A DNA stretch of 38,234 nucleotides from positions 1 through 38,234 of the IMG/VR virus record IMGVR_UViG_3300005563_000025. One strand, written 5' to 3'. The notes under the pieces were generated by a model, which saw only the letters and a list, made by a program, of their open reading frames with translations, did no database searches and was not told the DNA's origin. Source of the stretch: a virus. The position numbers and the translations under genes were made by a program. Of this stretch, positions 1 through 38,234 are shown piece by piece; the first letter of the stretch is position 1; each line of letters begins with the position of its first letter.

Positions 1-50
1 GGGCCAACCTGGGGGACAACCTGCGGGCCAACCTGGGGGACAACCTAAAA
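1..50. repeat. Terminal duplication (same as 38185-38234)
   Basis: The first 50 bases are identical to the last 50 bases of the window. They fall inside a 12-bp tandem repeat array of a coding region, and the reading frame continues across the join. The simplest reading is an assembly overlap of a circular or circularly permuted genome, not a biological terminal repeat. The array itself could have been collapsed or mis-sized by the assembler. Confidence 0.9.
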
Positions 51-758
51 AAAGTTGCCAGTGAGGCTAATGATTTTAATGGGTCGATGGATGCATATTG
101 GATTGCTTTTTATGAATTCCCTGAAAAATTCTTAGGCGTCGAATATACTATTGAAAATTCCAAAAAACTAAAGTTGTGGTCTAACCTTGCCAAATCCTGC
201 TCTTGGTTCTGGTGTTATGAAAATTATTGCTTTGTGGCGGATCGGCCTAAGTCGATTTTTATGAGCAACGACAAACGCCTACACAATACTAAAGGCCCTG
301 CTATAACATGGGCTGACGGGTATAAAATTCATTACATAAATGGGCGTGAGATGCCTGCAAGAATTTTCGACAAACCATTCACCCGGGATGAATTTATCAA
401 TGAGCCAAACGAAGACATTAAAGCTGGAATGTATGAAATTATAGAAGCGAAAGGCGAGGGATCAATGCTTGAATTTTTAGGGGCTAAAGAGGTAGACCGC
501 CAAACTTTTATACACGCAGATGGGGATATGGAAGAAATGATCCTTTACAAAACAGAAGAGAAATTCTCAGAAGAGGAGGATTTGAATGGGAATAGCCCAG
601 CTGCTTTAGCCTGGTTAAAAATGTCCTGCGCTTCAACCGGGCAAGTTTATCTGTTGGCCTCAGATGCCTCGTTTAATAATTGTGTGGAAGCTGCAAAATA
701 CCACCGGCCCGACGAGGTGCCTACCGATGTAGAATATAAATGGAATAGTAGATCATAA
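3..758 (+). CDS. DUF6745-type protein, 3' part (gene starts at 37737)
   Basis: This is the C-terminal part of a gene that begins at 37737 and reads through the circular join. The frame is open from base 3, so the apparent ATG at 87 is internal. The joined protein is about 401 residues. The conserved core matches my memory of DUF6745: an RLHNTKGPA-then-DG segment, a GxEMPARIFDKP segment, INEPNEDIKAGMYE, and a C-terminal AALAWLKMSCASTGQVYLL block. The family has no known biochemical role that I can name. No signal peptide or membrane segment is visible, so it is probably cytoplasmic. It lies upstream of a small partner gene at 777, 18 bases away. Family assignment is from motif recall; function is unknown. 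Confidence 0.8.
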   Translation, partial: ANLGDNLRANLGDNLKKVASEANDFNGSMDAYWIAFYEFPEKFLGVEYTIENSKKLKLWSNLAKSCSWFWCYENYCFVADRPKSIFMSNDKRLHNTKGPAITWADGYKIHYINGREMPARIFDKPFTRDEFINEPNEDIKAGMYEIIEAKGEGSMLEFLGAKEVDRQTFIHADGDMEEMILYKTEEKFSEEEDLNGNSPAALAWLKMSCASTGQVYLLASDASFNNCVEAAKYHRPDEVPTDVEYKWNSRS

Positions 759-776
759 CCAATAAAAACAAATAAT

Positions 777-1169
777 ATGAAAACAACAAAACAGTTAATT
801 AATGGGGATTTCCAAGCACACCAAGGGGACGTGCAGATTTTCTCAATGTCAGCGGTGCCATCCGGCGCTAAAAAGATTGAAAAGACTTTTATCGCAAAGT
901 CTGAAAAGTCAGGGCACGCCCACGCTTTATGCGGGGACTACGAGCTTTACGAGCTCAAGGATGGTGGTCACGCAATAGTTGTGGGTTCAAACGGATGCAC
1001 CTTGAACCACACTGGTTATCAAAACTTAACACCAGAATACTGGGACAAAAACAAGGTTATGCCGGTGGCAGATCATAAGCCTACCAAACTTTCGCCGGGT
1101 ACTTATTATGTGGGTATTCAAAAGCGTAAAAAACATTTTTCAAAAGTATTTGAAAAAGTACGCGATTAA
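777..1169 (+). CDS. HQGDV-motif small protein, partner of DUF6745 gene
   Basis: A 130-residue protein with an N-terminal HQGDVQIFSMSAVPSGAKK segment, a central SGHAHALCGDYELYE segment, and a C-terminal PGTYYVGIQKRK followed by VRD. I recall proteins with the same plan (QGDV, then GHAH, then a G-Y-x-QREY-like end) next to DUF6745 genes in unrelated bacteria and phages. That makes it a likely functional partner of the upstream gene. The two His in GHAH look like a conserved site, but no reaction is known to me. Its TAA overlaps the next ATG (TAATG), so it is translationally coupled to the replication genes. Confidence 0.65.
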   Translation: MKTTKQLINGDFQAHQGDVQIFSMSAVPSGAKKIEKTFIAKSEKSGHAHALCGDYELYELKDGGHAIVVGSNGCTLNHTGYQNLTPEYWDKNKVMPVADHKPTKLSPGTYYVGIQKRKKHFSKVFEKVRD

Positions 1170-1906
1170 TGGCAAAGAGGTTCATAGACACATCCTTTTA
1201 TAAGTCCCCTTTTGTTAGGGGCTTAAAAGGGTCTTTGAAGGGGCTTTATTGCTTCATTATATGCGATTGTGATGGAGCTGGTATTTGGTCAATGGATCTC
1301 GAAATAGCCGGGGTGTATGTCGGGTTCCAGTTTACTAAAAAAGAGTTTGAAGATGCTTTTGTTTTATCCGGTAAAGCGATTGATTTAAACAACGGTAAAT
1401 ACTTCTTCCCTGACTTCCTGGAACATCAGTACCCAAAGGGTTTGAGTGAAAATAACCCTGCTCAAAACAATGTTATTTCTGACCTAAAAAAATACAGTTT
1501 AATTGATGATTCTTTAAAGCCCCTTCAAAGACCCTTAAATGGGTCTAAGGTAATGGAAAAGGAAATGTATAAGGGTAAGGTAATGGAAAAGGAAACAGTA
1601 AAGCAAAAAAAAACTGATTTGATTTTCCCTTTCGATTCAGAAAAGTTTACAACAGTCTGGGCCCTTCTATTAACCACCAAGAATTGGAGAAAAAAAGAAG
1701 CCCCGGCCCTGCAAGCATCCTTAAAAAAACTTTCAAAATTTTCAGAAGACGAGGCTATTCAAATGATGGAAAATACCATTGCGTCAGACTGGAAGGGTTT
1801 GTTTGAACTAAAACCCCACGAGAAACCAAAAAGCAGCTCTATTGACAAAATACTTTCGATCAACGAACAGCAGGAACAGGAATTAAAATTAAAATACGGA
1901 CGATGA
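1169..1906 (+). CDS. Phage replisome organiser-like protein
   Basis: A 245-residue protein. The N-terminal third (MAKRFIDTSFYKSPFVRGL, then LYCFIICDCDGAGIW, then a predicted winged-helix stretch ending in YFFPDFLEHQYP) is the arrangement seen in phage replisome organisers that open the origin and recruit helicase loader. A low-complexity linker follows, in which the peptide KVMEKE is present twice because the DNA carries a short near-duplicate around 1548-1600. The C-terminal half (FPFDSEKFTTVWALLL, LKKLSKFSEDEAIQMMENTIASDWKGLF) resembles DnaD-like C-terminal domains. The origin of replication often lies in or near such a gene, but I see no clear iteron set. It overlaps the next gene by ATGA. 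Confidence 0.7.
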   Translation: MAKRFIDTSFYKSPFVRGLKGSLKGLYCFIICDCDGAGIWSMDLEIAGVYVGFQFTKKEFEDAFVLSGKAIDLNNGKYFFPDFLEHQYPKGLSENNPAQNNVISDLKKYSLIDDSLKPLQRPLNGSKVMEKEMYKGKVMEKETVKQKKTDLIFPFDSEKFTTVWALLLTTKNWRKKEAPALQASLKKLSKFSEDEAIQMMENTIASDWKGLFELKPHEKPKSSSIDKILSINEQQEQELKLKYGR

Positions 1907-2679
1907 ATTTAATTGAAAACACAGCAATCAAAAAGCTTCCAGTGATGTACCAGGAGTTTGTTCGGGCCAAGATCAACAATCTGCCGATTCAGGCAATAAC
2001 TAACTACGATCTTGAAACCGCTTTAAAAAACATCATCCTGGTTTCCTACCAAGAGTTGGGGCTAAGGGATTCAGTCGACAGCCAGGTGGCTACGTTTCTT
2101 CGGCAGACCCTTTTCAATGATTTCAGAAAACCACCCTATTCAAACGCAACAGTTCAGGAGATCCAGCTATTCGTTTCAAAAGGGCTCAGGGGTGATTACG
2201 GAACGTTTAAAGGGCAGTTAAATGTGATAAACGTGCAGAATATCCACCACTGGGTTAAGGCCGGCTTAGCAGATAAAACAAGGATTGCAGCTATGGAGGA
2301 GTTTAACCGCAAATTGGATGAGCAGCTAAAATCAAGCGTACCCGTAAAACTCACCAAAGAGGCCTTGCTTGCATCGGCCAAAGGTGCCTTTAAAGACTAC
2401 AAGGAAAGCGGTAAACTTCCTTTTGTTCCACACGCTATTTACGACACGATCAAAGAACTGTCAGGGCTTAAAACGTTAATCAATTCAAGCGAATGGCCAG
2501 CTATCCAGCAAGAGGCTAAAGCTAATCTTGAAAAGCGCCACAAGTCAAAAAGAGGCGAAAAGAGTGTAAGTGAGATTTTAAACATGGAAAGCCGAACGTT
2601 TGAATTTGAGGTCAAAAGAATAGGCCTACAGCGCTTTTTTGACAATTTAATAACCGAAGGTAAAACATTAGAAATTTAG
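1903..2679 (+). CDS. Replication-associated protein, possible helicase loader
   Basis: A 258-residue soluble protein. Its middle section (EIQLFVSKGLRGDYGTFKGQLNVINVQNIHHWVKAGL) resembles a protein commonly found directly downstream of the replisome organiser in Bacteroidetes prophages. No Walker motif is present, so it is not an ordinary DnaC ATPase. Position suggests a helicase loader or primosome adaptor, which is inference only. The ATG overlaps the stop of the preceding gene. Confidence 0.55.
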   Translation: MNLIENTAIKKLPVMYQEFVRAKINNLPIQAITNYDLETALKNIILVSYQELGLRDSVDSQVATFLRQTLFNDFRKPPYSNATVQEIQLFVSKGLRGDYGTFKGQLNVINVQNIHHWVKAGLADKTRIAAMEEFNRKLDEQLKSSVPVKLTKEALLASAKGAFKDYKESGKLPFVPHAIYDTIKELSGLKTLINSSEWPAIQQEAKANLEKRHKSKRGEKSVSEILNMESRTFEFEVKRIGLQRFFDNLITEGKTLEI

Positions 2680-2695
2680 AAACCCTCCCCCAACT

Positions 2696-3157
2696 ATGAA
2701 TAAAAAAGACGAACGTTACACCCCGCCGCGCATATTTGAGGCATTACAATGCCGCTTTGATTTGGACGCTGCCGCCCCGGTAGATAGGCGTTTTTGCCAT
2801 GTGCCGGCAGATCATTTTATTACCGAACAATCTTTGCAAACGCAATGGAATGGTTTTGTTTGGCTCAACCCGCCTTACAGCGGCAATAAAACGCTGTGGC
2901 TCGATAAGCTATATGCACATGGCAATGGTATCGCCTTAATGCCGGATCGCACCAGCGCCCCTTGGTGGCCATTGGCTGCCCGGCAGGCGCATCTGATTTT
3001 ATTAGTTACCGGCAAAATAAAATTTATTAACTGGGACGGTTCCATTGACAAGGCACCAAACAACGGATCTACGTTATTTGCTTTTGGTAGCCAGGCGGTC
3101 AATGCATTAATAATGGCCGAACGAAACGGCCTTGGACCCACTTTCAAAAAACTTTAA
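2696..3157 (+). CDS. Phage N6-adenine DNA methyltransferase (Dam family)
   Basis: A 153-residue protein of the small phage Dam type (PF05869-like). FDLDAAA at residues 21-27 and the catalytic NPPY at 58-61 are clearly visible, followed by LWLDKLYAHGNGIALMPDRTSAPWW and a hydrophobic ILLVTGKIKFI strand. The family transfers a methyl group from S-adenosylmethionine to adenine N6 in DNA. In phages it usually protects the genome against host restriction. It is followed 32 bases later by a cytosine methyltransferase, giving a two-enzyme modification block inside the early operon. Length is normal for the family. Confidence 0.9.
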   Translation: MNKKDERYTPPRIFEALQCRFDLDAAAPVDRRFCHVPADHFITEQSLQTQWNGFVWLNPPYSGNKTLWLDKLYAHGNGIALMPDRTSAPWWPLAARQAHLILLVTGKIKFINWDGSIDKAPNNGSTLFAFGSQAVNALIMAERNGLGPTFKKL

Positions 3158-3189
3158 CCCGAATGCCCCCCTGTTAACCACCACAACTC

Positions 3190-3918
3190 ATGATTAAAGA
3201 TTCAGGACATAAGACCCAAGAGCGGCCCTTAAAGGTGCTCAATTTGTATGCCGGCATCGGCGGCAATCGAAAGCTGTGGGATAATGTGGAGGTTACCGCA
3301 GTGGAATTAAATCCTGCGATCGCCGGTATTTACGGGGACCTTTACCCGGGGGATACTATAATAATTGGGGACGCGCATCAATACCTGATCAATCACTTTT
3401 CCGAGTTCGATTTCATTTGGACTTCCCCGCCGTGTCCCACTCACAGTAAAATGCAGTTGTTAAACCATTCCATGGGTGCCAGCAAGCCCAAATATCCCGA
3501 CATGAAGCTGTACCAGGAGATTATTTTTTTGAAGCATTATTTTAAAGGGCAATGGATTGTGGAAAACGTACGCAGTTATTATGAGCCTTTAATTGCTCCA
3601 CAGCTCGCCGGCCGGCATTATTTCTGGGCTAATTTCAAAATCACTGGTTTTCAAACCGATCACCTGCCGGTGATGGGCAAAACCGGATTAACTCAGGATA
3701 TGCGCATGAAAGCGGCCGGTTATCAAATTGATGATTGGCACGGATATAAGGGACGGAAGGACACGCTGTTTAAAAACTGTGTGCACTTTGACCTGGGCCG
3801 GCATATTTTGGACTGCGCCCAGGGAATTTTGGAGCGATCGAGCCGGAAGCTTTTAACCCTGGATTTTGACATTGAAAATTCCCCGGCTTCGCCGGGCAAG
3901 CAAACGGGGTGCCAGTGA
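3190..3918 (+). CDS. Short C5-cytosine DNA methyltransferase-like protein
   Basis: A 242-residue protein. The SAM-binding motif I is LYAGIGG (19-25), the acidic VELNP follows at 38-42, the catalytic motif IV is SPPCPTHS with Cys82, motif VI is ENV (125-127), and a motif VIII-like GRHYFWANF is at 141-149. It is shorter than classic C5 methyltransferases (usually over 300 residues) and I cannot see a full target-recognition domain or the usual C-terminal motifs IX and X. It may recognise DNA in a reduced way or act on a base other than plain cytosine. It probably works with the adjacent adenine methyltransferase against restriction. Confidence 0.8.
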   Translation: MIKDSGHKTQERPLKVLNLYAGIGGNRKLWDNVEVTAVELNPAIAGIYGDLYPGDTIIIGDAHQYLINHFSEFDFIWTSPPCPTHSKMQLLNHSMGASKPKYPDMKLYQEIIFLKHYFKGQWIVENVRSYYEPLIAPQLAGRHYFWANFKITGFQTDHLPVMGKTGLTQDMRMKAAGYQIDDWHGYKGRKDTLFKNCVHFDLGRHILDCAQGILERSSRKLLTLDFDIENSPASPGKQTGCQ

Positions 3919-3977
3919 AAGGCGCCCCGGAATGAGTAAAAAAGTGCCGTTTAGTTTAACATAAATTCAATTATAAA

Positions 3978-4187
3978 ATGACCAACCAAATACCACCCCC
4001 AACCCATAAGACCAACAAGGAGAAATACAAATTTTCTCAGTACAATGTAGGCGATTCGGAGTTTTATCAGGCGGCGGCTACAAAAGTAAGCGCAGCTGCA
4101 TGCATGTTTGTTAAACGAAATAAGCCCGATTGGAAGTTCAGAACGAGTGTAGAACCATCGGGTGTAAGAGTATGGAGGGTAAAATGA
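3978..4187 (+). CDS. Small phage protein of unknown function
   Basis: A 69-residue protein with no recognised domain. The central YNVGDSEFYQAAATKVSAAA and the C-terminal WKFRTSVEPSGVRVWRVK resemble a DNA-binding beta-strand protein seen in other Bacteroidetes phages, but I cannot name a family. The stop codon overlaps the ATG of the next gene (ATGA), so both are in the early operon. Confidence 0.6.
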   Translation: MTNQIPPPTHKTNKEKYKFSQYNVGDSEFYQAAATKVSAAACMFVKRNKPDWKFRTSVEPSGVRVWRVK

Positions 4188-4360
4188 AAAATATCTTTGA
4201 AAGCCTTAATACTGTTGTTGATGAGGATTTTAGTAAAAAGCAACGCATACCACGAAAATTAAAGAAGCGGATTAATAAAATAGTTCGACCATTTCAAATG
4301 GTTAAATACAAATCAAAATTTGTCAGGAAGTGGGTTAAACAATTGAAAAGATTAAAATGA
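4184..4360 (+). CDS. Small basic protein
   Basis: A 58-residue protein if started at the ATG at 4184, which overlaps the stop of the preceding gene. The frame is open further upstream from a TTG at 4130, but that would lie inside the preceding gene. The protein is strongly basic, with many Lys and Arg in the C-terminal 40 residues (RIPRKLKKRINKIVR and RKWVKQLKRLK), which suggests nucleic-acid binding. No family recognised. Confidence 0.5.
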   Translation: MKNIFESLNTVVDEDFSKKQRIPRKLKKRINKIVRPFQMVKYKSKFVRKWVKQLKRLK

Positions 4361-4728
4361 AAGCAGAAGAATTGAGAATCGGGAATTTGATAATAGCTGA
4401 CGGCGAAGAAACGCAGGTGTATGCGTTATACGAGTATGATGAAAGGGGCATTAACGGTGTCGGCGAGCATTATGAGGCTGGGCAATATACCTACCCTGTG
4501 TGTGAGCCCATTCCCCTAACCGAAGAATGGCTGCTTAGGTTTGGGTTTGCAAAGAACTACGGCGAGTTCACAAAAGGAAATTTAATGCTTGATTGCGAGT
4601 ATACCGATAAAGGAGAATACGTCGTCAAATATGGCAAAGCTTATATTGAGGCTGACATAAAATATGTCCACCATCTACAGAACCTTTATTTTGCCTTAAC
4701 AGGAGATGAATTAACAATTAAAAAATAG
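4357..4728 (+). CDS. Conserved phage protein of unknown function
   Basis: A 123-residue soluble protein. It starts KAEELRIGNLI and has IPLTEEWLLRFGF in the middle and YVHHLQNLYFALTGDEL at the C-terminus, a pattern I recognise as a common Bacteroidetes phage and prophage protein without known role. Its ATG overlaps the previous stop. It is part of the early accessory block. Confidence 0.7.
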   Translation: MKAEELRIGNLIIADGEETQVYALYEYDERGINGVGEHYEAGQYTYPVCEPIPLTEEWLLRFGFAKNYGEFTKGNLMLDCEYTDKGEYVVKYGKAYIEADIKYVHHLQNLYFALTGDELTIKK

Positions 4729-4732
4729 AAAC

Positions 4733-5128
4733 ATGGAAGCATTATTAGCATTACTTTTTGCTACTACAGTAGCAACGTTCGTCCTTATAGGACTTAATTC
4801 AAAGGCAATTGATCGGCTGGAGATTAAACTAAACAAGTCGAAATATGAGCTAGACGTTGAAATTGCTAACACGCGTCATGACCTCAAGGGTGAAGTAAGA
4901 GAACTTCGCGATAGGATTAGTAAGTTGGAATATCCACCGAAATTTAAGATAGGTGACCAGATTGGCCCTTATATCGTTTCATCTATAGAGTTCTTTAAAG
5001 GTGGCTGCTTTTATGAGTGGAATTACTATGGAGTTAAAGAAGGTGGCGGCCCGGTTTATTTAAACTCCATAATAGAATTTAACGATAAGCGTGAGAAAAG
5101 TAAAGAGAACATTAAACGCAGAAAATGA
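4733..5128 (+). CDS. Membrane-anchored coiled-coil protein
   Basis: A 131-residue protein. Residues 2-21 (EALLALLFATTVATFVLIGL) form an N-terminal membrane segment, residues about 27-66 look like a charged coiled coil, and the C-terminal half has a KFKIGDQIGPYIVSSIEFFKG beta-rich segment. Function unknown. It overlaps the next small membrane gene by ATGA, so two membrane proteins are made together. Confidence 0.6.
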   Translation: MEALLALLFATTVATFVLIGLNSKAIDRLEIKLNKSKYELDVEIANTRHDLKGEVRELRDRISKLEYPPKFKIGDQIGPYIVSSIEFFKGGCFYEWNYYGVKEGGGPVYLNSIIEFNDKREKSKENIKRRK

Positions 5129-5298
5129 AAAAAATATTAGGTTGGGGGATTATATCTGTCACGATTGTACTCGCTGTTTGTATGTGGGTTGACATTATAA
5201 TCAAAAATGGATGGATGGTAATGGTTCCTTTGTTATGCATATTCGTAGTAGCATTCATTCTGTTACGTATAGTGATTTGGTGTTTTACTGAAAAATGA
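5125..5298 (+). CDS. 57-residue membrane protein
   Basis: This short gene fills what would otherwise be a gap. ATG at 5125 overlaps the previous stop and its own TGA (5296-5298) overlaps the ATG of the next gene at 5295, both by ATGA. The predicted protein has two hydrophobic segments (IISVTIVLAVCMWVDIII and MVPLLCIFVVAFILLRIVIW). It is probably an inner-membrane protein of unknown role. Confidence 0.6.
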   Translation: MKKILGWGIISVTIVLAVCMWVDIIIKNGWMVMVPLLCIFVVAFILLRIVIWCFTEK

Positions 5299-5720
5299 GC
5301 GCTGAGGAGATAAACGACATAACCAACCAGGTGGTAGCTCGCATCAAGGAAAAATACTTCCTGGTAGAGAAAACCCCTGACCTTTCGGCTAACTTCACTG
5401 CAAGGGATTCGTTTATTGAGATCGTTATACTTGAGGTTTGCAAGCATTTTGGGATAACAAAGGACCAGCTTTTAAGCTCAAAGAATGGTAAACACTTAGA
5501 ATGTGGATGGAGCGGTCCGGAGATCAAGGCCATAATAACAATAATTTGCCGGGATATTTCTAAGGAAACAATATCTTTTTATGTCCTCGGAAAAGCTCTA
5601 AAAAGGACCCATGCGACTATTATTTACGACGAAAGAAGGGGTAGGGACCTTATTGAAACAAACCTCGGCTACCGTCAGCATTATCAGCAAATCCTTTTAG
5701 TTATAAATTTTGGTAAATAA
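5295..5720 (+). CDS. DnaA C-terminal-like helix-turn-helix protein
   Basis: A 141-residue protein with a segment resembling the DNA-binding C-terminal domain of DnaA: EIVILEVCKHFGITKDQLLS (about residues 42-61), then AIITIICRDISKETISFYVLGKALKRTHATIIY and a trailing helix. There is no AAA+ ATPase part. Such stand-alone domains occur in Bacteroidetes phages and may bind origin-like sites or compete with host DnaA. It is the last gene of the rightward early operon and its 3' end overlaps the 3' end of a leftward gene by 24 bases. Confidence 0.6.
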   Translation: MSAEEINDITNQVVARIKEKYFLVEKTPDLSANFTARDSFIEIVILEVCKHFGITKDQLLSSKNGKHLECGWSGPEIKAIITIICRDISKETISFYVLGKALKRTHATIIYDERRGRDLIETNLGYRQHYQQILLVINFGK

Positions 5721-6158
5721 ATCCCATGTCCCGCGTTGTTTATACTCGAACTCCCCAACCGGCTGGGGACCACCGGCAAACGACAAAGAGGCATAGGCTT
5801 TTCGAGGCTGATCGCTATCTATGACAGTGGTGTTTCCTACTGTGTGCGTACAGGTGCAATACTCAAGGCCTGGGTTATAGATCAGGGTAAGGGAATCCTT
5901 AGTACTGATCGTAAAGGTGTAACTAATTCCTTGTGGAACCTGTTGAACCAGAAGCGTGTTTCCGTTTGTTTTAAGAGTAACCTTGCCCTGCTGTTTAATC
6001 TGCCCTATTGGAATGGTGTCGGTTAGAATATTGAGGTTAACCGTATAATTGTAAATGGTAACCGGCGCTGTTGGTTGGGCCGGATAAGTCGTCGCACCTT
6101 TCTTGCTTTCCTTATGGCAAGCAGAAAGGATCATGCAAAGTAAAATCAGTTTTTTCAT
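5697..6158 (-). CDS. Exported lipoprotein, unknown function
   Basis: A 153-residue protein. Its N-terminus, MKKLILLCMILSACHKES, has a lipobox (L-S-A-C) with Cys14 as the lipidation site, so it should be processed by signal peptidase II and anchored to a membrane. The mature part is beta-rich, with a CTCTHTVG cluster near residue 100. It is encoded opposite to the genes on both sides, second in a two-gene unit with a secreted protein. This arrangement fits a moron expressed from the prophage that alters the host surface or blocks superinfection, but that is inference. Confidence 0.7.
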   Translation of the reverse strand: MKKLILLCMILSACHKESKKGATTYPAQPTAPVTIYNYTVNLNILTDTIPIGQIKQQGKVTLKTNGNTLLVQQVPQGISYTFTISTKDSLTLIYNPGLEYCTCTHTVGNTTVIDSDQPRKAYASLSFAGGPQPVGEFEYKQRGTWDLFTKIYN

Positions 6159-6583
6159 CTTATCCTTTTTAAAATCCAGTGGTAATAAACCTTACTATTC
6201 TCGGTAGTTTCATAGGTGCTAACAAGCTCCCAACCTCTGCTGCTCATGGAATTTAAAGCCCCAACCATTGAGTTAAAAGATATTGAATAAACAGATTTAG
6301 CCGGCTTGCCCATCTGAGTCTTCTTTAAAATATACCGGCCTTTCTCGTCAGATCTTACTTCCTGGCCCTCATAAGTAGCCTGGTTGGTCTTAATATAGAA
6401 TTTCTCAAATCCCACCTTAGGCATTAAAATAGTGGTATCGTTTCTATTCTTCATAACCCCCCCCGTGTCCATAACTACGACTATCATTCCCGAACTATCT
6501 CGAGAGCCGATCAACTCACAATATTTATTGGTTTGAGCCTTTGCCTGGCTAATTAAAAGCAGAAATAAGATTAGTTTTTTCAT
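6155..6583 (-). CDS. Secreted protein, unknown function
   Basis: A 142-residue protein with a signal peptide (KKLILFLLLISQAKAQ, cleavage probably after AKA). The mature domain contains a GQEVRSDEKGRYILKK segment that closely resembles one in the late-operon protein at 24737-25024, then a SMVGALNSMSSRGWELVSTYE segment. It is the first gene of a leftward pair; the downstream lipoprotein overlaps it by ATGA. A TATATTTG box lies upstream on the minus strand at 6634-6627. Confidence 0.7.
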   Translation of the reverse strand: MKKLILFLLLISQAKAQTNKYCELIGSRDSSGMIVVVMDTGGVMKNRNDTTILMPKVGFEKFYIKTNQATYEGQEVRSDEKGRYILKKTQMGKPAKSVYSISFNSMVGALNSMSSRGWELVSTYETTENSKVYYHWILKRIR

Positions 6584-6626
6584 CCGTCTATGGTAAAAGG
6601 TTTCACAGAAGTATTCGGGGCCAAAG

Positions 6627-6634
6627 CAAATATA
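6627..6634 (-). promoter_or_regulatory. Candidate -7 box (TATATTTG) for leftward moron
   Basis: On the minus strand the sequence reads TATATTTG, which fits the Bacteroidetes -7 consensus TAnnTTTG. It is 44 bases upstream of the ATG at 6583. I do not see a convincing TTTG at -33. Confidence 0.45.
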
Positions 6635-6639
6635 GGAAT

Positions 6640-6647
6640 TAACTTTG
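6640..6647 (+). promoter_or_regulatory. Candidate -7 box (TAACTTTG) for the late operon head
   Basis: TAACTTTG fits TAnnTTTG and lies 13 bases before the ATG of the sigma-like gene at 6661, so a transcript would have only a few leader bases. It sits back-to-back with the leftward box at 6627-6634, making a 77-bp divergent promoter region. No clear -33 element is present, so activation by another factor is possible. Confidence 0.45.
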
Positions 6648-6660
6648 AAACACGGACAAG

Positions 6661-7152
6661 ATGCAGATAATCAACGAACATATTTTGGCCAATGAAAAGG
6701 CCTATAGGGATATGTGTCGCAGTTGCTATAAGGGAAGGTATTTAGCCGATGATCTATTTAGTGAGTTTTACCTTAAGTTCATTGCGGTTTCCGATCAAAA
6801 GCTCGCCAAATGGCCTAATTTAAAAGCCTTGGGGTATTGGATAATCAAAGACTTGTTCTTAAAAAGAAATCGCAATGGTTCGCCATTAAAAGAGTTCGCC
6901 TACAAGGACCCTGATAAATACACCCCCGAAGAACCAGAAAGCAAGGAACATATCTACCAAGCCCTTGAAACTGCAATAGCCGTTAAACTATCCACCCCTC
7001 ACGACTTTTTGGAAACGGCTATATTAGTTCAATCACAAACCGAATCACTCAGGACCATCCAAAAGAAAACCGGCATCGATCGGTCAGCCCTAGGGAAGTA
7101 TCAAAAGAAAGCCAAAGAAGACCTTAAAAAATTTATTCAAGCCTACGTATGA
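6661..7152 (+). CDS. Sigma-70-like transcription factor, candidate late regulator
   Basis: A 163-residue protein. The N-terminal part (YRDMCRSCYKGRYLADDLFSEFYLKFI) resembles sigma region 2, and the C-terminal part (ESLRTIQKKTGIDRSALGKYQKKAKEDLKKFI) resembles the helix-turn-helix of region 4. The middle carries a variable acidic linker. It is the first gene of the late operon, directly upstream of packaging genes, where a late transcription activator is expected. It could equally be a DNA-binding regulator that does not bind core polymerase. Confidence 0.6.
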   Translation: MQIINEHILANEKAYRDMCRSCYKGRYLADDLFSEFYLKFIAVSDQKLAKWPNLKALGYWIIKDLFLKRNRNGSPLKEFAYKDPDKYTPEEPESKEHIYQALETAIAVKLSTPHDFLETAILVQSQTESLRTIQKKTGIDRSALGKYQKKAKEDLKKFIQAYV

Positions 7153-7394
7153 CACAAGAACAAATCCAATTCATAACCGCCAACGAAATTCATTTCGGCC
7201 TGGTATTAGACCACGGCCAGAAATTCCAGCAAGGGCACGACATTACAAAGCGGGTCCTTGAGATCTTCACAAGCCTAACAGGGGAAACCGCTGACTGTTG
7301 TGATGATTGTATCAAGGAAGCCTACCAAAAAGTATGGACGGAGTATCAACTTAACCAAAACAAACCCAATGGCAAACGAGAAAAAAGCGCCTAA
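7149..7394 (+). CDS. Small protein, unknown function
   Basis: An 81-residue protein. A CCDDC cluster lies near residue 50 (TADCCDDCIKEAYQKVWTEY), which could bind a metal. Its ATG overlaps the stop of the sigma-like gene and its 3' end overlaps the next gene by 26 bases. No family recognised. Confidence 0.55.
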   Translation: MTQEQIQFITANEIHFGLVLDHGQKFQQGHDITKRVLEIFTSLTGETADCCDDCIKEAYQKVWTEYQLNQNKPNGKREKSA

Positions 7395-7629
7395 TCCTAA
7401 AGTTACCCCCGAGCAGCTCATGGCTCTTGTGGAAAGAATGCAGGAACTAAAGTCTGAAAACGAAACCTTAAAAGCCCAGCTTAACAAAACCCGGCTACCG
7501 GACAAAATGCTACCCGATGAATATAACTGGTGTATTGAAAGATTAAGGGCAATTCGGCTCACGTTTAACAATCTGGAAGAAGCCCCTGAGATGGTTGAAA
7601 TTCCAAAGTCACCGATAATTTTACCGTAA
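7369..7629 (+). CDS. Small coiled-coil protein before terminase
   Basis: An 86-residue protein started at ATG 7369, rather than at a further upstream alternative codon at 7300 that would lie deep in the preceding gene. TPEQLMALVERMQELKSENETLKAQLNK looks like a coiled coil, followed by a second helical part. Its last base overlaps the ATG of terS. It may be a packaging accessory protein, by position only. Confidence 0.55.
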   Translation: MANEKKAPNPKVTPEQLMALVERMQELKSENETLKAQLNKTRLPDKMLPDEYNWCIERLRAIRLTFNNLEEAPEMVEIPKSPIILP

Positions 7630-8060
7630 TGTCAGCACCAAAAGATAACCAATTCTGGAAACTCAGGGCAAAGAACGGAAGGAACAAGATATTTGAAACC
7701 CCCCAACTGCTTTGGGAAGCCTGCTGTGAATACTTTGAGGCAACCGACAAAAGGAAGTGGATTAAAACGGAGTTCAATGGCAAAGACGCAATAGAGTGCC
7801 ATGTTCCAACCGAAACACCTTATACCTGGACTGGGCTTTATTTGTTCTTGGACATCTCGCATCAAACTTGGTGTGATTATGAAAAGCGAGAAGATTTTAT
7901 TGAAACTTCCACGCGGGTAAGGCATATAATATACACCCAGAAGTTCGAGGGAGCCGCTGTAGGTGCTTTTAATGCGAACATAATAGCCAGGGACCTTGGG
8001 CTAACAGAACGCAGCAGCGTGGAGATAAAAGAGCAACCTTTATTACCGGACGCAGAATGA
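7629..8060 (+). CDS. terS: Terminase small subunit
   Basis: A 143-residue protein resembling the gp3-type DNA-packaging small subunit of Bacteroidetes and Gram-positive phages. It has LLWEACCEYFEATDKRKW near the start, a helix-turn-helix region around YTWTGLYLFLDISHQTWCDYEKR, and the typical C-terminal GAFNANIIARDLGLTERS. It should bind the packaging start site and load the large subunit encoded at 8592. It overlaps the next gene by ATGA. Confidence 0.8.
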   Translation: MSAPKDNQFWKLRAKNGRNKIFETPQLLWEACCEYFEATDKRKWIKTEFNGKDAIECHVPTETPYTWTGLYLFLDISHQTWCDYEKREDFIETSTRVRHIIYTQKFEGAAVGAFNANIIARDLGLTERSSVEIKEQPLLPDAE

Positions 8061-8404
8061 AAAAGAAGCTCCCAATTAAAAAGCCTAGTTTAGACGAACA
8101 AGGAGGCATATCGTCTATTGCATTTATTTCAAAAGAGGACATGCTTACAGGGTTCCCGGAGTTTATTGAATACAATGGCGAGCAATCTAAAGGTTCTATC
8201 GCACCATTTCAGCCATCAATTACTCTCAGGCCTGAAACAAGGCCTTACTGGGAACAGTTAGGTTTTAAATCAGCGGCTGATATGTACAAGGATGCTCACA
8301 TGCATGCACTTACAGCCAATGGCTGGTATTGTTTCACCTGCGGTTGCAGCATGGAAAAATGCGATCTGGCCACCGGTGAAACAAAGGCTACCACTCATAT
8401 TTAA
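8057..8404 (+). CDS. Hypothetical protein with C-terminal Cys cluster
   Basis: A 115-residue protein between the terminase subunits. The N-terminal half is of low conservation; the C-terminus has WYCFTCGCSMEKCD, a tight group of four cysteines that could hold zinc. No family recognised. Position suggests a packaging-associated role, but nothing in the sequence proves it. Confidence 0.55.
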   Translation: MKKKLPIKKPSLDEQGGISSIAFISKEDMLTGFPEFIEYNGEQSKGSIAPFQPSITLRPETRPYWEQLGFKSAADMYKDAHMHALTANGWYCFTCGCSMEKCDLATGETKATTHI

Positions 8405-8415
8405 CATTTGAAGAT

Positions 8416-8616
8416 ATGCAAGAAAAAAAGGCATGGATATGGCACCAAAAATTCGGAGCTGACGAGGCTCGCTGTGTTAACTCATACTTCAATATAAGCC
8501 ACTCCCCGGAAGAACAACCGCTATTTATTTCGTCATTTACCGGTAAAGGTCCATTTACAAGGGATGAGCCTAAGAAACAGATTGGTTTTCAATGTTCTCC
8601 GTCACCACAGCAGTAA
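8416..8616 (+). CDS. Small hypothetical protein upstream of terL
   Basis: A 66-residue protein whose last 25 bases overlap the start of terL. It has WIWHQKFGADEARCVNSYFN and a proline-rich tail. No family recognised. Confidence 0.45.
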   Translation: MQEKKAWIWHQKFGADEARCVNSYFNISHSPEEQPLFISSFTGKGPFTRDEPKKQIGFQCSPSPQQ

Positions 8617-9788
8617 AGAAGATAAGAGCTGTTAAGGCCCGAAAAAAGATCATCCAAGGCTCAAGCTCCGCCGGAAAGACAATTGCCATTCTTATTCTGC
8701 TAATTGACAAGTGTATTAAAAACCCAGGCCTTGAGGTATCTGTTATTTCTGAATCCATACCCCATTTAAAGAAGGGGGCAATGAAGGACTTTCTAAAGAT
8801 CATGCAGCAGACCGGACGATTTAACCCGGTTAACTGGAACGCAACAGATCGAAAGTACACCTTTAGTTCAAATGCCACCGCCAGGTCTTATATTGAATTC
8901 TTTAGCCCTGAATCAGTATTGGGCTCAAGGCGCAACATCCTATACATTAACGAGGCTAACAACATTCTTTACGCCGATTACCACCAGTTAGCCATAAGGA
9001 CCAGCGACGAGATCTATGTCGATTTTAACCCTGCTTCTGAGTTCTGGGCACACACCGAGGTAGCAGTAGAAGAAAATGCCGAGCTTATAATCCTAAACTA
9101 CCTCGACAACGAAGGAAGACCAAAAAACGTTGATGAGGAGTTTAAGATAGCCAGAGAAAAAGCAGCCAAGGAAAAAGCTCAGGGGCTTCCAATAACCTCT
9201 TACTGGCAGAATTGGGTTCGGGTTTATGTCGAAGGGTTAACCGGTAACCTACAAGGGGTCGTGTTCAATAATTGGGAGCAGGTGCTGGAGGTTCCAGAAG
9301 GGGCTACGTTCATAGCCACCGGGCAGGATTTTGGGTTTACAAATGACCCTAGCGCCGCTGTAGACGTTTACAAGCAGGATGGTTATTTGATACTTGACGA
9401 ACGGTTATATTCTCCGGGCCTGCTTAATTCTGAGATTATTGCTAAATACCGGGAAATGGGGTTTAGTCAAAGGCGGGATATAGTTGCAGACAGCGCAGAG
9501 CCAAAAAGCATAGAAGAGATCAGGAGAGCCGGGTTTAACGTTAGAGGCGCTTTAAAGGGGGCAGATTCGGTAAAGGCTTCAATCGACAAACTACAGGAGT
9601 ATAAAATCAAGGTAACCGCCAGGTCTGTAAACCTGATTAAAGAACTAAGGGGGTACCGTTGGAAGGTAGACAAAGCTGGTAAATCGGAAAACGAACCTGT
9701 TGATTTTATGAACCACGCCATTGACGCGGTGAGATATGTGGCCTTAAATCACTTAATGACCAAGGCAAAAAGACACATCCGCACCTAG
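8592..9788 (+). CDS. terL: Terminase large subunit
   Basis: A 398-residue packaging motor. The Walker A motif is QGSSSAGKT (22-30), the Walker B region is ILYINEAN (116-123), and the C-terminal RNase H-like nuclease shows DFGFTNDP with Asp246, VADSAEP with Asp300, and VDFMNHAIDAVRYV with Asp371 and Asp378. It pumps DNA into the prohead and cuts the concatemer. Length is normal. The strong similarity of the layout to PBSX-type terminases gives the family. It is followed, unusually, by tail genes rather than by portal. Confidence 0.93.
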   Translation: MFSVTTAVKKIRAVKARKKIIQGSSSAGKTIAILILLIDKCIKNPGLEVSVISESIPHLKKGAMKDFLKIMQQTGRFNPVNWNATDRKYTFSSNATARSYIEFFSPESVLGSRRNILYINEANNILYADYHQLAIRTSDEIYVDFNPASEFWAHTEVAVEENAELIILNYLDNEGRPKNVDEEFKIAREKAAKEKAQGLPITSYWQNWVRVYVEGLTGNLQGVVFNNWEQVLEVPEGATFIATGQDFGFTNDPSAAVDVYKQDGYLILDERLYSPGLLNSEIIAKYREMGFSQRRDIVADSAEPKSIEEIRRAGFNVRGALKGADSVKASIDKLQEYKIKVTARSVNLIKELRGYRWKVDKAGKSENEPVDFMNHAIDAVRYVALNHLMTKAKRHIRT

Positions 9789-9796
9789 CCAACCCC

Positions 9797-9818
9797 CATT
9801 ATTTTGGGATATATGGGT
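9797..9818 (+). promoter_or_regulatory. Repeated leader motif, copy 1
   Basis: The short gap after terL ends TTTTGGGATATATGGGT directly before an ATGAGC start. Nearly the same text lies directly before the starts at 16746 and 17347. It may be a translation-initiation or promoter element. Confidence 0.4.
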
Positions 9819-10391
9819 ATGAGCTATACGCGCTTAACCCTCAAACAATTCATTGAAATAAACCGGATCCCTAAAACCTGGCCCAAAATCGACCAGGGCA
9901 TTCACCGGTTATCTATAATTCACGGCAAGCCGGTAACCTATTACGAATCCATTCCACTGGAAAAGCTCTCAAGTCTGATCTCAAAAACAGCCTTTTTGGA
10001 CCAAGGCTGCCCGAGCAAGGTTAAAGAAGTAGTTTGGATAAAAGGAGTAAGGTATAAACTCAAGAAGAACATCGGGCAATATAGCGCCGAAACCTACCTT
10101 TCACTTAAAGCCTACTCTAAAGACGTAACGGGTAATATCCACCATGTGCTTTCATGGCTTTACGAGCCTTCGTTTACAAAGCTAAACAGGGAAAAAGCAG
10201 CTAATGACTTTTTAAATCACGGAACGGTAGCCGATTTCTACGGCGCTTTTTTTTTGTTCTCACGCAAATTGCAGAGGTTGAAAGTGGTTATGGAGTATTC
10301 CGTACTACAAGCGGAGCAGATTCTCAACGATCACTTGAAGGAAGTGGTTATGACGTTATCCAAAGAACCTATGGCTGGTATCACACCCTGA
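9819..10391 (+). CDS. Candidate tail assembly chaperone, zero-frame product
   Basis: A 190-residue protein from ATG 9819, chosen because the same leader motif and ATGAGC start are used at 17347; in-frame starts at 9813 and 9804 are possible. It begins SYTRLTLKQFIEINRIP and has FYGAFFLFSRKLQR around residues 140-153. The gene holds a run of nine T at 10247-10255 in a frame that fits a slippery T-TTT-TTT heptamer, and the -1 frame stays open to 10537. A two-product chaperone (like lambda G and GT) would explain this, and the following genes are tail genes. Its own family is not recognised with certainty. Confidence 0.55.
   Translation: MSYTRLTLKQFIEINRIPKTWPKIDQGIHRLSIIHGKPVTYYESIPLEKLSSLISKTAFLDQGCPSKVKEVVWIKGVRYKLKKNIGQYSAETYLSLKAYSKDVTGNIHHVLSWLYEPSFTKLNREKAANDFLNHGTVADFYGAFFLFSRKLQRLKVVMEYSVLQAEQILNDHLKEVVMTLSKEPMAGITP
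10247..10253 (+). promoter_or_regulatory. Candidate -1 ribosomal frameshift site (T TTT TTT)
   Basis: In the zero frame the codons read GCT TTT TTT TTG, so T TTT TTT is a canonical X-XXY-YYZ slip heptamer. Slipping back one base continues into a frame open from 10208 to the stop at 10535-10537. The run of nine T could also be a sequencing length error. Confidence 0.55.
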
Positions 10392-10537
10392 TGCAGGTGG
10401 TCGCAACAACTCCAAATACAAGCAAGGAAATGGTGATGAAATGGTCGATGATTGAATTTATAAACCAGATACAGTACTTAAAAGATTTGGCCGATGTGGA
10501 AGCCTTTAATGCTGCAATAAATGCCAGGCATAGATGA
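10253..10537 (+). CDS. Frameshift extension of the chaperone (-1 frame)
   Basis: After a -1 slip at the T-run, 94 more residues are encoded, giving a fusion of about 239 residues. The extension includes TYGWYHTLMQVV and FINQIQYLKDLADVEAFN, which look like real protein and resemble C-terminal parts of other Bacteroidetes phage tail genes. Without it, 10392-10520 would be an unusual 129-base gap in a tightly packed operon. An alternative is reinitiation at ATG 10391, which overlaps the zero-frame stop as TGATG and would give a 48-residue protein. The end overlaps the next gene by 17 bases. Confidence 0.5.
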   Translation, partial: FVLTQIAEVESGYGVFRTTSGADSQRSLEGSGYDVIQRTYGWYHTLMQVVATTPNTSKEMVMKWSMIEFINQIQYLKDLADVEAFNAAINARHR

Positions 10538-11066
10538 AATAATAAACGCGTTTGGCGAAAAACTGGTGACCGACATACACGCCTCCTTAATCAGAAACGG
10601 GGTGGTGTTTGGTGGAGGCCAGGAAAGTAAGCTGGCGGCCCGTACCCGGTTTACGGTCACAAGCACGGCTAACGGAATATCCTTCAATCTGATAATGCCG
10701 GATGAAGCGTATTGGGTTAACAAGGGAAGAAAGCCAGGCCCCGTGAGTAAAAAGGGCAGGGAATCGATTGCTGATTGGGCGAAGCGAAAAGGTGTAGTAG
10801 GAAAGTTTATGACCGAAGAACTCAAGGCAAGGAAAGAACGGCAGCGAAAGGGTAACCGTAAAGTGAAGACCTTAAAAAAGCTACCATTTGATAAAGCGGT
10901 TAAGGCGCTCACTTTTTTGATAGCCGGAAAGATTACAGAAAAAGGCTACGCGGCCACGCACTTTTTAGATGAAGTGATTAACGACGGCAGGGTTTCGCAG
11001 TTCGAGAAAGACCTCGCAACGGCATTGAAAAAGAGAATAATAGTAGAAATTAAAAATGGCAATTAG
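10521..11066 (+). CDS. HK97 gp10-like tail completion protein
   Basis: A 181-residue protein. The pattern AYWVNKGRKPGPVSKKGRESIADWAKRKG resembles the HK97-gp10-like tail or neck completion proteins, where an [FY]-x-[NE]-x-G-R-x-P-G segment is followed by a W-containing helix. The C-terminal 70 residues are helical and basic. It lies at the start of the tail block and overlaps the next gene by 11 bases. Confidence 0.6.
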   Translation: MPGIDEIINAFGEKLVTDIHASLIRNGVVFGGGQESKLAARTRFTVTSTANGISFNLIMPDEAYWVNKGRKPGPVSKKGRESIADWAKRKGVVGKFMTEELKARKERQRKGNRKVKTLKKLPFDKAVKALTFLIAGKITEKGYAATHFLDEVINDGRVSQFEKDLATALKKRIIVEIKNGN

Positions 11067-12261
11067 CATACTTCAACAACCACAGGCATACCAGCCGGCG
11101 TATAATAATCAATGGTTTATGGCTAGCTCTAACCAGCTGGCACAGCCGAATTTTAAATACAGGGTTATAGTAACTGACCTTATAAGTTCAACTACTCTAA
11201 CGTACGACTTCGACCCACGACCCGACACAAGATGCGTATTTGACGCCGGGGTGTTTTCAGAGAACCAGATCAGGACAAGTAATTATATCCCGGTTAATAC
11301 TTATGGATGGCAGCTAGCAACCGGAATAAGAAAGATCCGGGTTAACATCGGTGAGTACTACGGGGCCACGCCTACATATCATGCGGGGTCTAATATTGAC
11401 TATATCATCTGGAACGGCATGGTTCAGTTCCTGGACTTCCCTTCGTACGATATGGACAACTTTGTGTACGACAGCTCTTTTAACTTCAAATACTTTGCCG
11501 GGGTTGTAAACGATACGACATTTACCGATCGTAGTAATTACCTGTATGTACTCACCTCTCAAGCGGGGGACTTATCGGCCTTAAAGATTATCACTTATAC
11601 TTCCGCAGGAGCGGTAATAGGCACCAGTTTTATACCTAATCCTTTTGTCGCTTCAACGAATTACCAGCAAAAATACTTATGTATCGACGTTGGGCATAAG
11701 GGTCTTTTAAACATCCCTATTGGACTGACAACAGGATTTTACCCTATAATCTCAGCCGCAACTGCCTACTATGAAATTTACGATGACACCAACGGAGGAT
11801 TGATTAAAACAATAACCATTGGTTGTAGTCCAAGATTTGAGGTTTTGACAGTTCATTACCTGGCTGACAACGGGGCGTTTTTATCAGTGAATTTCGAGAA
11901 AGTATGGGAAAAGAACCACGACAAAACAGTATCAAGTTATAGTCAAAACCCCAATGACATAGACCCTGTAAGCGGACTTTACGGGTATGATTATGGAGTG
12001 AGCGTGGACAAGCAACTATCCGTTTCCAGGCAAACAAAGCTCAGCTTAAAAACTGATTGGCTTAGCGACGCGCAGATAGCTCAGTATCGCGAGTGCTATG
12101 ATTCTCCCGTGTGTTTCCTTGACCGGGGGTCGTCTTTAGGATACGCTTCGATCAAGTCAATAACCAACAGCTATAGGGATATTCCTCATTACGCTGATAA
12201 ACTGGTAAGGCTTGAAATGGACTTCAATTTTACTCATCAAAATTTCAGGCAACGGACATGA
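11056..12261 (+). CDS. Tail structural protein
   Basis: A 401-residue beta-rich protein that begins MAISILQQPQAYQPAYNNQW. I recognise this opening from Bacteroidetes phage and prophage structural proteins thought to belong to the tail tip or baseplate. There is no enzymatic motif. The next large tail protein overlaps it by ATGA, so the two are probably made in fixed ratio and work in the same structure. The distal-tail assignment is inference. Confidence 0.55.
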   Translation: MAISILQQPQAYQPAYNNQWFMASSNQLAQPNFKYRVIVTDLISSTTLTYDFDPRPDTRCVFDAGVFSENQIRTSNYIPVNTYGWQLATGIRKIRVNIGEYYGATPTYHAGSNIDYIIWNGMVQFLDFPSYDMDNFVYDSSFNFKYFAGVVNDTTFTDRSNYLYVLTSQAGDLSALKIITYTSAGAVIGTSFIPNPFVASTNYQQKYLCIDVGHKGLLNIPIGLTTGFYPIISAATAYYEIYDDTNGGLIKTITIGCSPRFEVLTVHYLADNGAFLSVNFEKVWEKNHDKTVSSYSQNPNDIDPVSGLYGYDYGVSVDKQLSVSRQTKLSLKTDWLSDAQIAQYRECYDSPVCFLDRGSSLGYASIKSITNSYRDIPHYADKLVRLEMDFNFTHQNFRQRT

Positions 12262-15050
12262 TTTCAAAACTGATTGTTGAAGGCGTGGAATTTGGGTTTA
12301 CCTCTTTACTTCCTATATCTACCAATTTCGCAGTAGCGGACATAAGGGAACCCGACAAGAGAAACGCCACCTTCACAAAAACCGTTTCTGTTCCTGGTAC
12401 TCAGGAAGTAATATCTTTTTTTGAATATGCCTTTGAGGTTAACGTCAAATCCAGCTCATTCAATCCTAATGTTAAAGCGGAAGCGATCTATACTGTTAAC
12501 GAGATCGTTGTGTTTAACGGAGCGTTACAATTACTAAACATCAGTTCTAAGTTTAACGGAACCTATCTCGAGCATACTTTTAACTGTTCTATTGTCGGAG
12601 AGGTAGGAAGTATTTTCGTTGACATAGCGAATAAATTCCTAACCGACATAGACTTTTCAGATCTGGACCACATCTTAACCGTAGCAAGCACTTCCAATCC
12701 GCTAGCGGACGCAAAATTTAACCCTACGCTCGGGACAGGGTATTGCTATCCATATATAGACTACGGGTTAGATGGAGGCAACGGGTTCAACTGGTATTTT
12801 GAACATTTAAAGCCGGCTATTTTTGAAAAGGAGTATTTAGATAGGATTTTCGCCGCCGCTGGTTATACCTATACTTCAAGCTTTTTAAACTCTTCGTACT
12901 ACAAACACTTGATTATCCCTGATGTAAACGAGGGGGCTTTACAGCTATCGGCATCACAAATAAACAACGCTCAGTTTTACGCCGGCAGGACAACTACCCA
13001 GACAAACAACGTAGCGGGTACTTTCTCGGGGTCATGGAGATACGGGACGTCTATAACAAACATGGCCTTTCCGGTTCAGATCAACGACGATTCTAGTGCG
13101 CCGTTTGGAGATCCTGGGGGGAATTATAACACGGGGACCTTTGTATTCACTGCCCCAATAAACGGATGGTACATGATAGTTTTTGAAATGAACTTCACGC
13201 TGAACTATAACCTGCCAGCTACAGGGGTGACGGTTCAGGGTAGCCAAATACTTGCTTTTATTATTGAAGTTTCTACGGATGGCGGTGTCACATGGTCAAA
13301 CGCCTCCTTTAATACTTTTGTTATCAATGTTCCCTTGGGGCCCCCAAGTGTAACCAATGTAAGAACCGTTCAGGTTCCGGGATCTTATTATCCCGCCGGT
13401 ATACAATTTAGGACCAGGGTTAGAAATAACGGGGTTAGTGGAATAACGATTCGTGACGGCGGCGGCACTCCTGTCACTGCCGGAACAAGTTCGCTGGATT
13501 TTGTAACTAATCCTGGCACTAAGTTTTACGACGTGCTTCCACAGCCTAATTTGACCTATGGTAATACAGTGATGATGAACAACACTGTGCCTAAGCAGAT
13601 TAAACAGGTTGACTTCTTGATGTCGATTATCAAGGCTGAGAACCTTTACATCGAAGTAGACAAAACCAATCCTAAAAATTACATCATTGAGCCCAGGGAG
13701 GATTTTATACAATATACTAATCCTTTGATTTGGACCAAAAAGAGAAACGTTGAAGTTGACAGAGTAGTTACTCCAATGGGCGACCTTGATTTTAAAAAGC
13801 TAACATACACCTACAAATCAGACAAGGACGCTTACAACGCAGCTTATGAGGATGAGTTTAAAGAAGTTTACGGTAACAAAAGGGTAGACGTTACTAACGA
13901 TTTCACAAAGTCTGAAAAAACAATCGATCTTATCTTCTCCCCTACACCAGGAGCTTCGATTCAAACAGACATTGTAGCTCCACGATTGTATAAGATCGAC
14001 GGCGTTGTTAAACCATTACAATGCAACATACGAAGATTGTATTGGGGAGGCCTTAAGAACTGCAACACGCATAATTTATCGGTTAACGGGACTTTCGTTT
14101 CTGTAAGCCAATACCCTTACACGGGACATGTAGACGACCCGGCATTGCCAACGATCGATCTTTGTTTTGATAACCCAAAGAAGATTTATTGGGTGCTGCC
14201 CTCACAGGTGTACACAAACAACAACTTATTTGGAAGGGCATACTCAAAATACATCCAGGAGATTACCGACCGCGACAGCAAGATAATAAAGGCTAATTAC
14301 TTCCTGGACGAGCAGGACATATCAAGCTTTTCATTCAGGAAGATAGTTTTTGACGACAACGCTTATTATTTCGTGAATAAGATTTTAAACTACGACCCTC
14401 AGGTCAGGAAGACGGTAGAGGTCGAACTCCTAAAGCTTAAGAAAGGAGTAACGTTTGCTCCGTTCAATTACCCCCCTAATAACCCTCCGGTTGGAAGTAA
14501 TACCAATCTTATTTTAACGCAATCGAACGGGTTTAATAACGATGGTAATTACGCATCTACTCAAAGCCTGGCCGTGGGAACTAATTCGTTTGCTTATGGG
14601 CTTGATACATTTGTTGCGGGAAGAGGCGCAAGTACAGGGTACGGGGTAGAAGACGTTCAGGTTTTAGGCTATACCGGCTCGGTGGATTCTACAATGAACA
14701 ACCGGTTTATAGCTCGGAACAGTGCTTTGGTGGTGAGTGATGAGGGAATAAACACAATGAAGATTGCCAGGGATCACGAGTACACTGCGAACTTCACAAT
14801 GACCACGGGTAAAAAGCTATACCTGGTAGACGCCACAACTGGAAATATAACCGTTACCCTCCCTGATGAGGCCCAGGATAATCAGGAATATATTTTAATA
14901 CGAGTGGATTCATCCGCTTTTAATGTAACCGTGCAAGGATTCTCCGGATCTGAGCTGATACAAAGCAACGGGGTAAGCGCCACAACAGACTTAGTTACAG
15001 GGTATACAACAAGAAGATATTTAACAAACTACGCAAAATGGTATTACTAG
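12258..15050 (+). CDS. Large tail tip or fibre-like structural protein
   Basis: A 930-residue protein, the largest in the genome. The N-terminus (LPISTNFAVADIREPDKRNATFTKTVSVPG) is typical of a tail protein of Bacteroidetes phages. The centre is beta-rich. The last 200 residues (SLAVGTNSFAYG, then YLVDATTGNITVTLPD, ending RRYLTNYAKWYY) look like a fibre-type C-terminal domain that could contact the host surface. It sits just before the tape measure gene, the reverse of the usual order in which tail-tip proteins follow it. Confidence 0.6.
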   Translation: MISKLIVEGVEFGFTSLLPISTNFAVADIREPDKRNATFTKTVSVPGTQEVISFFEYAFEVNVKSSSFNPNVKAEAIYTVNEIVVFNGALQLLNISSKFNGTYLEHTFNCSIVGEVGSIFVDIANKFLTDIDFSDLDHILTVASTSNPLADAKFNPTLGTGYCYPYIDYGLDGGNGFNWYFEHLKPAIFEKEYLDRIFAAAGYTYTSSFLNSSYYKHLIIPDVNEGALQLSASQINNAQFYAGRTTTQTNNVAGTFSGSWRYGTSITNMAFPVQINDDSSAPFGDPGGNYNTGTFVFTAPINGWYMIVFEMNFTLNYNLPATGVTVQGSQILAFIIEVSTDGGVTWSNASFNTFVINVPLGPPSVTNVRTVQVPGSYYPAGIQFRTRVRNNGVSGITIRDGGGTPVTAGTSSLDFVTNPGTKFYDVLPQPNLTYGNTVMMNNTVPKQIKQVDFLMSIIKAENLYIEVDKTNPKNYIIEPREDFIQYTNPLIWTKKRNVEVDRVVTPMGDLDFKKLTYTYKSDKDAYNAAYEDEFKEVYGNKRVDVTNDFTKSEKTIDLIFSPTPGASIQTDIVAPRLYKIDGVVKPLQCNIRRLYWGGLKNCNTHNLSVNGTFVSVSQYPYTGHVDDPALPTIDLCFDNPKKIYWVLPSQVYTNNNLFGRAYSKYIQEITDRDSKIIKANYFLDEQDISSFSFRKIVFDDNAYYFVNKILNYDPQVRKTVEVELLKLKKGVTFAPFNYPPNNPPVGSNTNLILTQSNGFNNDGNYASTQSLAVGTNSFAYGLDTFVAGRGASTGYGVEDVQVLGYTGSVDSTMNNRFIARNSALVVSDEGINTMKIARDHEYTANFTMTTGKKLYLVDATTGNITVTLPDEAQDNQEYILIRVDSSAFNVTVQGFSGSELIQSNGVSATTDLVTGYTTRRYLTNYAKWYY

Positions 15051-15139
15051 ACATTGAACAAGGCTTGAGCGACCTGCTTGACCTAATAGAGCTTTATAAA
15101 AATAACGAAGTATTAAGAGAAATGATCGATGGCAGATGA
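15038..15139 (+). CDS. 33-residue protein bridging tail genes
   Basis: A small reading frame (LLDIEQGLSDLLDLIELYK, ending MIDGR) begins 13 bases before the stop of the large tail gene and ends 11 bases into the tape measure gene. It fills the only gap between them. It is acidic, amphipathic and probably helical. Coding status rests on the exact overlaps only. Confidence 0.4.
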   Translation: MVLLDIEQGLSDLLDLIELYKNNEVLREMIDGR

Positions 15140-16715
15140 TAGCATAATTCTTAAGGTCGAAATTAACGGCGTTGAGAAAGAAATAAAAAACATAAAAGAA
15201 TTAAGGACCGCAAGAAAACAATTGCAGGATGAGTTTATTGCCGGTAACCACGAAGCTGCCAAAAGTATCGGAGAATTAGATAAAAAGCTTGAGGATTTAG
15301 GCAAAGCAACTAATACGTTTAGATCATCAGGAGTTGAGAACTTAACATCTTCGTTTAGCATTTTTAAAGAAGGTTTTGAAAAGTTTGACATAGAAAAAAT
15401 CAAAACGGGTTTTAAGGGGCTTGGAGCGGCTATGTCAGCCATTCCGATCTTCCTTTTAATCGAAGGCATTAAATTACTGATTGAAAATTTTGACGTTGTT
15501 ATTGATGTGGCCAAGAACTTCCTTGGGATCACTAACGATAACGAGGTAGCTGTTCAAAGGCTAATATCGGCTATAGATAGGGAGAGCGAAGCTTTAAAAA
15601 ACTTCCAGGCAGTTTCAGACGCGGCTACAACCACCGAGCTATTAAATGCAAAAAGAAGAGGGGCATCGGAGGAAGAGTTAACAAACATCACCGTAGCCGG
15701 GTATCAAAGGCGAATTAAAGAAGCGAAAGCCAATTTAGAATTTCAAACTGATGCATACAACCGTCTTTTAAAATTAAGCAATGCCAGCGCCGAAGAGATA
15801 AAAAAAGCCGGTGAGGCCCAGCTTTCTGCCAACGCCACGGTCAAAAAGCTTACATCCGACCTGAACAACTTTAAAATACAATCCCAAATAGATACTGATA
15901 AGAGGGCTGAGGAAGAGGATAAGAAAGCTACGGATAAATACAAGCAGGAGCTTGAAAAAAGAAAGCAGGCAAAAGAGCAGGCTGATAAAGAATTTAACAC
16001 GCTACTCTCCCAAAGCCTGGCAGATGAGCAGGCGGCTTTGGATGCAGAAGCAAAAGCCATAGACGATCGGCAAAAAATAAGGGATGCGCAAAGGTTAGCC
16101 GGACTTAAATTGCTGGCCGATCAGGAGAAAGAGTTAAGAGATCAGGCGGTAGCCGATGCTGAAAAAGCAGCTAGTGACGACCTGGCTTTAGCTCAAAAAG
16201 TGTCTGACGGTAAGAAACAGTTACGACAGGATGAGTATAACGCAAGCAAGAACCTTAGCGACTTGTTTTTTCAGATACAATTAAACAATGCCCTTGGGAA
16301 TTCAAAACGAGAAACCGAGATCAGGAAAAGGCAGTTTGTTGTAGAGAAATCTTTTAAGGTGGCGCAAATAACTATGGACGGAATACAAGGAAGCGTAAAG
16401 GCGTACGCTATGAACCCACTTCCTTCGCCAATTGGCATAACCTCGGCGATACTACAGGGCGTAGCCGCCGCCGCCGCCGCCGCTAAAGTACTGTCTACTA
16501 AATTCGATGCCGGTTCTCCTTCGGCTCCTGGATCTTCTACGATACCAACAGGAAACATCCCAGATGCACCGCCCCCGCCTCAGTTTTCAACCCCTAATGC
16601 GGGATCTTCAACCACATTAACTCAACCTGCTCCCGTCAAAGCTTACGTAGTAGAAACTGAAATAACCGGGAAGCAGGAAGTGATACAAAAGATAGAAAGG
16701 CAAAGCCATTTTTAA
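15129..16715 (+). CDS. Tail tape measure protein (short)
   Basis: A 528-residue protein dominated by long charged coiled coils (about residues 200-400), with hydrophobic segments near 95-115 (GLGAAMSAIPIFLLIEGIKL) and an Ala-rich patch near 445-455. The C-terminal KAYVVETEITGKQEVIQKIERQ is a signature I recall from Bacteroidetes tape measures. If 0.15 nm per residue applies, the tail would be roughly 80 nm, short for a siphovirus. The position after tail-tip genes and before head genes is unusual. Confidence 0.75.
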   Translation: MADDSIILKVEINGVEKEIKNIKELRTARKQLQDEFIAGNHEAAKSIGELDKKLEDLGKATNTFRSSGVENLTSSFSIFKEGFEKFDIEKIKTGFKGLGAAMSAIPIFLLIEGIKLLIENFDVVIDVAKNFLGITNDNEVAVQRLISAIDRESEALKNFQAVSDAATTTELLNAKRRGASEEELTNITVAGYQRRIKEAKANLEFQTDAYNRLLKLSNASAEEIKKAGEAQLSANATVKKLTSDLNNFKIQSQIDTDKRAEEEDKKATDKYKQELEKRKQAKEQADKEFNTLLSQSLADEQAALDAEAKAIDDRQKIRDAQRLAGLKLLADQEKELRDQAVADAEKAASDDLALAQKVSDGKKQLRQDEYNASKNLSDLFFQIQLNNALGNSKRETEIRKRQFVVEKSFKVAQITMDGIQGSVKAYAMNPLPSPIGITSAILQGVAAAAAAAKVLSTKFDAGSPSAPGSSTIPTGNIPDAPPPPQFSTPNAGSSTTLTQPAPVKAYVVETEITGKQEVIQKIERQSHF

Positions 16716-16726
16716 GCCAAACGCTA

Positions 16727-16743
16727 ATTTTTTGGATATAGGT
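16727..16743 (+). promoter_or_regulatory. Repeated leader motif, copy 2
   Basis: AATTTTTTGGATATAGGT directly precedes ATGTGC. Copies 1 and 3 read GGGT where this one reads GGT, and here the ATG at 16744 is out of frame and hits a stop after five codons, so the gene probably uses the overlapping GTG at 16746. Confidence 0.4.
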
Positions 16744-16745
16744 AT

Positions 16746-17327
16746 GTGCAGCCTATTGTAACTAAAAAATTAGTTTTAAGCGATTCAGATACCGGCGTAA
16801 AGTCTATGGCCTTCGTAGACGCTCCGGCAATAATGGTTAACTGGTTCGCTTTTTCAGAGCAAAAGGTAATATCCTTCGCTGTTCAAAACGAAGATCAGCG
16901 GATTGTTTTCGGTCCGGCGCTTATACCAAACCTTCCTATTCCACGCATCGACGAGTTCGGAAATCAGTTCATTGTTTACATGGACGATCAAACAATCCAG
17001 GAGGTGGCCTTAAGATACATGCAGCAAGGCCGACAAAACTCGGCAAATGAAATGCACGACCCAACAAAAACCGTTTCAGGGGTAACAATATTCGAAAGCT
17101 TTATTACAAACAAAGACAGATCAAACCCTCCCGTGGGTTTTGAAAGCCTGCCTTTAGGCACCTGGTTTATTTCAGCCAAAGTGAACAACGATGAGCTATG
17201 GGCTAAGATAAAATCAGGCGAGTTTAAGGGCTTTTCAATCGAAGGTTTTTTCGAACACGAACCGGCGCCAACCTTAGACTATCAACAGGTTGAAGCAATT
17301 ACAGAAAGTATTTTAAGCCAAAGTTAA
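16746..17327 (+). CDS. Prohead protease (XkdF/Peptidase S78_2-like)
   Basis: A 193-residue protein from a GTG start. It shows the head-maturation protease pattern: ANEMHD with the likely catalytic His104, VSGVTIFESFI, LPLGTWFISAKV, and IKSGEFKGFSIEGFF with the likely catalytic Ser164. The family cleaves scaffold and capsid delta domains inside the prohead. It is followed by the scaffold and capsid genes, which fits. The start codon is odd because an ATG lies two bases upstream in another frame. Confidence 0.8.
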   Translation: MQPIVTKKLVLSDSDTGVKSMAFVDAPAIMVNWFAFSEQKVISFAVQNEDQRIVFGPALIPNLPIPRIDEFGNQFIVYMDDQTIQEVALRYMQQGRQNSANEMHDPTKTVSGVTIFESFITNKDRSNPPVGFESLPLGTWFISAKVNNDELWAKIKSGEFKGFSIEGFFEHEPAPTLDYQQVEAITESILSQS

Positions 17328-17346
17328 AATTATTGGATATAAGGGT
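17328..17346 (+). promoter_or_regulatory. Repeated leader motif, copy 3
   Basis: AATTATTGGATATAAGGGT lies directly before ATGAGC of the scaffold gene. It shares TTGGATATA and GGT with copies at 9797 and 16727 and fills the entire 19-base gap between the protease and scaffold genes. Confidence 0.4.
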
Positions 17347-17955
17347 ATGAGCATTAAAGATAAAACCGGTTTCCTGGCAGCGATGAACGAGATTATTCCC
17401 GTAGCGCTTCGCGAGAAATTAAAAGCCTTGATTACAAAGTTTGACGCCGCGCCTCCTGTTAACGTGGACAAAACCATGAAAACAAAAGACGGGGCAATGA
17501 CTATTTCGGTGGCCGGTGAGCCTGTTGCTGGAGCCGCGGTGATGGATATTACTTCTGGCGCTCCTATAGCGTTGGTAGACGGAACATACGAATTAGAAGA
17601 CGGTTCAAGTATCACGGTAGCTAGCGGAGTAATTACTGCCGTTACACCAGCCGCCACTCCTGCTATTGATCCAGGCTTGGATATGGGGGCTAAGTTCTCT
17701 GCTCAGTTTGCCGCTCAGGCTACCGAGTTGGCAGCTGTAGCGACTTCTTTAAAAGAAATCAAAGCCGAAAACAAAGAGCTTAAACAGTCAATCGCAGACA
17801 TCACAGAGCTTAATAAATATCTGGTTGAGTTCGTGAAGACCGCCATCGATACACCGGTAAAAGACGAACCTGTAAGAAAAGAATTACCTAAACCCTGGGA
17901 CCAAATGAGCGGCAGAGAAAAAGCAGCTTGGAAAAGAGAGAATCCAATTAAATAA
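17347..17955 (+). CDS. Putative capsid scaffold protein
   Basis: A 202-residue protein. Residues about 45-105 form a beta-type DG-repeat region (VAGEPVAGAAVMDITSGAPI, DGTYELEDGSSITVASG), and residues about 125-165 form a coiled coil (LKEIKAENKELKQSIADITE). This beta-then-coil plan between a maturation protease and the capsid gene is typical of scaffolds in Bacteroidetes phages. The C-terminus (PWDQMSGREKAAWKRENPIK) is conserved in style. Confidence 0.6.
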   Translation: MSIKDKTGFLAAMNEIIPVALREKLKALITKFDAAPPVNVDKTMKTKDGAMTISVAGEPVAGAAVMDITSGAPIALVDGTYELEDGSSITVASGVITAVTPAATPAIDPGLDMGAKFSAQFAAQATELAAVATSLKEIKAENKELKQSIADITELNKYLVEFVKTAIDTPVKDEPVRKELPKPWDQMSGREKAAWKRENPIK

Positions 17956-17958
17956 GAC

Positions 17959-18219
17959 ATGGCAAAATACAAATTCACCGACAAAGTACCTTTTTATAAG
18001 GTAGAGAAATTCAGCAACGACCCGGAAAAACCAGGCTTTGTGATTGGCTTTGAACCGAAACAAGGCGTTCAGGCATTCGGGCCTCAAACAGGATTGATCT
18101 ATGAAGATCAGCTGACCGATGCGATTGTAGACTTCCTGAGTTCAAAAACGGACGGAACACCCGACAACAAGCCCATGTATGCTGGGTGGTTCGAAAAAGC
18201 ATCAGAATCAAAAAAGTAA
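17959..18219 (+). CDS. Small protein of the capsid block
   Basis: An 86-residue protein (AKYKFTDKVPFYKVEKFSND at the start). It lies between scaffold and capsid with 3- and 20-base gaps, so a head decoration or assembly role is possible. No family recognised. Confidence 0.5.
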   Translation: MAKYKFTDKVPFYKVEKFSNDPEKPGFVIGFEPKQGVQAFGPQTGLIYEDQLTDAIVDFLSSKTDGTPDNKPMYAGWFEKASESKK

Positions 18220-18239
18220 AAAATTAAACTCTCAATAAA

Positions 18240-19271
18240 ATGGCAATTTCGTACACACCGGTAGACATAAGGGGTAAAGCCTTCCCGGAAGTAATTGAAG
18301 AACTATTATTCGGCACCAAGACCCTTGACCAGGAATTGGTAACATTTGAAGATGATGTGAAAGCAAATACCATCTTTACCGAATCTTCGGCGACTGTGGC
18401 AATGCAGGCTTACACTTCTGGTGTGCCTACATCCTCTGGAACCTTAACCTCGTTCGATACTTTGGTAACGCCTATTAAGGTGATGTTCTACCAGGAGTAC
18501 GACATGAACACTATTCGTTCATCACGGTTCAACCAGGACATGAAAATAGGCGCATGGAATACAGATTCCAATCTGTACATGCAGACAGTTATCGACCTGT
18601 ATAACCGCAAGTGTGCCGCTACCACAGAAGCAAAATGGTGGAATAACATCACCTCCGCAACTCAAACAGCGATTGCCGCTTTAACGCCGGGCGCTGGTCA
18701 GGGTTCTGTTGGCGCAGCTGAGCAAACTTACGCAGCGTCATTGACCGCCGGTCAGTTTAACGGTGTAGTAACCTACATGATTTACAACGCGTCAAACGCA
18801 GCTGCTACGGCAGGCGTAGGAGGCCGTATCAAAGTAGCAGGTACTACTATTTCTGCAACAAATATTAAAACTGAGTACGACAAAGTTTATGCCGCAATTC
18901 CTTCACTGGTTCTGAATCAGACCGACGAGCCGCCAATGTTTTACGTGCCGTACTCGCACATGCAGTATATCAACCAGTTCAATAACGTGGCCACAAACTA
19001 CAAGGATGTGTTTATCACTACCGACCTTGGCAAGCCAACACAAAAGGTGTTCTTCTACGGCTTACAGGTGAACTTCGTGCCGCTGCCTGAGAACTGTATT
19101 ATCGCAGCTCGTAAATCTCACATCTGCTGGATCACTGATAAGTTTGACGACTTATCATACATCCTGACCGACAAAGCGTACTTAAACGCTGATATTAAAT
19201 TCATCAAACAGGTGTTCACCATTTTTGCACACGTGATGAACCAGGCCTATAATGTGCTTTATCTCGGATAA
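18240..19271 (+). CDS. Major capsid protein
   Basis: A 343-residue protein with the expected size, position (after protease and scaffold) and composition of an HK97-fold capsid subunit. It starts ISYTPVDIRGKAFPEVIEELL, has a P-loop-like GIKV-type strand TPIKVMFYQEYDMN, and ends in IFAHVMNQAYNVLYLG. The identity is by context and overall pattern, not by a single diagnostic motif. Its TAA overlaps the next ATG. A strong terminator after the following gene suggests high expression of this pair. Confidence 0.75.
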   Translation: MAISYTPVDIRGKAFPEVIEELLFGTKTLDQELVTFEDDVKANTIFTESSATVAMQAYTSGVPTSSGTLTSFDTLVTPIKVMFYQEYDMNTIRSSRFNQDMKIGAWNTDSNLYMQTVIDLYNRKCAATTEAKWWNNITSATQTAIAALTPGAGQGSVGAAEQTYAASLTAGQFNGVVTYMIYNASNAAATAGVGGRIKVAGTTISATNIKTEYDKVYAAIPSLVLNQTDEPPMFYVPYSHMQYINQFNNVATNYKDVFITTDLGKPTQKVFFYGLQVNFVPLPENCIIAARKSHICWITDKFDDLSYILTDKAYLNADIKFIKQVFTIFAHVMNQAYNVLYLG

Positions 19272-19801
19272 TGGCTTGCGCGCTAACATCGAATTTTACC
19301 TATCAGGGCTGTAAAGGCGCTCCGGGCGGATTGACCTCTGTGTATTTTACAGAGATCGCGAACCTGAATACGGCGACAATAGCCGCCGGTGTAATAACAG
19401 CCATGACGCTTAAAACCGGAAAGCTATTCAGGGAGTACGACCTTACTAATGAGTTGAGTTTCTTTTCAGACGACTTCGCTTATTCAAAGGAAAACGGCTC
19501 ACTGGTTTACACGCCAACGTTAAGCATTACGCTTTTGTCCATGCTGACCACTCTGCGCCAGGAGATTAAATTACTTGCTCAAAACACGCTGGTAATAATC
19601 ACCAAGGATAATTCAGACACGCCGGTTTACCGGGTGCTGGGTTACTACAGGGGAATGGATGCGATCACCGGAACCGCTGGATCTGGAACCGCTATGGCTG
19701 ATGGACAAAAGCAGGTTGTCACTTTTGAAGGCAAGGAAAACGGCCCGGCTTTAGAGCTGACCTCTTCCCTGATCGCATCGTTAATAGTGGCAGCGCCTTA
19801 A
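19271..19801 (+). CDS. Candidate major tail tube protein
   Basis: A 176-residue beta-rich protein. The segments SNFTYQGCKGAPGGLTSVYFTEIANL and LRQEIKLLAQNTLVIITKDNSD resemble a conserved Bacteroidetes phage structural protein that I believe forms the tail tube. It is coupled to the capsid gene by TAATG, which fits a high-copy product. The alternative is a capsid decoration protein. Confidence 0.5.
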   Translation: MACALTSNFTYQGCKGAPGGLTSVYFTEIANLNTATIAAGVITAMTLKTGKLFREYDLTNELSFFSDDFAYSKENGSLVYTPTLSITLLSMLTTLRQEIKLLAQNTLVIITKDNSDTPVYRVLGYYRGMDAITGTAGSGTAMADGQKQVVTFEGKENGPALELTSSLIASLIVAAP

Positions 19802-19828
19802 AAATATTTCTTTGTTCTCTGGGTTAAG

Positions 19829-19860
19829 AAGCCATCTAATTTATTTGGATGGCTTTTTTT
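19829..19860 (+). terminator. Rho-independent terminator
   Basis: AAGCCATC pairs with GATGGCTT across an 11-base loop and is followed by a run of T (19854-19860). It closes the protease-scaffold-capsid-tube block and may set capsid mRNA levels apart from the portal and fibre genes. Confidence 0.85.
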
Positions 19861-19864
19861 AAAA

Positions 19865-20263
19865 ATGACAATAAATAAGAATGCGATAAATGATATAGTG
19901 GTAACCGTCACAGAAAAGACGACCATTGATAATCCTATTTATTTATTCGAGTTCTTCAATAAGGAAACGAAGGATTTTTCGTACTGCATTTCAGAGAACA
20001 CAAGCACCCAGGATAGGTACGATTCATTTTCGATAGAAGACACTAATACGCCCGACCCTTTGATGGGCCAGGTTAATTTAACCACCGGTGAATACAGGTA
20101 TAAGATCTACCAACAAACCAGCTCAACAAATTTAGACCCGGACAATACCACGCCCGCTGAATTTACCGATTGGGTAGAGCAGGGCGTTTTAGACGTTTTC
20201 GGAACAGAAACCAGCCCTTCGCAATACGAAGGAGCTACAACAAATACCGCTTATGGCTCGTAA
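19865..20263 (+). CDS. Small structural protein
   Basis: A 132-residue beta-rich protein. TINKNAINDIVVTVTEKTTI, YLFEFFNKET, and YRYKIYQQTSSTNLDPD are a pattern I recall from Bacteroidetes phage structural regions, without known function. Its end overlaps the portal gene by 11 bases. Confidence 0.6.
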   Translation: MTINKNAINDIVVTVTEKTTIDNPIYLFEFFNKETKDFSYCISENTSTQDRYDSFSIEDTNTPDPLMGQVNLTTGEYRYKIYQQTSSTNLDPDNTTPAEFTDWVEQGVLDVFGTETSPSQYEGATTNTAYGS

Positions 20264-22262
20264 AGTAGCAAGGCTCACAACCTTTAAATCTGATCACCAG
20301 TTGGTCGTTCGCAAGGATGTGAACCGCAATATCTTGCTTTATGGGAAGGATAATAAATACCCTGGTTATCTTCTTAAACTTTACAAGGAGCAACCCACAC
20401 ACGGGTCGATAGTAAACGGCAAAGCAATGTACCTGGCCGGGCTTGGTTTAAAACCTAAGTCTGAAAACCCACAGGCTCAGGCCTGGCTTGATCGGGCTAA
20501 TCCTTCTGAATCCTGGTACGATATTTCATTAAAGATCAACAAAGACAAGCCATTATACGGGGCCTTTGCTATACGTGTAGTACCTAATGTCATTGGTGTT
20601 CCGCTGTGGTATTTCCACATGGACTGGGGCAAGCTGAGGATTTCTGACTGCGGCACTGAGGTTAAGCATTCGGATAACTGGGACGACAGAAACTGCCAGG
20701 TAGACACTTACCCTATTTGGTACCCAGGATGCAAGGAGTGTTCTGTTTATATATTCAGGACCTATAATCCTTCTGTTAAGAAAATCGAAGCAGAATACCC
20801 TGCCACAGAATACGAGGCTGCTATTATGGATATTGACACCGAGGTAAGGGTGTCAAATTTCTTTAACTCGCTTGTTATTAACGGCTTCTCAGCCGCGACA
20901 GTGATAACTATTTACGGAGGCAAACCAGAAACCCAGCAGGAAGAAGACGAGGTCGTTAACTCTATTATGGGCCGGCACGAAGGCGACGAGAAAGCCGGTA
21001 GGACCGCTATTATCTGGGCGGATAAAAAAGACGACGGAGGGGCAGACATTCAAACGGTTGACGCTACAGATCTTGATAAGCAATTCCAAGAAGTGTCTAA
21101 AAGGAATGCAAAGAATATCTATGCCGCCCACGCAGCTCCGGCAGAACTCTTCGCATACATTTCTGATGTATCAACAGTATTTGATGTAACGCACATTGTA
21201 GAGCAAAGCGAGTTATTTATGAACTCTTATGTGATCCCAAAGCAAAAAGAAGAGCTTAAAATGATCTCTCTTTTTTATGAGCTAAGGACCGGCCAGAAAG
21301 AAGAGTTTATAAAGGAGCAGTTTGAACCCATCGGGCTTGACCTTCCTTTAGAAAAACAGCCTGTGGTTGACGCATTAAACGGGCGGGACCCGAATATTAT
21401 CTTAAACTACCTGGATAAGAAATACAAACTAAATCTGCCAAAAACAGATAGTCCAAATGGTCAAATAGTAGCACCGGTTCAGCAGGTTAACGATCACCTA
21501 AAAAACCTAACAGCTCAACAATCAATGGCTATTGACCGCGTGGTGAGGAAGTATAAAAAGGGCACTTACTCAGAAGCGCAGGCCACTATTTTACTAAAAA
21601 GCTACGGCCTTACCGATGAAGAAATTAAGCAATTTTTAGAAATTGTTCCTACGGCCGTTCCGATACAGCAAAGGATTCAAATGTCAAGGAGTGAAAAGTT
21701 TTTTGAACTATTTGATAAATACGCCCATGACATTCAGGACGATGAGCTTTTGGAAACCAAATTTATCGGCATGGAGCAGCTTCGGTCTTATTCGTTTGCC
21801 GGAGAAGACGAAATAAGAAACTCCGTTCTTAACCAGGTAAAAGGCAACCCGGATGCAAGCGAAGAAAAAATAGCCGGAATCCTTGGGGTGAGTAAAGCTG
21901 TTGTTGTTTCTGCTCTCGCCTGGTTATTGACCAAGGGATTGATTGAGAAAACCGGTAGTAATTTATTTCCAACGGTAAAAGGAATCAATAAAGATGCCCA
22001 GGTAACGGAGGTTTATACTGAATATACATACGGCAAAAGACCGGACGTTGAAGGTCCTGCGATCATCCCAACCACCCGTGATTTCTGCCGGCAGATGCTG
22101 AGCAGGCATGGATATGGGAAAAAAGCTTTGACGTTTGAAGCGATAGATTCTATGACCAACGAATTCGGCGAGGATGTATGGAGCTATCGGGGCGGCTGGT
22201 ATGGTAACGAGCCTTGGTGTCGCCACGTATGGATTGCACAAACTAAAGTAAGGAGGAAATAA
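20253..22262 (+). CDS. Portal protein with C-terminal extension
   Basis: A 669-residue protein. Residues about 1-400 are portal-like (YGKDNKYPGYLLKLYKEQPTH at the start; HAAPAELFAYISDVSTVFD in the clip/wing part). After a linker, residues about 518-570 form a winged-helix-like domain (EIRNSVLNQVKGNPDASEEK, GVSKAVVVSALAWLLTKGLI). The last 60 residues hold FCRQMLSRHGYGKKALTFEAID, DVWSYRGGWYG and PWCRHVW, a Cys/His-bearing domain found at the ends of Bacteroidetes phage portal or minor head proteins. Portals are usually 400-550 residues, so this is a fusion. It is far from terL, which is unusual. Confidence 0.75.
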   Translation: MARKVARLTTFKSDHQLVVRKDVNRNILLYGKDNKYPGYLLKLYKEQPTHGSIVNGKAMYLAGLGLKPKSENPQAQAWLDRANPSESWYDISLKINKDKPLYGAFAIRVVPNVIGVPLWYFHMDWGKLRISDCGTEVKHSDNWDDRNCQVDTYPIWYPGCKECSVYIFRTYNPSVKKIEAEYPATEYEAAIMDIDTEVRVSNFFNSLVINGFSAATVITIYGGKPETQQEEDEVVNSIMGRHEGDEKAGRTAIIWADKKDDGGADIQTVDATDLDKQFQEVSKRNAKNIYAAHAAPAELFAYISDVSTVFDVTHIVEQSELFMNSYVIPKQKEELKMISLFYELRTGQKEEFIKEQFEPIGLDLPLEKQPVVDALNGRDPNIILNYLDKKYKLNLPKTDSPNGQIVAPVQQVNDHLKNLTAQQSMAIDRVVRKYKKGTYSEAQATILLKSYGLTDEEIKQFLEIVPTAVPIQQRIQMSRSEKFFELFDKYAHDIQDDELLETKFIGMEQLRSYSFAGEDEIRNSVLNQVKGNPDASEEKIAGILGVSKAVVVSALAWLLTKGLIEKTGSNLFPTVKGINKDAQVTEVYTEYTYGKRPDVEGPAIIPTTRDFCRQMLSRHGYGKKALTFEAIDSMTNEFGEDVWSYRGGWYGNEPWCRHVWIAQTKVRRK

Positions 22263-22846
22263 TGCAGCTGTTACTATCTCAAAAATACCTAAAGGATAAT
22301 TCTTTAATCACGGATAACGTTGATTTTGAATTATTGACACCTGTTATTATTGCCACTCAACGGCTTAAGATAAAGCCTATTCTCGGGTCGAATCTTTACG
22401 ACAGAGTTCTATCTGAATCGACGCCTGTTAACGGCGCTTATCCTAATTTAAGTGACGCCATAAGAACGCTATGTGACGATTATATTCTACCCGCAATGGT
22501 TTGGTTTGTTCAGGCGGATAGCATTCTGCCTTTGAAATTCAGATTAATGAATAAGGGCCTGATGGAAAAAAGCGGGGAAAACAGCCAGCCGGTTACTACT
22601 GACGACGCGCTTATGTTTGAGCAAAGGTGTTTAAATAAAGCGCAGAACTTCGCCAGGGACACCGAAAAATACATTCAGGCCAATCCTTCGCTATACCCGG
22701 AGTACTTTAATAACACAGGTATAGACAAGACGTTTCCAGACCGAAAACCTTTTAAATCACCATTCTATACTTCGGGCCCAAGGCCTGGGTATAAAGACTA
22801 TTCCAACTTAGTTAACCCTAAAGACAACCCGCAATGGCCAGATTAA
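22262..22846 (+). CDS. Head-tail connector-like protein (DUF6712-like)
   Basis: A 194-residue protein. The first half (LTPVIIATQRLKIKPILGSNLYDRVL and LCDDYILPAMVWF) matches the helical plan of gp6-type adaptor proteins that bind under the portal. The position right after the portal agrees. It is coupled to the portal gene (stop and ATG overlap). Confidence 0.6.
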   Translation: MQLLLSQKYLKDNSLITDNVDFELLTPVIIATQRLKIKPILGSNLYDRVLSESTPVNGAYPNLSDAIRTLCDDYILPAMVWFVQADSILPLKFRLMNKGLMEKSGENSQPVTTDDALMFEQRCLNKAQNFARDTEKYIQANPSLYPEYFNNTGIDKTFPDRKPFKSPFYTSGPRPGYKDYSNLVNPKDNPQWPD

Positions 22847-22962
22847 AAAAACTAAAAGACGAAAAGAAATTTAAAAAAGCCTACAAACTTGACCTTAAAT
22901 CAAATACTAAACCACATCCAGCGGTTCCAGCAGAGCCACCGACAGTTAAAGGCGTTCTTTAA
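22834..22962 (+). CDS. Possible 42-residue Lys-rich protein
   Basis: An ATG at 22834 overlaps the end of the connector gene and opens a 42-residue frame (ARLKKLKDEKKFKKAYKLDL, then a proline-rich tail). It overlaps the 5' part of the next gene, whose own start is a TTG. Coding is possible because it is coupled and covers the gap, but the overlap of 74 bases argues some caution. Confidence 0.35.
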   Translation: MARLKKLKDEKKFKKAYKLDLKSNTKPHPAVPAEPPTVKGVL

Positions 22963-23398
22963 CGATCTGCTTTCGGAGTACGCTACTGGGAAAGGAGGGC
23001 TTTACCCAGTTCTTACATGTACGGTTTTGCCGTCACCGTTCAGTGAAGGTAAGGAGGTGTTTACGTTTGAGTTTGGGGTTTTTGATAAAATGAACCTTGA
23101 CTGGTCAAATGAAATAGAGGTTTTGAGTGACACCAGGTTAATATGTTTAGATCTACTGGCGTTCATTAAAAACAACCCGGATTTCAAAAAACTGAGCCTT
23201 GAACTACCGGTTACGCTCGAGCCTCACACGGAACAGTTCGACGACGCGGTTACGGGCCATTTTATGACCGTCAATTTGTATCAGCCTACGTTCCTGGATT
23301 TCTGCGGGTTGCCTATCTCACAAGATGAAGTGGCCTACTCAACAGAAGATGGAGAAGACTTTATAACAGAAGATGGAAAAACTTTAATACTTAGCTAA
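22889..23398 (+). CDS. Neck or tail-terminator-like protein
   Basis: A 169-residue protein starting with TTG, the only in-frame start after the stop at 22853. The pattern LNQILNHIQRFQQSHRQLKAFF, then EIEVLSDTRLICLDLLAFI, then GHFMTVNLYQPTFLDFCGLP resembles a conserved protein of Bacteroidetes phages placed after the adaptor, probably in head-tail joining or tail completion. The C-terminal YSTEDGEDFITEDGKTLI has a small internal EDG repeat. Confidence 0.55.
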   Translation: MTLNQILNHIQRFQQSHRQLKAFFNDLLSEYATGKGGLYPVLTCTVLPSPFSEGKEVFTFEFGVFDKMNLDWSNEIEVLSDTRLICLDLLAFIKNNPDFKKLSLELPVTLEPHTEQFDDAVTGHFMTVNLYQPTFLDFCGLPISQDEVAYSTEDGEDFITEDGKTLILS

Positions 23399-23399
23399 A

Positions 23400-24737
23400 A
23401 TGTCAAAAAAATACACAGCGCTTCCGGATGCCGGAACTATCACGGGCGCAGAAATATTCGCGGTAGTACAAAGCGGCAGCAGTGTTAAAACCACCGTAAC
23501 TGCCGTTTCCAACTTCGCTTTAAACCAGGTGGACAGCGCTTTTGTTATTACTGCCCTTGGATATACGCCTTATAACAGTACCAACCCGTCGGGATACATC
23601 ACTGGGATAAATAGCGGCATGGTTACCACAGCGCTAGGATTCACCCCTTATAACGCCACAAATCCAAGCGGATACATTACAAGCGCAGCCCTTACGGGGT
23701 ATGCTACGCAGTCTTATGTAAACTCTCAAGGGTTTTTAACGAACGCTACAGGGCTTGTTTCAGCCGGCACAAACGTTTCTTTAACAGGAACCGGAACAGC
23801 TGTTGACCCTTATGTCATTTCAGCTTCGGGTGGAGGCGGTGGAGGTTCTTTGCCGGCAAGCGAAATTGGCTACGGAAACGGGACCACGATCGTAAGCAGC
23901 GCCAAGTTTACTAGGAACTCCACTACTGGATTGGTGAGCATTGGAAACTCCGTGGCTGATCTTGGGACTTACAGAACGGACATAGACACCATGTTAACTA
24001 TCGGCCGCTCTACAGATCCAACAGCAAACACAAATGCGCACGGCATGTCAGATGGAAGCTATTTTAAAAAGAACTTTAATTCCCTGGCGTATGCTTCCTG
24101 GACAGGAAATGTTACATATTTAGGGACTGTGGCATACGATCACTACGCCGGGTACCAAACCGCTTTAGTACTTGGAGATACTTGTACTTTGGGCTCAGCT
24201 TATGGACTTACACACAATGTATCAGTGGGAGCCGGAACCTCATTAACTTCAAAGTTCGACGTTTACGTAACGGACGGAACCGGCTCGGGAACGATTACCG
24301 ATCAAATCGGCCTGCAAGTAAACACACTCACTAAGGGCTCTGGCAAGAATTACGCGATTAACGTTCAATCGAATGATTCTAATTTCGGCGGGAATATCCG
24401 TATGACTACCTCCGGAAGTTCTACCGGCAGCTTAACGCCTGCTCTGAATTTCTACCACGCCAACACTTATAAAACCTCTTACGCGGTAGGTAAATTGAAC
24501 GCAAACAGCTCATCATTTCAAGTATATGTGGCAGGAGCGTCCCTTGTGGCAAATAAACTTATATGGGAACTTAACGGGGATGATCTTTCAAACACCGGCT
24601 CAGGCTCAAGCACGGCCACACTAAACGGAACATTTCAGTTTACAGATGTAACCAACACGAATCCGCAAAACGGCCAGATCTGGTTTGAGGGTGGAGTATT
24701 TAAAAAACGCCAGGGCGGCACAACAACCAACTTATAA
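23400..24737 (+). CDS. Tail fibre protein with GYTPYN repeats
   Basis: A 445-residue protein. Near residues 55-105 it has tandem collar-type repeats (ALGYTPYNSTNPSGYIT and ALGFTPYNATNPSGYIT), the hallmark of phage tail fibres. A Gly-rich hinge (GGGGGGS) follows near residue 147, then a beta-rich distal part. It probably contributes to host binding. It is coupled to the next gene (TAATG). Confidence 0.8.
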   Translation: MSKKYTALPDAGTITGAEIFAVVQSGSSVKTTVTAVSNFALNQVDSAFVITALGYTPYNSTNPSGYITGINSGMVTTALGFTPYNATNPSGYITSAALTGYATQSYVNSQGFLTNATGLVSAGTNVSLTGTGTAVDPYVISASGGGGGGSLPASEIGYGNGTTIVSSAKFTRNSTTGLVSIGNSVADLGTYRTDIDTMLTIGRSTDPTANTNAHGMSDGSYFKKNFNSLAYASWTGNVTYLGTVAYDHYAGYQTALVLGDTCTLGSAYGLTHNVSVGAGTSLTSKFDVYVTDGTGSGTITDQIGLQVNTLTKGSGKNYAINVQSNDSNFGGNIRMTTSGSSTGSLTPALNFYHANTYKTSYAVGKLNANSSSFQVYVAGASLVANKLIWELNGDDLSNTGSGSSTATLNGTFQFTDVTNTNPQNGQIWFEGGVFKKRQGGTTTNL

Positions 24738-25024
24738 TGAACACACTTCAAAGATTATTCATCGAAAAGCACCAGGATTTCATTGACAAGGTTATTGAAA
24801 CGGGCGAAATCGAACACAACGAAAAAGACCTGGCAGAGGTTCTTTATCACATCAATACTGAGTTGGGAGGAAAAGAAATCCCCGACGATAAAGTTTACGT
24901 AAAAACCGATAAGCCACACTTTAAAGGCGAACAGGTTCTATCAGATGAAACCGGACGGTATATTTTGGCCAAGAATCCCAAGGCACTCAAGGCAGCATTT
25001 AAACTAATCTTAAAAAACAAATAA
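24737..25024 (+). CDS. Small late protein sharing SDExGRYIL motif
   Basis: A 95-residue soluble protein after the fibre gene. Its middle part (KGEQVLSDETGRYILAK) aligns with a segment of the secreted protein at 6155-6583. No family is known to me. It may be a fibre-associated protein, by position only. Stop and start overlap with both neighbours. Confidence 0.55.
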   Translation: MNTLQRLFIEKHQDFIDKVIETGEIEHNEKDLAEVLYHINTELGGKEIPDDKVYVKTDKPHFKGEQVLSDETGRYILAKNPKALKAAFKLILKNK

Positions 25025-25221
25025 TGGCAAAAAAGGAAACGGCAGAGGAGGCGGCTGTAAAGGTTTTACAAGCTGCGCAAGAAAAAAAGCTCAAGGCGGC
25101 TACAGAAGAATTTAACACTTTTCTTTCAGCATGGTCACAGAAACACGGGACCGCGCTTTTGGTGAGCGGAATTTTTACTGGTAATCGGGCTGAGCCCCAT
25201 ATAACTGTGGTTATGAAATGA
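25024..25221 (+). CDS. Small helical protein
   Basis: A 65-residue protein with a charged helical N-terminal half (EEAAVKVLQAAQEKKLKAAT) and a short beta-like C-terminus (ALLVSGIFTGNRAEPHITVVMK). It overlaps its neighbours by one to four bases. Unknown function. Confidence 0.55.
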   Translation: MAKKETAEEAAVKVLQAAQEKKLKAATEEFNTFLSAWSQKHGTALLVSGIFTGNRAEPHITVVMK

Positions 25222-26309
25222 AAACACTTGCCTTATTCATAGCAATAACCTTTACGATGTTGAAGGTCGGTTTAAAGGTTTCGCCGCTTCTGATCGTGTC
25301 CAAGGGCTCGGCTCAGCAGTATATGTTCGGCACGAACGTTTCTGATACTTCGGCAGGGTTTTACGAAACCAATAGCCCGACCAGCATTCATCCTAACCGT
25401 AGGTACATGATGCTTTTTAATAAAAGGCAAATGAATATCCGGGCAAAAAGAATGATGTGGGACAGCCTTAAAGCAGGCAATACTTCTATAAGTTCAAATG
25501 CAAAGTTTACCTATATCGACGCGGTAACCGGTGAGCAAATGGTATGTAAAATGGACAGTCTGAATAAATGGATTGCCGGAAACGTAACTATTCCTTTAAG
25601 CCACGTAAGCGGAACAAGCGCAGTGTCTGCGTCTATAACGGCGGCAGGATCAGCGACGGTTACGCGTAGTGGCCAGAGTTTTACCGTCAACACCCCTGTT
25701 TTTTCGCAATCGGTTCAGCCCGTTTCACTTTCATTATCGGGCCAGTCTTTGTCAGCAGGGACTAATACGATTGTTATTTCAACCCAAACTACAGGCATAG
25801 TTTCAAACATCACGCCTACCGTAACGGGGTTAACTGGAATGTCGGTTACTACTTCGGGTGAAAGTTACTCGCTTACTAACACCCTACCTGATAGAACGGT
25901 GACCATTGCGGGAACGGGTATTAACGTAACAAGTTCTTATCCCGGGTTTACTTTAGCGCTTCCGACAAGGACAGTGGCAAGTGTTACGCGATCTTTAAAC
26001 GTGGCTTTTCAGGTGTCGGTAAGTAGTGACTATAACGTTAACTACTCAATAAATTTGTCGGTTACAAGCATTCTTTTGGGTACAAACGCCGGTACCGTGT
26101 CTTTGCAAATATCCCCCACATCGGGAGGGACTTATACTATCATTTCACAGTCTAGCATGTCGGCTGGGGGAGTAGCGGCTACGTTTGCGAACACTCAAAC
26201 AATCGGCGGATTTATCCCCGCCGGATACTACGTTAAAATGGTAACTGCCCAGGTAGGAGCCAATGGGGCAACTTTTACATATCAATCAGGACAAGAAAAC
26301 TCTTATTAA
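25218..26309 (+). CDS. Second fibre-like, receptor-binding candidate
   Basis: A 363-residue Ser/Thr/Val-rich beta protein. The first 33 residues (KTLALFIAITFTMLKVGLKV) look like a signal peptide or hydrophobic anchor, which is strange for a tail fibre. Residues 130-260 are repetitive (SLSLSGQSLSAGTN, GTGINVTSSYPGF). The last 90 residues (YNVNYSINLSVTSILLG to ATFTYQSGQENSY) resemble C-terminal domains of Bacteroidetes phage fibres. It may be the receptor-binding protein or an exported virion-associated protein. Confidence 0.55.
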   Translation: MKTLALFIAITFTMLKVGLKVSPLLIVSKGSAQQYMFGTNVSDTSAGFYETNSPTSIHPNRRYMMLFNKRQMNIRAKRMMWDSLKAGNTSISSNAKFTYIDAVTGEQMVCKMDSLNKWIAGNVTIPLSHVSGTSAVSASITAAGSATVTRSGQSFTVNTPVFSQSVQPVSLSLSGQSLSAGTNTIVISTQTTGIVSNITPTVTGLTGMSVTTSGESYSLTNTLPDRTVTIAGTGINVTSSYPGFTLALPTRTVASVTRSLNVAFQVSVSSDYNVNYSINLSVTSILLGTNAGTVSLQISPTSGGTYTIISQSSMSAGGVAATFANTQTIGGFIPAGYYVKMVTAQVGANGATFTYQSGQENSY

Positions 26310-26310
26310 G

Positions 26311-26481
26311 ATGAATCCAACAAAATCACAGCTTTTAGTAGCTATCGCAGATGAAGTAAATTCCGTAGTATCAAACAACGGAGAAATGAGCGATTCCCAA
26401 TGCAAGGACGCTTACAACGCTGTTTTAGCAGCAATTAAAACCGTGGACCCGGTTAAGGGTACCCCAACCGTAAAGTATTGA
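26311..26481 (+). CDS. Small soluble protein
   Basis: A 56-residue protein from ATG 26311, two bases after the preceding stop codon. An in-frame codon at 26263 would overlap the fibre gene, so it was not used. MNPTKSQLLVAIADEVNSVV suggests one helix. Unknown function. Confidence 0.5.
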   Translation: MNPTKSQLLVAIADEVNSVVSNNGEMSDSQCKDAYNAVLAAIKTVDPVKGTPTVKY

Positions 26482-26879
26482 AAAGACTAATCCTTATATT
26501 ATTAGCCTGTATTCTTTACCCGGTAAGTTACGGAATATGTGACTGGTTTTACTATTACCATATAAACGAATGGACGTTATTACGGCAATGGCTTTATTCT
26601 GCGAATATCGGGCTAATAGGGGCCGTTCTTTTCTTTGAGCCTGGCAAGTATGAACGCATGGTTAAAGTCCTCGCCAAGGGTCTTGTAATAGGGTTTATTA
26701 TTCCAAACCTGGCAGATAGGTTAATTGGCGTTTACGGGTTTCATTGGTACGATCTTGTATTTTGGGCCTTGGCCGTTTACTCAGCGTTAAAAGACGCTTA
26801 TCCCAACGTTCATAAACGAATCGCCTTGCTATTTATTAACGAGAAAATATACAATTATCTATGCCGCCTGATGAAATAA
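26478..26879 (+). CDS. Polytopic membrane protein, possible holin
   Basis: A 133-residue protein from a TTG start that overlaps the previous stop. It has about four hydrophobic segments (LILILLACILYPVSYGIC, LYSANIGLIGAVLFF, AKGLVIGFIIPNLA, YDLVFWALAVYSAL). It lies in the lysis block with the endolysin and another membrane protein, so a holin or antiholin role is plausible, but the sequence alone does not decide it. Confidence 0.5.
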   Translation: MKRLILILLACILYPVSYGICDWFYYYHINEWTLLRQWLYSANIGLIGAVLFFEPGKYERMVKVLAKGLVIGFIIPNLADRLIGVYGFHWYDLVFWALAVYSALKDAYPNVHKRIALLFINEKIYNYLCRLMK

Positions 26880-27124
26880 GAAAGCTAGAATATAAGCTTG
26901 ATCGTGTACTGTTTCTTTTAAACGACGACGACGGAACTAAACGGCAAGGCTTGGTTTCTGAGGTTGCTGACCTTAAGACGGCCTTCTATTCGTTCTTAAA
27001 ACAGTACAATATCGACCAGGCTGTGAAGCGTGGAAGGAATGCCGCGTTTACGGTTATGTTTGGATTCTTCGGAACCTTATTGGCGTTCTTTGCCAAATTT
27101 TTATACCTAATACTTTTTAAATGA
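26861..27124 (+). CDS. Coiled-coil protein with C-terminal membrane anchor
   Basis: An 87-residue protein. Residues 1-50 form a coil (EIRKLEYKLDRVLFLLNDDD) and residues 60-86 a membrane segment (AAFTVMFGFFGTLLAFFAKFLYLILF). This plan recalls XhlA-type lysis proteins that act with the holin and endolysin. It overlaps both neighbours, the endolysin by ATGA. Confidence 0.55.
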   Translation: MPPDEIRKLEYKLDRVLFLLNDDDGTKRQGLVSEVADLKTAFYSFLKQYNIDQAVKRGRNAAFTVMFGFFGTLLAFFAKFLYLILFK

Positions 27125-27576
27125 AAGTAACAAGAATTGACCAAGCAGGAATAGACCTAATTACTCAGTTTGAAGGATTTAGGGCTAATCCTTATTTATG
27201 CCCAGCCGGAGTTCCCACGATCGGTTATGGGACCACCAGGTATTACAATGGAATTAAAGTAAGCCTTAGCGATCTTCCTATTACCAAGGAAAAAGCTATA
27301 GAGTACCTTATGAATGATGTTCGCCAGTTTGAACTCGCCGTCGATGCTATGGCCACAGATCTGCTCACTCAGAACCAATTAAACGCCCTGGTGAGCTTTG
27401 CTTATAACCTGGGAGCAAATGCTTTAAAAGGCTCAACGCTTCTTAAAAAAGTAAACCTGAACCCGAATGATAAAGCGATAGAATTTGAGTTTTTGAAATG
27501 GGTGTATGCTGATGGTCAGAAGTTAGAAGGGCTTGTTAAACGTAGAAAGGCGGAAGCCGAATTGTATTTTAAATGA
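27121..27576 (+). CDS. Endolysin, GH24 lysozyme
   Basis: A 151-residue muramidase. FEGF at 17-20 carries the catalytic Glu18; Cys27 and Thr33 in YLCPAGVPTIGYGTT occupy the places of Asp20 and Thr26 of T4 lysozyme (spacings E+9 and +6), and the Cys variant is common in this family. QNQLNALVSFAYNLG and FLKWVYADGQKLEGLVKRR complete the fold. It cuts peptidoglycan glycosidic bonds. There is no signal peptide, so it depends on a holin for release. ATGA overlaps on both sides. Confidence 0.92.
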   Translation: MKVTRIDQAGIDLITQFEGFRANPYLCPAGVPTIGYGTTRYYNGIKVSLSDLPITKEKAIEYLMNDVRQFELAVDAMATDLLTQNQLNALVSFAYNLGANALKGSTLLKKVNLNPNDKAIEFEFLKWVYADGQKLEGLVKRRKAEAELYFK

Positions 27577-27881
27577 AAAAAAACTGGCTTATAGAAAACG
27601 TTGCGGTATTGATTGACTTGATAATTATTTTGGTTTGGGCAGGCCTTACCTGCTACATAACTGGAAAGTTCCTGGGGATTATAAAGTCCCAGCAGGGAGT
27701 AGATTTTAGCGGTATTCTCGGTATTTACGCTGGGGTGACTGGCCTGGCCACTCAAATAGTAAGTTTCCACAGGGGCAGTTCCAAGGGCTCAGAAGATAAG
27801 AGTAAGCAGATCGACTCGCTAATGTCAAAACCGTCGACTATTGGGAATATTGAGAACGTAGATATTAACCAGAAACCATGA
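27573..27881 (+). CDS. Putative holin
   Basis: A 102-residue protein with two membrane segments (VAVLIDLIIILVWAGLTCYI near 10-29; GILGIYAGVTGLATQIVSF near 46-64) and a charged soluble tail. Directly downstream of the endolysin and coupled to it by ATGA, this is the classic holin position. Which of the membrane proteins in the block is the real holin cannot be settled here. Confidence 0.6.
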   Translation: MKKNWLIENVAVLIDLIIILVWAGLTCYITGKFLGIIKSQQGVDFSGILGIYAGVTGLATQIVSFHRGSSKGSEDKSKQIDSLMSKPSTIGNIENVDINQKP

Positions 27882-28417
27882 GTAAGCCAGATAACGATTT
27901 TAAAATTGATCCAGAAAAAATAATCATTGTCCCTCCAATAATTATAAAAGAAGGGTGCGGAATTGGGTTTTTACCTGTAATTTTAGTGTTAGCATTAATC
28001 GCTATTTTATTTTCCTGCAAATCCCATAAAGATTTATCCAAGGAATCCACAGAAATAGCCTTAACGCAAACGATAACCGAGCAGGTTGATACTACCATCA
28101 AGACCAAAGAAGTAACAGCAGAAGCCTCAAAAGAGCTTGAAAAGCTCATTGAAGGGGACAGCGCTTTTACTGATACTCCAGAATTAACAATTACCACAAA
28201 GATCGTAAAAGGAAGGGTTAAGACTATAGCCAAGAAAAAAGCCCAGGAAATCCCGGTGAAGATCAATAAAACTACGGTTACCCACTTTAAGCAGGCAGTT
28301 CATAAAAAGGAGGTTCATAAGGAAGTTAAGCCCTGTTTGGCTTGGCTTTGGTGGCTGCTTTTAATACCGGCTTTTTTAATTTGGAGGTTCAGGCGTGATA
28401 TTTTCCATATCCCTTAA
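27878..28417 (+). CDS. Two-membrane-segment protein, spanin candidate
   Basis: A 179-residue protein. The N-terminal membrane segment near residues 30-47 (GFLPVILVLALIAILFSC) ends in a lipobox-like FSC, a long charged periplasmic-like stretch follows, and a second segment (CLAWLWWLLLIPAFLIWRF) is at the C-terminus. As the last gene of the lysis block it may link inner and outer membrane, as a spanin does. Its 3' end overlaps that of a leftward gene by 29 bases. Confidence 0.5.
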   Translation: MSKPDNDFKIDPEKIIIVPPIIIKEGCGIGFLPVILVLALIAILFSCKSHKDLSKESTEIALTQTITEQVDTTIKTKEVTAEASKELEKLIEGDSAFTDTPELTITTKIVKGRVKTIAKKKAQEIPVKINKTTVTHFKQAVHKKEVHKEVKPCLAWLWWLLLIPAFLIWRFRRDIFHIP

Positions 28418-28604
28418 TCGCTTGCAATTTAAGCCTTTCATTTTCGCGGACCAGGTTTTTAACAGCGTCTACGACGTTTTCGCCTAATTCTAGCTTTAGC
28501 GCTTGCCTGATCTCTACCAGGGTTTCAGAATAAGCCTCAATGGTTTCTTTCCTTGCATTTTTTCGCGCCTTGCGCTCTTTAAAATATTCAAATAGTTTTT
28601 TCAT
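28389..28604 (-). CDS. Small coiled-coil protein
   Basis: A 71-residue protein, highly charged and helical (KLFEYFKERKARKNARKETI, LVRENERLKLQAIK). It is the last gene of the leftward early operon and converges on the lysis block, overlapping its 3' end. Unknown function. Confidence 0.5.
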   Translation of the reverse strand: MKKLFEYFKERKARKNARKETIEAYSETLVEIRQALKLELGENVVDAVKNLVRENERLKLQAIKGYGKYHA

Positions 28605-28690
28605 GCATCAAAGGTAGATACTCAGTCTTTATTGTATATCCCCAAAAACGCTATTTTTTATCCTAAAAAGTGGGGATCTTTATGGATAAA

Positions 28691-28930
28691 CTAAAGCTGC
28701 TCTGCTTTAAATATAATGTTTATCCCCTTTTTATCTGCCATTTTTTCAAAGCATAGCGGGCATATTACCCCAGCTTCACCACCGTTTACTAGATTAAAAA
28801 GTTTGTTTTCAGCAAACCATGTTGGATTTTTTCTGCCGCAAGACTGGCATTTTTTATCCCCGTCCGAAGGCTTCCAATTTTTATGTACTTTTTTTGCATT
28901 CTCAGCAGCTTCCTGTAGTTGGTCTTTCAT
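28691..28930 (-). CDS. Small zinc-ribbon-like protein
   Basis: A 79-residue protein with CQSC (Cys28 and Cys31) and CPLC (Cys57 and Cys60), a spacing typical of a structural zinc ribbon. Role unknown. Before insertion of the IS1595-type element it would have been directly downstream of the gene at 31293-31643. Confidence 0.55.
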   Translation of the reverse strand: MKDQLQEAAENAKKVHKNWKPSDGDKKCQSCGRKNPTWFAENKLFNLVNGGEAGVICPLCFEKMADKKGINIIFKAEQL

Positions 28931-28956
28931 GGGTTAACAAGTTCATTATAAATTAA

Positions 28957-28979
28957 GGTAACTATATACTTATTGATAC
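28957..28979 (+). repeat. Left inverted repeat of IS1595-type element
   Basis: Twenty-three bases that are the exact reverse complement of 31275-31297. It lies 44 bases beyond the stop codon of the PP-loop gene. Confidence 0.9.
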
Positions 28980-29023
28980 TAAGCCCATATTTTTCCTTAA
29001 TACAGGCTTTTTTGTTAATTTTT

Positions 29024-30025
29024 TCATTCACATATACCGTAAAAACTCATACAGCTATGGTTTCCGTTCGGTTCTTCAAAAATATCATTCTGAGCCTCGT
29101 CGCCCTGAACATACTTAACCACATCATCAATGGTCGGATATTTTGAAACTTTACCTGTTTTTTTACTTACCGATGTTTTACTGCAAAACCTTTCAGGTAT
29201 TTTGCCAACTGTAAAAATGGTATGCCCAGTTTCTTTTTCAAACTCTGATATTTCTTTTATCCGTTCAGGGAACCTGTTAGCTATTTGTTTTATTTCCGAT
29301 AATTTACACATTATGCAGGGGAAGCATCCTACCCTCCCCATACCCATATAGTAAAGCGGGTTTGGCTTCTGTCCTGCCTGAATAATATAATCAATTGTTT
29401 CTTGCGCTGACCAGTTAAAACAAGGTCTTACCACATCATCCGACCATTTACTTCTCCATTCTAACACTTCTTTTTTACGGTAAGTATGATACTTGTAATC
29501 CTCTTTTCCTTTTTCCAAACGGTCTTTAGCCTTTTTTAGTTTCTTTCTTTGGCGTTCAGTCAAATTAACTTTTGCACCCAATTGAGAAACTATAATTGAA
29601 TTGGACATATAGGGCGTATAATAGTATTTGAAATAAGAGCATTGTTCTGACATTTTAGCCCTCGAATCACTTTCATCTGAACGAATCCCCTGAATGATTA
29701 TAAGGTGTTCGTTATGGCTTAAAACATAGTCAATCATTGGCTTGGTTTTTAGTTCTTCTGTGCAAAATCTTGCACCAGCGGAAGGGAACCGCTTTTTGTG
29801 TTTAACCAAATCAATCATTCCGTTTTGATAGGCATTGTTTTTCAAAATCACATTTTTCACGCCCATCTTTTCACAAATTTCTAATTCGTGTTTGTAGGTA
29901 ACGGGACTTTCCCATTTTGTATCACAAAAAACCGCTTCTATTTTATCTACTCCGTATTTTTTAACAGCCCAAATTAAAGAAGCCTGACTGTCCTTTCCTG
30001 CGGAAAATGCTACTAATACCTTCAT
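29024..30025 (-). CDS. PAPS-reductase-like PP-loop protein (transposon cargo)
   Basis: A 333-residue protein of the phosphoadenosine phosphosulfate reductase/DndC-like superfamily. The PP-loop is SAGKDS (8-13), with FCTEELK (87-93), GIRSDES (113-119), RPCFNWS (200-206), and a Cys-rich GCFPCIMC (233-240) that could bind iron-sulfur. CMSFYGIC lies at the C-terminus. Such proteins activate substrates with ATP; relatives include sulfate reduction enzymes and the DNA phosphorothioation enzyme DndC. No DndD or DndE is nearby. It is inside the IS1595-type element, downstream of the transposase and coupled to the small gene before it by ATGA overlap. Confidence 0.75.
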   Translation of the reverse strand: MKVLVAFSAGKDSQASLIWAVKKYGVDKIEAVFCDTKWESPVTYKHELEICEKMGVKNVILKNNAYQNGMIDLVKHKKRFPSAGARFCTEELKTKPMIDYVLSHNEHLIIIQGIRSDESDSRAKMSEQCSYFKYYYTPYMSNSIIVSQLGAKVNLTERQRKKLKKAKDRLEKGKEDYKYHTYRKKEVLEWRSKWSDDVVRPCFNWSAQETIDYIIQAGQKPNPLYYMGMGRVGCFPCIMCKLSEIKQIANRFPERIKEISEFEKETGHTIFTVGKIPERFCSKTSVSKKTGKVSKYPTIDDVVKYVQGDEAQNDIFEEPNGNHSCMSFYGICE

Positions 30026-30261
30026 TTTACAATAACTGTTAGGGCATCGTTAAAATCCACTCCAATAATCCACTCCAAATCCCCGTACAATTCTTTTAGA
30101 ATTAGCTTTAAACGGATTATCTCCGCATCGGTGAACCGAGTGCTATGTTTTGGGTTTAGCTTGTTACAAAAGGTTCCTAATGGCATAGTCATTTTAAATG
30201 CCAATAGACCCTTGTTTAGTTTCCATTTTTCTATTACCTCTTGAAGTGATAAGTTGCTCAT
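30022..30261 (-). CDS. Small HTH-like protein (transposon cargo)
   Basis: A 79-residue protein with a Cro-like layout (LAFKMTMPLGTFCNKLNP, then FTDAEIIRLKLILKEL). It could regulate the element or the adjacent PP-loop gene. It starts inside the transposase gene (68-base overlap) and overlaps the PP-loop gene by ATGA, so all three are translated from one message. Confidence 0.5.
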   Translation of the reverse strand: MSNLSLQEVIEKWKLNKGLLAFKMTMPLGTFCNKLNPKHSTRFTDAEIIRLKLILKELYGDLEWIIGVDFNDALTVIVK

Positions 30262-31165
30262 AAGTTAAGTGTGTTGCTATATTGTTTAACATTAAATCGA
30301 AGCGGTCTGCTTCTGAAAAATTACGGCTGTTGTAACGAAATACAAATTCATCAATGTACTTCTGTAAATGTTTGTTACTCATTGAGTGGTAAATACCAAC
30401 CGTGCCACGTTTAAGTAATGACCAAAAGCCCTCTAAAGTGTTTGTATGGCTATTTCCGCTTACATACTCACCCTCATTGTGTTTTACTACTCCGTGTTTA
30501 AAAGCGGCAGCTAATCCGTTGTAACCCCACCATTCGTCGGTATGAATTGTAGAACCAAAAGCAATATTTTTACAGATGTATGATTTTAAATTGAAGCCTG
30601 TTGTATCAGGAACCATCTTAGCTCTTAGTTCGCCACCACGCTCAATAATTCCCGCTACTGGGCTTTTAGTTTTTACCGACCTACCTTGTGTTCCTTCGGT
30701 GCGTTTAGATTTGTGTTTGTTTTTTTCCTGACCACCCATAAAGGTTTCATCAGCTTCACAAACACCTGTTAATTTTTCGGTTCCTGTATTTAAGCCCAGC
30801 GAAGTGCGAACACGGTGCAATAAAAACCAAGCGGTTTTTTGTGTTACTCCTAAATCCCTGTGTAATTGTAAAGATGAAATACCTTTTTTATGAGAAGTAA
30901 TAAGGTAGATGGCTGCAAACCATTTCTGTAAAGGGATTTTGCTATCCTCGAAAATTGTACCAACACGAACAGAATAAATGCGCTCACATTTAGCGCACTT
31001 GTAACGCTCTTTACATCTGTAAACCTTGTCGTGTCCGCAATCGCTATAAGCACATTTTAACTGCCCGTTCCAACGGATAGTTTCTAAATAATCCTTACAG
31101 ATTTTTTCGTCTTTAAAATAAGCCATCAGGCTCATTAAGTTGGTGAATTTTTGTAGAGTTACCAT
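30194..31165 (-). CDS. IS1595-family transposase
   Basis: A 323-residue protein. A zinc ribbon at residues 38-60 (C38, C43, C57, C60) is followed by a helix-turn-helix-like YLITSHKKGISSLQLHRDLG. Catalytic residues are visible as D139 (CEADETFMGG), D210 (HTDEWWGY), and N242/E245 in SHTNTLEGFWSLLKRG. The HLQKYIDEFVFRYNSR end is typical of the family. It should cut and join the 23-bp inverted repeats. The C-terminal 20 residues overlap the next gene. Confidence 0.9.
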   Translation of the reverse strand: MVTLQKFTNLMSLMAYFKDEKICKDYLETIRWNGQLKCAYSDCGHDKVYRCKERYKCAKCERIYSVRVGTIFEDSKIPLQKWFAAIYLITSHKKGISSLQLHRDLGVTQKTAWFLLHRVRTSLGLNTGTEKLTGVCEADETFMGGQEKNKHKSKRTEGTQGRSVKTKSPVAGIIERGGELRAKMVPDTTGFNLKSYICKNIAFGSTIHTDEWWGYNGLAAAFKHGVVKHNEGEYVSGNSHTNTLEGFWSLLKRGTVGIYHSMSNKHLQKYIDEFVFRYNSRNFSEADRFDLMLNNIATHLTYEQLITSRGNRKMETKQGSIGI

Positions 31166-31183
31166 TGTTTTAATTTCTTACAT

Positions 31184-31191
31184 CAAAGATA
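31184..31191 (-). promoter_or_regulatory. Candidate -7 box (TATCTTTG) for the transposase
   Basis: On the minus strand TATCTTTG fits TAnnTTTG and is 19 bases upstream of the transposase ATG. A clear -33 TTTG is not seen. Confidence 0.4.
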
Positions 31192-31274
31192 AGTAAATAA
31201 TTGATATGAATTATTACTAATTTGTTAAAATATCGTATCTTATTGTAATTTAACACTTTTAACATATTTATCTT

Positions 31275-31297
31275 GTATCAATAAGTATATAGTTACC
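31275..31297 (-). repeat. Right inverted repeat of IS1595-type element
   Basis: Exact reverse complement of 28957-28979. The outermost five bases contain the stop codon of the phage gene at 31293-31643. Confidence 0.9.
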
Positions 31298-31643
31298 ATT
31301 TATTTTTATAGTGTTCAATTACCCTTTCCATTTCTATCTTGTACCAGTCGTCAAAAGACATGGTAGTTTGCTGCTGTTCGTGAACCCTGAATAAAACAGC
31401 CCTTAATCTTCTGCTCGGTGACTTTGCTTTGCTCGCGTCCTGAACCTTTTCTTCGTCGATCAAACTGGCTTCAATGTGTGTTATGTTCGTGTCAGACAGT
31501 AGAACTTTAATGTACTTTCCCCTGAGTTGGAACAAGTTACCTACTTGAGCAGGATCTATTTCCTGAGTGCCAAGACTGAGCTTTACAGTTCCGTCATTCC
31601 TGGTTCCGAGGTTTTCGAGTATAGCGCTAATTATTAGTTTCAT
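31293..31643 (-). CDS. Phage protein, 3' end altered by the IS element
   Basis: A 116-residue protein. SPSRRLRAVLFRVHEQQQ and SFDDWYKIEMERVIEHYK are a pattern I recall from a common Bacteroidetes phage protein near the ssDNA-annealing gene. The last Trp and the stop codon are read from the inverted repeat of the IS1595-type element. Rejoining the flanks without the element would end the protein in HYKNKFNL and place the next phage gene (28930) about 15 bases later, so only the last residues changed. Confidence 0.7.
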   Translation of the reverse strand: MKLIISAILENLGTRNDGTVKLSLGTQEIDPAQVGNLFQLRGKYIKVLLSDTNITHIEASLIDEEKVQDASKAKSPSRRLRAVLFRVHEQQQTTMSFDDWYKIEMERVIEHYKNKW

Positions 31644-32100
31644 TCAGAAGCTTTATAGCAATGGTTGTTTTACCCTCAATCCTTATGGCTTTCTCAATTA
31701 TTTCCCCGCTTTCTGAATCGGCAGCACCCCCGGTTTGGGCCATTTTCTCCACCCATTTAAGGCGCTCTTTTGCAGCCTGGTAAGCAGCCACTTGAGAATA
31801 ATCCCATGTAGAAGGGCCGCTCCTTTTCTCAATGATGGCCCCAAAGGCTTTAAATGACTTCTCAGGATACTTTCCGGCCTCGTCTATGGCTAGAGGCTGA
31901 ATGATGCTTAAAGCGCCCTCAAGCGAATCTTTAAGCCTTTTAAGCTCAATAAAATTCTTTAGGACGTTGATCTCCCCCGCCTGCGCTTTTTCTGCCAGCT
32001 CGGCAAAGGATAGGGTTTTTGAATAATCCTGATCTTCTACCAGTTCCAGGGTGTTTCTAATGGCCTCCCATTTTTCCTCGGTGAATGTTACTGTTATCAT
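31627..32100 (-). CDS. Conserved phage protein near the recombinase
   Basis: A 157-residue helical protein. YPEKSFKAFGAIIEKRSGPSTWDYS in the middle is conserved in style among Bacteroidetes phages. It is downstream of the ERF-type recombinase, coupled to it by ATGA, so a role in recombination or ssDNA handling is possible. Confidence 0.6.
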   Translation of the reverse strand: MITVTFTEEKWEAIRNTLELVEDQDYSKTLSFAELAEKAQAGEINVLKNFIELKRLKDSLEGALSIIQPLAIDEAGKYPEKSFKAFGAIIEKRSGPSTWDYSQVAAYQAAKERLKWVEKMAQTGGAADSESGEIIEKAIRIEGKTTIAIKLLNETNN

Positions 32101-32642
32101 AATTTCTGTAATTCGGCTTTTAATTCTTTACTTACCTTGTATTTGCCTTCCACATGAGCAACGGTGTATTGTTTGGACTTTACAGCGGCTACTACTTTCT
32201 CCCAGGTTTCGGTAGTTTTGGTTTTGGTTTTGTCGGTGTATTTATTCAGCCACTCTTTCAGGTCAGGTTCTTGTTCCTTTGAGGCCGCGTTTCCATCGTC
32301 GTCTTCGTCAATCTCAAGCCCTAAAAGCGAGGAAAGGGTGTAGCGCCGGAAGTAGGTAATTTCAGAGCCTTTTTGCTGGGCGTTTAACCCGGGAGTTAAC
32401 GGAAGACTGCTTTGTAACGCCTCTCCGCTTTCGGTGTCGGTAACAATGGTTAGCACTTCCCCGCCAATTATCGGCTGTGTAAGGGTGCATTTAAGGGCAT
32501 TTAGGATGCCCTTAACCTCGGCCAGGATATGCGGAAGGCTGGCGTAGGTGTTTTTAAAATGCGGGTTCTGAGCATCCTTTTTAATGACGTCAACCGTGGT
32601 TTGAAAGGTTAAGATTTTTGCTTGTATTTTTAGTGTTTCCAT
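32097..32642 (-). CDS. erf: ERF-family single-strand annealing protein
   Basis: A 181-residue protein from ATG 32642; the frame continues upstream but that would overlap the next gene. DAQNPHFKNTYASLPHIL at 23-40, ESGEALQSSLPL at 71-82, and the diagnostic QQKGSEITYFRRYTLSSLLG with DEDDDGNAA at about 112-120 match the ERF superfamily. It anneals single DNA strands in phage recombination, and may aid circularisation or repair. Its likely partners are the downstream proteins of this operon and the NinG-like nuclease at 37355. Confidence 0.88.
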   Translation of the reverse strand: METLKIQAKILTFQTTVDVIKKDAQNPHFKNTYASLPHILAEVKGILNALKCTLTQPIIGGEVLTIVTDTESGEALQSSLPLTPGLNAQQKGSEITYFRRYTLSSLLGLEIDEDDDGNAASKEQEPDLKEWLNKYTDKTKTKTTETWEKVVAAVKSKQYTVAHVEGKYKVSKELKAELQKL

Positions 32643-32644
32643 TT

Positions 32645-32833
32645 TTATATTGTTTTTAAATCTGAGTAGTGAAATCTCCAAATCTTTTCCTCACCAAAGA
32701 ATCGCATGCTTATTATTTTGCCGTCGATTGCTACAATGGTCCCTCGCTTTGATTTTCCGCTTAGTGTGCCATGAGGATTGATCTGACACAAGCCGTTAAC
32801 TTCAAAGTTCATTATGGATTCAAGTGTTTTCAT
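32645..32833 (-). CDS. Small protein upstream of erf
   Basis: A 62-residue beta-rich protein (GKSKRGTIVAIDGKIISMRF). Its ATG at 32833 overlaps the stop of the 27-residue gene upstream (ATGA). Unknown function. Confidence 0.5.
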   Translation of the reverse strand: MKTLESIMNFEVNGLCQINPHGTLSGKSKRGTIVAIDGKIISMRFFGEEKIWRFHYSDLKTI

Positions 32834-32913
32834 TTCCTTAACCCATAAGCCTTACAAATAGCATAAGCTATAATATAGGCGGTTATTAGTATTGAGGCTA
32901 GGATGGAGTTCAT
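32830..32913 (-). CDS. 27-residue membrane micro-protein
   Basis: A very short frame whose ATG overlaps the stop of the gene at 32910 and whose stop overlaps the ATG of the next gene, both by ATGA. The peptide (NSILASILITAYIIAYAIC and a short basic tail) is one membrane segment. The double exact overlap is the argument for coding. Confidence 0.5.
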   Translation of the reverse strand: MNSILASILITAYIIAYAICKAYGLRK

Positions 32914-33164
32914 TCTTTCTTTCCGTATTGAAAACAAAGCCTGTTCGCGATATGGTTTACGTCAAGGGTCGTGTTTTCGTTCCCGGTAAACTTGTTGTAA
33001 AAGTGGGTTGGAACGATATTAGCCAACGCTTGTAAGAAGTGTGTGGCATTCTCGTCTTCTTCCAGCTCCTTTACATCTATAAAGTTTTCGTTATCTTCAT
33101 CAAACATGTCCTGTATTGCACCGAGAATTTTAACCGCGTATTCGTCTTGCTTTTCTAATTTCAT
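32910..33164 (-). CDS. Conserved small phage protein
   Basis: An 84-residue acidic protein. HFLQALANIVPTHFYNKFTG and HIANRLCFQYGKK resemble a widespread phage protein of the early block in many Bacteroidetes phages. No function known to me. ATG overlaps the stop of the preceding 55-residue gene. Confidence 0.6.
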   Translation of the reverse strand: MKLEKQDEYAVKILGAIQDMFDEDNENFIDVKELEEDENATHFLQALANIVPTHFYNKFTGNENTTLDVNHIANRLCFQYGKKE

Positions 33165-33331
33165 TATTTCTGATTTTTAAGTTTTTCTTTTGCTTCTTTT
33201 ACACGCCTGTAATGCGCGGTATTTAGGTGACCAAACGTAGTCCCTTCTTTTTCCAGCCAAAAAGGCTGAGCGGCTTTCCATACCTTTTCACGGTTAATGA
33301 TCTTGCCTATGTCTATTACTTCTAAGCTCAT
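33164..33331 (-). CDS. 55-residue protein
   Basis: A short gene from ATG 33331 to TAA at 33164-33166, overlapping the next ATG as TAATG. The peptide (SLEVIDIGKIINREKVWKAA, then FWLEKEGTTFGHLNTAHYRR) is soluble and basic at the C-terminus. It fills the gap between two better supported genes. Confidence 0.5.
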   Translation of the reverse strand: MSLEVIDIGKIINREKVWKAAQPFWLEKEGTTFGHLNTAHYRRVKEAKEKLKNQK

Positions 33332-33332
33332 A

Positions 33333-33653
33333 TTAATTTGCTATTACAGGTTGTTCTTCAATTACTTTGGTTAGTTTGATTAAAGGCGCAGTTTGCTCTT
33401 GTAGTGGCCTAAATGATGAAGGCTTCCATCCTTTTCTTACTTTTTTAGGCCATTCAGGAAGTGGTTTTTTACAGGCATCACATCCCCATCCTATTTCACT
33501 TGTTCCAATTCGATAATCACCTTTAATAAAAAGAGTATAGCATCCACATGAATCTTTTATAAGATAATCAACCACATGAATGGAGTCTTTAGGCATATTA
33601 ATGCCTGTTATGTATACTACCTTTTGTCCAGGATAAAACGGTGGTAAATTCAT
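33333..33653 (-). CDS. Cys-containing early phage protein
   Basis: A 106-residue protein from ATG 33653. The opening MNLPPFYPGQKVVYITG and the CGC and CDAC cysteines around residues 36-60 match a small conserved protein of Bacteroidetes phages that may bind zinc. The more upstream in-frame ATG at 33728 would overlap the adjoining gene by 79 bases. Unknown function. Confidence 0.55.
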   Translation of the reverse strand: MNLPPFYPGQKVVYITGINMPKDSIHVVDYLIKDSCGCYTLFIKGDYRIGTSEIGWGCDACKKPLPEWPKKVRKGWKPSSFRPLQEQTAPLIKLTKVIEEQPVIAN

Positions 33654-33838
33654 ATCACAAATTTTAAGAATACATAAACACCTACTCCCATTACACAAAG
33701 CATAAGGGCAGACAGGACTAATAAACACCCGGTTCCGGCTTGGAGGTTTTCAAACTCGCTTTGGTGTCCGACGAAGTGATCTTCTTTATTTAAGGGCTTC
33801 CAGTCGTGGGCGTACCCGTTCTTATTTGGCCTTATCAT
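33650..33838 (-). CDS. Small membrane protein
   Basis: A 62-residue protein with a soluble N-terminus (RPNKNGYAHDWKPLNKEDHF) and a C-terminal membrane segment (LLVLSALMLCVMGVGVYVFL). ATGA overlap with the next gene. Unknown function. Confidence 0.55.
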   Translation of the reverse strand: MIRPNKNGYAHDWKPLNKEDHFVGHQSEFENLQAGTGCLLVLSALMLCVMGVGVYVFLKFVI

Positions 33839-34142
33839 CCTTGTCCCTCCCGTATTTAGCCTTTAGTTTTTCAAAGTATTCTAACTCTCGGCGCTCGTTT
33901 TCCATTTTACGTAACTTCTCCTCTTTAATTCGAGCCTCACACTCAGCGTCCGTTTCAAGTCTTGTGCAAATAGCTTTTATTTCGACTGAAAGACTATCAT
34001 AATAACTACTAGCATCAATATCAATTCTTGTTGCGCCGAGCTTTTCAAGTGCCTCCAAATCCTTTTTCATTTGCTGAAGATCAACGCCGTATTGCCAATC
34101 AAAGGGGTAGTTAATTTCAAAATCTCTTTTTTGGTTTTTCAT
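33822..34142 (-). CDS. Charged helical phage protein
   Basis: A 106-residue protein. LQQMKKDLEALEKLGATRIDI is followed by a highly charged coil. It resembles small early proteins of Bacteroidetes phages; no function known. Confidence 0.55.
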   Translation of the reverse strand: MKNQKRDFEINYPFDWQYGVDLQQMKKDLEALEKLGATRIDIDASSYYDSLSVEIKAICTRLETDAECEARIKEEKLRKMENERRELEYFEKLKAKYGRDKDDKAK

Positions 34143-34153
34143 TTTTGGTAGAT

Positions 34154-34306
34154 TTACAAGTGTTTGAACTCAGTTACTAGTTTAGCAAGCTGAACAACCA
34201 GGTATACTACACCAGCGGCAGCAGCTATTATTAAAAGCAGGTAAGGCTTCCAGTTCGGGTCCTGGCCCGGAACTCTTTGGAACTTGTTGTTTATTACTGA
34301 GTACAT
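34154..34306 (-). CDS. 50-residue membrane protein
   Basis: A short gene from ATG 34306, which overlaps the stop of the preceding gene (TAATG), to the stop at 34154. The soluble start (YSVINNKFQRVPGQDPNWKP) is followed by one membrane segment (LLLIIAAAAGVVYLVVQLA). Confidence 0.5.
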   Translation of the reverse strand: MYSVINNKFQRVPGQDPNWKPYLLLIIAAAAGVVYLVVQLAKLVTEFKHL

Positions 34307-34659
34307 TATCGTGTAAATTTTATGAGCCCCCAGAATAACGAAAGTGATTTTTGACGCGACTTTTTAACCTTAGCAGGCTTTTCTATTTCCTGCGGCTTAT
34401 CAGTCCATTTTTTATAGTATTTTTCGAGTACCCGTCTGCCGTGTATGGGCTCAATTTTGAGCAACGTGCTTTTGTACTTTCCGCGTGCAACACGAATAAA
34501 TATGCCTGCATCTATACAGCGCTTCATTAATCCGAAGTCCTGCTTATGCCTTTTAAGGACCTTAAAGCAATTTTCTGTATTGTATTTGTTTGAATGAATA
34601 AGGCTATTTATCTCAGAAATTGCCTCGGTTGTGATTTGTATTTTTTCCTGGGTTATCAT
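34306..34659 (-). CDS. Basic hypothetical phage protein
   Basis: A 117-residue protein with a helix-turn-helix-like N-terminal half (QDFGLMKRCIDAGIFIRVARG), then a Lys-rich tail. It may bind DNA. Unknown family. Confidence 0.5.
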   Translation of the reverse strand: MITQEKIQITTEAISEINSLIHSNKYNTENCFKVLKRHKQDFGLMKRCIDAGIFIRVARGKYKSTLLKIEPIHGRRVLEKYYKKWTDKPQEIEKPAKVKKSRQKSLSLFWGLIKFTR

Positions 34660-34671
34660 CTGTTTTTGTTT

Positions 34672-34953
34672 TTAAATTGTTTGAATAAATCGGTTCATTT
34701 TACCCACTTCCATTTCCACGAGACTTGCCAGTTGGTCTATCTCTATCCCCGGCATTATATAAATAGGATAGTCTTTTTCATACGGCCAGTATTCAAGGTG
34801 AAGGTTTATCTCCCAGCTTGTGCCGAGGATCTTTTTAGCGCTCACTTCTATATTTAAGCCATTGTTAATGAAATGAAGCAGCCCCTCCGTAGCGCCAATA
34901 AGCTCCCTCTCGTTAAGGTGGATAATGGCTTTCTTTTCAATTACCGCGCTCAT
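34672..34953 (-). CDS. Small hypothetical phage protein
   Basis: A 93-residue mixed alpha/beta protein (IEKKAIIHLNERELIGATEG, SWEINLHLEYWPYEKDYPI). It is second in the leftward early operon, coupled by ATGA to the HTH gene. Unknown function. Confidence 0.5.
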   Translation of the reverse strand: MSAVIEKKAIIHLNERELIGATEGLLHFINNGLNIEVSAKKILGTSWEINLHLEYWPYEKDYPIYIMPGIEIDQLASLVEMEVGKMNRFIQTI

Positions 34954-35171
34954 GCCAATACCTCCTTCTGTGTCATGCCCAGCTCTTTGCAGATTACTTC
35001 CAAACTATCAGGAAGTGTTAAGGCTTTGGTGTTTAATTGAATCCACCGGCATATTGCCGGGTAGCTTTTACCGGTCTTATCCATTAGTTTTGACACTACC
35101 GGACCCTTGTTTTTCCTTAACCGGCTTATAACCGAAGCCTTTAAAGCGCCTTTCTTTTGTGATTTTGCCAT
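34950..35171 (-). CDS. HTH regulator, first gene of leftward operon
   Basis: A 73-residue basic protein. KLMDKTGKSYPAICRWIQLN is a good helix-turn-helix and TLPDSLEVICKELGMTQKEVL closes the fold. It is divergent to the repressor at 35393 across a 221-bp operator region, the position of a Cro-like antirepressor or early regulator. Confidence 0.65.
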   Translation of the reverse strand: MAKSQKKGALKASVISRLRKNKGPVVSKLMDKTGKSYPAICRWIQLNTKALTLPDSLEVICKELGMTQKEVLA

Positions 35172-35224
35172 GATGTAATTGTTAAATTTTGTGGGAAAAT
35201 TTGTTTATTTGAAACTTATGTAGT

Positions 35225-35232
35225 TATATTTG
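35225..35232 (+). promoter_or_regulatory. -7 box TATATTTG with TTTG -33 toward the repressor
   Basis: TATATTTG matches TAnnTTTG, and TTTG at 35200-35203 lies 21 bases upstream, near the expected spacing. ATGTAGTT at 35218-35225 abuts the box. Transcription would run into the operator and the repressor gene. Confidence 0.5.
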
Positions 35233-35276
35233 TTCTTAATATTGATATTAATTCCACTATTAATACTAATACTTAT

Positions 35277-35318
35277 ACAAATGTAGTTGAAATGTAGTCG
35301 GAAAACAACTACATTTGT
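35277..35318. promoter_or_regulatory. Divergent operator with 13-bp inverted repeat and two -7 boxes
   Basis: ACAAATGTAGTTG (35277-35289) and its perfect reverse complement (35306-35318) flank a third half-site ATGTAGTCG (35292-35300). The left arm holds TACATTTG read leftward and the right arm TACATTTG read rightward (35310-35317), both TAnnTTTG boxes. A protein bound here would control the leftward operon and the repressor gene together. Confidence 0.65.
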
Positions 35319-35392
35319 GTTAAAAAATAAACTTATGGCGTACTGAATTGATTATCAACACAATAAAATATAAACCTAAAACAAAATAAACA

Positions 35393-35818
35393 ATGGACAA
35401 CCTAGCACCGAAGAGAATTCTTCAATTAAAAGACGAACAAGGTCTGAGTGATCTTGACTTTGCTGGCAAGGCAAAGGTGTCTGTAACTACGCTTTACCGC
35501 TTGCAAGCCGCTGCTGACGGGGACGCTAACATAAAAATAAAAGGCAAAACCATTTCAGAAATGGCCCAAAACCTTGGCGCAAATCCTGCCTGGGCGCTAA
35601 CCGGTAAGGGAAATAAAATGCTTGCGGAATCTGCTAGTAAGGATAGCTGGAAAGACCAGGCGTATGCACAACTAATGGCAACGAATGCCTACCTTCAAAA
35701 AAAGGTGGATGATCTCCTGCAAATGCAAGGCCAGCTTATATCTGCACTGCCGGGAAAAAATAAGGCCCTCGTCATACCCAGCTCTTTTGAGCAGGCGGGG
35801 GTCCAGCTGAGAAACTAA
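35393..35818 (+). CDS. Phage repressor-like XRE protein
   Basis: A 141-residue protein. The N-terminal DNA-binding part has LSDLDFAGKAKVSVTTLYRLQ (about residues 18-38), and the C-terminal part is a coiled coil (QLMATNAYLQKKVDDLLQMQ) probably for dimer formation. There is no LexA-type peptidase domain, so RecA-driven self-cleavage is unlikely. Position opposite the leftward HTH regulator, next to the integrase, fits the lysogeny repressor. The ATGTAGTTG sites around its promoter and at 37197 are its probable targets. Confidence 0.7.
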   Translation: MDNLAPKRILQLKDEQGLSDLDFAGKAKVSVTTLYRLQAAADGDANIKIKGKTISEMAQNLGANPAWALTGKGNKMLAESASKDSWKDQAYAQLMATNAYLQKKVDDLLQMQGQLISALPGKNKALVIPSSFEQAGVQLRN

Positions 35819-35828
35819 TCAGCTTGGG

Positions 35829-35891
35829 TTGATGCCCCTCTCCTGATACTGAATACAATACGTTATTCGAGCCCAGGAGAGGGAGCATCAA
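35829..35891. repeat. Long inverted repeat behind the repressor gene
   Basis: A 17-base arm (35829-35845, TTGATGCCCCTCTCCTG) pairs with 35874-35891 with one bulged A. The 28-base loop has a smaller inverted GAATA/TATTC. No T-run follows, so it is not a standard terminator. It lies in the 236-bp stretch before the integrase and may be a structured RNA, attachment-site element or processing site. Confidence 0.55.
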
Positions 35892-35920
35892 TCACAAGTG
35901 AAGGTTTCTTATTTTCAAGC

Positions 35921-35948
35921 CAAAAGCCCTGCAAACGCGGGGCTTTTG
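35921..35948. terminator. Hairpin terminator before integrase
   Basis: CAAAAGCCCTGC pairs with GCGGGGCTTTTG around an AAAC loop (12 pairs, one T-G). It can work in either direction. It separates repressor and integrase transcription. A palindrome CACCTAGGTG follows at 35956-35965. Confidence 0.75.
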
Positions 35949-36054
35949 CGTTATCCACCTAGGTGTTTCTACCTACGTAAAAACCCTGACAATTAAATTA
36001 ATTATTAAATATACCTTGTGGCACCCCACATTGGTGTTTACTTAATCTTAACCA

Positions 36055-36930
36055 ATGAAAAAATTTATTGAAGTCGTGCACGAATACATGGTGTATGACG
36101 CGAAAGAAAACAAATACAGCACCGGAACCAAAGAGAAAAAAGCCTATCAATTTAACCACCTTGTGTATTTCTTATACAGTTCTGGTATTCAGAATTTGTG
36201 TGCGGACGAAATAAAGGTCCGGCACATGATGCTTTATAAAGAGTGGTTGCGGGATAACACAAGCACTAAATCAAATGAGCATATTTCAAGGCATATTCGA
36301 TTTTGCTCAAGCGCCATGAATTACGCTGTGTGTATGGACTATGCTGATAGTAACCGTATCATGTCAATGGAATTAAAAAAAGATCCTCCGAAAGAAATTA
36401 TCTGTCTGGAGCCACACGAAATAATTTTGTTTGAAGGTTACAGATCTGAACGCCTGACTTGGCAGATGGCCGTAGACTTTTATTTGTTCCTGATTTATAC
36501 AGGGATTAGTTACATGGATTTATGGCTATTCGACGTCACGAAAGAAAAAATGTTTTATAAAAGCAGGATTATAACACTGGAATTAATCACCTGTTTTAAC
36601 GGACGCGGAAAGAACGGACAGCTATATTGGGCCGAGTTCATTCCAAAGGCCCGTGGAATATGGGAAAAGTATAATCGCGAACTTCCGTTTATACACGACC
36701 AGACGTTTAATAATATCATCAAAAAAGTCGCAAAAGAGTTAGGTATAAATAAGAATTTAACCACTCATACAGGCCGAAAAACATTCTGTAATGTTAAAGA
36801 TGATGAGGGTTATAGCCTGGGATCAATAACAAAAATGGTAGGGAACACCCAGCAAGTTATGCTTAAGCACTACCTTAAAAAAAATAAAAAGAGTTTGCTT
36901 CTTGAAATCTTAGAAAAAAAATATAGATGA
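36055..36930 (+). CDS. int: Tyrosine-type integrase
   Basis: A 291-residue tyrosine recombinase, rather short. The N-terminal arm and core-binding domains come first. In the catalytic domain TGISYMDLW (149-157) is box I, with a Ser at the usual Arg place as in IntDOT-like enzymes; K186 (GRGKNGQ), H238 and R241 (THTGRKTF), N264 (MVGNTQ, usually His) and Tyr273 (KHYLKK) fill the other sites. It should integrate the phage at an attB site. attP was not identified but is expected within 35819-36054. Confidence 0.85.
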   Translation: MKKFIEVVHEYMVYDAKENKYSTGTKEKKAYQFNHLVYFLYSSGIQNLCADEIKVRHMMLYKEWLRDNTSTKSNEHISRHIRFCSSAMNYAVCMDYADSNRIMSMELKKDPPKEIICLEPHEIILFEGYRSERLTWQMAVDFYLFLIYTGISYMDLWLFDVTKEKMFYKSRIITLELITCFNGRGKNGQLYWAEFIPKARGIWEKYNRELPFIHDQTFNNIIKKVAKELGINKNLTTHTGRKTFCNVKDDEGYSLGSITKMVGNTQQVMLKHYLKKNKKSLLLEILEKKYR

Positions 36931-37139
36931 TTTTACTTTTAAAAGATGGGGCCATAGAGCTTCACCAGGGCGCTGAGGTGTTTTACCCGGCCAGCGATAA
37001 ACACAGTAGGAATATCGTTTCAAGGTCTTTAAAAAGATTCGGCCGGCTTAGTCCTGAAACCGCCATTGAATTGCTCCAAGAAGGTATAAAATGCGACTGC
37101 GCTTTCCTTTTTAACGGCCAAGCGCACTTCATGGAATAA
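36927..37139 (+). CDS. Small protein after integrase
   Basis: A 70-residue protein (ILLLKDGAIELHQGAEVFYP, ETAIELLQEGIKCDCAFLF). ATGA overlap with the integrase. It may be an excisionase-like or regulatory protein by position; no HTH is evident. Confidence 0.5.
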   Translation: MILLLKDGAIELHQGAEVFYPASDKHSRNIVSRSLKRFGRLSPETAIELLQEGIKCDCAFLFNGQAHFME

Positions 37140-37159
37140 AAATTTATCTATCTGATTTT

Positions 37160-37188
37160 AAGGCTCGTACATTGTGCGGGCCTTTTTT
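37160..37188 (+). terminator. Rho-independent terminator after integrase unit
   Basis: AAGGCTCG pairs with CGGGCCTT, extended by TAC/GTG, and is followed by a T-run at 37183-37188. It isolates the integrase unit from the early rightward promoter. Confidence 0.8.
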
Positions 37189-37196
37189 ATTTAATA

Positions 37197-37216
37197 ATGT
37201 AGTTGAAATGTAGTTG
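37197..37216 (+). promoter_or_regulatory. Tandem operator half-sites at rightward early promoter
   Basis: Two copies of ATGTAGTTG start at 37197 and 37208, 11 bases (one helical turn) apart. The same sequence and spacing occur at 35281/35292. They overlap where the -33 region of the downstream promoter should lie. Confidence 0.6.
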
Positions 37217-37225
37217 AAATAAGAC

Positions 37226-37233
37226 TATATTTG
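37226..37233 (+). promoter_or_regulatory. -7 box TATATTTG of the rightward early operon
   Basis: TATATTTG matches TAnnTTTG and is identical to the box at 35225. It would start the message for the NinG-like gene, the DUF6745 gene and the replication genes across the join. The leader before ATG 37355 is about 115 bases. Confidence 0.6.
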
Positions 37234-37242
37234 TAACCAGTT

Positions 37243-37322
37243 CAACCTGCAAGATGAAATCAAACATTCACACTTAAAATAAAGTTAGCTCCGGGCGGGG
37301 CCGCTTCTACTCTTGCAGGTTG
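37243..37322 (+). promoter_or_regulatory. GC-rich structured leader with 12-bp inverted repeat
   Basis: CAACCTGCAAGA at 37243-37254 and TCTTGCAGGTTG at 37311-37322 are perfect inverted repeats, with a GC-rich segment (CCGGGCGGGGCCGC) just before the second arm. An ATG at 37254 opens a seven-residue frame that stops at 37277. The leader may fold and affect translation or attenuation of the early operon. Confidence 0.4.
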
Positions 37323-37354
37323 CGCGGTTCCCCTGGGGTCTAACCCTTTTTATT

Positions 37355-37750
37355 ATGATAAAAGAGAAAGGTGCAAAAAGAAAACTTGACGATGTTTTTT
37401 CAAAATTCATTCGGTTAAGGGATTCCGATGTACACGGGCTAATAACCTGTGTTTCATGTAAGGAAAAGATCCGGCGCGAGGATTCAAATTGCTGTCACTA
37501 CGCAGATCGTCAGCACATGGCTACCCGATGGGATGAGGAAAATTGCCACGCCGGCTGCATAAAATGTAATTGCTTCAATAAGGGCTTTCATATCCATGAA
37601 TACGGGAAATTTCTGGATTTCACTTATGGGCCCGGAACAGCTGAAAGATTAATTCAAAAGTCAAAAACAACCGTCCATATTTCATCTGAACAAATGGAAG
37701 GTATGGTTAGAATTTACAAACTTAAAATTAAAGAGTATGAAAAAAATTGA
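37355..37750 (+). CDS. ninG: NinG-like recombination endonuclease
   Basis: A 131-residue protein from ATG 37355. LDDVFSKFIRLRDSDVHGLI, then CVSC (32-35), CCHYADRQHMATRWDEENCH, and GCIKCNCFN match the NinG/Rap family with an HNH-like zinc-binding core. It is thought to cut branched recombination intermediates. It is first in the early rightward operon, and its 3' end overlaps the DUF6745 gene by 14 bases. It may work with the ERF annealing protein from the other operon. Confidence 0.85.
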   Translation: MIKEKGAKRKLDDVFSKFIRLRDSDVHGLITCVSCKEKIRREDSNCCHYADRQHMATRWDEENCHAGCIKCNCFNKGFHIHEYGKFLDFTYGPGTAERLIQKSKTTVHISSEQMEGMVRIYKLKIKEYEKN

Positions 37751-38234
37751 AAAGCTAACCGCCGAACAAGAGGCGCAAATGATTTCTTTTCGGGAAGAAT
37801 GGAGGGCGCACGGCCTCTCAACAGAAGTAGTAGACGTTGAAAAAACAAAAGAATCGATAAGCGAAATGTACCGGCTAATCGGAAAGAAGCCGCCTGTTTT
37901 TATTTTCTGCCCATCCTTAGTGTTTGCGAAATTTCAAATCGCATACTCTATGGAGATATTGCCGCTTATCACAAAGGATAAAGAAAAGTTAGAGGACAAC
38001 CTGGGGGCCAACCTGTGGGCCAACCTGCGGGCCAACCTGGGGGACAACCTGCGGGCCAACCTGGGGGACAACCTGTGGGACAACCTGGGGGCCAACCTGT
38101 GGGCCAACCTGGGGGACAACCTGTGGGCCAACCTGGGGGCCAACCTGGGGGACAACCTGTGGGCCAACCTGCGGGCCAACCTGTGGGCCAACCTGGGGGA
38201 CAACCTGCGGGCCAACCTGGGGGACAACCTAAAA
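37737..38234 (+). CDS. DUF6745-type protein, 5' part (continues at 51-758)
   Basis: The first 166 codons of the gene that reads through the circular join. Residues 1-85 hold EEWRAHGLSTEVVDVEKTKE and GKKPPVFIFCPSL, which match my memory of the N-terminal part of DUF6745 proteins. From about residue 88 there are 19 full copies of the four-residue unit N-L-(G/W/R)-(A/D), then N-L-K and the join. In other family members the same place has a degenerate W/V-rich repeat region, so this array appears to be an expanded version. Start is ATG 37737 inside the end of ninG. Confidence 0.8.
   Translation, partial: MKKIEKLTAEQEAQMISFREEWRAHGLSTEVVDVEKTKESISEMYRLIGKKPPVFIFCPSLVFAKFQIAYSMEILPLITKDKEKLEDNLGANLWANLRANLGDNLRANLGDNLWDNLGANLWANLGDNLWANLGANLGDNLWANLRANLWANLGDNLRANLGDNLK
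37998..38225 (+). repeat. 12-bp tandem repeat array (19 units)
   Basis: Nineteen units of AACCTGnGGGmC, with n being G, T or C and m being C or A. No other position varies. It encodes N-L-(G/W/R)-(A/D). A partial 20th unit (AACCTAAAA) ends the array. The number of units in the assembly may not be exact because the contig was closed inside it. Confidence 0.95.

Follow-up and report, generated by a model that had tools for sequence, protein, structure and literature searches.

A 2341-bp element at positions 28957-31297 of a 38,234-bp IMG/VR virus record (the whole record is the window referred to below) encloses three overlapping genes, all on the minus strand, between perfect 23-bp inverted repeats. 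Taken as a whole, it probably represents a phage-associated branch of the IS1595 'transporter IS' that moves nucleic-acid-modification genes, here with an HTH accessory gene and a phage-derived PP-loop passenger that probably modifies DNA. The original prediction had proposed that a phage here harbours an IS1595-type transposon made up of these three genes. Both halves of that proposal are borne out: the transposase matches the family profiles, and the record is that of a virus, with genes for terminase, portal, endolysin, Erf annealing protein and integrase. That IS1595 elements can carry passenger genes, as the prediction had stated, agrees with PMC5704250 (citing Siguier 2009), which describes transporter IS (tIS) such as tISCpe8 and MTnSag1 (tISSag10).

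Anatomy of the element

The element and its two phage neighbours consist of the following features:

28691-28930, minus strand: neighbouring phage gene on the other side of the element, 79 aa
28957-28979: terminal inverted repeat, cargo side, GGTAACTATATACTTATTGATAC, complementary to the other end
29024-30025, minus strand: PP-loop (PAPS-reductase-like) passenger, 333 aa (PAPS_reduct 7e-23; phrog_424)
30022-30261, minus strand: CII-like HTH protein, 79 aa (weak sequence match and best fold match to phage 186 CII)
30194-31165, minus strand: IS1595-family DDE transposase, 323 aa, with an N-terminal zinc ribbon (profile matches)
31275-31297: terminal inverted repeat, transposase side, GTATCAATAAGTATATAGTTACC, 100% complementary to the other end; relatives share the end motif GGTAACTATATA
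31293-31643, minus strand: neighbouring phage gene, 116 aa, its stop codon inside the inverted repeat as read from the sequence

The two repeats are complementary at 23 of 23 positions, against a chance expectation of about 2e-5 such pairs in the whole window, and start with GG, as is typical of the IS1595 family. Within them, the PP-loop gene overlaps the HTH gene by 4 bp and the HTH gene overlaps the transposase gene by 68 bp, so that the predicted operon of overlapping genes between perfect repeats is indeed present. The GC content of the element is 35.8%, vs 42.6% in the rest of the window. Elsewhere in the window, the phage encodes two DNA methyltransferases of its own (2696-3157 and 3190-3918; phrog_111 and phrog_363), far from the element, and the contig ends in a low-complexity region (37934-38227) in which a reading frame of the RLARRLSPRLAHR type recurs and which is probably a tandem repeat.

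The transposase matches DDE_Tnp_IS1595 (PF12762) at 4e-42 and the NCBIfam IS1595 model (NF033547) at 9e-63, with 212 bits against a cut-off of 75. Its zinc-ribbon match (PF12760; 2e-5, 24.9 bits) lies slightly below the cut-off of 25.4. The catalytic residues are intact, with D139, D210, E245 and K252 invariant in nine relatives. Transposases that are at least 64% identical were found on viral contigs only; the nearest one in 84,980 species genomes is 49% identical, while those of plasmids reach about 45% and those of phage records 38%.

An 8-bp target duplication was looked for at the window copy and is absent, as the outer 8-mers (TAAATTAA and ATTTATTT) differ. We read this as a loss at one copy, with the family assignment resting on the transposase and the ends. 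That the 116-aa neighbour ends inside the repeat would fit a deletion next to the element, and this gene was possibly truncated by the insertion or by a later deletion. A search for an empty site found none: the 116-aa neighbour has no relatives in viral contigs except in the same phage, and none of the terminase relatives exceeds 55% identity. The exact 2341-bp unit was found elsewhere only in the same phage on another contig (L003). The expectation that the same bounded unit would recur with 8-bp duplications therefore holds for relatives of the element and fails for the exact unit.

The gene following the transposase had been called 'HTH-like', which fits its resemblance to phage 186 CII, weak by sequence and the best match by fold. 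A profile of this protein has no match in 396 Bacteroidota genomes, while the same profile does match virus records. Its last 12 residues (VDFNDALTVIVK) constitute a terminal motif shared with other proteins (see below) and are predicted to form a separate C-terminal helix in a low-confidence model. The gene had been counted among the cargo; it lies inside the element, but simple cargo it is not, since in the near clade it goes together with the transposase and its product bears a motif common to the wider family. It could simply be a repressor or activator. Free relatives of this gene occur in phages, and inverted repeats were searched for around those of L042, L150 and L153-L155 and not found. 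Phage L042 (7968-9849) contains two tandem HTH-enzyme pairs without a transposase, one with a divergent PP-loop protein and one with a 171-aa nuclease-like protein.

Exchange of cargo among related elements

Relatives were collected by transposase, HTH and end-sequence scans, and none by cargo. The related elements lie on viral contigs, with phage hallmark genes in their flanks (terminase, Mu-type portal, lysozyme, DnaB), though some contigs showed none. Perfect 8-bp duplications flank 13 of the 19 inspected relatives with matching ends (motif GGTAACTATATA). As in a transporter IS, the passenger of the window element lies inside the repeats, and relatives without the PP-loop gene have complete ends and duplications.

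Comparison of the elements shows that they exchange their passengers in the slot following the HTH stop codon. Nucleotide homology with L020 covers bases 1-1276 of the window element and ends right at this stop codon; past that point, L020 has a DNA methyltransferase. Homology with L019 covers bases 1-1140 and resumes for the last 94 bases (2248-2341), with a methyltransferase in between; on the cargo side, this homologous end region begins approximately at the PP-loop stop codon. In place of the PP-loop gene, L019 and L020 carry unrelated DNA methyltransferases of the N6/N4 type (PF01555). The L019 element (4374-8529) is situated between GroES-like and GroEL-like genes of its viral contig.

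Other relatives carry different modification genes in turn. L025, L026 and L045 encode helicase-methyltransferase fusions of 1132-1443 aa, and the more distant L067 and L170 encode a D12 methyltransferase with a PD-(D/E)XK nuclease, a complete restriction-modification pair. In the likewise more distant L194, an N4-type methyltransferase is paired with an MvaI/BcnI nuclease. IS1595-type ends also surround pairs of an N4-methyltransferase and a restriction-enzyme-like gene on the viral contigs of L195 and L231, as in L194; perfect 8-bp duplications are found in L195 and L231, not in L194, and the MvaI/BcnI family was shown for L194. Some elements (L023, L024) have no modification enzyme. Overall, modification enzymes make up 14 of 22 cargo ORFs vs 3 of 110 flanking ORFs (p=7e-11), or 11 of 19 cargo ORFs (p=9e-9) when RRP8-like methyltransferase fusions, whose domains could act on RNA, are left out; these ORFs come from a small sample of related elements, which limits their independence, and for the controls the scan used HMMs only.

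PP-loop genes recur as well. On the contig of L114, which also bears a phage portal gene, a second PP-loop gene lies between an inverted repeat and an IS1595 transposase whose start is present at the end of the contig. In L100 (2507-4959), matching ends without a duplication surround a methyltransferase, a replication-like gene and a third PP-loop gene, just before DnaB. Enclosing what look like native phage genes, L100 is a possible snapshot of cargo capture. L012 has an IS1595 transposase fragment (9152-9673) and, approximately 2.3 kb away on the opposite strand, a PP-loop gene native to the phage.

Some cassettes lack a transposase altogether and contain a single DNA methyltransferase: L104 (1454 bp, perfect ends and a duplication), L112 (893 bp, matching ends, no duplication) and L115 (604 bp, matching ends and a duplication). 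Transposase-free elements with cargo are known as mobile insertion cassettes (MICs), which these three resemble in having matching ends around one gene; unlike MICs, they have IS1595-type ends, lie on viral contigs and carry a DNA methyltransferase in all three cases. Compared with the tIS described in PMC5704250, the window element shares the IS1595 DDE transposase, the inverted repeats (about 25 bp in tIS), the duplications (in its relatives) and a passenger. In contrast to tIS with lincomycin resistance, it is phage-borne and carries a PP-loop enzyme and an HTH accessory gene, its relatives exchange DNA-modification genes, and the gene after the transposase bears the terminal motif.

The PP-loop passenger and its possible role

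The phrog_424 profile matches residues 1-332 of the PP-loop protein (1.4e-47), and the SxGxxS loop, C88, C234 and C237 are among the residues invariant across 14 PP-loop homologues. DndC has a three-cysteine cluster and a cysteine dyad (PMC10853773), the cluster being a [4Fe-4S] site; the three invariant cysteines of the PP-loop protein agree in number with such a cluster, with no dyad assigned. The prediction had likened the Cys clusters of the enzyme to those of 'DndC-type' proteins. This proved too specific, since the protein scores 19.9 bits on the NCBIfam equivalog model of DndC (TIGR03183; cut-off 290.4). The proposed comparison with CysH missed its cut-offs by similarly wide margins (21.7 bits vs 165.1 and 15.9 vs 254.2 for the cysH/PAPS reductase models), and both names were dropped. 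Among defence proteins, SspD/BrxP match better and best (6e-19 and 2e-15), as partial, modest profile matches. The predicted structure (pLDDT 83) has PAPS/APS reductases as its nearest solved folds at 14-17% identity, with QueC, LarE, TtuA and MnmA also among the matches. By sequence profile, the nearest solved chain is 21fy (4e-11), named PptA, on which we found no literature.

The gene most likely came from phages, because Bacteroidetes phages have native homologues of 44-55% identity that are not accompanied by a transposase. No native PP-loop gene, which would have spoken against a transposon passenger, was seen at the phage position of the element; the homologues are native elsewhere in Bacteroidetes phages. 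The protein thus resembles the PAPS-reductase-like morons of phrog_424, fitting their profile and being 43-45% identical to Bacteroides phage proteins. Those are fixed phage genes elsewhere, whereas this one is a transposon passenger.

Modification of DNA is the best reading of what the enzyme does, with its chemistry putative, because it resembles SspD/BrxP. In type 4 BREX, a PAPS-reductase-like protein stands in place of the methyltransferase (PMC12839542), and the main argument is that this transposon shows the same methyltransferase/PP-loop exchange, its PP-loop gene occupying the place otherwise held by a methyltransferase. The occurrence of methyltransferases in the same slot of the relatives lends independent support to the earlier suggestion that the cargo may modify DNA. 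Unlike SspD/BrxP systems (Ssp, type 4 BREX phosphorothioation), the element has no SspB/SspC, BrxC, PglZ or cysteine desulfurase, and only the transposase and the HTH gene stand alongside. The absence of a DndA/DndD/DndE or SspB/SspC partner from the element counts against this explanation, as known phosphorothioation requires several proteins, and so does the fact that we know of no proven function for phage PAPS-reductase homologues.

In this proposal, the transposase, the motif-bearing HTH accessory and the passenger form one overlapping operon between the 23-bp repeats. The transposase would move the unit, as the anatomy of the relatives (repeats and 8-bp duplications) shows for them and as we infer for the window copy. 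The HTH protein probably binds DNA, and its terminal helix may dock to or regulate the transposase. The exchangeable slot after the HTH stop codon, which usually holds a DNA methyltransferase, here holds a PP-loop enzyme, most likely captured from phages. This enzyme probably modifies DNA, most plausibly by activated sulfur or related adenylation chemistry, judging from its position and its SspD/BrxP likeness, and the modification may help the phage against host restriction.

Three other readings of the operon can be weighed against this one. That the PP-loop protein is a metabolic or tRNA-type enzyme (sulfate assimilation, thiolation or queuosine-like chemistry), carried by chance and not acting on DNA, would suit its closest solved folds, the PAPS/APS reductases, and the QueC, LarE, TtuA and MnmA matches, and PHROGs files the phrog_424 family as auxiliary metabolic. 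We consider it unlikely, given the CysH score (21.7 bits against 165) and the three separate PP-loop genes between such ends, beside or replacing DNA methyltransferases; moreover, the C-terminal ECGLH motif of CysH was not seen in the protein. Still less probable is a modification enzyme that serves the transposon by marking its ends or newly replicated DNA and thereby controlling transposition, much as Dam controls IS10 transposition. Most of the cargo does modify DNA, with translational coupling to the transposase possible, and in L067, L170 and L194 the motif-bearing first gene is the methyltransferase itself; yet the enzyme types are unrelated and interchangeable, and elements such as L023 and L024 have none, so no single mark is required. 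We find it very improbable that the PP-loop and HTH genes are native to the phage and became flanked by two solo ends or by an IS landing alongside. The missing target duplication would agree with this, as would the HTH-PP-loop pair of L042 without transposase or repeats and the L100 ends around apparent phage replication genes. Against it, the homology with L019 and L020 takes in the HTH gene as well as the ends of the element and is interrupted precisely at the cargo, and a tail motif like DFNDALxxIV is found in 12 of 12 transposon-borne HTH proteins vs one of seven free phage relatives. That exception is the L042 protein adjoining the PP-loop gene, which, given its transposon tail motif, may descend from an element.

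A terminal motif after IS1595 transposases

The 12-residue motif is found N- or C-terminally in unrelated proteins whose genes directly follow that of an IS1595 transposase. It takes the form F-x3-L-x2-[AGF]-[LIV], often followed by P, and its bearers fall into about eight unrelated families, including HTH proteins, D12 and N4 methyltransferases, RhuM, KilA-N, P63C and small proteins of 60-91 aa. On a Methylocystis rosea plasmid (L257, 3906-4088), a 60-aa ORF missing from the gene table of the record lies right after an IS1595 transposase. The motif is the sole recognisable feature of this ORF. A PSSM trained without the HTH proteins ranks the motif first in four of five of them, and mixed PSSMs, with families left out in turn, do so in 22 of 24 proteins. 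As the motif positions were picked by eye, the fair test is that on held-out loci, in which 6 of 27 first genes have the motif vs 1 of 300 control proteins (p=1e-6).

These sequence patterns suggest an undescribed transposase-linked accessory module, and we propose that accessory or cargo proteins may dock to the transposase through the motif. The motif may instead mark proteins for degradation, bind a regulator or have arisen as a by-product of repeated gene capture, which together is a serious possibility that falls somewhat short of even. A PSSM built from the C-terminal tails alone did not transfer to the N-terminal versions, as such readings would allow, while the spread over about eight unrelated families, the L257 ORF and the held-out enrichment speak against them. 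The docking proposal can be extended to an interchangeable accessory protein after the IS1595 transposase, in phages and bacteria alike, whose short terminal helix would tether DNA-binding or DNA-modifying domains to the transposase and, in phages, would spread modification genes, among them those of PP-loop enzymes producing a new or phosphorothioate-like DNA modification. In this full form the idea is tentative and rather doubtful.

The literature searched holds no description of a PP-loop passenger in IS1595, of transposase-free methyltransferase cassettes in phages or of the terminal motif, and nothing relevant was found on IS1595 with methyltransferase, RhuM or KilA-N cargo. That unrelated proteins beside IS1595 transposases share the motif suggests an accessory function in this widespread family of transposons. 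Solitary DNA methyltransferases and PAPS-reductase-like genes are frequent in phages, with no explanation so far for their mobility. The element family offers a concrete vehicle for such genes, including the transposase-free single-methyltransferase cassettes, and its members seem to carry DNA-modification genes from one virus to another. With methyltransferase and PP-loop genes swapped in a single slot, the function of phage PAPS-reductase homologues, a long-standing question, can be tested as DNA modification.
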